DNA of 64,000 nucleotides from Pseudomonas sp. BMS12 (lineage in GTDB: Bacteria > Pseudomonadota > Gammaproteobacteria > Pseudomonadales > Pseudomonadaceae), in assembly GCF_001592875.1 (NCBI RefSeq), contig NZ_LSOF01000006.1, positions 233,085-297,084 on the forward strand, read 5' to 3'. The number at the start of each line of letters is the position of its first letter. Within the stretch, counting starts at the first letter, position 1. The translations under genes and the position numbers were made by a program. The notes beneath the pieces were generated by a model. The model saw only the letters and a program-made list of their open reading frames with translations. It was not told where the DNA came from and made no database searches. This document shows positions 1-64,000 of this stretch, piece by piece.

Positions 1-332
1 ACCGTGTTGTACTTGTACGCCTGATTGCGTGGCGACAGGCCATGCCCGCGCATTTCGGCGATCCATACATCGAAGCCGGCACGGGCCAGGTAGGCCCCCA
101 GACCAATGCCGCGCGGTGAATACCAGAAACGGCGATTGGAGAAACTGCCATGCAGCAGTATCACCGGCGTGCCCCGGCTTTCCTGGCTGGCCAGACCCAG
201 GCGGGTCAGCGCCAGTTCGACGGAGGAGTCCGGGCTGTTGCCCGGCTTCAGTCGATAGACATCCTCGCTCAGGTCGCCACGCAACTCGGCGCCAACCAGG
301 GCAACGGGAAACAGATCGCTACTGCTTTGCAT
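1..332 (-). CDS. alpha/beta hydrolase, N-terminal part (cut by window edge)
   Basis: The first 110 residues of an alpha/beta hydrolase are visible; the rest lies beyond the left edge. The nucleophile-elbow region is therefore not seen, and no substrate can be assigned. An HG oxyanion-type turn, HGSFSNRRFW, occupies residues 61-70, followed by a helix (GLGAYLARAGFDVW) and the MRGHG turn at 94-98, the standard order for this fold. The start is the ATG at 332. The gene lies downstream of ppsA on the same strand but behind a strong terminator, so it is probably a separate unit. From memory, a hydrolase sits next to ppsA in P. aeruginosa too. Confidence 0.85.
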   Translation of the reverse strand, partial: MQSSSDLFPVALVGAELRGDLSEDVYRLKPGNSPDSSVELALTRLGLASQESRGTPVILLHGSFSNRRFWYSPRGIGLGAYLARAGFDVWIAEMRGHGLSPRNQAYKYNT

Positions 333-346
333 CTTCGATCACGCAC

Positions 347-374
347 AAAAAAGGGCGGGGTAAGCCCCGCCCTT
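347..374 (-). terminator. rho-independent terminator of ppsA
   Basis: A perfect 10-bp stem (351-360 with 365-374, loop of 4) is followed, on the minus strand, by a run of six T at 347-352. It lies 20 bp past the ppsA stop codon. Confidence 0.9.
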
Positions 375-393
375 GGCTATTGATAACTGTCGC

Positions 394-2766
<2,373 letters not shown>

Positions 2767-2921
2767 GGTGAACTCTCCACTGTACTTGGCCCAGCCAGCG
2801 CAGACGCGCTGCATCCTGGCTTTGCCGCAAGGAAATAAGTCACAATGCCAGCCAGTACGGGCCCGGCAAAGGGGGCCTATGATAGCCAAGAATCGTTCCT
2901 GACTTAAGGCCTTTGGCGCAA
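2767..2921. promoter_or_regulatory. divergent ppsA / ppsR promoter region
   Basis: These 155 bp separate the two divergent genes and must hold both promoters. A TATGAT hexamer at 2878-2883 could be the -10 box for ppsR, but no good -35 stands at the right distance. I see no clear operator. The assignment rests mainly on gene layout. Confidence 0.4.
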
Positions 2922-3740
2922 ATGAAACGAACCGCTTTTTTCATCTCCGACGGCACCGGCATCACTGCCGAAACCCTCGGCCAGAGCCTGCTGGCCCAAT
3001 TCGAGAATATCGTCTTCACCAAGCTCACGCGCCCCTATATAGACAGCGTGGACAAAGCGCGCGCCATGGTACAGCAAATCAATAATGCTGCCGAGAAAGA
3101 CGGCGCCCGGCCGATCATCTTCGATACCGTGGTGAACCAGGAGATTCGCGACGTCCTGGGCCAGTCCGATGGCTTCATGATCGACATCTTCTCGACCTTC
3201 CTGGCTCCGCTGGAAGCCGAGCTGAGCGAGCACTCTTCCTACTCCGTGGGCAAATCGCACTCCATCGCCAGCAGCAGCAACTACATGGAGCGTATCGAGG
3301 CAGTGAACTTCGCCCTCGACAACGACGACGGCGCCCGCACCCACTACTACGACAAGGCCGACCTAATCCTGGTTGGCGTATCGCGCTGCGGCAAGACGCC
3401 GACCTGCCTGTATATGGCCATGCAGTTCGGCATCCGCGCCGCCAACTACCCGCTGACCGAAGAGGACATGGAGCGCCTGCAGCTGCCGGCCGCCCTCAAG
3501 CCCTACAAGCACAAGCTGTTCGGCCTGACCATCGATCCCGACCGTCTCACCGCCATCCGCCACGAGCGCAAGCCCAACAGCCGTTATGCCAGCTTCGCCC
3601 AGTGCGAGTTCGAAGTCCGCGAGGTGGAAAACCTGTTCCGCCGCGAGAACCTGCCCTTCATCAACTCCACGCATTTCTCGGTAGAGGAAATCTCGGCCAA
3701 GATCCTGGTGGAGAAAGGTGTTGAGCGCCGCCTTAAGTAA
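2922..3740 (+). CDS. ppsR: PEP synthase regulatory protein (bifunctional kinase/pyrophosphorylase, DUF299)
   Basis: In this family one protein inactivates PEP synthase by ADP-dependent phosphorylation of a Thr next to the catalytic His, and reverses it by Pi-dependent removal. The 272-residue product has the family's N-terminal [11 protein letters not shown] segment (8-18) and the P-loop-like [10 protein letters not shown] at 152-161. ATG at 2922 is preferred over the in-frame TTG at 2913: it gives the usual [13 protein letters not shown] beginning, with AAGG 12 nt upstream. The divergent ppsA neighbour supports the substrate assignment. Confidence 0.95.
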
Positions 3741-3764
3741 CTCTCGCAAGCTACTGATATAAAA

Positions 3765-3800
3765 AGAAAAGGCTCGCTAACTTCGAGCCTTTTCTAGTTT
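3765..3800. terminator. bidirectional terminator between ppsR and prpF
   Basis: A perfect 12-bp stem (3765-3776 with 3784-3795, 7-nt loop) has T-rich flanks on both strands. It ends ppsR on the plus strand and the prp operon on the minus strand. Confidence 0.88.
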
Positions 3801-3806
3801 TGGTCG

Positions 3807-4994
3807 TTAGATCGAATCACCCGGCACGCGCACCCAGCCTTCCATCAGGATTCGCGCACTGCGCGACATGATGGCCTTGGTCACCGACCACTGGCCGTCA
3901 CTCAGCACCGCCTGAGCCCCAACCCGCAGGGTGCCGGACGGATGACCGAAGCGCACCGCCTCGCGCTCACCGCCGCCCGCCGCCAGATTGACCAGGGTGC
4001 CGGGAATCGCCGCAGCCGTACCGATGGCCACCGCACAGGTGCCCATCATGGCGTGGTGCAGCTTGCCCATGGACAGCGCCCGCACCAGCAGATCGACCTC
4101 ATTCGCCTCGACCGTCTTGCCGCTCGAGGCCTGGTAGCTCTTGGGCTTAGCGACGAAGGCGATCTTCGGCGTGTGCTGGCGGGTGGCCGCCTCCTCCTCC
4201 GTCCTGATCAAGCCCATGCGCAAGGCGCCCGCCACGCGGATTTTCTCGAAACGTGCCAGCTGCTCAGGATCGCCATTGATCTGCTCACGCAGCTCGGTGC
4301 CCTGGTAGCCGATGTCTTCGGCATTGACGAACACGGTTGGGATGCCGGCAGTGATCATGGTCGCCTTGAAGGTACCGACACCCGGCACCTCCAGATCGTC
4401 GACCAGGTTGCCGGTGGGGAACATCGAGCCGCCCTCCTCGCCATCGTCGGACGGATCGAGGAACTCCAGCACGATCTCGGCCGCCGGAAAGGTCACCCCG
4501 TCCAGTTCGAAGTCGCCCGTCTCCTGCACCTGGCCAGCGGTCACCGGCACATGGGCGATGATGGTTTTCTGGATATTGGCCTGCCAGATACGCACTACAC
4601 ACACGCCGTTGTCCGGAATGCGCGCGGGATCGACCAGGCCGGCATGCAGGGCAAAGGCGCCCGCCGCCGTCGAGAGGTTGCCGCAGTTACCGCTCCAGTC
4701 GACAAAGGCCTTGTCGATGGAAACCTGACCGTAGAGGTAGTCGACATCGTGGTCCGGCTGGCTGCTTTTCGACAGGATCACGCACTTGGAGGTCGAGGAA
4801 GTAGCACCGCCCATGCCATCGATATGCGCGGAATACGGATCGGGACTGCCGATCACGCGCATGAACAGCTTGTCGCGGGCCGTGCCCGGCACCTGACAGC
4901 TTTCCGGTAGATCCTGCAGGCGGAAGAACACGCCCTTGCTGGTACCGCCACGCATATAGGTGGCGGGAATTCTGATTTGCGCTGCGTGAGGCAT
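3807..4994 (-). CDS. prpF: AcnD-accessory protein / aconitate isomerase-type PrpF
   Basis: PrpF has a diaminopimelate-epimerase-like fold and isomerises the trans-2-methylaconitate made by AcnD to the cis form, so that the methylcitrate cycle can continue. The 395-residue product starts MPHAAQIRIPATYMRGGTSKGVFF; the MRGGTSKG segment is characteristic. The ATG at 4994 has AGGA 9 nt upstream; a longer reading into the acnD gap is not conserved. It is the last gene of the operon, 79 bp after acnD. In P. aeruginosa prpD follows (from memory); here the terminator comes straight after prpF, so prpD is absent from this locus. Confidence 0.93.
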   Translation of the reverse strand: MPHAAQIRIPATYMRGGTSKGVFFRLQDLPESCQVPGTARDKLFMRVIGSPDPYSAHIDGMGGATSSTSKCVILSKSSQPDHDVDYLYGQVSIDKAFVDWSGNCGNLSTAAGAFALHAGLVDPARIPDNGVCVVRIWQANIQKTIIAHVPVTAGQVQETGDFELDGVTFPAAEIVLEFLDPSDDGEEGGSMFPTGNLVDDLEVPGVGTFKATMITAGIPTVFVNAEDIGYQGTELREQINGDPEQLARFEKIRVAGALRMGLIRTEEEAATRQHTPKIAFVAKPKSYQASSGKTVEANEVDLLVRALSMGKLHHAMMGTCAVAIGTAAAIPGTLVNLAAGGGEREAVRFGHPSGTLRVGAQAVLSDGQWSVTKAIMSRSARILMEGWVRVPGDSI

Positions 4995-5040
4995 GAAGTC
5001 GAGTCCTAAAGTGTTGCCTTGGCTCTGTGGGAGTTCACAC

Positions 5041-5067
5041 CTGGGTCCCCGCTTGCGCGGGGACAAC
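5041..5067. repeat. REP-like palindrome in the acnD-prpF gap
   Basis: GTCCCCGC (5045-5052) and GCGGGGAC (5057-5064) form an 8-bp stem around a 4-nt loop. The shape and composition resemble the short intergenic palindromes common in proteobacterial genomes. It lies within the transcribed region between two operon genes, so it may stabilise the upstream mRNA end or dampen prpF expression. Copies elsewhere in the genome cannot be checked from here. Confidence 0.6.
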
Positions 5068-5073
5068 AGGGGC

Positions 5074-7692
5074 TTAAACCGCCGCGCTCGCTTCCAGGAA
5101 GTCCTGGGCGAAACGTTGCAGCACGCCGCCGGCCTCGTAGATCAGCACTTCTTCGTCGCTGTCCAGGCGGCAGGTCATGGGCACTTCGACACGTTCGCCG
5201 TTACGGCGATTGATCACCAGAGTCAGCGTGGCGCGCGGCGTGCGCTCACCGATCACGTCGTAGCTCTCGGTGCCGTCGATACCCAGGGTCAGGCGCGTGG
5301 TGCCCGGCTTGAACTCCAGCGGCAGTACGCCCATGCCGATCAGGTTGGTGCGATGGATGCGCTCGAAGCCTTCGGCGGCAATCACTTCGACACCGGCCAG
5401 GCGCACGCCCTTGGCCGCCCAGTCGCGCGAGCTGCCCTGGCCGTAATCGGCACCAGCCACGATGATCAGGTTCTGCTTGCGCTCCATGTAGGTTTCGATG
5501 GCTTCCCACATGCGCATGACCTTGCCTTCCGGCTCGACACGAGCCAGCGAGCCTTTCTTCACCTGGCCGTCTACTACGGCCATCTCGTTGACCAGCTGGG
5601 GGTTGGCGAAGGTCGCGCGCTGGGCCGTCAGGTGGTCGCCGCGGTGGGTGGCGTAGGAGTTGAAGTCCTCCTCCGGCAAACCCATTTTGTGCAGGTACTC
5701 GCCAGCGGCCGAATCCATCAGGATGGCGTTGGACGGCGACAGGTGGTCGGTGGTGATGTTGTCCGGCAGCACCGCCAGCGGGCGCATGCCCTTGAGCGTA
5801 CGCTCACCGGCCAGCGCGCCCTCCCAGTACGGCGGGCGGCGGATGTAGGTGGACATCGGACGCCAGTCGTACAGCGGGCTCTCGGCCTCAGTCACGGCGC
5901 CCAGATCGAACATCGGGATGTAGATCTGACGGAACTGCTCCGGCTTCACCGCAGACGCCACGATCGCGTCGATTTCCTCGTCGCTCGGCCACAGGTCCTT
6001 CAGGGTCACCGGGTTGCCGGCCTGGTCATGGCCCAGCACGTCCTGCTCGATATCGAAGCGCACGGTGCCGGCAATGGCATAGGCCACCACCAGCGGCGGC
6101 GAAGCCAGGAAGGCCTGCTTGGCGTAGGGATGGATGCGCCCGTCGAAGTTGCGGTTGCCGGACAGCACGGCCGTGGCGTACAGGTCGCGGTCGATGATTT
6201 CCTGCTGGATTGCCGGGTCCAGTGCGCCGGACATGCCGTTGCAGGTGGTGCAGGCGTAGGCGACGATGCCGAAACCCAGCTGCTCCAGTTCGCTCAGCAG
6301 GCCGGCCTCTTCCAGATACAGCTTGGCAACCTTGGAGCCTGGCGCGAAGGAGGTCTTGACCCAGGGCTTGCGCAGCAGGCCCAGCGCGTTGGCCTTCTTC
6401 GCCAGCAGGCCGGCGGCGACCACGTTGCGCGGGTTGGACGTATTGGTGCAGCTGGTGATGGCGGCGATGATTACCGCGCCATCGGGCATCAGGCCCTGAG
6501 CCTCCTCGGCCTTGCCGGCCTGCAGCTTGGCTTCATCAGCGATACCACGCTCATGCAGTGCGGAAGTCGGCAGGCGCTTGTGCGGGTTGGACGGGCCGGC
6601 CATGTTGCGCACCACAGTGCTTAGGTCGAAGCTCAGCACCCGCTCGTACTCGGCCGTCACCAGCGCATCGGCCCACAGACCGGTGGTCTTGGCATAGTGC
6701 TCGACCAGCGCCACCTGCTCCGGCTCGCGACCGGTGAGTTTGAGGTAGTCGATGGTCTGCTGGTCGATGTAGAACATCGCGGCCGTAGCACCGTATTCCG
6801 GGCACATGTTGGAGATCGTCGCGCGGTCGCCGATGGACAGGCTGTCTGCGCCCTCGCCGAAGAACTCGACCCAGGCACCGACCACGCGCTCCTTGCGCAG
6901 GAACTCGGTGAGCGCCAGGACGATGTCGGTGGCGGTGATGCCGGGCTGGCGTTTGCCGGTGAGCTGTACGCCGACGATGTCAGGCAGGCGCATCATCGAG
7001 GCGCGACCGAGCATCACGGTTTCCGCCTCCAGGCCACCCACACCGATGGCGATCACGCCCAGGGCGTCGACGTGCGGGGTGTGACTGTCGGTGCCGACAC
7101 AGGTGTCGGGGAACGCTACGCCATCGCGAGCCTGGATCACCGGGCTCATCTTCTCCAGGTTGATCTGGTGCATGATGCCGTTGCCGGCAGGGATCACATC
7201 GACGTTCTTGAAAGCGGTCTTGGTCCACTCGATGAAGTGGAAGCGATCCTCGTTGCGGCGCTCCTCGACGGCGCGGTTCTTGTCGAACGAATCCGGATCG
7301 AAACCGGCGAACTCCACGGCCAGCGAATGGTCGACGATCAGCTGGGTCGGCACCACCGGGTTGACCTTGGCCGGGTCACCGCCCTGCTCGGCGATGGCGT
7401 CGCGCAGGCCGGCCAGGTCGACCAGCGCGGTCTGGCCGAGAATGTCGTGGCAGACCACGCGGGCCGGATACCAGGGGAAGTCCAGGTCACGCTTGCGCTC
7501 GATCAGCTGCTTGAGCGCATCACTCAGCAGCGCGGGATCACAGCGGCGCACCAGTTGTTCGGCAAGCACGCGAGAGACATAAGGCAGCTTGGCGTAGGCA
7601 CCGGGAGCGATGGCATCCACCGCCTCGCGGGTGTCGAAGTAGTCCAGCACGCTGCCGGGCAGGTTCTTGCGATATTGAGTGTTCATGGTCAT
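5074..7692 (-). CDS. acnD: 2-methylcitrate dehydratase, Fe/S-dependent (AcnD)
   Basis: AcnD is an aconitase-family [4Fe-4S] enzyme that dehydrates 2-methylcitrate in propionate breakdown. The 872-residue product shows the family order: catalytic [12 protein letters not shown] in the N-terminal third, the cluster ligand in SCTNTSNPR, the two further ligands in ACTTCNG, and a C-terminal swivel domain with [15 protein letters not shown]-type sequence. The ATG at 7692 overlaps the prpC stop codon by 4 bases (ATGA), implying translational coupling. Context with prpC, prpB and prpF separates it from the general aconitases AcnA and AcnB. Confidence 0.95.
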
Positions 7693-8849
7693 TTACGATC
7701 CTTGAGCGGCACGAACTTGAGGTCTTCAGGACCGACGTAGTTGGCGCTCGGGCGGATGATCTTGCCGTCGATGCGTTGCTCGATCACGTGGCTGGACCAG
7801 CCGGAGGTGCGGGCGATGACGAACAGCGGGGTGAACATGGCGGTGGGCACGCCCATCATGTGGTAGCTGACGGCGCTGAACCAATCGAGGTTGGGGAACA
7901 TCTTCTTGATGTCCCACATGATGGTTTCCAGGCGCTCGGCGATATCGAACATCTTGCTGTTGTTCTGCTCGGCGGACAGCTCGCGAGCGACTTCCTTGAT
8001 CACCTTGTTGCGCGGATCGGCCACGGTGTACACCGGGTGACCGAAGCCGATCACCACCTCCTTCTTCTCGACGCGGGCGCGGATATCGGCCTCGGCCTCG
8101 TCCGGGTTGTCGTAGCGCTTCTGGATCTCGAAGGCCACCTCGTTGGCGCCGCCGTGCTTCGGCCCGCGCAGCGCGCCGATGGCGCCGGCGATGCAGGAGT
8201 ACATGTCGGAGCCGGTGCCGGCGATCACCCGCGAGGTGAAGGTGGAGGCGTTGAACTCATGTTCGGCGTACAGATTGAGTGAGGTGTGCATGGCGCGCAC
8301 CCAGGACTCGCGCGGTTTCTCGCCGTGCAGCAGGTGCAGGAAGTGGCCGCCGATGGAGTCGTCATCGGTTTCCACATCGATGCGCCTGCCGTTGTGGCTG
8401 AAGTGGTACCAGTACAGCAGCGCGGAACCCAACGAGGCCATCAGCTTGTCAGCGATATCGCGAGCGCCCGGGTGGTTGTGGTCTTCCTTCTCCGGGGACA
8501 CGCAGCCCAGCACCGACACGGCGGTGCGCATCACGTCCATCGGGTGGGCGGATGGCGGCAGTTGTTCGAGGGACGCCTTGAGCGCCGCCGGGATGCCACG
8601 CAGGGCCTTGAGCTTGGCCTTGTAGCCAGCCAGCTCGGCGACATTGGGCAGCTTGCCGTGCACCAGCAGGTGGGCGATTTCCTCGAATTCGCAGCGGTTG
8701 GCGAAGTCGAGCACGTCATAGCCACGGTAATGCAGGTCGTTGCCGGTGCGGCCGACAGTGCACAGGGCGGTATTGCCGGCAGCGGTGCCGCTCAGCGCGA
8801 CGGATTTCTTCGGCTTGAAGCCCGGAGTAGTGGTCTCGGTGGCGCTCAT
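7689..8849 (-). CDS. prpC: 2-methylcitrate synthase
   Basis: PrpC condenses propionyl-CoA with oxaloacetate to 2-methylcitrate. The 386-residue, small citrate-synthase-family protein carries the catalytic motifs [22 protein letters not shown] and the Asp in [11 protein letters not shown]. Its length and the operon context (prpB upstream, acnD downstream) favour methylcitrate over citrate synthase. ATG at 8849 has GAGGAG 6 nt upstream. The 68-bp gap to prpB is the largest upstream of prpF apart from the REP-bearing one. Confidence 0.96.
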
Positions 8850-8917
8850 CGCGATCTCCTCATCTATTCGGTCGGATACTTTCTTGTTGTGTGCGGGCCT
8901 TCAGGCCCGCATCCCGA

Positions 8918-9805
8918 TCATTTCTTGCCGGCGGCGAACAGCGCGTCGAGCTTCTGCTCGAAGGCGTGGTAGCCGATGCGGTCGTACAGCTCGGCGCGAG
9001 TCTGCATCAGCTCGATGACGTCTTTCTGATGGCCGTTCTGGCGAATCGAGGTGTAGACACTTTCCGCCGCCTTGTTGGCGGCGCGGAAGGCCGACAGCGG
9101 GTAGAGCTGGATGGCCACACCGACCGAGGCCAGCTCGTCGCGGGTGAACAGCGGCGTGGCGCCAAATTCGGTGATATTGGCCAGCACCGGCACCTTCAGT
9201 GCATCGACGAAACGCTTGTAGGTCGGCAGGTCATAGGCAGCCTCGGCGAAGATGCCATCGGCACCGGCCTCGACGTAGCGCTGGCAACGCTCGATGGCGG
9301 CGTCCACGCCCTCGGCCTGGATGGCGTCGGTACGGGCGATCAGGAAGAAGTTCGGGTCGGTCTTGGCATCGGCTGCCGCGCGCACGCGGTCGACCATTTC
9401 CTCGCAGGAGACGATCTCCTTGCCCGGACGGTGGCCGCAGCGCTTGGCGCCAACCTGATCCTCGATATGCGCGGCAGCAGCGCCGGCCTTGATCAGGTTC
9501 TTGATGGTGCGCTCGATATTGAAGGCGCTAGGACCGAAGCCGGTGTCGATATCCACCAGCAGCGGCAAGTCGCAGACATCGGTGATGCGGCGTACGTCGG
9601 TGAGCACGTCGTCCAGTGTGTTGATGCCCAGGTCCGGCAGGCCCAGGGAACCGGCCGCGACACCACCACCGGACAGGTAGATGGCTTTGAAGCCGGCGCG
9701 CTTGGCCAGCAGCGCATGGTTGGCATTGATCGCGCCGATCACTTGCAGCGGGTGCTCGGCGGCGATCGCATCGCGGAAACGCTGGCCTGGAGTGGCTTGG
9801 GTCAT
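8918..9805 (-). CDS. prpB: 2-methylisocitrate lyase
   Basis: PrpB cleaves 2-methylisocitrate to pyruvate and succinate, the last step of the cycle. The 295-residue TIM-barrel protein of the isocitrate lyase/PEP mutase family contains the catalytic loop KRCGHRPGK and metal-binding VDIDTGFG and HIEDQ segments. The ATG at 9805 overlaps the regulator's stop codon by 4 bases and has a GAGGTGA ribosome site inside the end of the regulator gene. Regulator and enzyme are therefore coupled and probably co-transcribed. Confidence 0.97.
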
Positions 9806-10545
9806 GACTCACCTCTGGATTTGGACGGTTTGACGGCAGCGCCCTGCCCGGCCTGCTGCGAGGCCAGGTAATGGCGTTCGATATTGCGTTTGGATGCGGC
9901 GATATGCCGACGCATCAACAGCTCCGCCAGCTCGCCATCGCGCTCGGTGATGGCATCGAGAATGCGGTGGTGCTCGGCGAAAGCCTGATGCGGACGGTTG
10001 GGGGTAGCGGAAAACTGCAGCCGATACATGCGCACCAGTTGATACAGCTCGCCGCACAGCATGCGGGTCAGGGTCTGGTTACCGCTGCCCTGGATGATGC
10101 GGTAGTGGAAGTCGAAGTCGCCTTCCTGCTGGTAGTAACCGACGCCAGCCTTGAAGGCGGCATCCTGCTCGTGCAGATCGAGCACCCTGCGCAGCTCGTC
10201 GATTTCCGCCGGACTCATGCGCTCGGCAGCCAGGCGGCAGGCCATGCCCTCCAGCGATTCGCGAATCTCGTAGAGCTCAATCAGCTCGGCATGGCTGAGC
10301 GACACCACCCGTGCGCCGACATGCGGCACGCGCACCAACAGCTTCTGTCCTTCCAGGCGGTGAATAGCTTCACGCAGAGGGCCGCGACTGATGCCGTAGG
10401 TACGGGCCAGTTCGGGCTCGGAAATCTTGCTGCCGGGCGGAATGTCGCCGCGCACGATGGCCGCCTGGATGCTGCGAAACACGTGCTCGGAAAGCGTTTC
10501 GGGGTCGTCCTGGAGGACGCTGCTTATTTCGAGATGCTCTGGCAT
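9802..10545 (-). CDS. prpR: GntR-family (FCD) regulator of the methylcitrate operon
   Basis: The 247-residue protein has a winged helix-turn-helix at about residues 17-80 ([26 protein letters not shown]) and an all-helical FCD ligand domain at about 95-220, the FadR subgroup layout. It is unrelated to the sigma-54-type PrpR of enteric bacteria although the locus role is the same. As first gene of the operon with a 4-base overlap into prpB, it probably represses its own promoter and is released by a cycle intermediate, likely a methylcitrate-type acid (inference). Two TTGTCGACA palindromes lie just upstream of its start at 10545. Confidence 0.93.
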
Positions 10546-10557
10546 ATTGTCGACACA
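10546..10557 (-). promoter_or_regulatory. candidate PrpR operator, start-proximal
   Basis: ATTGTCGACACA lies directly against the prpR start codon and contains the 8-bp palindrome TGTCGACA (10548-10555). It differs at only the two last positions from the perfect copy at 10619-10630. A repressor bound here would block leader transcription or initiation. Confidence 0.6.
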
Positions 10558-10618
10558 TGGTTTTTCTTTTGGCGAAAAATACGCCTAGAAAGCACACTGG
10601 TCAATCTCGTAGATCCTA

Positions 10619-10630
10619 ATTGTCGACAAT
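10619..10630. promoter_or_regulatory. candidate PrpR operator, upstream perfect palindrome
   Basis: ATTGTCGACAAT is a perfect 12-bp palindrome of the type bound by FCD-class GntR dimers. Its centre is 73 bp (about seven helical turns) from the centre of the start-proximal copy, so both face the same side of DNA. It lies between the prp operon and the divergent protease cassette and could affect either. Confidence 0.65.
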
Positions 10631-10714
10631 CGCTAAGGAGGCGCTGTCAATACATGATCGCCGAAGCAACCTGCAGAAACGCTCCTAAGCTGCTGTTACG
10701 GCAGAAAAAGCCCA

Positions 10715-10749
10715 TGCTAGAATGCCGCCCGCACCTGCCCTGCTAGACT
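10715..10749 (+). promoter_or_regulatory. candidate promoter of the protease / ATP-grasp cassette
   Basis: Two extended -10 elements stand in tandem, TGCTAGAAT (10715-10723) and TGCTAGACT (10741-10749), upstream of the ATG at 10808. Neither has a convincing -35, which fits the extended -10 type. Start sites near 10730 or 10756 would leave leaders of about 50-80 nt. Confidence 0.4.
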
Positions 10750-10807
10750 GCAGCTGCCGGCTGTTTCACCCCGCTGCCGCCCCGACGACGCGACCGTACA
10801 AGGATTT

Positions 10808-11344
10808 ATGCGACTCAAGCCCTCCGTCCTCCTGCTCAGCTGCAGCCTTCTTCCCGGCCTGGCTTCTGCCGCCGACAAGACCGTCTATGGTCTGAACGAA
10901 TACGTCAGCCTGGACGATCTCGACATCGAAGTTGCCGCCAAACTGGACACCGGAGCCAAGACCGCGTCGCTCAGTGCCCGCGACATCGAGCGCTTCAAGC
11001 GTGACGGCGAGACCTGGGTACGCTTCTACCTGGCCATCGATGATGCCCACGAAAAGCCTATCGAGCGGCCACTGGCCCGCATCAGCAAGATCAAGCGTCG
11101 CGCTGGCGACTATGATGCGGATAGCGGCAAGAGCTATACCGCACGCCCAGTAATCGAACTACCGGTGTGCATGGGCAAGACTCATCACACCATTGAGGTC
11201 AACCTGACCGACCGCAGCGCGTTCCAGTACCCGCTGCTGATCGGCTCCGAAGCGCTCAAGCGCCTCGGCGCGGTGGTTGACCCCAGCCTCAAATACGCCG
11301 CCGGCAAACCCGGCTGTAACCCTGACGCAAACTCTGCCGAGTAA
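10808..11344 (+). CDS. secreted retropepsin-like aspartic protease (Zn_protease/RimB family, PF05618)
   Basis: The 178-residue product begins with a signal peptide (MRLKPSVLLLS..., likely cut after ASA at 19-21), so it should act in the periplasm. The mature part holds LDTGAKTASLSA with the D47-T48-G49-A50 loop of retroviral-type aspartic proteases, and a hydrophobic YPLLIGSEAL strand at 141-150. One DTGA per chain implies a homodimer, as in retropepsins. Databases often call this family 'ATP-dependent zinc protease', but I see neither a P-loop nor HExxH. ATG at 10808 has AAGGA 4-5 nt upstream. It is 5 bp from the 7TM gene, and the trio looks like one operon. Substrate unknown. Confidence 0.85.
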   Translation: MRLKPSVLLLSCSLLPGLASAADKTVYGLNEYVSLDDLDIEVAAKLDTGAKTASLSARDIERFKRDGETWVRFYLAIDDAHEKPIERPLARISKIKRRAGDYDADSGKSYTARPVIELPVCMGKTHHTIEVNLTDRSAFQYPLLIGSEALKRLGAVVDPSLKYAAGKPGCNPDANSAE

Positions 11345-11349
11345 CTCTC

Positions 11350-12876
11350 ATGCGCTCTCTCAACCTGCATCTGAAAGTCCTCATCACCCTCCTGGTGGCG
11401 CTGGGCATTCTGGTCACGGCCTACCAGATCTTCATCCTCGGCATCCCGGTGACCGAAGACGAGACTGACGACCTGTGGAACATCGACGCCAAGATCGAGT
11501 TCCAGGCGAGCCCGCGCGAGCCGGTCAAGGTGCAGATGTTCGTGCCGCCGCTGAACCAGGACTATGTAAGCCTCAACGAGAGCTTCATCTCCAACAACTA
11601 TGGCGTGAGCGTCAATCGCGTCGACGGCAACCGCAAGCTGACCTGGTCGGCCCGCCGTGCCAACGGCAAGCAGACTCTCTATTACCGCCTGGTGCTGACC
11701 AAGCGCTACAGCGGCGAGCCGGCCAAGGCCAAGGGCCCGATCTTCCGCGACAGCATCGAAGTGGAAGGCCCCGAGAAGATTGCCGCCGAAGCCCTGCTCG
11801 CCCCCATTCGCCAGCACTCGGCCGACGTCGAGACCTTCATCAGCGAAGCCATCAAGCGGGTTAACAACGTCAATGACGACAACGTCAAGCTGCTGCTTGG
11901 CGGCGACACCTCCTCGGCCAACAAGGCCAAGGTTATCGATCTTCTGCTCTCCATCGCCCATGTGCCAATGGAGCGCGTGCACACCATCCGCCTGGCCAGC
12001 GATATCCAGCAAAGCCCCGAGCTGTGGCTGCGCAGCTTCAATGGCGAGAACTGGCTGTACTTCAATCCGGAAAGCGGCCAGCAGGGTTTGCCGGCGGACC
12101 GCGTGGTGTGGTGGACGGGTGACGAGCCGCTGATCAGCATTGATGGCGGCAAGAAGCCGCAGGTCAGCTTCACCCTGAACAACAGCGAAATGAACGCCAT
12201 CCGCCTGGCCAAGCTGACCGACGAAAACACCGACGTCGACTTCCTCGAATACTCCCTGTACGGCCTGCCGCTGCAGACCCAGCAGACCTTCATCATCATG
12301 GTGATGATCCCCATCGGCGTACTGGTCATTCTGGTGCTGCGCAACCTGATCGGCCTGCAGACCCTCGGCACCTTCACACCGGTACTGATCGCCCTGGCCT
12401 TCCGCGAAATGCAGCTGGGCTACGGAATCATGTTCTTCACCATCATCACGGCGCTTGGCCTGATGCTGCGCTCCTACCTCGAGCACCTGAAACTGCAGAT
12501 GCTGCCACGCCTCTCGGTAGTGCTGACCTTTGTGGTGATGCTGATTGCCACCATCAGCCTGCTCAGCCACAAACTGGGGCTTGAACGCGGTCTGTCGGTT
12601 GCATTGTTCCCGATGGTGATCCTGACCATGACCATCGAACGCCTGTCGATCACCTGGGAAGAGCGCGGCGGCAGCCACGCGATGAAAGTGGCCATCGGCA
12701 CCCTGTTTGCCGCATCGCTGGCGCACTTGCTGATGAGCGTGCCGCAGCTGAGCTACTTCGTGTTCACCTTCCCGGCCGTGCTGCTGATCCTGGTGGGTTT
12801 CATGTTGGCCATGGGCCGTTATCGCGGCTATCGCCTGACCGAACTGTTCCGCTTCAAAGCCTTTCTGAAGGACTGA
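11350..12876 (+). CDS. inactive transglutaminase-like domain fused to 7TM (PF14400/PF14402 type)
   Basis: The 508-residue protein has one N-terminal membrane helix (8-28), a large periplasmic part (30-310) and about seven helices (312-485). Residues 184-215 align with the transglutaminase helix of TgpA in this window, but S189 replaces the catalytic Cys; E224 and N239 fall where TgpA has His and Asp, so the enzyme should be dead. This matches the 'inactive transglutaminase plus 7TM' families described with ATP-grasp ligases. A likely role is sensing or presenting a peptide to the partner protease outside and ligase inside (inference). It sits 5 bp after the protease and 3 bp before the ligase. 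Confidence 0.85.
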   Translation: MRSLNLHLKVLITLLVALGILVTAYQIFILGIPVTEDETDDLWNIDAKIEFQASPREPVKVQMFVPPLNQDYVSLNESFISNNYGVSVNRVDGNRKLTWSARRANGKQTLYYRLVLTKRYSGEPAKAKGPIFRDSIEVEGPEKIAAEALLAPIRQHSADVETFISEAIKRVNNVNDDNVKLLLGGDTSSANKAKVIDLLLSIAHVPMERVHTIRLASDIQQSPELWLRSFNGENWLYFNPESGQQGLPADRVVWWTGDEPLISIDGGKKPQVSFTLNNSEMNAIRLAKLTDENTDVDFLEYSLYGLPLQTQQTFIIMVMIPIGVLVILVLRNLIGLQTLGTFTPVLIALAFREMQLGYGIMFFTIITALGLMLRSYLEHLKLQMLPRLSVVLTFVVMLIATISLLSHKLGLERGLSVALFPMVILTMTIERLSITWEERGGSHAMKVAIGTLFAASLAHLLMSVPQLSYFVFTFPAVLLILVGFMLAMGRYRGYRLTELFRFKAFLKD

Positions 12877-12879
12877 GCC

Positions 12880-13866
12880 ATGTTTGGCATGATCAAGACG
12901 TGGAAGGCCCTGGAAGCCAAAGGCATCATGGGGATCAACCGGCGCAATGCGGACTACGTGCTGAAGTACAACAAGCGCCACCTGTACCCGATTGTCGATG
13001 ACAAGATCATCACCAAGGAACGGGCCCTGGCCGCCGGCATCAATGTGCCGGAGATGTACGGCATCATCTCCACCGAGAAAGAGATCGACAAACTCTCCGA
13101 GATCATTGGCGGGCGCAGCGACTTCGTCATCAAGCCCGCTCAGGGCGCTGGCGGCGACGGCATCCTGGTGGTCGCCGACCGCTTCGAGGAGCGCTACAAG
13201 ACCGTCTCTGGGAAGATCATCACTCACGAGGAAATCGAGCATCAGATTTCCAGCATCCTCACCGGCCTGTACTCCCTGGGCGGCCATCGCGACCGCGCCC
13301 TGATCGAGTACCGAGTGACCCCGGACCCGATCTTCAAGAGCATCAGCTACGAAGGTGTACCGGACATCCGCATCATCGTGCTGATGGGCTACCCGGTGAT
13401 GGCCATGCTGCGCCTGCCAACCCGCCAGTCCAACGGCAAGGCCAACCTGCACCAGGGCGCCATCGGTGTAGGTGTCGACCTGGCTACCGGGCTTACCCTG
13501 CGCGGCACCTGGCTGAACAACAAGATCAGGAAGCACCCGGATACCACCAACTCGGTGGACGGCGTACAGCTGCCCAACTGGAACGGCTTCATGAAGCTCG
13601 CTGCCGGTTGCTATGAGCTGTGCGGCCTGGGTTATATCGGTGTCGACATGGTGCTGGACATTGAGAAGGGCCCGCTGATTCTGGAGCTCAATGCCCGTCC
13701 CGGGCTGAATATCCAGATTGCCAACGATTGCGGCCTGACTCATCGCGCCCATGCGGTAGAGGCACATATCGCCGAGCTGGCGAAGAGTGGCGTGCAGGAG
13801 TCTGCCGAGGAGCGCGTACGCTTCTCCCAACAACTGTTCGGCCACATCAAGAGCCACAACGACTGA
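12880..13866 (+). CDS. alpha-L-glutamate-ligase-like ATP-grasp enzyme (PF14397 type)
   Basis: The 328-residue protein has no signal peptide and should be cytoplasmic. The ATP-grasp nucleotide loop is VIKPAQGAGGDGIL (83-96), and the metal site lies in D256 and ELNARPG (E269, N271). It resembles RimK-type amino-acid ligases that attach residues through carboxyl phosphates; the acceptor is unknown. ATG at 12880 has AAGGA 8 nt upstream, inside the end of the 7TM gene. A second ATG at 12889 is possible. In P. aeruginosa, as I remember it, the same trio lies next to ppsR; here the prp operon lies between. Confidence 0.87.
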   Translation: MFGMIKTWKALEAKGIMGINRRNADYVLKYNKRHLYPIVDDKIITKERALAAGINVPEMYGIISTEKEIDKLSEIIGGRSDFVIKPAQGAGGDGILVVADRFEERYKTVSGKIITHEEIEHQISSILTGLYSLGGHRDRALIEYRVTPDPIFKSISYEGVPDIRIIVLMGYPVMAMLRLPTRQSNGKANLHQGAIGVGVDLATGLTLRGTWLNNKIRKHPDTTNSVDGVQLPNWNGFMKLAAGCYELCGLGYIGVDMVLDIEKGPLILELNARPGLNIQIANDCGLTHRAHAVEAHIAELAKSGVQESAEERVRFSQQLFGHIKSHND

Positions 13867-13879
13867 TACGTTCCCCTGG

Positions 13880-13906
13880 AAAAGCCCGGCTCCGGCCGGG
13901 CTTTTT
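13880..13906 (+). terminator. terminator of the ATP-grasp cassette
   Basis: A perfect 11-bp stem (13880-13890 with 13895-13905, loop of 4) ends in five T, 13 bp past the ligase stop codon. Confidence 0.9.
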
Positions 13907-13966
13907 CGTTGGGCAGCGCCAAGGCCGCTACCCTACAATCGGCTTCCCATATCGCGCCCTGCCACC

Positions 13967-15310
13967 ATGAGCATCTGCCAACTCCACCCACTGCCTTATC
14001 GGGCAGACCCGACCGAGTATTTCGCCGTCATTCGCCAGGCACCTGACGCCGTATTGCTGGACGCTGGCCATCCGCATGCCGAGCGCGGGCGCTACGACCT
14101 GCTCAGCGCCTGGCCGCAAGCCGTGTATGAGGTTCAGGCGGGAGAAGATGCCAACGGATTCTTCCAGCGCTTGCGTCAGGGGCTGGCCCAGCTTGGCCAT
14201 GGCGAGGCACCCGCGGGTTGCGAACTGCCCTTCACCGGCGGCCTGCTGGGATACCTCGCCTATGACTTCGGTCGTCACCTGGAGGCCTTACCCCAGCAGG
14301 CCCACGATGATTTGCAGCTTCCAGACGCCCGCCTTGGCCTATACGCCTGGGCGCTGATCAGCGATCACCAGCGTCAGACCAGCCAGCTGGTATTCCACCC
14401 CAGCCTGGAGCTCGGCGAGCGGCAGCGGCTAATCGCCCTGTTCGAGGTACCGGCCGACCAGGCCACTGCCGCATTCCACCTGCTAGAGCCGTTCCAGGCC
14501 GATCAGGATGCAGGCACCTATCGCCAGGCCATCGAACGCATCCAGGCCTATATCAGTGCGGGCGATTGCTATCAGGTGAACTACGCACAGCGCTTCCAGG
14601 CCCCTTGCGCCGGCGATCCATGGGCCGCCTACCTGGCCCTGCGCAGGGCCTGCCCTACCCCGTTCTCGGGCTTTCAGAGCCTGGAGAACGGCAACGCCAT
14701 CCTGAGTCTGTCGCCCGAGCGTTTTCTCAAGGTCAGCCAGGGACGCGTGGAGACCCGTCCGATCAAAGGTACCCGAGCGCGCGGTATTACCGCCCACGAA
14801 GATCGCAAGCAGGCCGAGGAGCTGCTGAGCAGCGCCAAGGACAGGGCCGAGAACCTGATGATCGTCGATCTGCTGCGCAACGATCTGAGCCGCAGCTGCC
14901 GTATCGGCTCGGTACGGGTGCCGGAGCTGTTCGCCCTGGAAAGCTATCCCAATGTGCACCACCTGGTCAGCGCCGTGACCGCCGAGCTGGCGCCCGACAA
15001 GGATGCGCTGGACCTGCTGGCCGGGAGCTTCCCCGGCGGCTCCATCACCGGCGCCCCGAAGATCCGCGCGATGCAGATCATCGATGAGCTGGAACCGACT
15101 CGGCGCGGCCTGTACTGCGGCTCCCTGCTCTATCTGGACGTGCGCGGCGAACTGGACAGCTCCATCGCCATCCGCAGCTTGCTGGTCAAGGATGGTCGCG
15201 TCAGCTGCTGGGGCGGCGGCGGCATAGTCGCGGACTCCGACTGGCAGGCCGAGTATCAGGAATCCATCACCAAGGTGAAGGTGCTACTCAAGACCCTGGA
15301 AGCCCTGTAG
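13967..15310 (+). CDS. pabB: aminodeoxychorismate synthase component I
   Basis: PabB aminates chorismate to 4-amino-4-deoxychorismate, the first step to p-aminobenzoate and folate, using ammonia from the PabA glutaminase. The 447-residue product has the chorismate-binding domain in its C-terminal two thirds, with PIKGTRARG (its Lys distinguishes PabB from the PIAGT of TrpE), FPGGSITGAPKIRAM and the GGGIVADSD ending. ATG at 13967 is chosen; an in-frame reading from 13787 would overlap the previous gene and its terminator. A TACAAT hexamer at 13934-13939 may be the -10 box. It converges with thrH over a shared terminator. Confidence 0.93.
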   Translation: MSICQLHPLPYRADPTEYFAVIRQAPDAVLLDAGHPHAERGRYDLLSAWPQAVYEVQAGEDANGFFQRLRQGLAQLGHGEAPAGCELPFTGGLLGYLAYDFGRHLEALPQQAHDDLQLPDARLGLYAWALISDHQRQTSQLVFHPSLELGERQRLIALFEVPADQATAAFHLLEPFQADQDAGTYRQAIERIQAYISAGDCYQVNYAQRFQAPCAGDPWAAYLALRRACPTPFSGFQSLENGNAILSLSPERFLKVSQGRVETRPIKGTRARGITAHEDRKQAEELLSSAKDRAENLMIVDLLRNDLSRSCRIGSVRVPELFALESYPNVHHLVSAVTAELAPDKDALDLLAGSFPGGSITGAPKIRAMQIIDELEPTRRGLYCGSLLYLDVRGELDSSIAIRSLLVKDGRVSCWGGGGIVADSDWQAEYQESITKVKVLLKTLEAL

Positions 15311-15326
15311 TCCACAGCAGAAACGA

Positions 15327-15350
15327 AAAGGCCCGCTGATGCGGGCCTTT
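15327..15350. terminator. shared terminator between pabB and thrH
   Basis: A perfect 10-bp stem (15327-15336 with 15341-15350, loop TGAT) separates the convergent genes. The T-run is better on the minus strand, so it suits thrH more than pabB. Confidence 0.8.
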
Positions 15351-15365
15351 GGCTTGAGCGAAACC

Positions 15366-15983
15366 TTACAGACTCAGCTCGCGATTCGACGCCCTGATGA
15401 ACTCGCGTTTGAGGTCTTCGTAGGTGTGTACCGCCGGGAACTGCGGGAACTCGCGAATCACGTTTTCCGGGGCATGGAACAGGATGCCGGCATGCGCTTC
15501 GCTGAGCATGGTGGTGTCGTTGTACGAGTCGCCGGCGGCAATCACGCGGTAGTACAGGCTCTTGAAGGCAATCACCGACTGACGCTTGGGGTCTTTCTGG
15601 CGCAGCTGATAGCTGACGACACGATCTGTTTCGTCGGTGATCAGCTTGTGGCACAGCAGCGTCGGGAAGCCCAGCTGACGCATCAGCGGCTGGGAAAACT
15701 CGTAGAAGGTGTCGGAGAGAATCACCACCTGGAAGCGCTCACGCAGCCAATCGACGAATTCGACGGCGCCATCCAGCGGCTTGAGGGTGGCGATCACTTC
15801 CTGGATATCCGCCAGCTTCAGGCCATGCTCGTCGAGAATGCGCAGGCGCTGCTTCATCAGCACGTCGTAATCGGGAATGTCCCGGGTAGTGGCCTTGAGC
15901 GCTTCGATTCCGGTTTTTTCGGCGAAGGCGATCCAGATTTCCGGAACCAGTACACCTTCGAGGTCGAGGCAGGCGATTTCCAC
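15366..15983 (-). CDS. thrH: phosphoserine phosphatase / homoserine phosphotransferase
   Basis: ThrH is a HAD-superfamily enzyme that dephosphorylates phosphoserine and can transfer the phosphate to homoserine. The 205-residue length is right. Motif I is D7-L-E9-G, a Glu variant of the usual DxD typical of ThrH; motif II lies in VVILSDTFYEF, and motif III is GDSYND. The start is GTG at 15983 with AGGAG 6 nt upstream; it gives the normal MEIACLDLEG beginning. Neighbours pabB and cysH match the P. aeruginosa order as I recall it. Confidence 0.93.
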   Translation of the reverse strand: MEIACLDLEGVLVPEIWIAFAEKTGIEALKATTRDIPDYDVLMKQRLRILDEHGLKLADIQEVIATLKPLDGAVEFVDWLRERFQVVILSDTFYEFSQPLMRQLGFPTLLCHKLITDETDRVVSYQLRQKDPKRQSVIAFKSLYYRVIAAGDSYNDTTMLSEAHAGILFHAPENVIREFPQFPAVHTYEDLKREFIRASNRELSL

Positions 15984-16069
15984 GGGTGACTCCTAGTGGT
16001 CTGTGAGAAGTGAGCCGGCACTCTAGCGAGTCCCTGAGAGCTGTGCAACGCAGCACTTATACCTGAACA

Positions 16070-16172
16070 CAACAGTCGAACTCTTATTTAGTTATTTATC
16101 CGCATATCGGCATCTTTGTTAACATCGCCGACCACAGAGCGCTTCAGCGCCGCCGACCAGGAAGCCCGCCCG
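16070..16172 (+). promoter_or_regulatory. AT-rich cysH upstream region, possible CysB target
   Basis: The stretch at 16078-16120 is unusually A/T-rich for this window and lies upstream of cysH, a classic CysB-activated gene, with cysB itself next door. CysB sites are degenerate and AT-rich, so I cannot point to exact bases. The assignment is an inference from composition and context. Confidence 0.35.
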
Positions 16173-16907
16173 ATGAGCCCGATCTTCAATGCCGCCGAAA
16201 TGGCGGCGAGCTACGCCAGCAAGTCCCCACAGGAAATCCTCAAACTGGCTTTTGAACATTTTGGTGACGACCTGTGGATTTCCTTCAGCGGCGCTGAGGA
16301 TGTGGTCCTCCTGGACATGGCCTGGAAGATCAACAAACAGGTCAAGGTCTTCACCTTGGACACCGGCCGACTGCACCCGGAAACCTATCGCTTTCTGGAA
16401 AAGGTACGCGAGCACTACGGCATCGCCATCGAGGTCATGAGCCCGGACGCGGAAAAACTGCAGGAACTGGTGCGCGAAAAAGGCCTGTTCAGCTTCTACA
16501 AGGACGGCCATGGCGAATGCTGTGGCATCCGCAAGATCGAACCGCTCAAGCGCAAGCTGAGTACGGTCTCCGCCTGGGCCACCGGCCAGCGGCGCGACCA
16601 AAGCCCCGGCACCCGCAGCCATGTAAACGTGATCGAGGTCGATAGCGCCTTCTCCACACCGGACAAGCCGCTGTACAAGTTCAACCCGCTCGCACAGATG
16701 AGCAGCGAAGAGGTCTGGGCCTACATCCGCATGCTCGAATTACCCTACAACAGCCTGCATGAGCGCGGTTTCATCAGCATCGGCTGTGAGCCCTGCACAC
16801 GCCCCGTGCTTCCGAATCAGCACGAGCGCGAAGGCCGCTGGTGGTGGGAAGAGGAAACCCAGAAAGAGTGCGGTCTGCATGCTGGCAACGTGATTGCCAA
16901 GAGCTGA
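16173..16907 (+). CDS. cysH: adenylyl-sulfate (APS) reductase, thioredoxin-dependent
   Basis: CysH reduces APS to sulfite in assimilatory sulfate reduction. The 244-residue product has [15 protein letters not shown] at the N-terminus, the cysteine pairs ECCGIRK and GCEPCTRP that bind the [4Fe-4S] cluster, and the C-terminal catalytic ECGLH. The cluster cysteines mark an APS rather than a PAPS reductase. ATG at 16173 has an AGGAAG site about 8 nt upstream; an in-frame TTG at 16116 would add 19 residues and cannot be excluded, since some relatives are annotated with a longer N-terminus. It converges with cysB. Confidence 0.94.
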
Positions 16908-16908
16908 C

Positions 16909-16940
16909 ACAAAGAGCCCGGCATTAGCCGGGCTCTTTGT
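16909..16940. terminator. bidirectional terminator between cysH and cysB
   Basis: A perfect 14-bp stem (16909-16922 with 16927-16940, loop ATTA) lies in the 40-bp gap between the convergent stop codons. Confidence 0.88.
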
Positions 16941-16947
16941 CATTGGA

Positions 16948-17931
<984 letters not shown>

Positions 17932-18061
17932 TCAAAGCAGATAGTCGCTGGCTGAATTTCACAGCGCAGCCATATAACCATATTAGTGGTTTGAAGTTTA
18001 AAGCTAGACGATTTCCTGAGCCGTGCATGCCGTTCGTCTAACGGCTGGCGATAAGCCTGGC

Positions 18062-18547
18062 TCAGCGGTGCTGCAACATGGGCACCAGGTATACCGGCGT
18101 TTCCGAAAGCTGCAGCAGACGCGCGGCCGTCCGACCCAGCGGAACATCCTGAGCGGCACCATGGCTGTGACTCCCTACGACCAGCAGATCGACCCCGAGT
18201 TTCCGCGCCTCTTCGAGAATCACCTGGGCCGGGTCACCCTGCGCAACCCGCACGTTGCGGATCATCTGCAGGTCCTGACGGGCCTCGCCCATTTCGTCGC
18301 AGAAACCTTCCAGCACACGCTGCTCGATACTGGCCATCACCGTGGCAAGACCCTTGCTGCGCAGCTCCTGCAACGTGCTCTCGTCCAGATAGGTTTGCAG
18401 CACCGACTCGGCGAACAGCCCCAGCGGCTCGACCGCATGCACCACATAAAGCTCGGCGCTGAAGGCCCGCGCCAGGGCCAACGCATGCTGCAGCACATAA
18501 GGTGCGTAAAGCCCCAGGTCGGTGGCATAGAGAATCGAACGCAACAT
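18062..18547 (-). CDS. universal stress protein (UspA family)
   Basis: The 161-residue single-domain Usp has the first strand ILYATDLG at its N-terminus and the C-terminal nucleotide-binding-like motif VVGSHSHGAAQDVPLGRTAARLL (G-rich loop with GRT), so it may belong to the ATP-binding subgroup. The substrate and signal are unknown. ATG at 18547. It lies between cysB and a nucleotidase gene on the same strand with 61 bp before it, so it is probably transcribed on its own or read through from the nucleotidase. Confidence 0.9.
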   Translation of the reverse strand: MLRSILYATDLGLYAPYVLQHALALARAFSAELYVVHAVEPLGLFAESVLQTYLDESTLQELRSKGLATVMASIEQRVLEGFCDEMGEARQDLQMIRNVRVAQGDPAQVILEEARKLGVDLLVVGSHSHGAAQDVPLGRTAARLLQLSETPVYLVPMLQHR

Positions 18548-18608
18548 ATGGCCTCCAAGACTTCCCGCTAGCGGCCCTGTTGTGAGCTTAGCAGCGCCTT
18601 GCCCGGCG

Positions 18609-19514
18609 CTAGGGCAACAGCTCGTTGCTTACACCGTGCGGCACGTGGCCGGTGGCCACGACCTCACGCGCCTTCTCGCAGTGCCCGGGCTGATCGTCGA
18701 AGAACACGTCGGCGGCGAAGGCTTCGAGAAAAGCCGCCTTGTCCAGGCCGCCGAGGAACAGCGACTCGTCCAGGCGGATATCCCATTCGCGCAAGGTTCG
18801 GATCACCCGTTCGTGGGCCGGCGCCGAGCGCGCGGTAACCAGCGCGGTGCGGATCGGGCAGAGCTCCTCGGCAAACTCGCGCTGCAAACGATTGAGGGCA
18901 TAGAGGAAGGGCTTGAACGGACCGCCACCGAGCAGCTCGCGCGCCGAGGCCTTCTCATGGCTCTGGAATGCCTCGAGCCCGCCACTCTGGTAGACACGCT
19001 CGGACTCGTCGGAGAACAGCACGGCATCCCCATCGAAGGCAAAACGCAGCTCACCACTGGCCGCCCGATGCGCGCCGCCCGAGAGGATAGTCGCCGCGGC
19101 AAAGCCCGCGTCGAGGGCGCTGCGCACATCCTCAGCATGTGTGGAGAGAAATAGATGACTGCCAAAGGCGGCCAAATAAGGATAGGGACTGCGACCACCA
19201 ACGAAAGCGGCCCGAGAAATACCCAGGCCGTAGTGCTGGATAGAGTTGAAGACCCGCAGTCCAGTATCGGCGCTGTTGCGCGAGACCAGCACAACCTCGA
19301 CGCGTGCCCGCTCCAGTCGCGCGTTGAGGCTCAGCAGCTTCTGCACCAGCGGAAACGCATCTCCTGGCGCCAGCACCTCGTCCTCATGATCGATCTGGTA
19401 CTGGCGATAGGTCTCGACGCCCTCGCTCTCATAGATGCGATGACTTTCGCTCAGGTCGAACAACGCCCGCGAGGAAATCGCCAGCACCAGCTTGTCACCC
19501 AGTCCCTTGCCCAT
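18609..19514 (-). CDS. cytosolic 5'-nucleotidase (PF06189 family)
   Basis: The 301-residue protein matches the bacterial 5-nucleotidase family that resembles vertebrate cytosolic 5'-nucleotidase I and releases phosphate from nucleoside monophosphates. Visible family segments are LVLAISSRALFDL at residues 9-21, VVLVSRNSADTG, LSTHAEDVRSALDAG and FDGDAVLFSDE; the last supplies a DxD-like acidic pair. ATG at 19514 has GAGGTG 5 nt upstream. It is 8 bp downstream of the ketopantoate-reductase-like gene and probably in its operon. Confidence 0.82.
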   Translation of the reverse strand: MGKGLGDKLVLAISSRALFDLSESHRIYESEGVETYRQYQIDHEDEVLAPGDAFPLVQKLLSLNARLERARVEVVLVSRNSADTGLRVFNSIQHYGLGISRAAFVGGRSPYPYLAAFGSHLFLSTHAEDVRSALDAGFAAATILSGGAHRAASGELRFAFDGDAVLFSDESERVYQSGGLEAFQSHEKASARELLGGGPFKPFLYALNRLQREFAEELCPIRTALVTARSAPAHERVIRTLREWDIRLDESLFLGGLDKAAFLEAFAADVFFDDQPGHCEKAREVVATGHVPHGVSNELLP

Positions 19515-19522
19515 GAATCACC

Positions 19523-20470
19523 TCAGTTCGCGTCAAGGAAACGCAGCGCCTGCAGCAACATGCGCATTTTTGGCAGTTCACACCCTGCAGCGGCAGCCGC
19601 CGCGAGAGGCGCCTCGTAGATGGCTTCGAGCTCAAGCGGGCGCTTGTGGGCGAAATCATGGTACATGCTCGGCAGGTAGCCGGGCATGCGCTCGGTGGCT
19701 GCCAGCAGCTGTTGCGGGTAGTCCTGCGGCAATCTGTGGCCACATGCGGCAGCACCCTGCACGACCTCCTGCATCAGATCGCCGATCAGGCTACGACTGT
19801 CGGCACTGGCCATCAGCTTGCTGGTGCCGCTATCGAGCAGTACCGACAGACCGTTATAGGGTACGTTCCAGACCAACTTCTGCCAGCGGGCCTGGGCCAG
19901 GTCAGGCATCGCGGTAGAGTCCACGCCAGCCGAGCGGAACAGCGCCACACCCTCTTCCACCAGGCTTTGCCCGCTTTCTTGCGAGCCACCCGGCCCGGAG
20001 TGGTAGCCCAGATTGATCGCTCCGAGCGCCTGGTGCTCAATCACGCCAGGGGCACTGCGATGCGTGCAGATAAAACAGAGCCCGCCAAGCAGGTGCAGCG
20101 ACTCCGGCAACAGGGGCCGCAATTGCTCCTCAACATCAAGACCATTCTGCAGCAGCACTACCTTGGCATTCGGCGCTGCCACGCGAGAGATGAGCGGTGC
20201 CAGTTCGGCGTTACTGGTGGTTTTGACGCCTACCAGCAGCCAATCACAGGGCGGCATCTCCTCGACACTGTTCCAGGCCTGCACGGGCTGCAGGTGCAGC
20301 AGGCCATGCACCGCGCTGTTCAGGCGCAGCCCCTGCTCGGCTACGGCCGCGTACTCGCTGCGCAGGAGAAAATGCACGTCATGGCCGGCACGGGCCAGCA
20401 TCAGGCCATAAAAGCCACCAATGGCACCCGTACCGACGATGCCGATACGTGGACGTGGGGATTCCTGCAT
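19523..20470 (-). CDS. 2-dehydropantoate 2-reductase family protein (PanE/ApbA-like)
   Basis: The 315-residue protein has an N-terminal NADP-binding Rossmann loop GTGAIGG (13-19), the internal LLVGVKTTSN and LLQNGLDVEE segments, and a C-terminal helical domain with WQKLVWNVPYNGLS, where the Lys is the usual catalytic residue. It may make pantoate for CoA, but the family contains several paralogues, so I leave the symbol blank. ATG at 20470 overlaps the upstream stop codon by one base (TGATG), which decides the start over the in-frame TTG at 20473. Confidence 0.85.
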   Translation of the reverse strand: MQESPRPRIGIVGTGAIGGFYGLMLARAGHDVHFLLRSEYAAVAEQGLRLNSAVHGLLHLQPVQAWNSVEEMPPCDWLLVGVKTTSNAELAPLISRVAAPNAKVVLLQNGLDVEEQLRPLLPESLHLLGGLCFICTHRSAPGVIEHQALGAINLGYHSGPGGSQESGQSLVEEGVALFRSAGVDSTAMPDLAQARWQKLVWNVPYNGLSVLLDSGTSKLMASADSRSLIGDLMQEVVQGAAACGHRLPQDYPQQLLAATERMPGYLPSMYHDFAHKRPLELEAIYEAPLAAAAAAGCELPKMRMLLQALRFLDAN

Positions 20471-20829
20471 CAAGGTAACTCTTCGGGTTCACGGGCCCGG
20501 GCCTGTTCCAATGCCCTGGACAGTTCGGGCAGGTGCAAACGGGACTGCACCGCGCCAAGAAATTGGCCGTCTTCTATCAGAAACAGGCTAGGCAGGTGAA
20601 AAACGCCATAGCGCTGTACCAAGCCACCGTTGTCGCCGGCATCTACCCAGCACAGTCGCTCGACTGGCAGCGGCATTACAGGCAGCTCACGACGAGCCCA
20701 GCGACAACTGGCACAGCCTGTGCTCGTGAATATGAGCAGGGATCTGCCAGGCAGATCGAGCAATCGACGATCAGCGTCGAAGTCCGTCAGGTCAAGACTG
20801 GGCACTATACTGTTCAGTAGCGATGTCAA
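20470..20829 (-). CDS. thioredoxin-like protein with CASC motif
   Basis: The 119-residue protein has a thioredoxin fold: the strand SLLIFTSTG leads to the redox pair C39-A-S-C42, and HLPSLFLIEDG carries the cis-Pro. There is no signal peptide, so it is probably cytosolic. The start is uncertain: TTG at 20829 gives the full reading, but GTG at the ninth codon (20805) is possible, and neither has a strong ribosome site. It overlaps the reductase gene by one base. The partner is unknown. Confidence 0.72.
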   Translation of the reverse strand: MTSLLNSIVPSLDLTDFDADRRLLDLPGRSLLIFTSTGCASCRWARRELPVMPLPVERLCWVDAGDNGGLVQRYGVFHLPSLFLIEDGQFLGAVQSRLHLPELSRALEQARAREPEELP

Positions 20830-20854
20830 AGGGATGGCATCCGGAGTATTCGAA

Positions 20855-21274
20855 ATGCGTCGTTTTCTGCGTCACCCAAGTGATATGCCTGTGGAGTTGG
20901 TGCAACGCAAGCATGCCTTTCTGCCCAGGCAGAGGCTGCACAATATCAGCCTCGGTGGAGTTGCATGCAATTCTGACAAGGGGTTTCGCAAAGGCACAGC
21001 CGTTGAGCTGCGCATCCCACTGCTAGGCGAGCAGGCTCGCTACCCCGGGGTAGTCGCCTGGTGCCGCAAACTCAGCGAAGGTTATCTGGTAGGTATCGCC
21101 TTCATTGATGAAGACACCCTGTTTCGCGCCCGCATGGTCGAACAGGTCTGTCAGATCGAACACTACCGACATCAGCGCGAGCAGGAGCTGGGTTGCCCGC
21201 AGGAGCTCGAAACGATCGCCCGGGAGTGGATATCGATGCACGCCGCCGACTTTCCCAGCAGTCATTTCCACTAG
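20855..21274 (+). CDS. PilZ-domain c-di-GMP-binding protein
   Basis: The 139-residue protein is a single PilZ domain with the N-terminal arginine motif RRFLRHP (R2-R6) and NISLGG (30-35), the two halves of the c-di-GMP site. No output domain is attached, so it would work by protein contact. ATG at 20855 with GGAG 8 nt upstream is preferred over ATG at 20834, because PilZ domains start close to the Arg motif. It is divergent from the thioredoxin-like gene, with 25 bp between starts. Confidence 0.85.
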   Translation: MRRFLRHPSDMPVELVQRKHAFLPRQRLHNISLGGVACNSDKGFRKGTAVELRIPLLGEQARYPGVVAWCRKLSEGYLVGIAFIDEDTLFRARMVEQVCQIEHYRHQREQELGCPQELETIAREWISMHAADFPSSHFH

Positions 21275-21373
21275 CACGCCCATTGTCTAGGCGCCCCGGA
21301 ACGCGTTAAGGTTCTTTCCCCCCGCTGCGCCCATAGATTTCGCCCGCCAGAGGCGCTCGGCTCCCGTGACCTG

Positions 21374-22462
21374 ATGAGTACCACGATGGCTGATTTACCG
21401 ATCGACGATCTAAACGTTTCCTCCAACGAAACCCTGATCACTCCGGCGCAGCTCAAGCGCGAAATTCCCCTGACCGAAGCCGCCCAGCACACAGTCGCCC
21501 ACGGCCGCCAAGTCGTTCGAGACATTCTGGACGGCAAGGATCACCGCCTGTTCGTAGTGGTCGGACCCTGCTCCATCCACGATATCAAGGCCGCTCACGA
21601 GTATGCCGAGCGTCTCAAGGTGCTCGCTGCCGAAGTGTCGGACAGCCTGTTCCTGGTCATGCGCGTGTACTTCGAGAAGCCGCGCACTACCGTAGGCTGG
21701 AAGGGCCTGATCAACGATCCTTATCTGGATGACTCGTTCAAGATTCAGGACGGACTGCATATCGGCCGCAAACTGCTGCTCGATTTGGCGGAGATGGGGC
21801 TGCCGACGGCTACCGAGGCGTTGGACCCGATTTCCCCGCAATACCTGCAGGACCTGATCAGCTGGTCGGCCATCGGCGCGCGCACCACAGAATCCCAGAC
21901 CCACCGGGAAATGGCCTCTGGCCTATCCTCCGCAGTGGGCTTCAAGAATGGCACCGATGGTGGCCTGACCGTAGCGATCAACGCCCTGCAGTCGGTTTCC
22001 AGCCCGCACCGTTTCCTCGGCATCAACCAGGAAGGCGGCGTATCCATCGTCACCACCAAGGGTAATGCCTACGGCCATGTGGTGCTGCGCGGCGGCAACG
22101 GCAAGCCCAACTACGACTCAGTCAGCGTTGCGGTGTGCGAGCAGGAGCTGGCCAAAGCGAAGATCCGGCCAAACATCATGGTCGACTGCAGTCACGCCAA
22201 CTCCAACAAGGACCCGGCCCTACAGCCCCTGGTCATGGAGAACGTTGCCAACCAGATCCTCGAAGGCAACAACTCCATTGTCGGCTTGATGGTCGAAAGC
22301 CATCTGGGCTGGGGCAGCCAATCGATCCCCAAGGATCTCTGCGACCTCAAGTATGGTGTTTCCATCACCGATGCCTGCATCGACTGGGACGCCACCGAGA
22401 AGACCCTGCGCAGCATGCACGCCAAGCTCAAGGATGTACTGCCCAAGCGTCAGCGCGGCTAA
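21374..22462 (+). CDS. 3-deoxy-7-phosphoheptulonate (DAHP) synthase, class I
   Basis: The enzyme condenses PEP and erythrose 4-phosphate, the first step of the shikimate pathway. The 362-residue product is of the AroF/AroG/AroH type with VVVGPCSIHD (metal-binding Cys66), KPRTTVGWKGLINDP, GARTTESQTHREMASG and VDCSHANSNKD. Which aromatic amino acid inhibits it cannot be told, so no symbol is given. The start could be ATG 21374 or ATG 21386 (MADLP...); neither has a good ribosome site, and relatives often start at the second. Confidence 0.93.
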   Translation: MSTTMADLPIDDLNVSSNETLITPAQLKREIPLTEAAQHTVAHGRQVVRDILDGKDHRLFVVVGPCSIHDIKAAHEYAERLKVLAAEVSDSLFLVMRVYFEKPRTTVGWKGLINDPYLDDSFKIQDGLHIGRKLLLDLAEMGLPTATEALDPISPQYLQDLISWSAIGARTTESQTHREMASGLSSAVGFKNGTDGGLTVAINALQSVSSPHRFLGINQEGGVSIVTTKGNAYGHVVLRGGNGKPNYDSVSVAVCEQELAKAKIRPNIMVDCSHANSNKDPALQPLVMENVANQILEGNNSIVGLMVESHLGWGSQSIPKDLCDLKYGVSITDACIDWDATEKTLRSMHAKLKDVLPKRQRG

Positions 22463-22476
22463 GCGGGACCAAAATG

Positions 22477-22506
22477 AAAACGCCGGGCATTGCCCGGCGT
22501 TTTTGT
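22477..22506 (+). terminator. terminator of the DAHP synthase gene
   Basis: A 12-bp stem (22477-22488 with 22492-22503, 3-nt loop) ends in TTTTTGTT 14 bp past the stop codon. The A-run on the other side lets it serve the convergent acetyltransferase too. Confidence 0.88.
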
Positions 22507-22518
22507 TAGCGCACTACA

Positions 22519-22800
22519 TCAGTGTTTGGCCTGGTGCCGCTGACGGCGCTCCAGGTAGCGCTCCACGTAGGAGCAGGACGGAATTACCGTGTAGCCCATT
22601 GCTTCGGCATATTCCAGAGCCTGCTCGGTCAGCGCCGCAGCTATACCTTGGCCGCGCAGCGCATTGGGAACGAATGTCCGGTAGATATCGAGCGTCTGCT
22701 TGCCCAGATCCATGTAGGCCAGATAGGCGCGGTGGCCATCGACGACGGCCTCGAATTGGTGACCCGCCTGGTCGTGGTGGATGGACAGCCCTTCGCTCAT
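22519..22800 (-). CDS. small GNAT-type N-acetyltransferase (PF14542)
   Basis: This 93-residue protein is a minimal GCN5-related domain. It has RTFVPNALRGQGIAAALTEQALEYA, where RGQGIA (49-54) is the acetyl-CoA pyrophosphate loop, and a downstream PSCSYVERYL segment; the Cys-Ser-Tyr stretch is typical of the short YjdJ-like subgroup. The acceptor is unknown. ATG at 22800 has AGGAG 6 nt upstream. It is 19 bp from the next gene on the same strand and may share its transcript. Confidence 0.85.
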   Translation of the reverse strand: MSEGLSIHHDQAGHQFEAVVDGHRAYLAYMDLGKQTLDIYRTFVPNALRGQGIAAALTEQALEYAEAMGYTVIPSCSYVERYLERRQRHQAKH

Positions 22801-22819
22801 TTCATCTCCTAAATGGGGT

Positions 22820-24082
22820 TTACAACAGAACCCTTACCTTATCGATCTTTTCAAGGCGAAGAAACATTTCGGCCGAACCCGTTCCAAACTGGACACTGAG
22901 GAAAGCCTTGCCGTTCTGTACCTTGTGCAACACACCCTGATAGTAGGTGCCATCATAGGTAATGAACTGTAGCCGCTTACCAGCGTACTCGGAAAGGCTC
23001 GCGACGCTGACGAACTCGTATTGCGCTGGCTTCTGCTCTGGTTGTACCTCTGCGCGCACCAGTTCGTTCGCCCCCACCGGAGCAACGACTGTCGGATCGA
23101 CCCAGGAGAAGGCCAGAGGTTCCACTGCCTGCTGGTTGACCAGCAGAACAGGCTGCAGCATGGAAATCACATCAGCCGCCTCGAAAAACTCCAGGCCATC
23201 CCAGGTCATGCCCTCGCTTGGATTGAGCTCCACACGCAATGCCTGCGGATCCGCATAGTAGGTCTTCATTGCCTCCAGAAGTGTTGGATCGAGGGCTATG
23301 CGCTGCGCCTTGAGCGAGCTGTCGAGATGCTCGATGGCCGTTTGCAGATAGGCCTCCTGTGATTGGCCGAGCTTGCCAGCACAGTACTCGTTGACCTTGC
23401 GCAGGTACTGGTTGTCGTTGAACTCCAGGGTGATGCTCGACACCCGCGGCGGATTTACCCGCAAGTCACCTGGCTTTTCCGACATGTTGGCCAACGAGAA
23501 GCTGACGCGATAATCCCCCATGTCGCGGGTGTCGGCATTCAGGTTGAAAGTCAGGGTTTGCGCGCCCGGCTGGAACAGATAGGAGAAATGGCCGTCCGTC
23601 TCCAGAGTCCGGTAGCCCATATCCAAAAGCTCGTCGACACCGATCATGCTGGAGCGACCGCAGGCGACGCTGGTCACGGCCGTCTGCAGGTTCTTTTCCT
23701 GCGGCACGCTATGGATCATTTCCATCAGCGGCCCGTGCACATCCACCTCGAGCCCCTTGAGATTGACCGCCATCTGCTCCGGAAACTTGCCTTCGGCCAG
23801 TCTCTCCTTGAATGCCAACAGGTCTCGCAGTCCTTTGAACTGCAGCTCGGCATGGGCGACGCGTACTTCATCGCGAAACATCGGCAGACGGGCTCTGAGC
23901 CCTTCCACGCCAACCCGGCCATCGAACGAGGAAGTAATGCCCTGATAACTGATCTGCATGACCGGTGAGAGCTTGGCCACTGCATCATTCATGATCGAGC
24001 GTACCGACAGCCATAGCGAGGCCTTGATCAGCAACGCAACAACTAGGACAAGTAGAAGACCCCACTTGATGAGTTTCGACAT
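22820..24082 (-). CDS. membrane-anchored periplasmic protein of unknown function
   Basis: I do not recognise this 420-residue protein. It has a single N-terminal membrane helix (about 5-27, WGLLLVLVVALLIKASLWL) and no lipobox, so most of it should lie in the periplasm. The middle is rich in alternating beta-type segments. Only two Cys (near 142 and 232) stand in the exported part. The C-terminal 60 residues (RLQFITYDGTYYQGVLHKVQNGKAFLSV...) could be a small beta-barrel like an Sm or SH3 fold. It is encoded beside the acetyltransferase and divergent from oprI. AsmA- or YdgA-like descent is possible but unproven. Confidence 0.8.
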   Translation of the reverse strand: MSKLIKWGLLLVLVVALLIKASLWLSVRSIMNDAVAKLSPVMQISYQGITSSFDGRVGVEGLRARLPMFRDEVRVAHAELQFKGLRDLLAFKERLAEGKFPEQMAVNLKGLEVDVHGPLMEMIHSVPQEKNLQTAVTSVACGRSSMIGVDELLDMGYRTLETDGHFSYLFQPGAQTLTFNLNADTRDMGDYRVSFSLANMSEKPGDLRVNPPRVSSITLEFNDNQYLRKVNEYCAGKLGQSQEAYLQTAIEHLDSSLKAQRIALDPTLLEAMKTYYADPQALRVELNPSEGMTWDGLEFFEAADVISMLQPVLLVNQQAVEPLAFSWVDPTVVAPVGANELVRAEVQPEQKPAQYEFVSVASLSEYAGKRLQFITYDGTYYQGVLHKVQNGKAFLSVQFGTGSAEMFLRLEKIDKVRVLL

Positions 24083-24292
24083 CTAGACATCCTTGTTATA
24101 CAGCTACGGACAATTTTCTGGCGCCGATCTTAACAGGCTGGCTTTGTGCCATCCACGTAACAGAAGGTCAGCTGCACCGTCGGCAAGTACAAAGAGCCTC
24201 GGCAACCGCAACAGATCTGTATGTTTTTTAAACAAAAAAGACCGCCACGCACGCGCCCTGAAAAAAAAGTGCTGGGACTTGCGTTGGCTCAG

Positions 24293-24320
24293 TTTACTTA
24301 CTAGAAGTAATGGGTAGTAT
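24293..24320 (+). promoter_or_regulatory. candidate oprI promoter
   Basis: TTTACT (24293-24298) and TAGTAT (24315-24320) stand 16 bp apart, each matching four of six consensus positions. A start near 24327 would give a 61-nt leader containing an AATTTC/GAAATT hairpin (24331-24352) before the AAGGGG ribosome site. The rest of the 305-bp gap upstream (24083-24290) is AT-rich around 24220-24275, perhaps helping this highly expressed gene; I see no gene in it. Confidence 0.42.
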
Positions 24321-24387
24321 GTGCCCGGCTAATTTCTCACACTCGGGAAATTGCCTTTCATGGAAAGTCCACCTTAAGGGGAACACG

Positions 24388-24639
24388 ATGAACAACGTTC
24401 TGAAACTCTCTGCTCTGGCCCTGGCCGCAGTACTGGCTACCGGTTGCAGCAGCATGTCCAAAGAAACCGAAGCTCGTCTGACCGCTACCGAAGACGCCGC
24501 TGCCCGCGCTCAAGCTCGTGCAGACGAAGCCTACCGCAAGGCTGACGAGGCTCTGGCTGCTGCTCAGAAGGCTCAGATGACTGCTGACGAAGCCAACGAG
24601 CGCGCTCTGCGCATGCTGGAAAAAGCCAGCCGCAAGTAA
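24388..24639 (+). CDS. oprI: major outer-membrane lipoprotein OprI (Braun-type)
   Basis: OprI is the abundant murein lipoprotein of Pseudomonas. The 83-residue precursor has a lipoprotein signal peptide ending LATGC with the lipidated C20, then an alanine-rich coiled coil of heptads ([27 protein letters not shown]), and a C-terminal RK; the last Lys is the usual attachment point to peptidoglycan. ATG at 24388 has AAGGGG 7 nt upstream. Codon use is strongly biased (CTG, GCT, CGT), as expected for a highly expressed gene. A strong terminator follows. The next gene encodes a possible linking enzyme. Confidence 0.98.
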
Positions 24640-24657
24640 TTACTTGCCAAGGCTTTG

Positions 24658-24690
24658 AAAAGCCGACCCGATTACCGGGTCGGCTTTTTT
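24658..24690 (+). terminator. oprI terminator
   Basis: A 9-bp GC stem (24662-24670 with 24676-24684) flanked by paired A and T runs ends in TTTTTT, 19 bp past the oprI stop codon. Confidence 0.92.
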
Positions 24691-24714
24691 ATTGCCTGAA
24701 TTTTCTATGGCAAT

Positions 24715-24749
24715 AAAAAACCCGCCGACCATTCCTGGTCGGCGGGTTT
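24715..24749 (-). terminator. terminator of the L,D-transpeptidase gene
   Basis: An 11-bp stem (24721-24731 with 24736-24746, loop TTCC) is followed on the minus strand by six T (24715-24720). It stands back to back with the oprI terminator. Confidence 0.88.
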
Positions 24750-24761
24750 CTCTTTAACCCA

Positions 24762-25712
24762 TTAAATGTCCAGTGGAACTTCTTGGTTGGCCAAGGCCTG
24801 CTCTGGTACGGCAATTTCTATAGGCAAGCCATCTTCGGCGGCCACTACTTCGCGCACCATGTCCCAATCAAGTCGCATGCTACCCGCCAGTTCGTCACGC
24901 TTGAGTAGCGCGTTGATCACCGCAGTGTGCTTGTCGACAACAGAAGGCTCGCCGGTATCGCTCAACGGCGCATGCGCCTCTAGATAGACTTTCCCGGCAC
25001 TGACACCGAACTTGTACGGCTCATTGACGATCCGGACAGAAGTCCCGACCGGAGCGATCTTCGCCAGAGTCAGCACATTGTGATTGAGCATGCGGAAGCA
25101 GCCATGGCTGACGCGCATGCCGATGCCGAACTTCTTGTTTGAACCGTGGATCAGGTAGCCGGGAGTGCCCAGCGTGAACTTGAACGGCCCCAGAGGATTA
25201 TCCGGCCCTGGTGGCACATAGGCAGGAAGCGGATCCCCCTCAGCCGCGTGTTCGGCCCGAATGGAGGCTGGAGGTGTCCAGCCTGGATTCGGCGTCTTGG
25301 CAACAATAGTAGTGTGCGCGATGGGCGACCCCCAGCCCTCACGACCGATGCCCAGAGGAAAGGTATGAACTACGTTCTGTCCTTTCGGAAAGTAATAAAG
25401 GCGGTACTCGGCCAGGTTGATCACAATGCCTTCGCGCGGACCAGGCGGCAGGATGAACCGGGTTGGCAGAATGACTTCGGCGCCCTCGCCCGGTAACCAG
25501 GGATCCACACCCGGGTTGGCTGCCACCATTTCCAGATATCCCAGATCGTTGGCAGAGCCGAGGTCGGCGAAAGTGTCCTCATAACGGGCCTTGATCACCT
25601 GGATTTGACCCACGATATCCTCGCCAAGAGGTGGCAGAGGCAGCTCAAGCGCGGTGGCCGGGCCAGCGACAATCAGGCTGGCGAGGCACAGGAAACGGAC
25701 ACGCGACAACAT
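24762..25712 (-). CDS. periplasmic L,D-transpeptidase (YkuD domain, YbiS/ErfK type)
   Basis: The 316-residue protein has a signal peptide (cut near residue 21), a LysM-like region (32-90) and a YkuD catalytic domain with H189-G190-S and S202-H-G-C205-x-R, where C205 is the nucleophile. Such enzymes either cross-link peptidoglycan or attach Braun-type lipoprotein to it. The convergent neighbour oprI ends in Lys, and length and domain order match the lipoprotein-linking enzymes, so I favour that role; it is an inference from context. ATG at 25712. Confidence 0.92.
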   Translation of the reverse strand: MLSRVRFLCLASLIVAGPATALELPLPPLGEDIVGQIQVIKARYEDTFADLGSANDLGYLEMVAANPGVDPWLPGEGAEVILPTRFILPPGPREGIVINLAEYRLYYFPKGQNVVHTFPLGIGREGWGSPIAHTTIVAKTPNPGWTPPASIRAEHAAEGDPLPAYVPPGPDNPLGPFKFTLGTPGYLIHGSNKKFGIGMRVSHGCFRMLNHNVLTLAKIAPVGTSVRIVNEPYKFGVSAGKVYLEAHAPLSDTGEPSVVDKHTAVINALLKRDELAGSMRLDWDMVREVVAAEDGLPIEIAVPEQALANQEVPLDI

Positions 25713-25786
25713 CGGTAGATCCTTGCTGGCAATAGCGAATGAAATAAACGGCGATTGTACACCGGCCCTGCTGGCGCCGGGAGGCC

Positions 25787-26068
25787 TCAGGCGCCCGACC
25801 AGATTGACCGCTCACCGCGCCGCTGAGCGTCGAGAACGTTGCGGCAAACGGGGCACAGACGCTTGTCACGCAACCCAGTCCGATCCACTTCACGCATCAC
25901 CGGCGCGGCAGGCAGCAAGCCGCCACACAGAGTACGGTCAGCGAAGCCACCCAACTCGAGCTGCCGCGCCACCAGATGCACCTTGGCCTCGCGGCAGGCG
26001 AACAGATCCAGTTGGTCGTCCGGGACGATCAACTGATAAGCGAACAGGGACCAGGCGTGGCGCGGCAT
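25787..26068 (-). CDS. small cysteine-motif protein of unknown function
   Basis: The frame encodes 93 residues, with TLCGGLL near residue 47 and RLCPVCRNVL near 71; the CPVC and a preceding Cys could make a zinc ribbon or redox site. No signal peptide or membrane helix is visible. It sits on the same strand between tesA and the transpeptidase gene, 74 bp from the latter. From memory, a short hypothetical gene lies at this place in P. aeruginosa, which supports it. I cannot assign a function, and a non-coding reading is possible. Confidence 0.6.
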   Translation of the reverse strand: MPRHAWSLFAYQLIVPDDQLDLFACREAKVHLVARQLELGGFADRTLCGGLLPAAPVMREVDRTGLRDKRLCPVCRNVLDAQRRGERSIWSGA

Positions 26069-26124
26069 TCAGAGCTCCGAGGCAGGGCCGCCACGATAGC
26101 CGAAAGGTCGCAGGCGGGGAAGGC

Positions 26125-26730
26125 TCAGAGCAGCGGTTCCAGGCTTGGCCAGACATTGTCCAGCAAGCGCTGCTGCGCCGCGGCGCCCGGGTGAATGCCG
26201 TCCGCCTGCATCATCCCCGGCACACCACCGACTCCCTCGAGGAAAAACGGCACCAATGGCAGCTGCCGAGCGTTCGCCAGGTCGCTGTAGATCTTGGCGA
26301 ACGCCTGGGTGTAGCGCTGCCCGTAGTTCGGTGGCAGTTGCATTCCCAGAATCAGTACCTTGGCCCCTGCCTGCTGCGACTGTTGAACCATAGACGCAAG
26401 ATTCTGTTGCAATTGCGCCGGCGGCTGGCCGCGCAGGCCATCGTTGCCACCGAGTTCGAGAATGACCACTTGCGGTGAATGCCGTGCAAGCAGCGCCGGC
26501 AGGCGCGCAAGGCCACCGGCACTGGTGTCGCCACTGATCGAGGCATTCACCACCTGGTGCTGAAAACCGCCCTCCTGGAGGCGTTTTTGCAGCAGGGCGA
26601 CCCAGCCCACTCGGGTATCCAGGCCCAAAGCGGCGCTGATACTATCGCCGACGACCAGCACGGTGCCGGCCAGTGCGCCCTGAGCCCACAGCAACAGTGT
26701 CAGCGCACCGCTCACCCATATCGCACGCAT
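26125..26730 (-). CDS. tesA: periplasmic SGNH acyl-CoA thioesterase / lysophospholipase L1-like esterase
   Basis: TesA is a multifunctional periplasmic esterase that hydrolyses acyl-CoA, lysophospholipids and small esters. The 201-residue product has a signal peptide cut after ALA (residue 21), the block I GDS with Ser30, Gly in block II, GGND in block III, and D177-G-I-H180 in block V, the complete SGNH set. ATG at 26730 has GGAGAG 5 nt upstream; an ATG at 26742 is in frame but would spoil the signal peptide. It is divergent from an ABC transporter with only 10 bp between start codons. Confidence 0.94.
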
Positions 26731-26740
26731 CGGACTCTCC

Positions 26741-27424
26741 ATGAGCGCAAGCATTCTTTCTGCGCGGCACCTTAGCAAAGTGGTTCCCAGCACGGAAGGC
26801 GAGCTGGCCATCCTGCTGGATATCTCCTTCGACCTCGCGGGTGGCGACAGCCTGGCCATCGTCGGCAGCTCCGGTTCGGGCAAATCCACCCTGCTCGGCC
26901 TGCTTGCGGGGCTCGATCTACCCAGCTCCGGCGAAGTCGAATTGGCCGGCCATGCCCTGCATACCCTGGACGAAGACCGCCGCGCCCAGGTACGCGCGGA
27001 ACAGGTCGGTTTCGTCTTCCAGTCCTTCCAGTTGCTGGACAACCTCAGCGCGCTGGAGAACGTCATGCTGCCGCTCGAACTGGAAGGTCGTGCGGATGCT
27101 CGCAAGCGTGCCGGCGAGCTCTTGCAACGAGTCGGCCTGCAGCATCGGCTCACGCACTTCCCGCGCCAGTTGTCTGGTGGTGAACAGCAGCGGGTGGCAA
27201 TCGCCCGAGCCTTCGCCGCCGATCCAGCGATCCTGTTTGCCGACGAACCTACCGGCAATCTCGACAGCCATACCGGCGAGCACATCAGCGACTTGCTGTT
27301 TCAACTCAATCAGGAACGCGGCACCACCCTGGTACTGGTCACCCATGAGGAGCGCCTGGCTCATCGCTGCCGGCGCATGATCCGCCTCGACGCCGGCCGC
27401 CTGATCGACAGCGTGGAACCCTGA
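26741..27424 (+). CDS. ABC transporter ATP-binding protein (YbbA, LolD-like)
   Basis: The 227-residue ATPase has Walker [11 protein letters not shown]-loop [10 protein letters not shown], signature LSGGEQQR, Walker [13 protein letters not shown] and H-loop TLVLVTHE, in the MacB/LolD subgroup. It is followed, with a one-base overlap, by an FtsX-type permease, so the pair is a YbbA-YbbP type exporter or mechanotransmission complex. The substrate is unknown; the divergent tesA is a conserved neighbour of this pair, hinting at lipid or lysolipid handling. ATG at 26741. Confidence 0.93.
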
Positions 27425-29916
27425 TGAGCCCGCGCCTGCTGCCTCTGGCCTGGCGCCAGCTGCTGCGCGATGTACGTGCAGGCGAAGTGCGCGTACTGTT
27501 CTTTGCACTCCTCATCGCTGTCGCGGCCAGTACCGCCATCGGTTACTTCAGCGCACGACTGAATGGCGCGATGCTGTTGCGTGCCACCGAGTTTCTCGGC
27601 GCCGACCTGGTGCTCAGCGGCAGTTCACCGGCGACGCACGAACAGATCGAGGCTGGCCAACGTCTGGGACTGACGCATGCCCAACTGGTCGAGTTTTCCA
27701 GCGTCATCGCAACCGATCAGGGCATTCAACTGGCGAGCGTCAAGGCTGCCAGCAGCGGCTATCCCCTGCGCGGTGAGCTGAAGAGTGCCGCCGCACCCTA
27801 TGCCGCCGAGCGGCCAGGTCCCGGCCCGCAGCCGGGCGAGGCCTGGGCGGAAGCCCGCCTGTTCGCCGCACTGAACCTGAAAGTTGGTGACAGCATCGAG
27901 GTCGGCAACCTACCGTTGCGCCTGACTCGGGTACTGACCCACGAGCCGGATCGGGCCGGGGACTTCTACAGCCTGACTCCGCGCGTGCTGATGCATCTGG
28001 ACGACCTGGCCGCGACCGACGTGGTCCAGCCTGGCAGCCGGGTGCGCTACCGTGAACTCTGGCGCGGCGCTGCCCAAGCACTGGCCAGCTACCGGCAGGC
28101 CGTGGAAAAGGACAAGGCACCACACCAGCGCCTGGAAGACGCCCGCGACGGCAATCGCCAGATCGGTGGCGCCCTTGGCCGCGCCGAGCGCTATCTGAAC
28201 CTGGCCAGCCTGGCGGCGGTGCTCCTCGCGGGCGTGGCCGTGGCACTTTCGGCCAGCCGTTTTGCCGTGCGCCATTTTGATACCGGCGCTCTGCTGCGCT
28301 GCCTGGGCCTCTCGCGGCGCCAGACCCTGAGCCTGTTCAGCCTGCAACTGGCCATGCTCGGCCTGCTCGCCTGTGTCTCCGGCGCGCTGCTGGGCTGGGT
28401 TGGCCAACTGGTGCTATTCAAGCTGCTGCACGGCCTACTGCCTCCGGGCGTGCCAGTCGGTGGGCTCTTGCCGGCGCTGGCTGGCATTGCCGTCGGCCTG
28501 GTCGCCCTGGCCGGTTTCGCGCTCCCGCCACTGGCCGCGCTCGGGCGCGTACCGCCATTGCGTGTACTGCGCCGTGACCTGCTGCCCGTCCCGCCCAGCT
28601 CCTGGCTGGTATATGGGGCGGCGTTGCTCGCCCTGGCCCTGATCATGTGGCGCCTGAGCCTGGACCTGAAGCTGACCCTGGCACTGCTTGGCGGCGGCCT
28701 GCTCGCCACCCTGTTGCTCGGCGGCTTGCTCCTGCTCGGCCTCCGGGGCATGCGGCGCCTGCTCGCACGCGCCGCCCTACCCTGGCGCCTGGGTCTGGGG
28801 CAACTGTTACGCCATCCACTGGCCGCCGCCGGGCAATCGCTGGCCTTCGGTCTGATCCTCATGTCCATGGCGCTGATCGCCCTGTTGCGTGGCGAACTGC
28901 TGGACACCTGGCAGAATCAGTTGCCCGAGCAAGCGCCCAATCATTTCGCGCTCAACGTGCTGCCCGCCGAGAAGGAGGCTTTCGCCGCGCACCTCGCCAC
29001 CCTGGCGCCGCAGACGCTGCCGCTCTACCCGGTAGTAGCCGGACGCCTGGTGCTGATCAACGGCGAGCCGGTGCAGGGCATAGCCAGCAAGGAAAGCCAG
29101 GGCGAACGAGCCATCCAGCGCGACCTCAGCCTGACCTGGGCCGCTGACCTGCCGGAAGGCAACCAGGTATTGGCTGGCCACTGGTGGCAAGCTGAACGAG
29201 GTGATGGACTACCGGGCGTATCGGTGGAGTCGCGACTCGCCGAAAGCCTTGGCCTGAAGCTGGGCGACAGGCTCACCTTCAATGTCGGCGGCCTCGAACA
29301 GGAAGCCCAGGTCAGCAGCCTGCGCAAGGTCGAATGGGACAGCTTCCAGCCGAACTTCTACATGATCTTCCAGCCGGGCACCCTGCAAGACCTGCCCGCT
29401 ACCTACCTGACCAGCTTCTATCTGCCGCCACACAGCGAGCAGCAGCTGGTGGAACTGGCGCGTGCCTTCCCTGCGGTCACTCTGCTGCAGGTCGAGGCGC
29501 TGCTGGAGCAACTGCGCAGCATCATGGCGCAGGTCAGCCTGGCCGTTGAGTATGTCCTGCTGTTCGTGCTCGCCGCCGGCCTGGCGGTGCTGTTTGCCGG
29601 CCTGCAGGCGACCCTCGACGAACGCCTGCGCCAGGGCGCCTTGCTCCGCGCCCTTGGCGCCGAGCGGCGCCTGCTGCTCAAGGCCCGACGTGCAGAGTTC
29701 GGTCTGCTCGGCGCAGCCAGCGGCCTGCTGGCTGCACTCGGCTGCGAACTGGCGAGTTTCCTGCTGTATCGCTATGCCCTGGAGCTGCAGTGGCAACCGC
29801 ACCCCTGGTTGCTGGTACTGCCGCTGATCGGCGCCCTGCTGGTTGGCGCGGCAGGCATCTGGGGCACGCGCCGAGCGCTGAACGCCTCGCCGCTGACCGT
29901 GCTGCGCGAGATCTGA
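27424..29916 (+). CDS. ABC transporter permease with two FtsX domains (YbbP type)
   Basis: The 830-residue membrane protein starts with a helix at about 20-40 followed by a MacB-type periplasmic domain. A first FtsX block of three helices (about 265-370) is followed by further helices (400-440, 475-495), a second periplasmic domain (about 500-690) and a final FtsX block (about 710-830). Duplicated FtsX domains on one chain are the YbbP layout, so one permease with two copies of the ATPase is likely. The ATG overlaps the ATPase stop codon (TGATG). Substrate unknown. Confidence 0.9.
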
Positions 29917-29934
29917 TCATGTCCGCGCTGTCAT

Positions 29935-29943
29935 TGCTAGAAT
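29935..29943 (+). promoter_or_regulatory. candidate extended -10 promoter of greB
   Basis: TGCTAGAAT is an extended -10 element 29 bp before the greB start codon. No -35 box is seen. The same nine bases occur at 10715-10723 ahead of the protease cassette. Confidence 0.4.
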
Positions 29944-29971
29944 GCTCGGCCGTCCACTACTTGCCAGCACC

Positions 29972-30470
<499 letters not shown>

Positions 30471-30484
<14 letters not shown>

Positions 30485-30782
30485 TCAGGCCCTGACGGGC
30501 AACCCGCAGCAGTTGACCGATCAACTCATCGCGCACCGGCGCGGCCTCCGGGCCGACCACCACCAGATCGAAACTGTCGTTGGGCAGGCGCGCGAGCTCC
30601 TGAGCCTGCGGACTGGCAAAGCGGATGAGGAAATTACGCGCCGCCGGCCAATGCTTGGGCCAGCCTTCCAGGTTCTTCAACAAGTTCGGCTGATGGCTGC
30701 CGACCAGCAGCACATGGGGATGGCGATTGACCGCAGCATGCGGCAAGGGGGAAAAATGCAGATGGGCGCGTGGGCAGCTCAT
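30471..30782 (-). CDS. conserved hypothetical protein
   Basis: The 103-residue product is not recognised. After a basic, His-rich start it shows [37 protein letters not shown], and [33 protein letters not shown], which read like three strand-helix units of a truncated Rossmann or receiver-like fold. A true receiver Asp is not obvious. It is convergent with greB, with a 14-bp overlap of coding ends. A gene of this size lies between greB and thpR in related genomes as I remember them. Confidence 0.65.
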
Positions 30783-30965
30783 GGGAATGCAGTCTCAGCC
30801 TCATAGTCCGGCTGGACTGCGGTGAGAGGCGACACCGGCCAGCGCTTTAGCGGTATTCGCCCAACCGGGCAGCGCCCCGCAAGTTGCTCTTAAATCGGCG
30901 CTATGGGGTGCGATGCTAAAAATGCCGGCACCGCTCTGTCAAGCCGCCTGCAGCCAGGAGAACCG

Positions 30966-31481
30966 ATGTCCGAGAAACTGCGCCTGTTCTTTGCCCTGCC
31001 CGTGCCTGAGCCGCTGGCGGCACATATTGCCGATTGGCGCCAGCAACTGGCCTGCGACGGGGCCTTGGTGCACCCAGAAGACCTGCACCTGACCCTGGTG
31101 TTTCTCGGCAGTCAACCCGCGGCCCGCCTGCCTGAGCTGCAGGCGTTGACCTCGCAACTACGCGGCGAGCAGGCGTTCGAACTGCAACTCGACCAACTTG
31201 GTTGCTGGCGCGGCGGCTTGCTACACCTTGCACCAAGCCAACCACCCACCGCGTTGCTGAGGTTGCAACGCAACCTGCAGGACCAGCTGACACAGGCAGG
31301 TTTCACCCGCGAAGAGCGCGGCTACCGCCCACACCTGAGCCTGGCCAGACAGGCGCAGGCACCCACCGCGGGCGAGGCCTTTCAGTTCACCTGGCGCGTA
31401 GACAGTTTCGCCCTGTTCAGCTCTCAGTTCGTGACGATCGGCCCCCGTTACCGGCTGATCGACACCTGGCCACTGCACTGA
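30966..31481 (+). CDS. thpR: RNA 2',3'-cyclic phosphodiesterase (2'-5' RNA ligase-like)
   Basis: ThpR (formerly LigT) opens 2',3'-cyclic phosphates on RNA to 2'-phosphates. The 171-residue product has both HxTx-type motifs of the 2H superfamily, HLTLVFLG in the first half and HLSLAR in the second (Ser in place of Thr is common). ATG at 30966 follows the AGGAGAACCG ribosome site; an upstream reading from 30903 lacks similarity. The 183-bp gap before it (30783-30965) should hold its promoter. Confidence 0.9.
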   Translation: MSEKLRLFFALPVPEPLAAHIADWRQQLACDGALVHPEDLHLTLVFLGSQPAARLPELQALTSQLRGEQAFELQLDQLGCWRGGLLHLAPSQPPTALLRLQRNLQDQLTQAGFTREERGYRPHLSLARQAQAPTAGEAFQFTWRVDSFALFSSQFVTIGPRYRLIDTWPLH

Positions 31482-31559
31482 CTGTTTCCCCCAGTAACAC
31501 CCCCTGATCGATTCCTAAGACCAGTCTCTGCGGGGCTTGCGTCGCAAACGCCCGTTTAG

Positions 31560-32636
<1,077 letters not shown>

Positions 32637-32643
32637 GCCAGCC

Positions 32644-32670
32644 ATCGGGGCCTAAGGGCCCCGATCACTT
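32644..32670 (+). terminator. hairpin between lipA and lipH
   Basis: A perfect 9-bp stem (32644-32652 with 32657-32665, loop TAAG) is followed by CACTTTTC, a weak T-run. As the foldase gene lies 26 bp on, this is probably a partial terminator or mRNA-stabilising hairpin that keeps foldase below lipase levels (inference). Confidence 0.6.
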
Positions 32671-32690
32671 TTCAGCCGCAGAGTCATGCC

Positions 32691-33725
32691 GTGAACAAAC
32701 CACTACTGATTGCCGCGCCTTTGCTAATCGGCGCCAGTATCGCCGCTACCTTCTATTTCAATCCGCTCGAACCCGGCGCAGCCCCCAATAGCGAGGCTGG
32801 TGTCACCCTACCCCAAACCGATGCATCGACTCAGGTAGCGACAGCACGGCCGGAATACCGCGCAACACCTGCGCAAGCCGCGGCCAGCGCGCCACTGCCG
32901 CCCTCCTTTGCCGGTACTCAGGTCGATGGCCAATTTCGCCTGGATGCCGCCGGCAACCTGCTCGTCAGCATGGATATCCGGCGCATCTTCGATTACTTCC
33001 TCAGCGCCTATGGCGAAGAAAGCCTGAAGGCCAGTCTGGCCAGACTGCAGTCTTATATCCGCAACCAGTTGCAGGAACCGGCACAGAGCCAGGCCCTGGC
33101 ACTGCTCGCGCAATACCTCGACTACAAGCGGCAGCTGGTGCAACTGGAGAAGGACCTGCCACAGATGGCCAGCCTGGATGCCATGCGCCAGCGCGAACAG
33201 GCCGTGCAGGCGCTGCGGGCCGGCCTGTTCAGCCCTGAGGCACACCAGGCGTTCTTCGGCCAGGAAGAGGCCTACAACCAGTTCACCCTGCAGCGCCTGG
33301 CCATCCGTCACGACAGCAGCCTCAGTGACCAGCAGAAAGCCGAGGCCCTGGATCAGCTGCGTGCTGGCCTTCCGGAGGACATGCAGGAGCTGCTGGTACC
33401 GCAACTGCAAAGCGAACTACGCCAGCAAACTGCCGCCCTGCAGGCCAGTGGCGCCAGCAGCGAGCAGATCCGCCAACTGCGACTGCAGCTGGTCGGGGCC
33501 GAAGCCACTGGCCGCCTGGAGGCCCTCGATCGTCAGCGCCAGCAGTGGCAACAGCGCCTCAGCGATTACCGCCAGGCGAAAGCCAAGCTGGAAGCCAACG
33601 GCGGTCTCAGTGAGACCGACCGTCAGGCTGCGCTGCAACGTCTTGCCGCGGAGCGTTTCGACGAACGCGAGCGGCTGCGCCTGGATGCCGCCGAGCAGCT
33701 GGCACTGGCCAAGGAGAAACCCTGA
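32691..33725 (+). CDS. lipH: lipase-specific foldase (lipase chaperone)
   Basis: The foldase is anchored in the inner membrane and folds LipA in the periplasm before export. The 344-residue product has an N-terminal anchor helix (4-23), an Ala/Pro-rich spacer (25-75) and helical domains with the hallmark motif R97-R-I-F-D-Y-F-L-S-A106 (Rx1x2FDY[FC]L[ST]A), followed by a long Gln-rich helical arm that clasps the lipase. The start is GTG at 32691, the only one that keeps the anchor helix whole. Its place after lipA is standard. Confidence 0.95.
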
Positions 33726-33790
33726 TTTTCAGCGTAGAGCGAGAGCGCCTCGAAGCGACCTGGGGCGCGTACTGGCGCCCCAGCAACGAA

Positions 33791-33823
33791 AACGCCGCGA
33801 CCCTGCAAGAGAGTCGCGGCGTT
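33791..33823. terminator. hairpin between lipH and the DoxX gene
   Basis: An 11-bp perfect stem (33791-33801 with 33813-33823, 11-nt loop) lies between convergent genes. T-runs are weak on both sides, so it is a probable rather than certain bidirectional terminator. Confidence 0.65.
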
Positions 33824-33863
33824 GTCTTGAGTACAGAGCGCTGCTGCGCTGCGTGCCCTGAAA

Positions 33864-34298
33864 TCAGCGGGCGATGATGCGATCCAGCGACAGCTTGCCG
33901 GCACCCTCAACCATCAGCACAGCGCTGATCAGACCGAGGATCATGGCGTACTCGAAGCCGTTATTGGTGATGAAGAAGCCATTGGCCCAATGCACCGCGA
34001 ACATGGCCACCAGCATGGATACCAGCAGCGACAACGCCGCCGGGCGCACCAGCAGGCCGACCACCAGAGCCAGGCCGCCGAAGAACTCGGCGCTGCCGGC
34101 CAGGGCCGCCATCAGGTAGCCGGGAGTGATGCCGATGCTTTCCATCCACTGGCCCACGCCTTCCAGGCCGTAACCGCCGAACCAGCCGAACAGTTTCTGC
34201 GAGCCGTGGGCGGCGAAGGTCAGGCCGGTGACCACCCGCAGCAGGGTGATGCCGTAGCCGGCGTTGGAAGACATCAGGGATTTGATCAGGTTGCTCAT
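33864..34298 (-). CDS. DoxX family membrane protein
   Basis: The 144-residue integral membrane protein has four helices (about 15-33, 60-80, 85-105, 115-137) with the family features HGSQKLFGWFGG after helix 1 and AGSAEFFGGLALVVGLLVRPAA across helix 2. DoxX proteins are linked to quinone or thiol redox processes at the membrane, but the reaction is unknown. ATG at 34298. The very AT-rich 108-bp gap upstream (34299-34406) probably holds its promoter. Confidence 0.88.
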   Translation of the reverse strand: MSNLIKSLMSSNAGYGITLLRVVTGLTFAAHGSQKLFGWFGGYGLEGVGQWMESIGITPGYLMAALAGSAEFFGGLALVVGLLVRPAALSLLVSMLVAMFAVHWANGFFITNNGFEYAMILGLISAVLMVEGAGKLSLDRIIAR

Positions 34299-34406
34299 GT
34301 GCCAGGTCCTTTATAGGTGTGAGGTGTTGGTGAGGCACATACTATTCGAATTTATGGATGCTAAAAGCGCAATTTAACGCTAATTAAAATCGAATAATTC
34401 GATCGC

Positions 34407-35816
34407 TTACTGCCGCGACTTCGCCTGCGTGGGCTCCAGCAGAAAACGCTCACGATCATAGGCAATGTAGTACTTGTTCACGCTGTTGACATAGCTGACC
34501 ACGCCCAACCCCATCTTCTCCATGGCCACCCGCTCTACCTGGAAGAACCACTGGTTTGGATTGAGTCCACGCCTGCGAGCCTCCGCACGCAGGCTCTGCA
34601 CCCGCTGTGGCCCCATGTTGTAGGCGGCGAGGATAAAGGCCCGACGCTCGCTATCGGCTATCTGCCGGCTGGCGAAGAATTCGCGACGAATCCGCGCGAT
34701 GTAGCGAGTCGCGGCCAGCACGTTGTTGTCCAACACCTGGATATTGCCGACACCCACACTGCGCGCTGCACCTGGAGTGACCTGCATCAGGCCGGTGGCC
34801 CCGGACGCCCCGCGCGCAGCTGGATTGAGGGTGGACTCCTTGTAGGCCATCGCCGCCAGTTGCAGCCAGTCCAGGTCCTGTTGCTCGCCGTGCTTCTGCA
34901 GCACCGCGCGCACTCGCTCCAGGCGTCGACGATCCGCCTGGTTCAGCGGATTACGCACCTTGTAGGAGCGTCGATAGACCCGCTGGAATGCCGAGTCCTG
35001 ATCGTCCGGCACCCGGTAGCTACTGAGAAAACGGTCGACACTGGCGCGCAGCATCGGCGCATCGCGGCGCACGAACCAGCTCATGTCGCCCGCCTTGCTC
35101 AGCACCAGATGGCGTTCGATGCGCAGCCTGGGCATGACCTTGAGCCAGCGTTCGGCAATCGGCAGCTCCACGGCAGTCCAGGGGTAGATTCCGGCCTGCA
35201 CCATTTCCAGCACATCCTCGACCGCCAGGCTGCTATCCGCCCACTCCACCACGATCGGCGGCTGCTTGCGTTGCGCCAGGCGCTGGTTGACCTCGCGCAA
35301 CGCCTCGCCGGCAGCACTACCCAGCGGCAGCACCAGGCTGCGCCCGGCCATGTCGTCGAGCTTGCGGTAATGCCGGTTGTTGCGATTGCCCACCACCACC
35401 AGCGGCACATTGCTGCGGATTGCCTGACTGGCACTGATCCCCAAGCCAGGGTGCACATCGAGCAGCTCGCCGGGGGCCACCACGTCGCCCTCGCCCTTTT
35501 GCAGGGCTGCCAGCAGCTGGTCCTTGGCTTTCGGGATGATCTTCATGCGCAGGCTGCGACCATCGCGGGCATTGCGGTTGAGGTATTGCTCGAAGGCGCG
35601 CAGGCGGTGGTATTCGACGCCGATGACCTGTCCCTTGACCTCGCCGGAGCTGTTGCGGCTCTGGTTGACCAATACACGCAACTCACCACTCTTACGAATC
35701 TGCGCCAGGTCGCGCTGCGTGCTCGGCGCCGGCGCATGCCCGCCCAGACCGCTGAGGCGGGCGTGGGCCGGCAACACCGCCAGGCAGCAGAGTAGAAACA
35801 GCAGCGCGCGGGTCAT
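34407..35816 (-). CDS. membrane-bound lytic murein transglycosylase F-type (MltF2-like)
   Basis: The 469-residue exported protein joins an N-terminal periplasmic solute-binding-like domain (about 35-270, LAQIRKSGELRVLVN...) to a C-terminal SLT domain (about 300-440). The SLT signature has the catalytic Glu in AMAYKESTLNPAARGASGATGLMQVTPGAA and FILAAYNMGPQRVQ. It cleaves peptidoglycan with 1,6-anhydro product; the binding-like domain may regulate it. The signal peptide MTRALLFLLCCLAVLPAHA has a Cys pair but no clear lipobox. ATG at 35816 has GGAGG 5 nt upstream, against longer readings. Confidence 0.9.
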   Translation of the reverse strand: MTRALLFLLCCLAVLPAHARLSGLGGHAPAPSTQRDLAQIRKSGELRVLVNQSRNSSGEVKGQVIGVEYHRLRAFEQYLNRNARDGRSLRMKIIPKAKDQLLAALQKGEGDVVAPGELLDVHPGLGISASQAIRSNVPLVVVGNRNNRHYRKLDDMAGRSLVLPLGSAAGEALREVNQRLAQRKQPPIVVEWADSSLAVEDVLEMVQAGIYPWTAVELPIAERWLKVMPRLRIERHLVLSKAGDMSWFVRRDAPMLRASVDRFLSSYRVPDDQDSAFQRVYRRSYKVRNPLNQADRRRLERVRAVLQKHGEQQDLDWLQLAAMAYKESTLNPAARGASGATGLMQVTPGAARSVGVGNIQVLDNNVLAATRYIARIRREFFASRQIADSERRAFILAAYNMGPQRVQSLRAEARRRGLNPNQWFFQVERVAMEKMGLGVVSYVNSVNKYYIAYDRERFLLEPTQAKSRQ

Positions 35817-36045
35817 CCGGCCTCCGGGTAGTGCCGGGTCATGCTGCGACCCGAGCGACTGAGAGCGTCCCGGCGACAGATGGTTCCTGCGCGCGGGGCG
35901 CGGAGCCTCGCACACGGCGCTTCAAATGGCCAGCCCATGCTGACAAGTGACATCAACAGACATACATAAGCATCTGTATTTAATGAATTTATTATCGAAA
36001 CACGAGCTCTGCTATGCTGCCCAGCCAGGCCAGTGAGGTAGCACC

Positions 36046-36855
36046 ATGCAACTCATCGACATCGGCGTCAATCTGACCCACCCCAGCCTTGCGCGGGAGC
36101 GTGACGCGGTACTCGCCCGTGCCCGCGATGCCGGCGTGCGCCAACTGGTACTCACCGGCACCAGTCTGGAGGAAAGCGAGAACGCCCTGAACTTCTGCCG
36201 CGAGCTGGATGAAGCGGGCGACACCCTGTTCAGCACCGCCGGCGTTCACCCTCACGATGCCAGCCAATGGACTGCCGACAGCGCGCGCCAGCTACGTGCC
36301 CTACTCGTCGAAGGTCCCGTATGCGCCGTGGGTGAATGCGGGCTGGACTTCAATCGCGACTTCTCGCCGCGCCCGCAACAGGAGAAGGCCCTGGAAGAGC
36401 AGCTGGCCCTGGCGGTGGAACTGCAGCTTCCGGTGTTCCTCCATGAGCGTGAAGCCGGCGAGCGTCTGAGCGCCATCCTCCGCCAGTTCCGCGACCAGTT
36501 GCCCGCCGCCGTGGTGCACTGCTTCACCGGCGAGAAGGACAGCCTCTATGCCTATCTGGACCTCGACCTGCATATCGGCATCACCGGCTGGATCTGCGAC
36601 GAGCGCCGGGGCACCCACCTGCATCCGCTGATGCGCGATATCCCTGCCGGCCGCCTGATGCTGGAGAGCGACGCTCCCTACCTGCTGCCGCGTAGCCTGC
36701 GGCCGAAACCGAAGAGCGGGCACAACGAGCCGGCCTTTCTCGGTGAAGTCTTGCGTGAAGTGGCACTGCACAGAGGCGAAAGCCCGGAAACCGTGGCCGC
36801 ACATACGACAGCTACGGCCCGGGCCTTCTTCGATCTGCCGCTGGTCGAGGCTTAG
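36046..36855 (+). CDS. tatD: TatD-family metal-dependent hydrolase / 3'-5' exonuclease
   Basis: TatD proteins are TIM-barrel metal enzymes with DNase activity linked to repair. The 269-residue product has IDIGVNLTH (first metal motif, with Asn variant N9), [19 protein letters not shown] with the bridging Glu, [16 protein letters not shown] and [10 protein letters not shown] with the catalytic Asp. The IDIGVNLTH variant is typical of TatD proper rather than YcfH or YjjV. ATG at 36046. Its stop codon overlaps that of the convergent thioesterase gene by 4 bp. Confidence 0.93.
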
Positions 36856-37649
36856 TCAAACACCGTGGTGGTTTGCCGGCTCAGCGCCAGCAACTGACCG
36901 TCCTTCGTCCACAGGCGCGCGGCGATATGGCCGTAGCCGTCGAGGGCATGTTCGATCTCGGCCTGGTACAGGCACCAGTCGTGAGTGGTCAGGCTCGGCA
37001 GCGGGTGCACGAATTCGATGGTCCAGGTCAGCGAGCTGCCAGGCGCGGGCGCCTTGAGGTAGGACAACACGGCCGGCGGCCAGGCATCCACCAGGGCCAG
37101 CAGGTGGGTCTCGCTGACCTTGTCATGACTCACGTCACTGCGCAGCCGTACCCAGCCGCCCATGTGGCGCGACGGCGTGTTGCTGAACGGCATGCCGCCC
37201 TGCCCCCAGCGCATGGCCAGGAAGCGGGTAAATTCGGGGGTGACATCCTTGATGTAGGGCAGTTCCTGGCATTCCTCCACGGCTTTCATCGCCGGCGCCG
37301 GCTCGGCCTCGACGCGCACCGCAGACACCCGCGAGGCGCCGAAACTGCCCTGGGCCATGGCCACCATGCTACCGTTCTGCACGACTCGCCCCAGCACCTG
37401 GCTGACCGACTTGCCCTCGCGCAGCACTTCCACCTCGAAGGCCGCAGCCTCGCCCATCAGCATGGGCCCGACAAAGGTGATGGACAGCGAACGCACCGGG
37501 CGCCCGGCCGGCACCTTGAGGCGCATGGCCTCATACAACATGGCAGCCACCAGGCCGCCGAAGGTCGCGCGGCCCTGGCCCCACAAGGGCGGAACAACGA
37601 CATGCTGCGGACGGGTATGCACCGCGTGGATCAGTTCAGCGAAGGTCAT
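36852..37649 (-). CDS. acyl-CoA thioesterase-like protein with two hotdog domains (PF13622)
   Basis: The 265-residue protein resembles the TesB-like thioesterase group: an N-terminal hotdog ([35 protein letters not shown], and [23 protein letters not shown]) and a C-terminal one ([54 protein letters not shown]). It probably hydrolyses acyl-CoA; chain length cannot be told. ATG at 37649 has GGAGA 6 nt upstream, which excludes the longer reading to 37676. Confidence 0.88.
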
Positions 37650-37802
37650 GCGCAATCTCCTTTCATGCAGCCTCAAGCTTAGAGAAAAGCATGTGCCAGC
37701 GGGAGAGACTATGCGGCCAAATCAGCGCCGATATGGCCACCCATACGGCTCTGCAATGGGGCTCGGAACCTGATCACGCTCTCGCGAGCTAGAGAAAAAA
37801 GC

Positions 37803-37931
37803 AAAAGTGACTGAGGAACGCACTGGGCTCGCATTCGACTTTAGGGGTGGTAAATGAGCATGACTCGCTCCGCTCCCCCTTCGGACCACGCTAAGCGCGT
37901 TAGCAGCAAGCTGCTTGCCGAAGTCACTTTT
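37803..37931. repeat. 129-bp segment bounded by 10-bp inverted repeats
   Basis: AAAAGTGACT (37803-37812) and AGTCACTTTT (37922-37931) are perfect inverted copies, extended imperfectly outward by A/T runs. They bound a 129-bp segment with no open frame of note, inside a 323-bp gap (37650-37972) that otherwise holds no gene I can support. It could be a small non-autonomous mobile element or a large hairpin; no clear target duplication is visible. Confidence 0.45.
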
Positions 37932-37972
37932 AACGCAGTTTTTCCGATGCGCAGCAGATCGTGAATAGGTTC

Positions 37973-38734
37973 TCAGGGGAAATGTCGGGCCAGCTTCTGC
38001 AGACAGGCATCGGCCTGCTGCTCGGCGGTGACGAGACAAGTGCGCCAGTACTCGGCGCAAGGCGCCAGGTCCGCCTCGCTCTGCACTCGCAGCAACCACT
38101 GCAGATGGTCGTGCCAGTCGCCCAGCGCGCCCTGGGCTTCGCGCAGGGCCTGCAGCGCATCCGCGCTCAACTCGGCATATGCAGGCCAGGCTTCGGCGCA
38201 GTAACGCAGGCGTTTGATCAGCAAGCGCAGGCGATGACGATCTGGCTCCGGCACGCGCAGCGCTTCGCCCAGCTTGCGCGCCTGCCGAGCCAGGTCACGC
38301 TCGACTCGTTTGCCGCTGACCAGCCACTTGCCATCGCGCTGGGCATCGCGGCAATCCTGCGGCCATTCGTCCAGACGAATCTGCAGGCGCTGCAGCGGCA
38401 CGCCGGCCAAGAGCTGGCTGTAACCCTCGGTGCGCTCGGCGAGACGGCGCTGGGCCGCTGCAGCCTGACCGCGCAGCTGTAATTCAGCCGCCAGCACCTC
38501 CAGGTCGCGCAGCGGGCCACTGGCCCGGCCCAGCGCGCCAGCGGCCTGCTCCAATGCCGCGCACAAGGGGTCTTTGCGTAGCGGGCGCAGCAAGCTGCGC
38601 AGACGCCGCACCGCGATGCGCAAATCGTGCAGTGCTTCGTCGTCGGTATGCGCCTGCATCCTTGCGCAACAGGCATAGAGGCGCACCTGCTGCGCGATGA
38701 TGCGTTTCTGCAGCGCGGAGCTCAAAGCGTTCAT
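37973..38734 (-). CDS. CHAD-domain protein
   Basis: The 253-residue, all-helical protein is a single CHAD domain. It has the conserved basic patch ALHDLRIAVRRLRSLLR (34-50, with H36, R39, R43, R44) and the second-half signature LRLLIKRLRYCAEAW. CHAD domains bind polyphosphate, and I expect that here. Its ATG at 38734 overlaps the tgpA stop codon by 4 bases, so it is the last gene of the moxR-DUF58-tgpA operon. It may link polyphosphate to that system, which is an inference from coupling. Confidence 0.88.
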   Translation of the reverse strand: MNALSSALQKRIIAQQVRLYACCARMQAHTDDEALHDLRIAVRRLRSLLRPLRKDPLCAALEQAAGALGRASGPLRDLEVLAAELQLRGQAAAAQRRLAERTEGYSQLLAGVPLQRLQIRLDEWPQDCRDAQRDGKWLVSGKRVERDLARQARKLGEALRVPEPDRHRLRLLIKRLRYCAEAWPAYAELSADALQALREAQGALGDWHDHLQWLLRVQSEADLAPCAEYWRTCLVTAEQQADACLQKLARHFP

Positions 38735-40728
38735 CCGTCACTCCTTTTCAGCGGACGCCAGGGCAGCTCCCGGCGCAAGCGCTGCAAGCTGGCGCGTATT
38801 TGTTCGGGCGCAGAACCTGCGCCGCCATAGCGCTGCGCCTCGAAGGCCCTGGCGAAAGCCTCAAGTGCCTGGGCCTGGCGCGGCAGCAATGCCGCCGCAC
38901 GAGCGGCGAAGTCGCGTACGCCCTCGCCCTTGCCTCGACGCAGGCCATGGCGCGCCAGCAATGACTCGAAGCGGCGCAACTGGCGCTGCTGGGGATCGCG
39001 CTCACGACGCCAGGGCTTGAACAACCATAGCGCCAGCAGACCCAGCAGCGTCCCACCGCCGCCCACCATCACCAGCGCCAGACGCTGCCAGTCGAGCGTA
39101 CCGAACCAGCGTTGCAGTAGCCCCAGCTGCTGCTCGCTGCGATAACCGAGGACCCAGCGCTGCCAGTTGTAGTTGACGCTGTCCCAGGCCAAACGCAACT
39201 CGTTGAGCCACGCCAGGTCGCGGTAACGCAGGGGCGAGAATGGCGAATCCTCGAGAAAACTATCCTCCTCGGCCAGGGCCTCCTCCAGCCCCAGCACAAT
39301 GCGTTCCGGCGCCACCTGGAAGGTTGGGTCGACACTGCTCCAGCCGCGGCCTTCCTGCCAATATTCGACCCAGGCGTGTGCATCGTACTGACGCACCGCA
39401 AGGTAATTGCCGGACTGGTTGAACTCACCGCCCTGGTAGCCGGCGACCACCCGCGCCGGGATACCCGCCGCGCGCAGGACGAAGGTCATCGCACCCGCAT
39501 AGTGCGCGCAGAACCCCCGGCGAGTACGGAAGAGGAACTCGTCGATGCTGTCCAGGCCCACCGGCGGCGGCTTGAGGGTGTAGACATAGGGCTGCTGGTT
39601 GAAGTGCCGCAGCAGGGCCGCCACCAGCGCCTGGGTATCGCTGCCATGCTCCCGGCGTAATTGTGCGGCCCACTGGCGACTGCGCGGGTCGCCACCTTCC
39701 GGCAGTTGCAGGCTGCGCCGCAGCACCGGCGCCGGCAGCTGCGGCTCGCGCAGCGCAGCTGGCCAGGACTGCACCTCATACATCAGGTTCTGCAGCACCG
39801 GGCGCGGTTGCTCCAGGCGGAAGTCGCCCATCTGCCGAACGCCCGGCAGGCTGCTCAAGCCAACATCCAGGGCGAACAGCCAGGGCTTGCCGCTGGGTTG
39901 CATGATGATGCTGTAGGACAGCGGTTCCCCTTGCCTGCGCCACTGCGGCGCGCCCTGCTGCTGGGCGCCCCAGGACTGCGACCAGCGCCGCCCATCGAAG
40001 TGTTCCAGGGTCAGGGCGCGCCAATAGAGCTCGCTGCGTGGTGGTGGCGGGCCGTCGAAACTGGCCCGAAAGGCCAGCGCCGCCGAGCGGCTGAGCTCGG
40101 CCACGTCGGCCGGCGCCATGCTGTCGGACAATCCGGTGAGCCCACGCTGCGGGTTGGGCAGGCTCCACAGCGGCCCCAGGCGCGGAAACAGCAGGAACAG
40201 CAGCAGCATCAACGGCAGCGCCTGCAACATCATCGCGCCGGCCAGTTTGATGGTGGCGAGCGGGCGCGCAGACAAGCTGCTCTGTTGCAAGCCGATCAAG
40301 GCCGCCAGCAAGGCGGTGATCGGCAGCAGGCTGTACAGCGCAGCCAGCAGGCTGTCGTCGAACAGATAGGCGACCACCACCACGAAGAAGCCGAGGAAGA
40401 TCAGCACCAGTGCGTCACGCCGGCTGCGCAGTTCCACCAGTTTGAGGATGAAGGCAGCCACCAGCAGCACGGCGCCGGCATCCAGACCGATCAGGCTGCC
40501 TCGCGAGAGGAACACCCCGGCAGCCGTAACCGCCATCAACCCAGCCCGCTCCAGGCCATTGGGGAAGCGCGCACGCATGCGGAACACCTGGATGCGCCAG
40601 CCGGCGCAGAACAGCCAGAGCGCGGCGATCCAGGGCGGCAGATGCAGCAGGTGCGGCAGGATCACCAGCACCTGGGCTACCAGCAGCCAGGTCAGGGCGA
40701 TACGCGGGATGGCCGGTAGCGCGCTCAT
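38731..40728 (-). CDS. tgpA: membrane transglutaminase TgpA
   Basis: TgpA is an essential inner-membrane protein in P. aeruginosa with a periplasmic transglutaminase domain of unknown substrate. The 665-residue product has about six N-terminal helices (5-185), a large periplasmic part (190-545) with the triad C407 (RRGFCAHYAG), H451 (YDAHAWVEYW) and D467 (SSVDPTF), then a final helix (about 555-575) and a cytoplasmic DUF4129-like tail. Start and stop both overlap neighbours by 4 bases. The intact triad contrasts with the dead copy in the 7TM protein at 11350-12876. Confidence 0.95.
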   Translation of the reverse strand: MSALPAIPRIALTWLLVAQVLVILPHLLHLPPWIAALWLFCAGWRIQVFRMRARFPNGLERAGLMAVTAAGVFLSRGSLIGLDAGAVLLVAAFILKLVELRSRRDALVLIFLGFFVVVVAYLFDDSLLAALYSLLPITALLAALIGLQQSSLSARPLATIKLAGAMMLQALPLMLLLFLLFPRLGPLWSLPNPQRGLTGLSDSMAPADVAELSRSAALAFRASFDGPPPPRSELYWRALTLEHFDGRRWSQSWGAQQQGAPQWRRQGEPLSYSIIMQPSGKPWLFALDVGLSSLPGVRQMGDFRLEQPRPVLQNLMYEVQSWPAALREPQLPAPVLRRSLQLPEGGDPRSRQWAAQLRREHGSDTQALVAALLRHFNQQPYVYTLKPPPVGLDSIDEFLFRTRRGFCAHYAGAMTFVLRAAGIPARVVAGYQGGEFNQSGNYLAVRQYDAHAWVEYWQEGRGWSSVDPTFQVAPERIVLGLEEALAEEDSFLEDSPFSPLRYRDLAWLNELRLAWDSVNYNWQRWVLGYRSEQQLGLLQRWFGTLDWQRLALVMVGGGGTLLGLLALWLFKPWRRERDPQQRQLRRFESLLARHGLRRGKGEGVRDFAARAAALLPRQAQALEAFARAFEAQRYGGAGSAPEQIRASLQRLRRELPWRPLKRSDG

Positions 40729-41675
40729 CGCCGCTCACCATAGAGCGCCAGCGCCCGCAGGCAGGCCTCGCGATGGCCCTCGCCATAGTCCGGTGCCAGC
40801 TCGCAGCCGGGCAGGCGCAGGCCGTAGGGCTGCTGGCGGGTATCCAGTTGCAGCACCCAGTGGCACAGGCGCGACAGACGCTCCTCGGCGTCGCCACCAA
40901 GGGCCTGGAAATCCAGCCACAGATCACGCCCGCTTAGGGCGGCGAAGTCCTTGACCAGCAGGCCCTGACCGCGCGAGAAGGCTTTCCAGTGCAGGCGCCG
41001 CTTCGAGTCTCCGGGCTGGTAGCTGCGCAGGCCCTGATAGTCGTCGGCGCCCTGGCCGCTGGCGCGGCGCCCCTCCTCCTCGGCATCTTCGCCCGCGCCG
41101 CTGGCCAGCGGCAGATCGCCCGCCAGCGGACGGGGATAGACCAGCACGCTCTGGTCCAGGTCGACCCAGCTCCAGGCCACCAGAATGCCCAGTGGGAAAT
41201 GACTCTCCACCCGCATGCGCTCCGCGCGCAGCCAGCCGCGGCGCAGCGCCGGCAGGCCGAGCTCGCATTCACGCTCGCTACCAGGCGGCACGTCCAGCGT
41301 CTGCAGGGGTTGGCCAGGCCAGCCCAGGGCAATGGCCTGGTGGGCATGCTCGGCGCTTTCCAGGCGCACGCGAAAACGTGCCTGTTCGCCGGCGAACACC
41401 GCGCCGCTGGCGCCCGCCTTGAGAATCAGCCCGCTGAAATTGCGGTAGGTGTGCAGGATGGCGATGACGAAGATCGCCGCCAGCAGAAAGGTCAGCCCAT
41501 AGGCCAGGCTATTCTCGTAGTTGATGGCGGCCAGCAGCATCAGCACCAGCAGCACCGTGAAGGCCGCGCCGACCCGGTCCGGCATGATGAAGATGCGCCG
41601 CTGGTTCAGCTGCACCTGCGCCGCCGCCGGAATCCGCCGGGCGACCCAGCGCCGCCAGCGCGTCTTGAGGCTCAT
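40725..41675 (-). CDS. DUF58 membrane protein
   Basis: The 316-residue protein has two N-terminal helices (37-53, 58-76) and a C-terminal DUF58 domain whose signature DDYQGLRSYQPGDSKRRLHWKAFSR is clear; this domain resembles von Willebrand A-type folds. With MoxR and TgpA it forms a widespread three-gene set of unknown job. ATG at 41675 overlaps the moxR stop codon by one base (TGATG), which fixes the start against a longer reading to 41705. It is coupled to tgpA by a 4-base overlap. Confidence 0.92.
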   Translation of the reverse strand: MSLKTRWRRWVARRIPAAAQVQLNQRRIFIMPDRVGAAFTVLLVLMLLAAINYENSLAYGLTFLLAAIFVIAILHTYRNFSGLILKAGASGAVFAGEQARFRVRLESAEHAHQAIALGWPGQPLQTLDVPPGSERECELGLPALRRGWLRAERMRVESHFPLGILVAWSWVDLDQSVLVYPRPLAGDLPLASGAGEDAEEEGRRASGQGADDYQGLRSYQPGDSKRRLHWKAFSRGQGLLVKDFAALSGRDLWLDFQALGGDAEERLSRLCHWVLQLDTRQQPYGLRLPGCELAPDYGEGHREACLRALALYGERR

Positions 41676-42592
41676 CAGACCGCCGACACTTCGCGCAGCA
41701 GCCACTGCACCAGGGTGCCGCCGCCATGCCCGGCCGGGTCCGCACGCTCGCGCAGGCGGTGGCCGACTACCGCCGGCAGCACCGCCTGCACATCCTCGGG
41801 AATCACATAGTCGCGGTTGGCCAGGAAGGCCCAGGCCCGCGCTGCCGCCAGCAGTGCCAGGCTGGCCCGTGGCGACAGGCCCCAGGCGAACTGCGGCTCG
41901 CTGCGAGTGGCCTCGACCAGGCGCAGCACGTAGTCCACCAGCGCATCGCTGGTACGCACCTGTGGAATCAGCGCCTGGATGGCCGCCAACTCGGCATGGT
42001 TGAGCACGGGCTCCAGGCGCGGCAGCAGATCGCGCCGGGCCTCGCCCAGCAGCAGGGACTTCTCCGCCGCGCGCGCCGGGTAGCCCAGCGACAGGCGCAT
42101 GAGAAAACGATCCAGCTGCGATTCCGGCAGGGCGAAGGTGCCGCCGGAACTGACCGGGTTCTGCGTGGCGATGACGAAGAACGGCTCCGGCAGCGGCCGG
42201 GTAGCGCCCTCGATGGTCACCTGGCCCTCCTCCATGGCTTCGAGCAGTGCGCTCTGGCTCTTCGGCGTGGCCCGGTTGATCTCGTCGGCCAGCACCAGCT
42301 CGGCGAAGATCGGTCCGGGGTGAAAGACGAACTGTCCGCTGTCCTTGTCGAACACCGAGGTACCGAGAATGTCGCCGGGCAGCAGGTCCGAGGTGAACTG
42401 GATGCGCTGGAAACTCAAGCCCAGCACCCGCGCCAGGGCCTGGCTGAGGGTGGTCTTGCCCATACCGGGCAAGTCCTCGATGAGCAAATGACCGCGCGCC
42501 AGCAGGCAGGTCAGGGCCAGACGCACCTGCTGATCCTTGCCCAACAGCACCTGGTTGATCGCATCCAGACAGGCATCCATCTTCTGCCGCAT
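41675..42592 (-). CDS. MoxR-family AAA+ ATPase
   Basis: The 305-residue ATPase has Walker A GMGKTT (43-48), Walker B LVLADEINRATPKSQSALLEAMEE, the TQNP sensor region and a C-terminal lid domain with GLSPRASLALL. MoxR ATPases act as chaperone-like assembly factors, usually for the DUF58 or von Willebrand partner encoded beside them. ATG at 42592 has GGAGAG 5 nt upstream. It is the first gene of the operon; 87 bp separate it from the flavin reductase gene upstream. Confidence 0.94.
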   Translation of the reverse strand: MRQKMDACLDAINQVLLGKDQQVRLALTCLLARGHLLIEDLPGMGKTTLSQALARVLGLSFQRIQFTSDLLPGDILGTSVFDKDSGQFVFHPGPIFAELVLADEINRATPKSQSALLEAMEEGQVTIEGATRPLPEPFFVIATQNPVSSGGTFALPESQLDRFLMRLSLGYPARAAEKSLLLGEARRDLLPRLEPVLNHAELAAIQALIPQVRTSDALVDYVLRLVEATRSEPQFAWGLSPRASLALLAAARAWAFLANRDYVIPEDVQAVLPAVVGHRLRERADPAGHGGGTLVQWLLREVSAV

Positions 42593-42679
42593 CGCAGCTC
42601 TCCAGCAGGGGAAAACTCCGATGCTACTGGTCTGCGCCGAGCAGGCAAAGCGCGCTGCAATCTTTGCTCACGAAGCCAC

Positions 42680-43285
42680 TCAGGGACGGGCCATCTCGAA
42701 GCCGTCCCGCGTCCGGCAGTAACCGCTTCCGCCCAGGCGACCGATCAGATCCAGACGCTGCGGATCGATGCGCCCACGCTGGTCGAGCACCGCGTCGTCG
42801 ATATGCGCCAACAGAACCTCGGCGAAGATCAGATGGCAGCTCGGGTCCTGCGCCGGGTAGGCCTGGATCTGCGCCACTCGGCATTCGAAAGCCACGGGCG
42901 CAGCGGCCACCCGCAGGGGCGCCACACGGCTGCTGGGCAGGCTGGCAATGGCGCAATGCTGGAATTCGCTGATACCCGGCGCCAGGGTCGCCGAGCTGGC
43001 GTTCATCGCCTCGGCCTGGGCAAAGTCGACCAGCTGGATGACCAGTTCGCCGGTTTCCTGAACGTTGCGCAGGGTGTCCTTGAGGCTGCCGTCATCACGC
43101 AGGTTGACGTTGACCATCAGAGTCGGCGGGCGATCGCTGATCACCTGAAAGAAGCTGAACGGTGCCAGGTTGTCGACGCCTGCGGCCGAGCGAGTTGAAA
43201 CCCAGGCGATGGGCCGTGGCGTGACACTGGAAGCCAGCCAGCGATAGGCCTCCAGGGGCGTTAGCGAGGAAAAATCGAGCTGCAT
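42680..43285 (-). CDS. flavin reductase-like FMN-binding protein
   Basis: The 201-residue protein has the split-barrel flavin-reductase fold of the flavoredoxin/DIM6-NTAB type: SSVTPRPIAWVSTRSAAGVDNLAPFSFFQVISDRPPTLMVNV binds FMN, followed by DTLRNVQETGELVIQLV. It may reduce flavin or act on an aromatic-pathway intermediate; the partner is unknown. ATG at 43285 is preferred over TTG at 43294 because it follows the upstream stop codon by 5 nt and keeps normal spacing from GGGACG. Confidence 0.85.
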   Translation of the reverse strand: MQLDFSSLTPLEAYRWLASSVTPRPIAWVSTRSAAGVDNLAPFSFFQVISDRPPTLMVNVNLRDDGSLKDTLRNVQETGELVIQLVDFAQAEAMNASSATLAPGISEFQHCAIASLPSSRVAPLRVAAAPVAFECRVAQIQAYPAQDPSCHLIFAEVLLAHIDDAVLDQRGRIDPQRLDLIGRLGGSGYCRTRDGFEMARP

Positions 43286-43290
43286 GTCGG

Positions 43291-43569
43291 TCAACGTCCC
43301 GCGCGGGATTCACGGATATAGAAGCGTGCCTTTTCCGAATCCTCGGTGCAGCTCTGATAACCCTCGAACTGCTGCGAGGTCTTGGCCGTAGTCAGCAGCG
43401 CCAGCGCCTTGGAATAACTCACGGTACCGGCGAATCCCTCGGCCTTGGCGATGTCCAATTCACGCCAGGCGGCATCCAGCTGATTGGCGCAGCTGTCACG
43501 GTAGGCGGTCTTGCCGGCACAACCGACCAGGGCAAGCGACAGCAGAGCCAGGGTGGCGATTCTTGTCAT
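43291..43569 (-). CDS. small lipoprotein of unknown function
   Basis: The 92-residue precursor has a lipoprotein signal MTRIATLALLSLALVGC with the lipidated C17. The mature part is a short helical domain with two further Cys (near 27 and 74) that could form a disulfide. Residue 18 is Ala, so it should go to the outer membrane under the +2 rule. ATG at 43569 follows AGGAGATAACCC. It is 5 bp from the flavin reductase gene. I do not recognise a family. Confidence 0.82.
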   Translation of the reverse strand: MTRIATLALLSLALVGCAGKTAYRDSCANQLDAAWRELDIAKAEGFAGTVSYSKALALLTTAKTSQQFEGYQSCTEDSEKARFYIRESRAGR

Positions 43570-43709
43570 GGGTTATCTCCTGAGAGTGGGGTCGCTGCTT
43601 TGATCCAGCGTATCCGGCAAAGTGCCGGCACGCTGGCGATTCTAGCAGTACGTCCTTGGCGCATCCGATCTGGGCGGGTATGTTCGAGGTGTTTTCCGGG
43701 GGATATGCA

Positions 43710-44717
43710 ATGAGCAAGCGAGTGGCACTGGTACTGGGCTCCGGTGGGGCGCGCGGTTATGCGCACATCGGCGTGATCGAGGAGCTGGAAGCCCGAGGCT
43801 ATGAGATCGGTTGTGTTGCCGGTTGCTCCATGGGCGCGGTGGTCGGCGGCATCTACGCGGCAGGCAAACTGCAGGAGTACCGCGAGTGGACCGAGAGCCT
43901 GGACTACCTGGACGTGCTGCGCCTGCTCGATGTCAGCTTCCGCCTCGGCGCCATTCGCGGCGAAAAGGTGTTCGGCAAGATCCACGAGATAGTCGGTGAG
44001 ATCGATATCGAGGACCTGGCCATTCCCTACACGGCAGTCGCCACCGACCTGAGCAACCAGCAGGAAATCTGGTTCCAGGAAGGCTGCCTGCACAAGGCCA
44101 TGCGCGCCTCGGCGGCCATTCCCAGCCTGTTCACTCCGGTCATCCAGGGCAGCCGCATGCTGGTCGACGGCGGCCTGCTCAACCCGCTGCCGATCGTGCC
44201 TGTCGTGTCCAGCCACTGCGACCTCATCGTTGCGGTCAACCTCAACTCCCTGAACCAGAAGCAGTACCAGCTGCCGGTGATCGAGCGGCCGGCGGCAATC
44301 AAGGGCAAGATCGACCAGCTGATGGGCTCGCTCAGCACCCGCCTGCCCTTCCTGCGCCGCGAGACGGACGAAGAAGAGGAAGGTGAAGCGCTGGTGGCCG
44401 TGGACAACCCCTGGATCGAGCCGAGCCAGCCCAAGAAGCCCGCCGAGCCGGAAAGCGCGCCCAAGTCTGCGAGCGACTCACAGGTCATCGGCAACGTCGG
44501 CCCGGCCTCGCTGCTGGAGCTGATCAACCAGAGCTTCGAGACCATGCAGACCTCGCTGGCGCAGTACAAGATCGCCGGCTACCCACCGGACATCCTGATT
44601 AACGTACCCAAGCGCGCCTGCCGCTTCTTCGAATTCCACAAGGCGCCGGAGCTGATCATGCTCGGCCGGCAGATCGCCAGCGATACCCTGGACAAGTACG
44701 AGCACGACCATCTCTAG
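43710..44717 (+). CDS. patatin-like phospholipase (RssA/NTE family)
   Basis: The 335-residue protein has the patatin domain at its N-terminus: oxyanion loop GSGGARG (10-16), nucleophile S40 in GCSMG (38-42) and the dyad Asp D153 in DGG. It is probably a cytoplasmic or membrane-associated acyl hydrolase; there is no signal peptide. The acidic, Pro-rich stretch at about 225-265 (ETDEEEEGEALVAV...PKKPAEPESAPKSA) is a linker to a C-terminal helical part. ATG at 43710 has GGGGGAT upstream. Divergent from the lipoprotein gene, convergent with kdpE. Confidence 0.9.
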   Translation: MSKRVALVLGSGGARGYAHIGVIEELEARGYEIGCVAGCSMGAVVGGIYAAGKLQEYREWTESLDYLDVLRLLDVSFRLGAIRGEKVFGKIHEIVGEIDIEDLAIPYTAVATDLSNQQEIWFQEGCLHKAMRASAAIPSLFTPVIQGSRMLVDGGLLNPLPIVPVVSSHCDLIVAVNLNSLNQKQYQLPVIERPAAIKGKIDQLMGSLSTRLPFLRRETDEEEEGEALVAVDNPWIEPSQPKKPAEPESAPKSASDSQVIGNVGPASLLELINQSFETMQTSLAQYKIAGYPPDILINVPKRACRFFEFHKAPELIMLGRQIASDTLDKYEHDHL

Positions 44718-44737
44718 AGGGTGCGCTGCGGGCCAGC

Positions 44738-45430
44738 CTACAACTCGCGCAGTCGGTAGCCGACGCCGGCCTCGGTGAGGATAAAGCGTGGTGCGGTGGG
44801 GTCATCACCGAGTTTCTGCCGCAGATGGCCAACCACAACGCGCAGGTAGTGGCTATCCTCAACATGGCTCGGCCCCCAGACCTCCTTGAGCAACTGCTGC
44901 TGCGTGACCACCCGGCCGAGGTGGCGGGCGAGCATGGCCAGCACGGCGTATTCCTTGCGCGTCAGTGCTACCTCCACGCCGTCCAGGCTGACCCGCCGAT
45001 AGGCGAAGTCCAGACTCAGCGGACCACTGCTGACCACCACCGCCTGCTGCTCGCCCGAGCCGGCCTGGCGTAGCAGCACGCGCACCCGGGCAAGAAACTC
45101 CTGGATGCCGAAGGGTTTGGTCACGTAGTCGTTGGCGCCGCCATCCAGGGCCAGCACCTTCTCGCCTTCGCTGGCTCGCACCGAGAGCACCAGCACCGGC
45201 ACCTGCGACCACTCGCGCAATTCGCGCAGCACCTGCTGACCATCCATGTCCGGCAGGCCGAGGTCGAGCACCACCAAATCCGGCTTGCCCAGCGCGGCCT
45301 GGGCCAGGCCCTCGGCGCCATTGGCGCCTTCCAGCACCTTGTAACCCTGAGCCGCCAGGCTGATGCGCAGGAACTTGCGAATCTGCGCTTCGTCGTCGAT
45401 CACCAGCAGGGTCGCTTGATTACTCGTCAT
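44738..45430 (-). CDS. kdpE: response regulator KdpE
   Basis: KdpE activates the kdp operon when phosphorylated by KdpD. The 230-residue OmpR-type regulator has a receiver with D12-D13, phospho-acceptor D56 (VVLDLGLP) and the YVTKPF Lys, then a winged-helix DNA-binding domain (about 135-228, VALTRKEYAVLAMLARHLGRVVTQQQLL). It is the last gene of the operon, 34 bp after kdpD. A direct repeat like the KdpE box lies ahead of kdpF. ATG at 45430. Confidence 0.96.
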   Translation of the reverse strand: MTSNQATLLVIDDEAQIRKFLRISLAAQGYKVLEGANGAEGLAQAALGKPDLVVLDLGLPDMDGQQVLRELREWSQVPVLVLSVRASEGEKVLALDGGANDYVTKPFGIQEFLARVRVLLRQAGSGEQQAVVVSSGPLSLDFAYRRVSLDGVEVALTRKEYAVLAMLARHLGRVVTQQQLLKEVWGPSHVEDSHYLRVVVGHLRQKLGDDPTAPRFILTEAGVGYRLREL

Positions 45431-45464
45431 ATCACTCGTTCACTCAGCTCGCGCCGGATGCGCC

Positions 45465-48116
45465 CTACTCTTCTTCCGCCAGCGGCTGCGGGTGCAATGG
45501 CAGATGCAGGATCAGGCTAGCACCGCGCCCATCCAGGCCCTCGCCCACGCTGACCCGCCCGCCGTGGGCGCCGAGCATACCCTGGCAGATCGCCAGGCCC
45601 AGGCCGGTGCCCTGGCCGCCGCGATCACCTCGCGCCGCCGTATAGAACATATCGAAGATCTTTTCCCGCTCATGCTCGGGTATGCCCGGCCCCTGGTCGC
45701 TGACGACAAAGCGCAACTCTTCACCGTCCGCCTCCACCGCCACGCGCAGGCGCCCCTGGCTCGGCGAGAAACGCGCGGCATTCTCCAGCACATTGACCAG
45801 CGCCTGCTCAATCAACGCCGCATGCACATAGAGCAGCGGCAACTCGGCCGGCAGCGCGGTCTCGACCTGCAGCGGCGCCAGCACCGGGTGCAGGCGCTGC
45901 AAGGCGCTGGCCACTATATCGGCCGGCGCCACCCAGTCGCGCGCCAGCTTGAGGCCACCATGCCCCAGACGGGTCATGTCCAGCAGGTTCTGGATATAGC
46001 GGTCGAGGCGCTCGGCTTCGTCGCGGGTGCCTTCCAGCAGCTCGCGGCGGTCGGCCAGAGGAATCTGTTCGCCGAGGGCCAGCAGGCTGTCGATCGAACC
46101 GCGCATGGCGGTCAGCGGCGTGCGCAGGTCGTGTGACACCGAGGCGAGCAACGCGCTGCGCAGCTCTTCGGTCTGCCCGTGCAGGCGCGCCGCCTCAAGC
46201 TCCGCGGCCAGCTGCGCACGCTCCAGGGCCTGGGCCAGGCGCTGACCGAGGGCGCCGACCAGACGACGCTGCTCGGGACTCAACGGCCGCTCGTCCCTGG
46301 GGGACACGCCGAGCAGTGCCAACGGTCCTTCCCCGCTGGTCAAGGGCCACCACCACCAGCGCCCGTTCGGCAGCGTGCCGGTACCCAGGCCCGCAGGCTG
46401 CTCGTGCTGCCAGGCCCAGTCGGCGGCGGCACGCTCCTGTTCGGTGAGCAGGCGCTGGACACCCGCTTCGACCTTCCACACGCCGTCACGGCTGCGTGAC
46501 AGCAGGCTTATCTCCAGATCGCCCCACTGGCCGAACTGCTGCATGGCGGCGGCCAGCACCGCCTGGCGGTCGGTGGCGGCGGTCAGCTTGCGCGACAGTT
46601 CGAGCAGCGCCGTGGTTTCCGCCTGATTGCGCCGTAGCGCCTGCAGCTGGCGGCGCTGACGGCTGGCCAGGTTGCCGGTCAGGCCGGCCATCATCAGGAA
46701 GAACAGCAGGGTCAGCACGTCCTCCTGGCGCTCGATGGTCAGCGTCCAGGTCGGCGGGATGAACAGGAAGTTGTAGGCCAGGAACGACAGCCCAGCACAG
46801 GCCAGTGCCGGGCCAAGACTGCTGCGCACCGCCACCACCAGCACGGCGGCGAGAAACACCAGGGAGATATTCGGCAGGGCCAGCACTCGCGACAGACCGA
46901 AGGCGATCAGGCTGGCCACCGCGGTGGCCAACAGGGCTACCAGGTAATCGCCCCAGGCGCCGGGAACATGGGTTGCGGCACGAGTCGGGCGCTGCTCGGC
47001 TTCGGTGTCCAGCACACTGATTTCCAGGCCGCTGCCCAGACTCAGCAAGCGTTCGGCCAGGCCGCGACCGAGGCGCCAGCGCCGGCGCAGACGGGTGCGG
47101 CTACGGCCGACCAGAATCAGGCCGGCACGGCGCTCGCGGGCATGCTCGACCAAAGAGTCGGCCACCGAGCCACCGCGCAGCAACACCACTTCCCCCCCCA
47201 GGCGCTCGGCCAGTTGCTGGGCGGCCTGCAGGTTGCCAAGGCGTTCCTCGTCGCGTTCGCCGCCGGTGTCCACATGTACCACCGACCAAGGCATGTGCCG
47301 GCGCTCGGCGACCCGGCTGGCATGCCGCACCAGGCGCTCGGCCTGGGCGTCGCCGTCGATGCCGAGCAGCAGGCGACCGCGCACGCTCGGCGCCTCCTGG
47401 CCCTGCTGGCGATAACGGCGGTTGAGGTCGGCATCGACCCGCGCTGCCGCGGTCTGCATGGCCAGCTCACGCAGCGCGGTGAGGTTGGTCTGGCTGAAGA
47501 AGGCGTCGATGGCCGCGCGCGCCTGCTCCGGCACATACACCTTGCCGTCGCGCAGGCGTTCGAGCAGCTCGCGTGGCGGCAGGTCGATCAGCAGAATCTC
47601 GTCGGCCTCCTGCAGTACCCAGTCCGGCAGGGTCTCGCGCACCTGTACGCCGGTGATGTCGCGCACCTGGTCGTTGAGGCTCTCCAGGTGCTGGACGTTG
47701 ACCGTGGTGTAGACGTCGATGCCGGCGTCGAGCAGTTCCTGCACGTCCTGCCAGCGCTTGGCGTGACGGCTGCCGGGGACGTTGCTGTGGGCCAGCTCGT
47801 CGACCAATACCAGTCGGGGTGGGTTGGCCAAGAGGCCGTCGAGGTCCATCTCGGCCAGGGGCATGCCGCGATAATCCAGATGCCGCAGTGGCTGCTGCGG
47901 CAGGCCGGCGAGCATGGCCTCGGTCTCGGCACGGCCATGGGTCTCGACCACGCCGGCGCGCAGGTCGACGCCCTGGCGCAGCTGCGCCTGCGCCGCCTGC
48001 AGCATGGCGAAGGTCTTGCCCACGCCGGGTGCCGCGCCGAGGAAGACTTTCAGCCGGCCGCGCCCCTCGTGGGGCATCTCGGCCAGCAAGGCATCGGCGC
48101 GTTGCGCGTCACTCAT
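45465..48116 (-). CDS. kdpD: potassium-sensing histidine kinase KdpD
   Basis: KdpD senses low potassium or salt stress and phosphorylates KdpE. The 883-residue protein has an N-terminal KdpD domain with Walker [10 protein letters not shown] (27-35) and [13 protein letters not shown], a universal-stress-like domain (about 245-370), four membrane helices (about 390-490), a GAF-like domain, the dimerisation His in [15 protein letters not shown], and a HATPase domain ending [16 protein letters not shown] at 48116 overlaps the kdpC stop by 4 bases, so pump and sensor are coupled. Confidence 0.96.
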
Positions 48117-48688
48117 GGAGCGTTCTCGTTACCTGCGAAGGCGCGATTGTCCGCCAGCGCTAGATTCAGCGCCAGCACGTTGACCACCGCCGGGCCGACC
48201 AGGGGCCGCTCGGTATGCTGCTCGACCAGGCGTTCCAGGCTGGCGCTCGGCAGGCCACGTGCCGCCGCGATCCTCCCGATCTGAAAGTGCGCCGCCTGCG
48301 GCGACAGGTGCGGGTCGAGGCCGCTACCGGAGGTGGTAACCAGTTGCATGGGTACCGGCCCCGCCTCTTCACCCTGCAGGCGCTTGGCATCCGTGGCGAT
48401 GCGCTCGGCCAGGGCCGGGTTGCTCGGCGCCAGGTTGCTGGCGCCGCTGGCCACGGTGGCGAAATCAGCGGCCGACGGCCGCGGCTCGAACCACTGGTCG
48501 CCCTTGAAGTTCTGCGCCAACAGCGCGCTGCCGCGCACCTCACCCTGGGCGTCGTGCACCAGGCTGCCACCTGCCTGTTCGGGGAAAGCCAGCTGGGCCA
48601 CGCCGGTGACGCTCAGCGGATAGGCCACGCCGGTGATCAGGGTCATCAGGCCCAGCATGGCGATGGCCGGGCGGAATTGTTTAAGCAT
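48113..48688 (-). CDS. kdpC: potassium-transporting ATPase subunit KdpC
   Basis: KdpC is the single-span subunit that stabilises the KdpFABC pump and helps ATP binding. The 191-residue protein has one N-terminal helix (about 7-29, [24 protein letters not shown]) and the family's exported domain with [35 protein letters not shown] and [13 protein letters not shown] at 48688 follows GGAGAACCATC, a leader identical to the one before kdpB. The gap to kdpB holds two palindromic repeats. Confidence 0.96.
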
Positions 48689-48727
48689 GATGGTTCTCCG
48701 AATTCTCAGGTTTACACCGAATCAGTC

Positions 48728-48763
48728 CCCTCTCCCATTTATGGGAGAGGGTTAGGGAGAGGG
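48728..48763. repeat. palindromic repeat, copy 1, in the kdpB-kdpC gap
   Basis: CCCTCTCCCAT (48728-48738) and ATGGGAGAGGG (48741-48751) make a perfect 11-bp inverted repeat, followed by the tail TTAGGGAGAGGG (48752-48763). With the second copy 16 bp on in opposite orientation it forms a paired REP-type element. Confidence 0.75.
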
Positions 48764-48779
48764 CTTCTGTGTGCCATTA

Positions 48780-48818
48780 CCCTATCCCCCAGCCCCTCTC
48801 CCGCAAGCGGGAGAGGGG
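48780..48818. repeat. palindromic repeat, copy 2 (inverted), in the kdpB-kdpC gap
   Basis: CCCCTCTCCCGC (48793-48804) and GCGGGAGAGGGG (48807-48818) form a 12-bp inverted repeat. Its tail CCCTATCCCCC (48780-48790) precedes it, so the element is oriented against copy 1. Together they occupy most of the 140-bp gap inside the operon, 10 bp from the kdpB stop codon. Confidence 0.75.
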
Positions 48819-48828
48819 AGAAAAATCA

Positions 48829-50901
48829 CTACACCAACCCCACTGCCGCCAGCAGCGCATCTATCAGCTTGATCCCGACAAAGGGTGCGAGGATGCCACC
48901 CAGGCCGTAGATCAGCAGGTTGCGCCGCAGCAGGCTGGCCGCGTCCAGCGCCTTGACCCGCACCCCGCGCAGGGCCAGGGGGATCAGCGCGATGATGATC
49001 AACGCGTTGAACACAATGGCCGAGAGGATGGCGCTCTGCGGGCTGTGCAGCTGCATGACGTTGAGCGCGCCGAGCTGCGGGTAGATGCCGGCGAACAGCG
49101 CCGGGAGGATGGCGAAGTACTTGGCCACGTCGTTGGCCACCGAGAAGGTGGTCAGCGCGCCGCGGGTCACCAGCAGCTCCTTGCCCACCTGCACCACGTC
49201 CAGCAGCTTGGTCGGGTCCGAATCCAGGTCGACCAGGTTGGCGGCCTCGCGGGCGGCCTGGGTGCCGTCGTTCATCGCCAGGCCGACGTCGGCCTGGGCC
49301 AGCGCCGGGGCGTCGTTGGCGCCGTCGCCGCACATGGCGACCATCTTGCCCTCGGCCTGCTCGCTGCGGATACGCTGCAGCTTCTTCTCCGGCGTGGCCT
49401 CGGCGATCAGGTCATCCACGCCGGCCTCGGCGGCGATGGCCGCCGCGGTCAGCGGGTTGTCGCCGGTCACCATCACGGTGCGGATGCCCATGGCGCGCAG
49501 TTCGGCGAAACGTTCGCGGATGCCCGGCTTGACCACGTCCTTGAGATGGATGGCACCGAGCAGCTGGCCGTCGCCGGCCACCAGCAGCGGCGTGCCACCG
49601 CTCTGGGCGATCTTCTCCACCTCGCGGGCCAGCGGCGCCGGCATCTCCTCGCGGCTCAGGCCGAGGTAGCGCAGCACCGCATCCACGGCACCCTTGCGGT
49701 AGCTGTGGCCGTTCCAGTCGACACCGGACAGACGGGTCTCGGCGCTAAAGGCGATAGCACGAACCTCCTGGCGCACCGGTTCCTGCAGGCTGGTCAGCGG
49801 GCGCAGGTATTCGACGATGGACTTGCCTTCCGGGGTGTCGTCAGCCAGCGAAGCCAGCAGCGCCGCCTCCGACAGTTCCTTGCCGTTGACGCCCGGCGCC
49901 TTGATCACCGCGCTGCAGCGGCGGTTGCCGAAGGTGATGGTGCCGGTCTTGTCCAGCAGCAGCACGTGCACGTCTCCCGCCGCCTCCACCGCGCGGCCGG
50001 ACTTGGCGATCACGTTGAGGCGCACCAGGCGGTCCATGCCGGCGATGCCGATGGCCGACAGCAGCCCACCGATGGTGGTCGGGATCAACGTCACCAGCAG
50101 CGCGGCCAGGTACACCAGCGGCAGGTCGCCGCCGGCATAGCGGGCAAACGGCTGCAGGGTGGCCACCACCAGCAGGAAGATCAGGGTCAGGCCGATCAGC
50201 AGGATGTCCAGCGCCACCTCGTTCGGCGTCTTCTGCCGCTTGGCACCTTCGACCAGGGCGATCATGCGGTCCAGCGTCGACTCGCCCGGGTTGGCGGTGA
50301 TCTGCACCAGCAGCCAGTCGGACACCACGCGGGTGTTGCCGGTGACCGCCGAGCGGTCGCCGCCGGACTCGCGAATCACCGGCGCGGACTCACCGGTGAT
50401 GGCCGCCTCGTTGACCGCGGCGATGCCTTCGATCACCTCGCCGTCGCCGGGGATCAGCTCGCCGGCCTCGACGCGCACGATGTCGCCACGGCGCAGCTGG
50501 CTGGCGGCGACCACCTGGAACTGTTCACCGGTCTTGCGCCGCGCGGTCAGGCCCTGGCTGCCGGCCTTGAGGCTGTCGGCGCGGGCCTTGCCGCGCCCTT
50601 CGGCCAGGGCCTCGGCGAAGTTGGCGAAGAGCACGGTGAACCACAGCCACAGGGCGACCTGCACGGCCAGGCCGGTGGAGACCGCCCCCGCTCCTGGTTG
50701 AGCAGAGGGCACGAAGCACAGCACCGTGGTGAGGATGGCGGTGATCTCCACCACCAGCATCACCGGCGAGCGCAGCAGCTGGCGCGGATCGAGTTTGACG
50801 AAGGCCTGCTTGAGCGCCGGCTGCCATAGCGCGGAAAAGCTGGTTTTGGTTTGAGATTTTGCAGTCTTGGCGCTGTTCTGCGCCTGTACAGGGGCATTCA
50901 T
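48829..50901 (-). CDS. kdpB: potassium-transporting ATPase subunit KdpB (P-type ATPase)
   Basis: KdpB is the catalytic P-type ATPase subunit that energises potassium uptake through KdpA. The 690-residue protein has the TGES actuator loop (169-172, whose Ser is the inhibitory phosphorylation site in E. coli), the phosphorylated D317 in DKTGT, and [16 protein letters not shown] in the P domain, with about seven membrane helices. ATG at 50901 has GGGAGA 7 nt upstream. It follows kdpA by 12 bp. A repeat-rich gap separates it from kdpC. Confidence 0.97.
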
Positions 50902-50913
50902 GATGGTTCTCCC

Positions 50914-52602
50914 TTAGAACGCCAGGTGTTCGGCCAGCGGGCCCAGGGCCAGCGCCGGCAGGAAGGTCAGGCCGCCGACCAGCAGGATGGTCAGTACCAG
51001 CAGGATGACGAACAGCGGGCCGTGGGTCGGGAAGCTGTTGCCGTCCACCGGTGCACGTCGCTTCGCCGCCAGGCTACCGGCGATGGCAAGGATCGGCAGG
51101 ATGTAGCCGAAGCGGCCGATCAACATGGCCAGGCCGATCATCAGGTTGTGGTACGGGGTGCCCGCGCCGAAGCCGGCGAAGGCCGAGCCGTTGTTGGCGG
51201 TACCCGAGGTGTAGGCATACAGCGCCTGGCTCAAACCGTGGGCGCCCGGATTGCTGATGGAGGCCGCCGGGCCACCCAGGCTCACCGCCAGGGCGCAGAA
51301 CACCAGTACGCCAATCGGCATCACCAGCAGAGTGGCGACCAGCAGACGGACTTCCTTGGCTTCCAGCTTCTTGCCCAGGTATTCCGGGGTGCGACCGATC
51401 ATCAGGCCGGCGAGGAACACCGCGATCAGGACGAACAGCAGCATGCCGTAGAGGCCGGCGCCGACGCCGCCAAAGATCACCTCGCCGAGCATCATGTTGA
51501 ACATCGGCACCAGCCCGCCGATGGCGCTGAAGCTGTCGTGCATGGCGTTGACCGAGCCGTTGGAGGCAGCCGTGGTGGCCGTCGCCCAGAGCGCCGAGGC
51601 GGTGGTGCCGAAGCGCGCCTCCTTGCCTTCCAGCGAACCGCTCTGCTCGATCGGCAGGCTGGCCAGGGCCGGGTTGGGCTGCGATTCGGCCCACAGGGTG
51701 ACGGCGAAACCGACGACGAACAGGATCAGCATGCTGGCCAGGATGGCGCGGCTCTGGCGCAGGTCCTTGACGTAGTGGCCGAAGGTGAACACCAGGGCGG
51801 CCGGGATCAGCAGGATCGCCGCGCACTCGAACAGGTTGCTCCAGGCATTCGGATTCTCGAGCGGGTGCGCCGAGTTCACGCCGAAGAAGCCACCACCGTT
51901 GGTGCCGAGCTGCTTGATGGCGATCTGGCTGGCGGCCGGGCCGAGCGGAATGCTCTGGTCGGCGCCGAGCAGGGTCTTGGCCTGCACATAGTCCATGAAA
52001 CTCTGCGGCACGCCCTGCCAGACCAGGAAGATGGCCAGCGGCACGCACAACGGCAGCAGCACGTAGAGCACGGCGCGGGTCACATCGACCCAGAAGTTGC
52101 CGATGCCATTGCTCGACTTGCGTGCGATGCCACGGGCGAAGGCCACCAGGATGGCCAGGCCGACTGCCGGGCTGACGAAGTTCTGCACACCCAGGCCGAC
52201 CATCTGGCTGAAGTAGCTCAGCTGCGCCTCGCCGCTATAGGCCTGCCAGTTGGTGTTGGTGACGAAGCTCACCGCGGTGTTGAACGCCAGGGTCCACTCC
52301 AGGCCCGGTAGCTGCTGCGGATTGAGCGGCAGCAGTTGCTGCAGCATGAGGATGGTGAACAGCACCACCAGGCTTACGGCACTGAAGGCCAGCAGCGCCA
52401 GGCTGTAGGTCTTCCAATCCTGATCGCGCTCAGGGTCGACTCCGGACACGCGGTAGCACAGGCGCTCCAACGGTTGCAGCACGGGGCTCAGCAGGTTGCG
52501 TTTGCCCTCCATGGCGTTGAAGAAGTAGCGGCCGAGGAAGGGGGCCGGCACCAGTACCAGCACGAAGAAGGCCAGAATCAGCCAGTAGTCTTGGACTTGC
52601 AT
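50914..52602 (-). CDS. kdpA: potassium-transporting ATPase subunit KdpA
   Basis: KdpA is the channel-like subunit that binds potassium. The 562-residue membrane protein has about ten helices and four selectivity-filter loops, seen as [35 protein letters not shown] and [16 protein letters not shown] at 52602 has AGGAGG 5 nt upstream. The frame stays open upstream to 52962, but that part overlaps kdpF and the promoter and is not coding. It is 8 bp after kdpF. Confidence 0.97.
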
Positions 52603-52610
52603 GGGGCCTC

Positions 52611-52703
52611 CTAGCTCTGCCGTCCGGCGCGCAGCAGCGCAACCAGCAAATAAATGAAAAGCCCCAGGGCCAGGCCCAGGGACACCCCGTCGAGAATGCT
52701 CAT
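52611..52703 (-). CDS. kdpF: KdpF, small stabilising subunit of the Kdp pump
   Basis: A 30-residue reading frame, easily missed for its size, precedes kdpA by 8 bp. It encodes [20 protein letters not shown] and ten more residues ([10 protein letters not shown]), one hydrophobic helix followed by a basic end. This matches KdpF (29 residues in E. coli), which lies in the membrane between KdpA and KdpB and stabilises the complex. ATG at 52703 has GGAG 8 nt upstream. Confidence 0.93.
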
Positions 52704-52792
52704 GTTTATGCTCCGTTATGCGGTCTGCACCGCCTTGCGAGCATTCTTCTGCTGGTGGGCGTAAAGGCGCGATTGCCGCATGGGCGGCTGGG

Positions 52793-52809
52793 CATAAAGA
52801 ATGCGTAAA
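52793..52809 (-). promoter_or_regulatory. candidate KdpE-binding box upstream of kdpF
   Basis: Read on the minus strand, TTTACG-N5-TTTATG forms an 11-bp direct repeat 90 bp before the kdpF start codon. The E. coli KdpE site is TTTATA-N5-TTTACA, the same layout. A third copy, CTTTACGC, lies nearer the gene at 52759-52766. No convincing -10 box was found. Confidence 0.6.
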
Positions 52810-52824
52810 GATGTTCTGTATTAG

Positions 52825-52971
52825 CGGCGACACACTGCCGATACTCGCAGCGCCGAGCATGCCGAGATCGAGCGGCATGACAACCCGCAGCGGGTGCCGG
52901 TGGTCGATCACGGCCCAGGCATTACCCCGGAGCAGCGCAAGGTGGGGCTTCTTCACCAGCAACAGGAATGA
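52825..52971 (+). pseudogene. possible remnant of a histidine-kinase ATPase domain
   Basis: Between stop codons, this plus-strand frame reads ...[31 protein letters not shown].... [13 protein letters not shown] looks like the G1 box of a HATPase domain, as in [13 protein letters not shown] of KdpD in this window. The rest of the kinase is missing, and there is no start signal, so if real it is a decayed fragment. With only about 13 matching residues, chance is possible. Confidence 0.3.
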
Positions 52972-53001
52972 GTTCCATGCCCCCTGGTGTCACCAGTCAC
53001 A

Positions 53002-53209
53002 GCTCGCTCCAGCGCAGCAGAGCGCAGCCGTTGGCGAGGAGTTGTTCAACCAGCGAAACAGTGATGGCAGCGGAAGCATCAGCCGGGGCGAGCTGAGCAG
53101 CCTGCTCGAAGCAATCGCCCTGCGCCCCAGGCCAGGCGGCAGCGAAGAGAAAAACCACTCGGGGCTGATCGCCAAGCGGCTCAAGCACTATCAGGACAGT
53201 GCCCGCTAG
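53002..53209 (+). pseudogene. EF-hand-like C-terminal fragment, probably a gene remnant
   Basis: The frame ending at the TAG at 53207 contains FNQRNSDGSGSISRGELSSLL (about 53044-53106), an EF-hand calcium loop (xDGSGSIxxxEL) followed by a helix and a basic tail. Pseudomonads carry longer proteins with several such hands. Here the upstream part lacks similarity, and no start codon with a ribosome site is present, so I read it as the surviving end of a broken gene. It lies in the 590-bp gap between kdpF and the DUF945 gene. Confidence 0.45.
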
Positions 53210-53241
53210 CAGTCGAGCTGAACCTAAGCGCCTAAAAACAC

Positions 53242-53280
53242 AAAGGCCCGTACTTCCCTTTCGGGAAATACGGGCCTTTT
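53242..53280. terminator. terminator after the DUF945 gene
   Basis: An 11-bp perfect stem (53242-53252 with 53269-53279) encloses a loop that itself folds (TTCCC/GGGAA). It lies 14 bp past the DUF945 stop codon on the minus strand, with T-rich sequence beyond; TTTT also follows on the plus strand. Confidence 0.8.
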
Positions 53281-53293
53281 CGGCGCAAACGCT

Positions 53294-54880
53294 TTACTGC
53301 AGTTCGACTGCTTCGGCGTCTTCGTCTGTTTCCAGACCTTCCAGCTCGCTCATGTCGGGCATCTCGTCATCCATCGACGCTCCGCCCATGCCGCCGAGAC
53401 CCGCGCCGGTGGCGAACGCCATGGCGACGAACTCCTCGACCGTCATCTGCTTGCCGTTGAAGTCGACCTTGTCATCGGCGTAATGCAGGCTGGTGACGAT
53501 GTTGTCGCCATCCACCCTCGCCAGCTCGGAAGCCTGGGCCATGCCGCTGGCCATCTCGGTCATCATTGAGGCCTGCTGGGCAATGGCGTCCTGGTCGGTT
53601 TCACCGGCGATGGCGGCCTGCAGGCCGATCACGTCACCGATCATGGCCTTGGACACCACCAGCTTGGCGTCGAGCTGAGTGATCAGCTGTTTGGCCAGCA
53701 GCGGCGGCGGCAGCTCGAAGGACTCGGGCTTGCCCAGGTCCAGGGCCAGGCTCAGGCTGCTCTCGCCATTGGCGGTCTTGAACGCCAGCTTCTCCAGCGC
53801 AATGCCGGGGTTGCCGGCCAGCAGCTTCTCCAGGTCGACCATCAGTTGCGCCTGCTGCGCCTCGGACAGTTCCGGCATACCGGTCTCGCTGCTGGTTTTC
53901 TGGTACTGCCAGTCGCTCTGCATCAGGTCGCCATACAGAGCCACCAGGGATTGCAGGGCGGAGCCGTCGAGATTCTTCATGCTCCACAGCATCTGCGAGG
54001 AGCCCAGGTCATGGCCCTGGAAACTGACCATGCCGACGTCGTAGCCATAGCGTGCCGACAACTTGCCATCGGCCTCGGCGGTCTCGTCGCGCTGCACCAC
54101 GTCCTTGAGCACGATCGGCATATCGTCGCCGACCAGCACCTCGATGGCTTGCAGGCGCACTTCGTTGCTGCCCAGGTAGAAGTCGCTGGCGCCCTTCTCG
54201 GTCTGGCTGTTCAGGGTCATGCCCTTGATTTCGATGGTCAGCGGCGCATCACTGGACTCCAGGCGGGACTTGATCCGCAGGTTGCCCATGCTGCCCTGGG
54301 CGTTGATCGCCTTGGCCTGGGCTGTGCTGTCGAAGTCGATGTCGAGGCCGCTGAAGCTCACAGCCGTGTGCTCATCCACCGCCGTCTCCAGGGGCTTGAT
54401 CTGCAGCGTGCCGCTCAGCGAGTTGTCATAGCCGAGGCTGACCTGGCCGGTCAGCGGCGACGTACCGGCGGTGGCGGCGAACCATTTTTCCAACTGCGGG
54501 TTCTGCTCCAGCACGTAGTTGCTGGTGGCCAGTACCGGCATCAGCTTGACGGCCTTGAGGCGCGACAGCGGGAAAGGTCCGTGCTCGATATGGTCGGCGA
54601 CAATCAGTTCGAAATCCTGCACCTGCTCACCGTCGAAGGCGCCGCTGAACGTGACCCGGTAACGCGCCTCGCTGCTGAAGAACTGACGATCCAGCGACAG
54701 CAGCTCGATGGAGGCACTCAAACCGACTGCGGGGAGATTCTTGGCCATTTCGTCGTTGGCCTGCTTGATCGACGCATCCAGTACCGTGGGCAACTGGTTG
54801 CCGGTGTACCAGGCGCCGGCCGTGCCGACTGCCGCCACGGCTACCAGGGTGCCTACAGCGATACCTGCAATTTTCTTCAT
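53294..54880 (-). CDS. DUF945 (YdgA-like) exported protein
   Basis: The 528-residue protein has an N-terminal signal or anchor helix (KKIAGIAVGTLVAVAAVGTAGAWYTG, 2-27) and a long beta-rich periplasmic domain of the DUF945/YdgA type, with GQVSLGYDNSLSGTLQIKPL and FSGLDIDFDSTAQAKAINAQGSMGNL repeats of short strands. No function is established for the family. The tail is acidic (DDEMPDMSELEGLETDEDAEAVELQ). ATG at 54880 gives the proper signal; a reading to 54967 does not. It stands as a single gene with its own terminator. Confidence 0.87.
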   Translation of the reverse strand: MKKIAGIAVGTLVAVAAVGTAGAWYTGNQLPTVLDASIKQANDEMAKNLPAVGLSASIELLSLDRQFFSSEARYRVTFSGAFDGEQVQDFELIVADHIEHGPFPLSRLKAVKLMPVLATSNYVLEQNPQLEKWFAATAGTSPLTGQVSLGYDNSLSGTLQIKPLETAVDEHTAVSFSGLDIDFDSTAQAKAINAQGSMGNLRIKSRLESSDAPLTIEIKGMTLNSQTEKGASDFYLGSNEVRLQAIEVLVGDDMPIVLKDVVQRDETAEADGKLSARYGYDVGMVSFQGHDLGSSQMLWSMKNLDGSALQSLVALYGDLMQSDWQYQKTSSETGMPELSEAQQAQLMVDLEKLLAGNPGIALEKLAFKTANGESSLSLALDLGKPESFELPPPLLAKQLITQLDAKLVVSKAMIGDVIGLQAAIAGETDQDAIAQQASMMTEMASGMAQASELARVDGDNIVTSLHYADDKVDFNGKQMTVEEFVAMAFATGAGLGGMGGASMDDEMPDMSELEGLETDEDAEAVELQ

Positions 54881-54967
54881 GGAATGTTCCGTACTGTGTG
54901 TTGGTCTTTCTTCCCTGAACCGCGCAGTGCCTCTACGGACTCCGTCGCGGCCTGAGACTCGATGCAT

Positions 54968-55001
54968 TGCCGCACCTGCGCAAAACTCCGCAGGTGCCGC
55001 A
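54968..55001. repeat. inverted repeat upstream of the DUF945 gene
   Basis: TGCCGCACCTGCG (54968-54980) and CGCAGGTGCCGCA (54989-55001) pair over 13 positions with one mismatch and an 8-nt loop. There is no T-run, so it is not an obvious terminator of the AI-2E-type permease gene. It could be an operator or REP-like palindrome. Confidence 0.45.
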
Positions 55002-55062
55002 GGCTACCATCAGCGCCAGTGCCGACCAAGCCTGGGGCGCCGCGGATGCCAACCCCATCCCG

Positions 55063-56115
55063 CTATGCCTGTGCGGGGGGCTCCTGCACGTTCTTGACCC
55101 AGTCGTCGAGCAGGTTGAAGGCCACGGCCAGCAAGGTCGGGCCAAGGAACAGGCCCATGAAACCGAAGGCCAGGATGCCGCCGAACACGCCGAGCAGCAC
55201 CACCACCAACGGCAGGTTGCCACCGCGACTGATCAGGTAGGGCTTGAGCACGTTGTCCACGCCGCTGACGACGAATGTGCCCCAGATGCCGAGGAAGATC
55301 GCCATGCCATATTCGCCCTGGCTTACCAGCCAGGCAGTGGCCGGCCCCCAGACCAGCGGCGGCCCCATGGGGATCAGGCTGAGCAGGAAGGTCAGCAGGC
55401 CCAGCACCAGTGCACCGGGCACACCCGCGATGTAGAAACCGATCAGTGCCAGCAGGGCCTGGGCCACAGCGGTGCCGATCACGCCATTGACCACCCGCTG
55501 CACGGTGCCGGCCACCAGTTCCAGATAGTGTTCGGCACGATCACCGATCAGGCGCTGCAGCATGCTCTGCGTGAAAGCGGCCAGGCGCGGCCCGTCGCGA
55601 TAGAAGAAGAACACCAGCACCAGGCTCAGCGTCAGCTCCAGCATGCCGCCGCCGAGCTGCGCGCTACGCGCCAGCACCCAGTTGCCGACCTGACCCAGGT
55701 AGGGGCGCACGCTGGCAAGCAGCTCGCCACCTTCACGATCCACCCGATGCCACAGCTCGGTCAGACTCTCCCCCACCAGCGGCAACCCGGAAAGCCAGCT
55801 GGGAGGCGCAGGCAAACCGTCGACCTGAAAGTTCTTGAACAACTCGTTGGCGTCGCGAATATGGTCCGCCAGGTTGAAGCCGAGCCACACCAACGGCACC
55901 GCCACCAGAATCATCCAGCCGGCGGTAAGAATGCCGGCAGCCGCCGTATTGCGGCCGTTCAGCGCACGGCTGAGCAGGCGCATCAGCGGCCAACTGGCGA
56001 AGGCCAGTACGGCGGCCCAGAACAGTGCCGAGAAGAATGGTGCCAGCACCCAGGCGCAGGCACCCAGCAGAACCAGCAAGAGTATCTGCACCAGCAGACG
56101 ATCATTGTTCAACAT
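55063..56115 (-). CDS. AI-2E family transporter (PerM/YdiK-like permease)
   Basis: The 350-residue membrane protein has the family layout: two to three N-terminal helices (about 8-85), a soluble loop (90-155), then five helices with the signature GFYIAGVPGALVLGLLTFLLSLIPMGPPLVWGPATAWLV and GGNLPLVVVLLGVFGGILAFGFMGLFLGPTLLAV. Members export diverse solutes, including AI-2 or cations; the substrate here is unknown. ATG at 56115 (MLNNDRLLVQI) is chosen for hydrophobic-core position; starts up to 56163 are possible. It is 51 bp from the DUF4892 gene. Confidence 0.9.
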   Translation of the reverse strand: MLNNDRLLVQILLLVLLGACAWVLAPFFSALFWAAVLAFASWPLMRLLSRALNGRNTAAAGILTAGWMILVAVPLVWLGFNLADHIRDANELFKNFQVDGLPAPPSWLSGLPLVGESLTELWHRVDREGGELLASVRPYLGQVGNWVLARSAQLGGGMLELTLSLVLVFFFYRDGPRLAAFTQSMLQRLIGDRAEHYLELVAGTVQRVVNGVIGTAVAQALLALIGFYIAGVPGALVLGLLTFLLSLIPMGPPLVWGPATAWLVSQGEYGMAIFLGIWGTFVVSGVDNVLKPYLISRGGNLPLVVVLLGVFGGILAFGFMGLFLGPTLLAVAFNLLDDWVKNVQEPPAQA

Positions 56116-56166
56116 CGTTGGCAACCCCTGACACCGGACGAACGCCGTCCGGCCCGCCATCATGCG

Positions 56167-56970
56167 TTAGCGCAGCATCCGTAACAACAGGCCAGAGCCC
56201 TCTGTTTCGCCGGTTTCCAGACGACTGCTGCGCACTCCGCGCTGTTCCAGCGCAGTTCGCCAGGCCGCCGCCGTGGAGCCGTTGAGGCTGACGCGCAAGG
56301 TGCGGTCGAGCAACAGGGTATTGGCCAGCAGCTCGGCCCAGGGCTCATCCGGCTCGCCCAGTTTCGGCAGCGCCAATTGCTCGCTCTGGCGCAGCAGTCG
56401 CAGCAGCGTGGCTGGCGCCGGCAGGATCAGCGGTAGCGGCGTAGCCGCATCCAGCTGTTCAGCGTGCAGGTAGGAACGACGATTGCCTCGGGTGATGCCG
56501 TACAGGGCCAGCAGGCTGTCCTGCTGGGGCTCGGCCAGACGCAAGAGCAGGTAGCTCTGTCGCTCCTCGGGGCCATAGAGCTTGGCATTGCCGAAGATGG
56601 CATTGGCAAACAGGCTGCTCGAACCACAATCGCGGCCCTCGCACCAGAACAGCAGTTGCGCGCCAGCCTGCTCCAGCTGGGCGCGGGCCTGCTCCAATAC
56701 ATCGCGCGGGGCGTGCTCGTCCGGCAGGCGGTAGGTCAGCGCCCGTACGCGCCCCTCGGCAAGCACCTCGCGCGACATGCGCAACTGGCCGCTGATACGA
56801 CGCACACCATCCAGTGGATAGCGCCGTTCCTCATTGACCGCCTCGTGGTAATCGACGATTTCCGCGCGCGGATAGCGCGGCAGGGCTTCCAGATCCTGGC
56901 TGCCCGGAACATCGGCGGCCAGGGCGGGGATGCTGCACAGACTCAGGCACAACACTAGATAACGGCGCAT
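56167..56970 (-). CDS. DUF4892 periplasmic protein
   Basis: The 267-residue protein has a signal peptide (RRYLVLCLSLCSIPALA, cut near residue 18) and the DUF4892 family's features: DLEALPRYPRAEIVDYHE, RVRALTYRLP, LLFWCEGRDCGSSSLFANAIFGNAKLYGPEERQSYLL with a Cys pair, and a C-terminal OmpA-like stretch. Function unknown. ATG at 56970 is chosen because GAGG then stands 6 nt upstream; ATG at 56976 directly abuts that GAGG. It is 8 bp downstream of the glutathione transferase gene. Confidence 0.83.
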   Translation of the reverse strand: MRRYLVLCLSLCSIPALAADVPGSQDLEALPRYPRAEIVDYHEAVNEERRYPLDGVRRISGQLRMSREVLAEGRVRALTYRLPDEHAPRDVLEQARAQLEQAGAQLLFWCEGRDCGSSSLFANAIFGNAKLYGPEERQSYLLLRLAEPQQDSLLALYGITRGNRRSYLHAEQLDAATPLPLILPAPATLLRLLRQSEQLALPKLGEPDEPWAELLANTLLLDRTLRVSLNGSTAAAWRTALEQRGVRSSRLETGETEGSGLLLRMLR

Positions 56971-56978
56971 GCGCATCC

Positions 56979-57632
56979 TCAGCGTGTCAGCATGCTTTGC
57001 GCGGTTTTCACCACGCTGTTTTCATCATCCGGGCGACGCGGCACCAACAGGCCACGCTGCACTGCCGGGCGCTCGCCGAGCGCAGCCAGCCAGCGCTGCA
57101 GATGCTCCAGGCCATCCACCGAAACACCCGCCCAGTCATGCACGCGCACCCAGGGGTAGGTCGCGATATCGGCGATGCTGTAATCGCCAGCCAGGTACTC
57201 GGCCTCGCCCAGGCGACTGTCGAGTACCTCGTAGAGACGCCGGGTCTCGTGCTGGTAGCGGTCGATGGCGCCTTGCAGCTTCTCCGGAAAATAGCGGAAG
57301 AACACATTGGCCTGACCCTGCATCGGCCCTACCCCGCCCATCTGGAACATCAGCCACTGCAACACCAGGGAACGTCCCTTGGCGTCGCAGGGCATGAGCT
57401 GGCCGGTTTTCTCGGCGAGGTAGATGAGGATGGCTCCGGACTCGAACACCGCGAAGCCGTCGTCGACGATGGCCGGGATGCGGCCATTGGGGTTGATGCG
57501 GAGGAACTCCGGAGTTTTCTGCTCTTTCTTGTCGAAGGACAAGGCATGTACTTCGTAGGGCAGCCCCAGCTCCTCGAGGGCGATGGAAATCTTGTGGCCA
57601 TTGGGGGTGGCGGCTGTATATAGCTCGATCAT
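56979..57632 (-). CDS. glutathione S-transferase (YfcG/Ure2p-like)
   Basis: The 217-residue protein has a thioredoxin-like N-terminal domain ([57 protein letters not shown]) and a helical C-terminal domain (about 90-205) with [24 protein letters not shown] with Thr and Asn near the glutathione thiol is the YfcG type, which acts as a disulfide reductase rather than a classical transferase. ATG at 57632. Confidence 0.9.
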
Positions 57633-57682
57633 GCAATTCTCCCGTTGCGCTCCCGCAAGCCTCGGCAGTTGCCGAGGCCGCG

Positions 57683-58546
57683 TCAAGGGCGCTGGAAGAA
57701 TGGATTGAAACAGTCTGCGACCTGCTGCGCACCCGCCTCGTCATTCAGGTGCAGGTGATGCCCGCCCGGCAATATGCGAGCCTCGAAGTCAGTGCTCTCT
57801 ATCAAACCCTTCAGCCTTGGCTCGACATTCATCTGCCCTCCCTCGGCGAGGATCAGGCTGACCGGGCACTGCACGGCCTGCACGAACTGTTCGACATGGG
57901 CGAAAGTCAGGCGCATCACCGAAGGCAGAGTCAAGCGGATATCGGTACGCCAGGTATAGCCACCCGGCACCGGTTCCAGACCGCGCTGGGCCAGCAGTTC
58001 GGCCGCCTCGCGACTGACTGCGACCACGCCGCGCATGCGCGCCTGCACCGCCTTGTCCAGATCGGGATAGACCGGCTTCTGCTTGCCACGCACCGCCAGG
58101 CGCGCGCGCAGTGCGTCGCCCAGGCGCTTGGGCGCGCTATCGGCCTCGGCGGTATAGGGCACCAGGCCATCGATCAATGCCAGGCGCTCGATGCGCTCCG
58201 GCACGGCGGCGGCCAACAGGGTCGAGATGATGCCGCCAAGCGAATGCCCGAGCAGGGAAAAACGTTCCCACCCAAGCTGCTCGGCCACCAGCAGCACATC
58301 CTCCAGGTACTCCCACATGCTGTAGCTGGAATTGCTGGCGTAATGTCCGGAGTGGCCATGGCCGGGGAAGTCCAGGGCCACGATCCGCAGCCCCTGCAGC
58401 TTCGGCGCCAGGCGGGCATAGGTCATGGCGTTATCCAGCCAGCCATGCAGGGCAATGACCGGGATACCGTCCTCGGGACCGAAGATATGTGCGGCCAGCT
58501 CCACATGGGGCAGGCTGAAGCGGGTTTCTTCCACGATCAGGCTCAT
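57683..58546 (-). CDS. alpha/beta hydrolase
   Basis: The 287-residue cytoplasmic hydrolase has oxyanion HGWLDN (34-39), [10 protein letters not shown] (58-67), the nucleophile S102 in LLGHSLGG, and a C-terminal His in LPGGHHLHL. It resembles the MhpC/serine-hydrolase-like group; the substrate is unknown. ATG at 58546 overlaps the stop codon of the preceding hydrolase gene by 4 bases, so two related hydrolases are translated as a coupled pair. It is 50 bp from the glutathione transferase gene and likely co-transcribed. Confidence 0.88.
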
Positions 58547-59349
58547 GCCGAACGCTCCATGTGCCGGCCTTGCCAGCGGGTGAACAGATCGCGCAGCAAC
58601 TGCGCCGTGTCCTGCGGTCGCTCCAACGGGAACATGTGGCCACCGGGCAGGCTGTGGTACTCGCCTCGGGGAACGCGGGCAACCTGCCGTGCATGGTGCG
58701 GTAGCACCACCCGGCTATGCCGGCCGCGCACCACCGCCAGTGGCACCTGCAGCTGTTGTGGGCGGCCTGGCACGGTATGGGGCACGCTGCGGTAGATGTT
58801 GATCTCGGTAGCGGGGTCGAAGCGCAGCCGCAGGCCCTGCCCCTCCTCGCGCAAACCGTGGCGCACATAGGCGTCCAGGCAATCGGGGTCGAAACGGCTG
58901 AACAGGGTCTTGCCGGCGAAGTAGGCTTTGGCCTCGCTGAAATCCGCAAAGGATTCACGACGACCGACCGTACGTCCGGCCGGTGTGATCCGGTCGATAA
59001 AACCGAAGCGCTTGGCAGCGCGGATCACCAGCCGATCGACCCCGGTCAGCAGCGGTGAATCGAGCATGACCACTCCCCGGTAAAGATCCGGGTGACGCAA
59101 CGCCGCATGGTAGTGCAACACACCGCCGAGGGAGTGACCGACGCCCCAGACCGGCTCGTCAAGCTGCTGCAGATGCAGAATCAGCTCATCGACCAGATTG
59201 TCCCAGTTGTCATTGACCGGAAAGCGCGGGTCATGGCCATGCTGCTCCAGATGCCGAACACTGAAGTCCGGAGCCAGGGCGGCGAAGAGTTTGGCGTAGG
59301 TTGCCGAGGGAAACCCGTTAGCGTGGGCGAAGAAGATCGATTGCGACAT
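58543..59349 (-). CDS. alpha/beta hydrolase
   Basis: The 268-residue hydrolase has FAHANGFPS (7-15, an unusual oxyanion turn with HANGFP in place of HG), S73 in GVGHSLGG, a cap region (about 110-165) and a C-terminal PGGHMFPLE carrying the His. It is only distantly similar to the gene it overlaps, so the pair is not a recent duplication. ATG at 59349 gives MSQSIFFAHANG; longer readings add nothing recognisable. Substrate unknown. Confidence 0.87.
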   Translation of the reverse strand: MSQSIFFAHANGFPSATYAKLFAALAPDFSVRHLEQHGHDPRFPVNDNWDNLVDELILHLQQLDEPVWGVGHSLGGVLHYHAALRHPDLYRGVVMLDSPLLTGVDRLVIRAAKRFGFIDRITPAGRTVGRRESFADFSEAKAYFAGKTLFSRFDPDCLDAYVRHGLREEGQGLRLRFDPATEINIYRSVPHTVPGRPQQLQVPLAVVRGRHSRVVLPHHARQVARVPRGEYHSLPGGHMFPLERPQDTAQLLRDLFTRWQGRHMERSA

Positions 59350-59442
59350 GGCGGCAGCTACTGAAGAGTTACCGCGAATTGTCCGGTACACCTGAGCAAG
59401 CGGCAATCGCTAGAAAGTGCCAGATGCGCCAAAGAGCCGGTT

Positions 59443-59463
59443 GGGCGCGCCAAAGACGCGCCC
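59443..59463. terminator. weak hairpin after brnQ
   Basis: GGGCGCG (59443-59449) and CGCGCCC (59457-59463) form a 7-bp stem 8 bp beyond the brnQ stop codon on the minus strand. There is no T-run, so it is at best a weak terminator or RNA-end stabiliser. Confidence 0.45.
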
Positions 59464-59471
59464 CAGAGGCC

Positions 59472-60785
59472 TTAGCAGGCCTGTACCTGCGGCTCGCCAC
59501 GCAGGCGGTCGAAAACCGCCGCGACCAGCAGCGTCAGTGCCACCGGCAGCAGCCAGCCAAGACCCTGCTCGGCCATTGGCAGGTGGCCGAAGAAGCCCGG
59601 CACCCAGTCCTTGAATCCGGCGGCATTGATACCGTCGACCAGACCGAACAGCAGCGCTACCGACATGACCGGCACGAATACCCGCGACGGCGAGCACCAC
59701 AGGCTGCCGAGCAGGCTCAGGCCCACCAGCACGATGGCCAACGGATAGAGGCCGACCAGCACCGGAATGGAGAAGCTGATCAGTTGGGTCAGGCCCTGAT
59801 TGGCCACCCCCAGACTGAAAAGCCCGCAGATCAGCACCACGCTGCGGTACGACAGCGGCAGCAGCTTGCTGAAGTACTCGCCACAAGCAGTCAACAGCCC
59901 CACGGCCGTGGTCAGGCAGGCCAAAGTGATTACCACCGCCAGCAGCAGGCTGCCGTAAAGACCGAAGGTGTGCTGCACATAGCTGGTCAGCACCTGCACG
60001 CCGTTCTGTGCGTCGCCGGCGATGCCCTGACTGGTCGCACCGAGGTAGAACAGCGCCAGGTAGACCAACGACAGGCCGGTGGCAGCGATTACCCCGGCGA
60101 TCACCGAATAGCGGGTCACCAGGCCACGATCCTCGACGCCACGGTCGCGGATGGCGGTGGCAATGACGATGCCGAACACCAGGGCGCCGAGGGTATCCAT
60201 GGTCAGGTAGCCTTCCAGGAAACCTTTCACGAACGGCATGGCCTGGTAGGCCTCGCTGCTCTGGCCGATTTCTCCGGCCGGCACCGACAGCGCAGCGCCG
60301 CCGAGAACCAGCAGCGAGGCCAGCAATACCGGGGTAATGAACTTGCCAACGCTGTCCACCAGGCGCCCGGGGTTGAGGGCGAGGAACAACACGGCGGCAA
60401 AGTACGCCAGGGTGTAGATCAGCAGAGGCGTGCCATCGTTGCCGGTGAAGGGCGCAATACCCATCTCGAACGACACCACGGCCGTGCGCGGGGTGGCGAA
60501 CAGCGGGCCGATGGCCAGGTATACCGCGACCGCCAGCAAGGTGCCGGCCTTGCGACCGAGTGGCGCGGTCAGCTCGTCCATGCCGCCACCGACGCGGGCC
60601 AGCGCGACCACGGTCAGCAGCGGCAAGCCGACACCGGTAATGAGGAAGCCGAAGGCGGCGGACCAGACGTTCTCGCCAGCAGCCATGCCGGCGCTAGGCG
60701 GAAAAATGATGTTACCGGCGCCCAGAAACAGGGCGAAGGTCATGAAGCCCAAGGCCAGAAGGTCGAGGCTTTTCAAACGGGTCAT
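59472..60785 (-). CDS. brnQ: branched-chain amino acid transporter (LIVCS family)
   Basis: BrnQ imports leucine, isoleucine and valine with a sodium or proton gradient. The 437-residue protein has about twelve membrane helices and the family's N-terminal signature LKSLDLLALGFMTFALFLGAGNIIFPPSAG, plus GFLEGYLTMDTLGALVFGIVI and LACLTTAVGLLTACGEYF. ATG at 60785 is used; a reading to 60857 adds an unlikely leader. In P. aeruginosa, as I recall, the same gene (braB) stands beside sucD. The 285-bp gap upstream (60786-61070) holds its promoter and the sucD terminator and no gene. Confidence 0.94.
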   Translation of the reverse strand: MTRLKSLDLLALGFMTFALFLGAGNIIFPPSAGMAAGENVWSAAFGFLITGVGLPLLTVVALARVGGGMDELTAPLGRKAGTLLAVAVYLAIGPLFATPRTAVVSFEMGIAPFTGNDGTPLLIYTLAYFAAVLFLALNPGRLVDSVGKFITPVLLASLLVLGGAALSVPAGEIGQSSEAYQAMPFVKGFLEGYLTMDTLGALVFGIVIATAIRDRGVEDRGLVTRYSVIAGVIAATGLSLVYLALFYLGATSQGIAGDAQNGVQVLTSYVQHTFGLYGSLLLAVVITLACLTTAVGLLTACGEYFSKLLPLSYRSVVLICGLFSLGVANQGLTQLISFSIPVLVGLYPLAIVLVGLSLLGSLWCSPSRVFVPVMSVALLFGLVDGINAAGFKDWVPGFFGHLPMAEQGLGWLLPVALTLLVAAVFDRLRGEPQVQAC

Positions 60786-61026
60786 AGCAGGAAGTACCAC
60801 AGGCAGGAATTCATAGGAAAACGGCAGGGTTTCCGCTGGATTGGGAAACGTCACCATCCCGGTTGGAGGATGGCCACAGGGCTTCCCTGCCCTACCCTTG
60901 TGGGGCCTGGCGGGAAAATGATTGCAATACTAACGATTTAGTCGACGCGCCGTGGCGGGAGCCTGTCGGGCTGTCGAAGGCGCACAACAAAGTGTCGCCA
61001 GGGCACAACTATCGCGGTGCGGAAAT

Positions 61027-61051
61027 GAAAAAGGCCGCCCGCAGGCGGCCT
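61027..61051 (-). terminator. terminator of the sucCD operon
   Basis: An 8-bp stem (61032-61039 with 61044-61051) is followed on the minus strand by TTTTTC. It lies 20 bp past the sucD stop codon. Confidence 0.85.
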
Positions 61052-61070
61052 CTTCCCAGTCGCGAAAGCC

Positions 61071-61957
<887 letters not shown>

Positions 61958-61958
<1 letters not shown>

Positions 61959-63124
61959 TACTTGCCCTCCGCAGCTTTGACGACTTGCTCGGCAGCGTCG
62001 GTCAGGCTGGTTGCCGCGATGATGTTCAGGCCGCTTTCGGCCAGAACCTTGGCGCCCAGTTCAGCGTTGTTACCTTCCAGACGAACCACGACCGGAATCT
62101 TCACGCCGACTTCTTTCACGGCGCCGATGATGCCTTCGGCAATCATGTCGCAGCGAACGATGCCGCCGAAGATGTTGACCAGTACGGCCGCGACGTTGCT
62201 GTCGGACAGGATGATCTTGAAGGCTTCGGTCACGCGCTCTTTGGTCGCGCCGCCACCTACGTCGAGGAAGTTGGCTGGCTTGCCGCCGTGCAGGTTGACG
62301 ATGTCCATGGTACCCATGGCCAGGCCAGCACCGTTGACCATGCAGCCGATGTTGCCTTCCAGGGCTACGTAGTTCAGCTCGAACTTGGCAGCGTGGGCTT
62401 CGCGCGGATCGTCCTGCGACGGGTCATGCATGGCGCGCAGCTTGGGCTGGCGGTACATGGCGTTGCTGTCGATGTTGATCTTGGCGTCCAGGCAGTGCAG
62501 GTTGCCGTCTTTCTTGATGACCAGCGGGTTCACTTCCAGCAGCGCCAGGTCGTAGTCCTGGAACAGCTTGGCCAGGCCAACGAAGATGTGGGTGAACTGC
62601 TTGATCTGGTCGCCTTTCAGGCCCAGCTGGAAGGCCAGCTCGCGGCCCTGGTACGGCTGAGCGCCAACCAGCGGATCGATGGTGGCCTTGAGGATCTTCT
62701 CGGGAGTGTCGTGGGCGACTTTCTCGATGTCCACGCCACCTTCGGTGGAAGCCATGAACACGATACGGCGGCTGGAGCGATCGACGACAGCGCCGAGGTA
62801 CAGCTCCTTGTCGATATCGGTGCAGGATTCGACCAGGATCTTGCTGACCGGCTGACCGTTGGCGTCAGTCTGGTAAGTCACCAGACGCTTGCCCAGCCAG
62901 TTGGCGGCGAACGCCTTGGCGTCTTCCTTGTTCTTGACCAGCTTTACACCGCCCGCTTTACCGCGGCCACCGGCGTGCACCTGGGCTTTGACAACCCACT
63001 CGCTGCCACCGATCTTTTCGCAGGCCGCAGCCGCTTCTTCCGGGGTGTCAACGGCGAAACCAGTGGATACCGGCAGGCCGTACTCAGCGAACAGCTGCTT
63101 ACCCTGATACTCGTGAAGATTCAT
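61958..63124 (-). CDS. sucC: succinyl-CoA synthetase, beta subunit
   Basis: SucC supplies the nucleotide-binding half of the enzyme. The 388-residue protein has an ATP-grasp domain ([42 protein letters not shown]) and a C-terminal flavodoxin-like domain with [16 protein letters not shown]. Pro, Val and adjacent residues of the nucleotide specificity loop do not tell ATP from GTP with certainty. ATG at 63124. It follows lpdG after 188 bp, the usual end of the sdh-suc cluster. Confidence 0.97.
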
Positions 63125-63192
63125 GCTTATCTACCGTTCTTCGTTTAGGTATTGCGCATTCGGCGCTGCGCTCTTGGCACCGCGCCACCTGT

Positions 63193-63212
63193 GACTGCTC
63201 TGGTTAGCAGTC
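63193..63212. other. hairpin in the lpdG-sucC gap
   Basis: GACTGCT (63193-63199) and AGCAGTC (63206-63212) pair around a 6-nt loop. A second compact palindrome, CCTGCCAGGCAGG, lies near 63288-63300 and CCACGG/CCGTGG near 63249-63264. None has a T-run. The 188-bp gap therefore looks like processed spacer RNA rather than a terminator, and I see no gene in it. Confidence 0.4.
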
Positions 63213-63312
63213 CGACGGGCATTCCTGCGACGCGTTCTTGCGAACCGCCACGGGCCGCCCGCCGTGGTTTTGCCTACGCGGCGGCGCCCTGCCAGGCAGG
63301 ACGCCACACGCA

Positions 63313-64000
<688 letters not shown>

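Follow-up and report, generated by a model that had tools for sequence, protein, structure and literature searches.

The rloABC operon was described in Pseudomonas aeruginosa by Lormand et al. in 2025 (PMC12239564), where in strain PA14 it corresponds to PA14_41690-41710-41730. According to that account, the proteases RloA, RloA2 and RloA3 are redundant, and a triple mutant lacking them needs salt for growth, makes poor biofilm, shows raised beta-lactam sensitivity and has misshapen cells. When rloB, rloC or both are deleted, growth without salt is fully restored and the other defects are partly relieved; mutants in rloB or rloC alone show milder defects of their own (PMC12239564). The operon bears on osmotic survival, biofilm and beta-lactam sensitivity in this species. 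Crystal structures of RloA orthologues are reported to be dimeric and retropepsin-like with a positively charged channel; polyglutamate is cleaved in vitro. Glutamate runs of 8 or 10 are cut (those of six or fewer are not), whether they lie inside a protein or at its end, and RloA needs its catalytic Asp (PMC12239564). As candidates for the in vivo substrate, the authors discuss polyglutamylated proteins as well as free polyglutamate (PMC12239564).

In the window (the whole 64,000-nt stretch of Pseudomonas sp. BMS12 that was analysed), three plus-strand genes (Table 1) lie exactly where the first-pass annotation had placed a tightly packed cassette, with gaps of 5 nt (rloA-rloB) and 3 nt (rloB-rloC), and the D47-T-G motif that it read in the first protein is present. 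Its single terminator held up in part: a stem-loop does follow rloC, but the number of terminator-like sites in the region (3 found vs 2.2 expected, sd 2.0) was near expectation. Two promoter-like sites were found by the scan against 1.0 expected, none of them between the three genes, and rloABC are probably co-transcribed in BMS12. On the other hand, the cassette had been proposed as an undescribed system, which it is not: the proteins score above the cut-offs of the NCBIfam RloA and RloB models and of TIGR02291, and rlo was published in 2025 (PMC12239564). With an RloA-family protease, an RloB carrying a dead transglutaminase domain and 7TM, and RloC downstream, it is the rloABC operon, an ordinary orthologue of the one already described.

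Table 1. Features of the rlo locus in the window.
Feature	Description	Positions	Strand	Models or remarks
rloA	secreted retropepsin-like aspartic protease, 178 aa	10808..11344	+	NF052262, PF05618
rloB	inner-membrane protein, 508 aa	11350..12876	+	NF052267, PF14400, PF14402
rloC	cytoplasmic ATP-grasp ligase of RimK kind, 328 aa	12880..13866	+	TIGR02291, PF14397
stem-loop	weak, terminator-like, after rloC	13888..13902	+	5-bp stem, T-rich tail

RloA matched NF052262 (retropep_RloA1) with 328.5 bits (cut-off 280) and PF05618 (Zn_protease) with an E of 3.9e-46, and by eye its N-terminus is hydrophobic and signal-peptide-like. Among 41 homologues adjoining rloB, D47, R113 and R136 were conserved in all, R91 in 39, and K45 as K or R in all 41. 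By our mapping, which transfers the published RloA numbering by an offset of one, R113, R136, R91 and K45 would be the published polyglutamate contacts. The BMS12 genome (4.51 Mb, 46 contigs) holds two PF05618 proteins, RloA and one identified as RimB (NF052261, 291.6 bits, cut-off 200), and thus only one secreted RloA was found, as against three in P. aeruginosa; the phenotype described for P. aeruginosa is predicted to appear in BMS12 after deletion of this one gene. PF05618 matches in 24 congeners numbered three in 22 genomes, four in one and two in one.

RloC, the only TIGR02291 (rimK_rel_E_lig) match of the genome, scored 560.5 bits against a cut-off of 314.2. Its best Pfam family, PF14397 (ATPgrasp_ST; E 2.4e-97), is named "sugar-transfer associated"; the match to PF08443 (RimK) was weaker (E 6.4e-10), and Pfam found no RimK N-terminal domain (PF18030) in the protein. 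In 79 homologues, drawn both from rlo-type loci and from a sister group (group 2), K85 was kept in 77, E269 and N271 in 78, and R164, R178, N189 and H191 in all; given these near-invariant positions, RloC was taken as a presumably active ligase. Several of the polyglutamate contacts reported for P. aeruginosa RimK (S7, R8, S14, R64 and S68; PMC10092738) belong to the N-terminal region missing from RloC, so the acceptor or product may differ. By analogy, from the specificity of RloA and family resemblance, glutamate would be the substrate of RloC.

RloB reached 1061.6 bits against NF052267 (inact_TG_RloB; cut-off 900) and matched PF14400 (Transglut_i_TM; E 3.1e-47) and PF14402 (7TM_transglut; E 4.6e-97), the latter being the only such match in the genome; plasmid records matching RloB were few (3 of 72,556). 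One N-terminal helix is followed by the transglutaminase-like domain and then by a C-terminal membrane domain. In the alignment the triad positions read S-E-N: with S and E in place of the catalytic Cys and His, RloB is not an active transglutaminase. In a structure model (71-row alignment; pLDDT 91.9, pTM 0.80), residues 40-283 resembled the transglutaminase-like 3isr (Z 15.6, rmsd 3.6, 216 aligned; Foldseek E 1.5e-8). When the RloB profile was run against PDB sequences, transglutaminase-type chains likewise came up at modest E (5e-5 for 6g49, 9e-4 for 3isr), together with ten rows at E of at least 0.25.

The first-pass annotation had asked whether the three genes co-occur and which fourth gene recurs beside them. 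PF14402 was found in 59 of 276 genomes of the class (58 over cut-off), and TIGR02291 over its cut-off in 46 (86 at E up to 0.001, the rest weaker). In all 46 a PF14402 match lay on the same contig and strand with the ligase directly after it and at most 279 nt between match ends, and six further TIGR02291 matches below the cut-off likewise followed PF14402 directly within 279 nt. Among the 13 other PF14402 genomes, six held these weaker pairs (group 2, 244-268 bits), one (G213) was cut by a contig end, and six lacked a TIGR02291 match beside PF14402 (five belonging to a third group, plus G067 with a sub-cut-off PF14402). PF05618 occurred, among 80 genomes, in 45 of 46 rlo-type, three of six group 2, five of the six remaining ones and nine of 22 without PF14402. 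RloA thus often occurs in genomes that lack RloB, whereas RloB and RloC are found as a pair. Moreover, a GTDB genome scan with a group 2 query, from which the best 80 of 577 loci were kept (so that group sizes are not frequencies), had RloC directly after RloB in 79/80, the exception (L107) being a contig that ends 94 nt after RloB. The 50 non-sister, rlo-type loci among these best 80 of 577 carried RloA adjacently in 41 cases and missed it in nine, and showed no constant fourth gene, no neighbour cluster occurring in more than six. The genes therefore co-occur far beyond chance, and the near-obligate RloB-RloC pairing is new here. That the three are chance neighbours from unrelated pathways is contradicted both by this co-occurrence and by the published epistasis (PMC12239564) and can hardly be credited. 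In one genome (G163, locus L041), the RloB and RloC counterparts are fused in one 838-aa ORF in the order Transglut_core, 7TM_transglut, ATPgrasp_ST, a single case and so weak evidence, which places the ligase C-terminal to the membrane domain; in the relative G584, matches to the two halves lie in different frames, and the fusion is not common to it.

The sister group (L074-L103, 30 loci of the best 80 of 577) shares with rlo a homologous membrane domain and an adjacent ligase in 30/30 loci and differs from it in several respects: i) the catalytic Cys was kept in 29/29 readable rows and the His in 30/30, with Asp (21/30) or Cys (9/30) as third triad residue, as against Cys in the catalytic column in 0/50 non-sister loci, a count in which L107 (Planctomycetia by label), with Cys one column off, figures as lacking it and may belong with the active group; ii) RloA was adjacent in 0/30 vs 41/50, its absence being fully visible only in the 25/30 group 2 loci with at least 700 nt upstream of RloB; iii) TPR proteins were found in 25/30 vs 0/50, and secreted proteins of about 400 aa that form one cluster in 11/30 vs 0/50, many contigs being short, so that both counts are lower bounds. 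The same Cys split was seen in the 43-row class-survey set (6/6 vs 0/37). By eye, some of the upstream TPR proteins start lipoprotein-like and most of the downstream ones start with a membrane helix. The 400-aa protein is predicted to be a beta-barrel of 16 long strands (pLDDT 88.6, pTM 0.82), and the best matches of the model were porins (E 6.4e-10). Separately, an M14 carboxypeptidase-like protein directly precedes RloB in L088 and L093. By record label, which may be wrong for assembled genomes, group 2 spreads over many phyla (Gamma-, Zeta- and Deltaproteobacteria, Nitrospirota, Bacteroidetes, Chlorobiota, Spirochaetes, Archangium/Anaeromyxobacter and others).

In a tree of the membrane domain, with the transglutaminase columns left out, the 35 Cys-bearing rows all lay to the same side of a branch with SH-aLRT 97; the tree was built by a quick method, with 41 of 111 branches weak, some branches long and duplicates included. 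Three pairs of its rows (L037/L080, L039/L083 and L040/L074) are identical and apparently the same loci twice, and counts are given per survey and not pooled. Because the tree is unrooted, we infer rather than read from it that rlo is the reduced form. In three loci (L125, L137 and L142) a degenerate transglutaminase occurs without RloA beside it, so protease and transglutaminase do not replace one another in every case. Among the papers searched, which did not include the amidoligase paper of Iyer et al. 2009 (a source of these family names, cited in PMC12096838), none was seen to describe the group 2 system by title and abstract. Together the features of group 2 suggest that it is an envelope-spanning synthesis-export machine related to rlo, whose transglutaminase domain would couple or release the product.

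On balance we lean towards a mechanism in which RloC builds an acidic oligopeptide, most likely poly-alpha-L-glutamate, RloB carries it across the inner membrane and RloA trims it outside. Cytoplasmic RloC, driven by ATP, would make the chain either free or on a carrier; RloB would be its route, conducting or handing it across the inner membrane, with the degenerate transglutaminase domain binding and holding it as it emerges in the periplasm; and dimeric secreted RloA would cut chains of at least eight glutamates. A cell lacking RloA would accumulate such chains in its envelope, and this would account for its death in the absence of salt and for its rescue once RloB or RloC is lost too. Several lines of evidence are consistent with this: i) the published genetics and biochemistry (PMC12239564); ii) the RloB-RloC pairing; iii) the kept RloA contact residues; iv) the fusion; v) the export-type partners of group 2. 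Other observations speak against it: i) RloC lacks the RimK N-terminal domain and ATPgrasp_ST is named for sugar transfer; ii) single rloB and rloC mutants have the mild defects of their own reported for P. aeruginosa (PMC12239564); iii) the fusion is one case, absent in G584; iv) nine of 50 non-sister loci (best 80 of 577) have no adjacent RloA. The first-pass annotation had likewise supposed ligation inside, passage through the membrane and trimming outside, a scheme in agreement with the published genetics and with the comparisons made here, even though the cassette is not undescribed.

Alternatively, RloC might glutamylate an envelope protein or lipid-linked precursor which RloB presents or flips and from which RloA removes the tag, giving reversible control of cell-wall synthesis instead of a free polymer. 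We regard this as rather unlikely. RimK does modify a protein and RimB reverse it, RloA does cut both internal and terminal polyglutamate in proteins, and the reported mutant defects mainly concern cell shape and beta-lactams (PMC12239564); however, the acceptor is not known, and the TPR and barrel partners of group 2 would be needless for a tag.

The membrane domain of RloB bears on how the chain could cross. Fold comparison gave no clear structural match for it, transporters included, which also counts against the proposed export: the best folds were an RNF-complex chain (Z 8.7, rmsd 3.4, 125 aligned), a methanogen methyltransferase-complex chain (Z 7.3) and AcrB-type chains (Z about 5-6), and helical bundles with Z under about 13 may reflect a common arrangement only; the comparison rules out no known fold. 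An hhalign comparison of its two halves found no internal repeat (probability 0.3% and 0.2%). Its charged and proline positions are near-invariant across both groups (R431, E438, R495 and R501 in 71/71 rows, R331 and E430 in 70, R374 in 69), and one might speculate that the conserved charged residues line a path for an acidic chain. RloB could instead be a sensor, its periplasmic domain binding peptide fragments and its membrane part switching RloC, with the chain reaching the periplasm otherwise or never. The lost catalytic residues, the peptide binding proposed for such domains (PMC3482391) and the missing transporter match would suit a sensor, but four charged residues kept in 71/71 rows exceed the need of a simple anchor, and rescue is as complete without RloB as it is without RloC (PMC12239564), so that a regulator would fit only as an activator; we judge the sensor improbable. 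Returning to synthesis and export, it is conceivable, though we hold it with considerable doubt, that RloB and RloC form the core of a synthase-exporter for acidic polymers, powered by the ATP-grasp ligase, of which group 2 is a fuller, envelope-spanning form with TPR proteins, an outer-membrane barrel and a live transglutaminase that ties or releases the exported chain, and the rlo branch one in which the transglutaminase has died, the envelope parts are absent and secreted RloA has taken over control of the chain. Group 2 offers a concrete hypothesis (synthase, membrane passage, and a transglutaminase or protease as control) together with further organisms for its test.

Among known systems, PgsBC/CapBC makes and exports polyglutamate by a ligase and a small membrane partner, and the proposed RloC-RloB pair would work like it; CapB is a Mur-ligase-type enzyme, not ATP-grasp. 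HMMER found CapC (PF14102) in 0/43 RloB proteins at E up to 10. The hhalign score of the RloB membrane domain against the first CapC repeats (24.7, probability 6.7%) exceeded 120/120 column shuffles (maximum 21.9), and against both repeats (22.5) at least one of 120 shuffles was higher (maximum 23.0); at probabilities of 6.7% or below this is suggestive only, and homology to CapC is not claimed. RimB-RimK(-RimA) is likewise a pair of retropepsin-like protease and ATP-grasp ligase, RloA being a relative of RimB and RloC a more remote one of RimK. It differs in being cytoplasmic, with no membrane partner in the published description (PMC12239564), and in the RimK N-terminal domain that RloC lacks; BMS12 has its RimB elsewhere, and the window proteins fall outside both families (84.8 bits for the protease against NF052261, cut-off 200; 51.1 bits for the ligase against TIGR00768, cut-off 143.4). 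The operon in the window is itself ordinary; of more interest are the sister group and the background with a single secreted RloA. It agrees with rlo of P. aeruginosa PA14 in its three families, their order, RloA and RloB models over cut-off and the kept putative polyglutamate contacts, and differs in that P. aeruginosa carries two additional secreted paralogues of RloA, whereas the PF05618 proteins of BMS12 are RloA and RimB only.

Three loci labelled Deltaproteobacteria (L125, L137 and L142) carry a degenerate transglutaminase domain in RloB, the transglutaminase-like 7TM protein, together with an adjacent ATP-grasp ligase and no adjacent gene for RloA, the secreted retropepsin-like protease; these loci are an intermediate form. 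The RloB relative of L107, labelled Planctomycetia and lying at the end of its contig, has a Cys shifted one column from the catalytic column and retains the His and Cys of the other two triad positions. L107 may therefore not belong to group 2 (the sister group that retains the transglutaminase Cys and His) and yet be active.

A third, divergent group (L036, L042, L043, L044, L045 and L047) also encodes a degenerate transglutaminase plus 7TM domain, and in none of these six loci does a TIGR02291 ligase (the RloC family) adjoin the 7TM gene. An RloA-like gene adjoins in L036, L043, L044 and L047; moreover, a RimK gene adjoins in L036, and an RLAN-RimK gene lies ~4 kb off in L043.

In genome G163, RloB- and RloC-like parts (RloB' and RloC') are encoded by a single 838-aa open frame, and in its relative G584 they are unfused. 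In the window itself, ORFs resemble, by eye, a 2-methylcitrate (prp) cluster together with a GntR-type regulator.

Coordinates of RloB relatives and neighbouring genes
Locus	Position	Strand	Feature	Context
L107	6239-7861		RloB relative	
L088	7981-8934		M14 zinc-carboxypeptidase-like protein	immediately upstream of group 2 RloB
L093	8001-8969		M14 zinc-carboxypeptidase-like protein	immediately upstream of group 2 RloB
L041 (G163)	6475-8991		RloB'-RloC' fusion	
Window	5074-10545	minus	prp-like cluster	upstream of rloA

Proteins with two repeats resembling CapC (PF14102), the polyglutamate-synthase membrane protein, were found at L055, L056 and L068-L070, which represent 5 of the 66 genomes covered in a single order, with open frames of ~1081-1089 aa, one of them cut at 502. 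The M14-like genes of group 2 occur in one Chlorobiota and one Bacteroidetes record; their products, a possible alternative trimming enzyme, show weak likeness to the murein tripeptide amidase MpaA.
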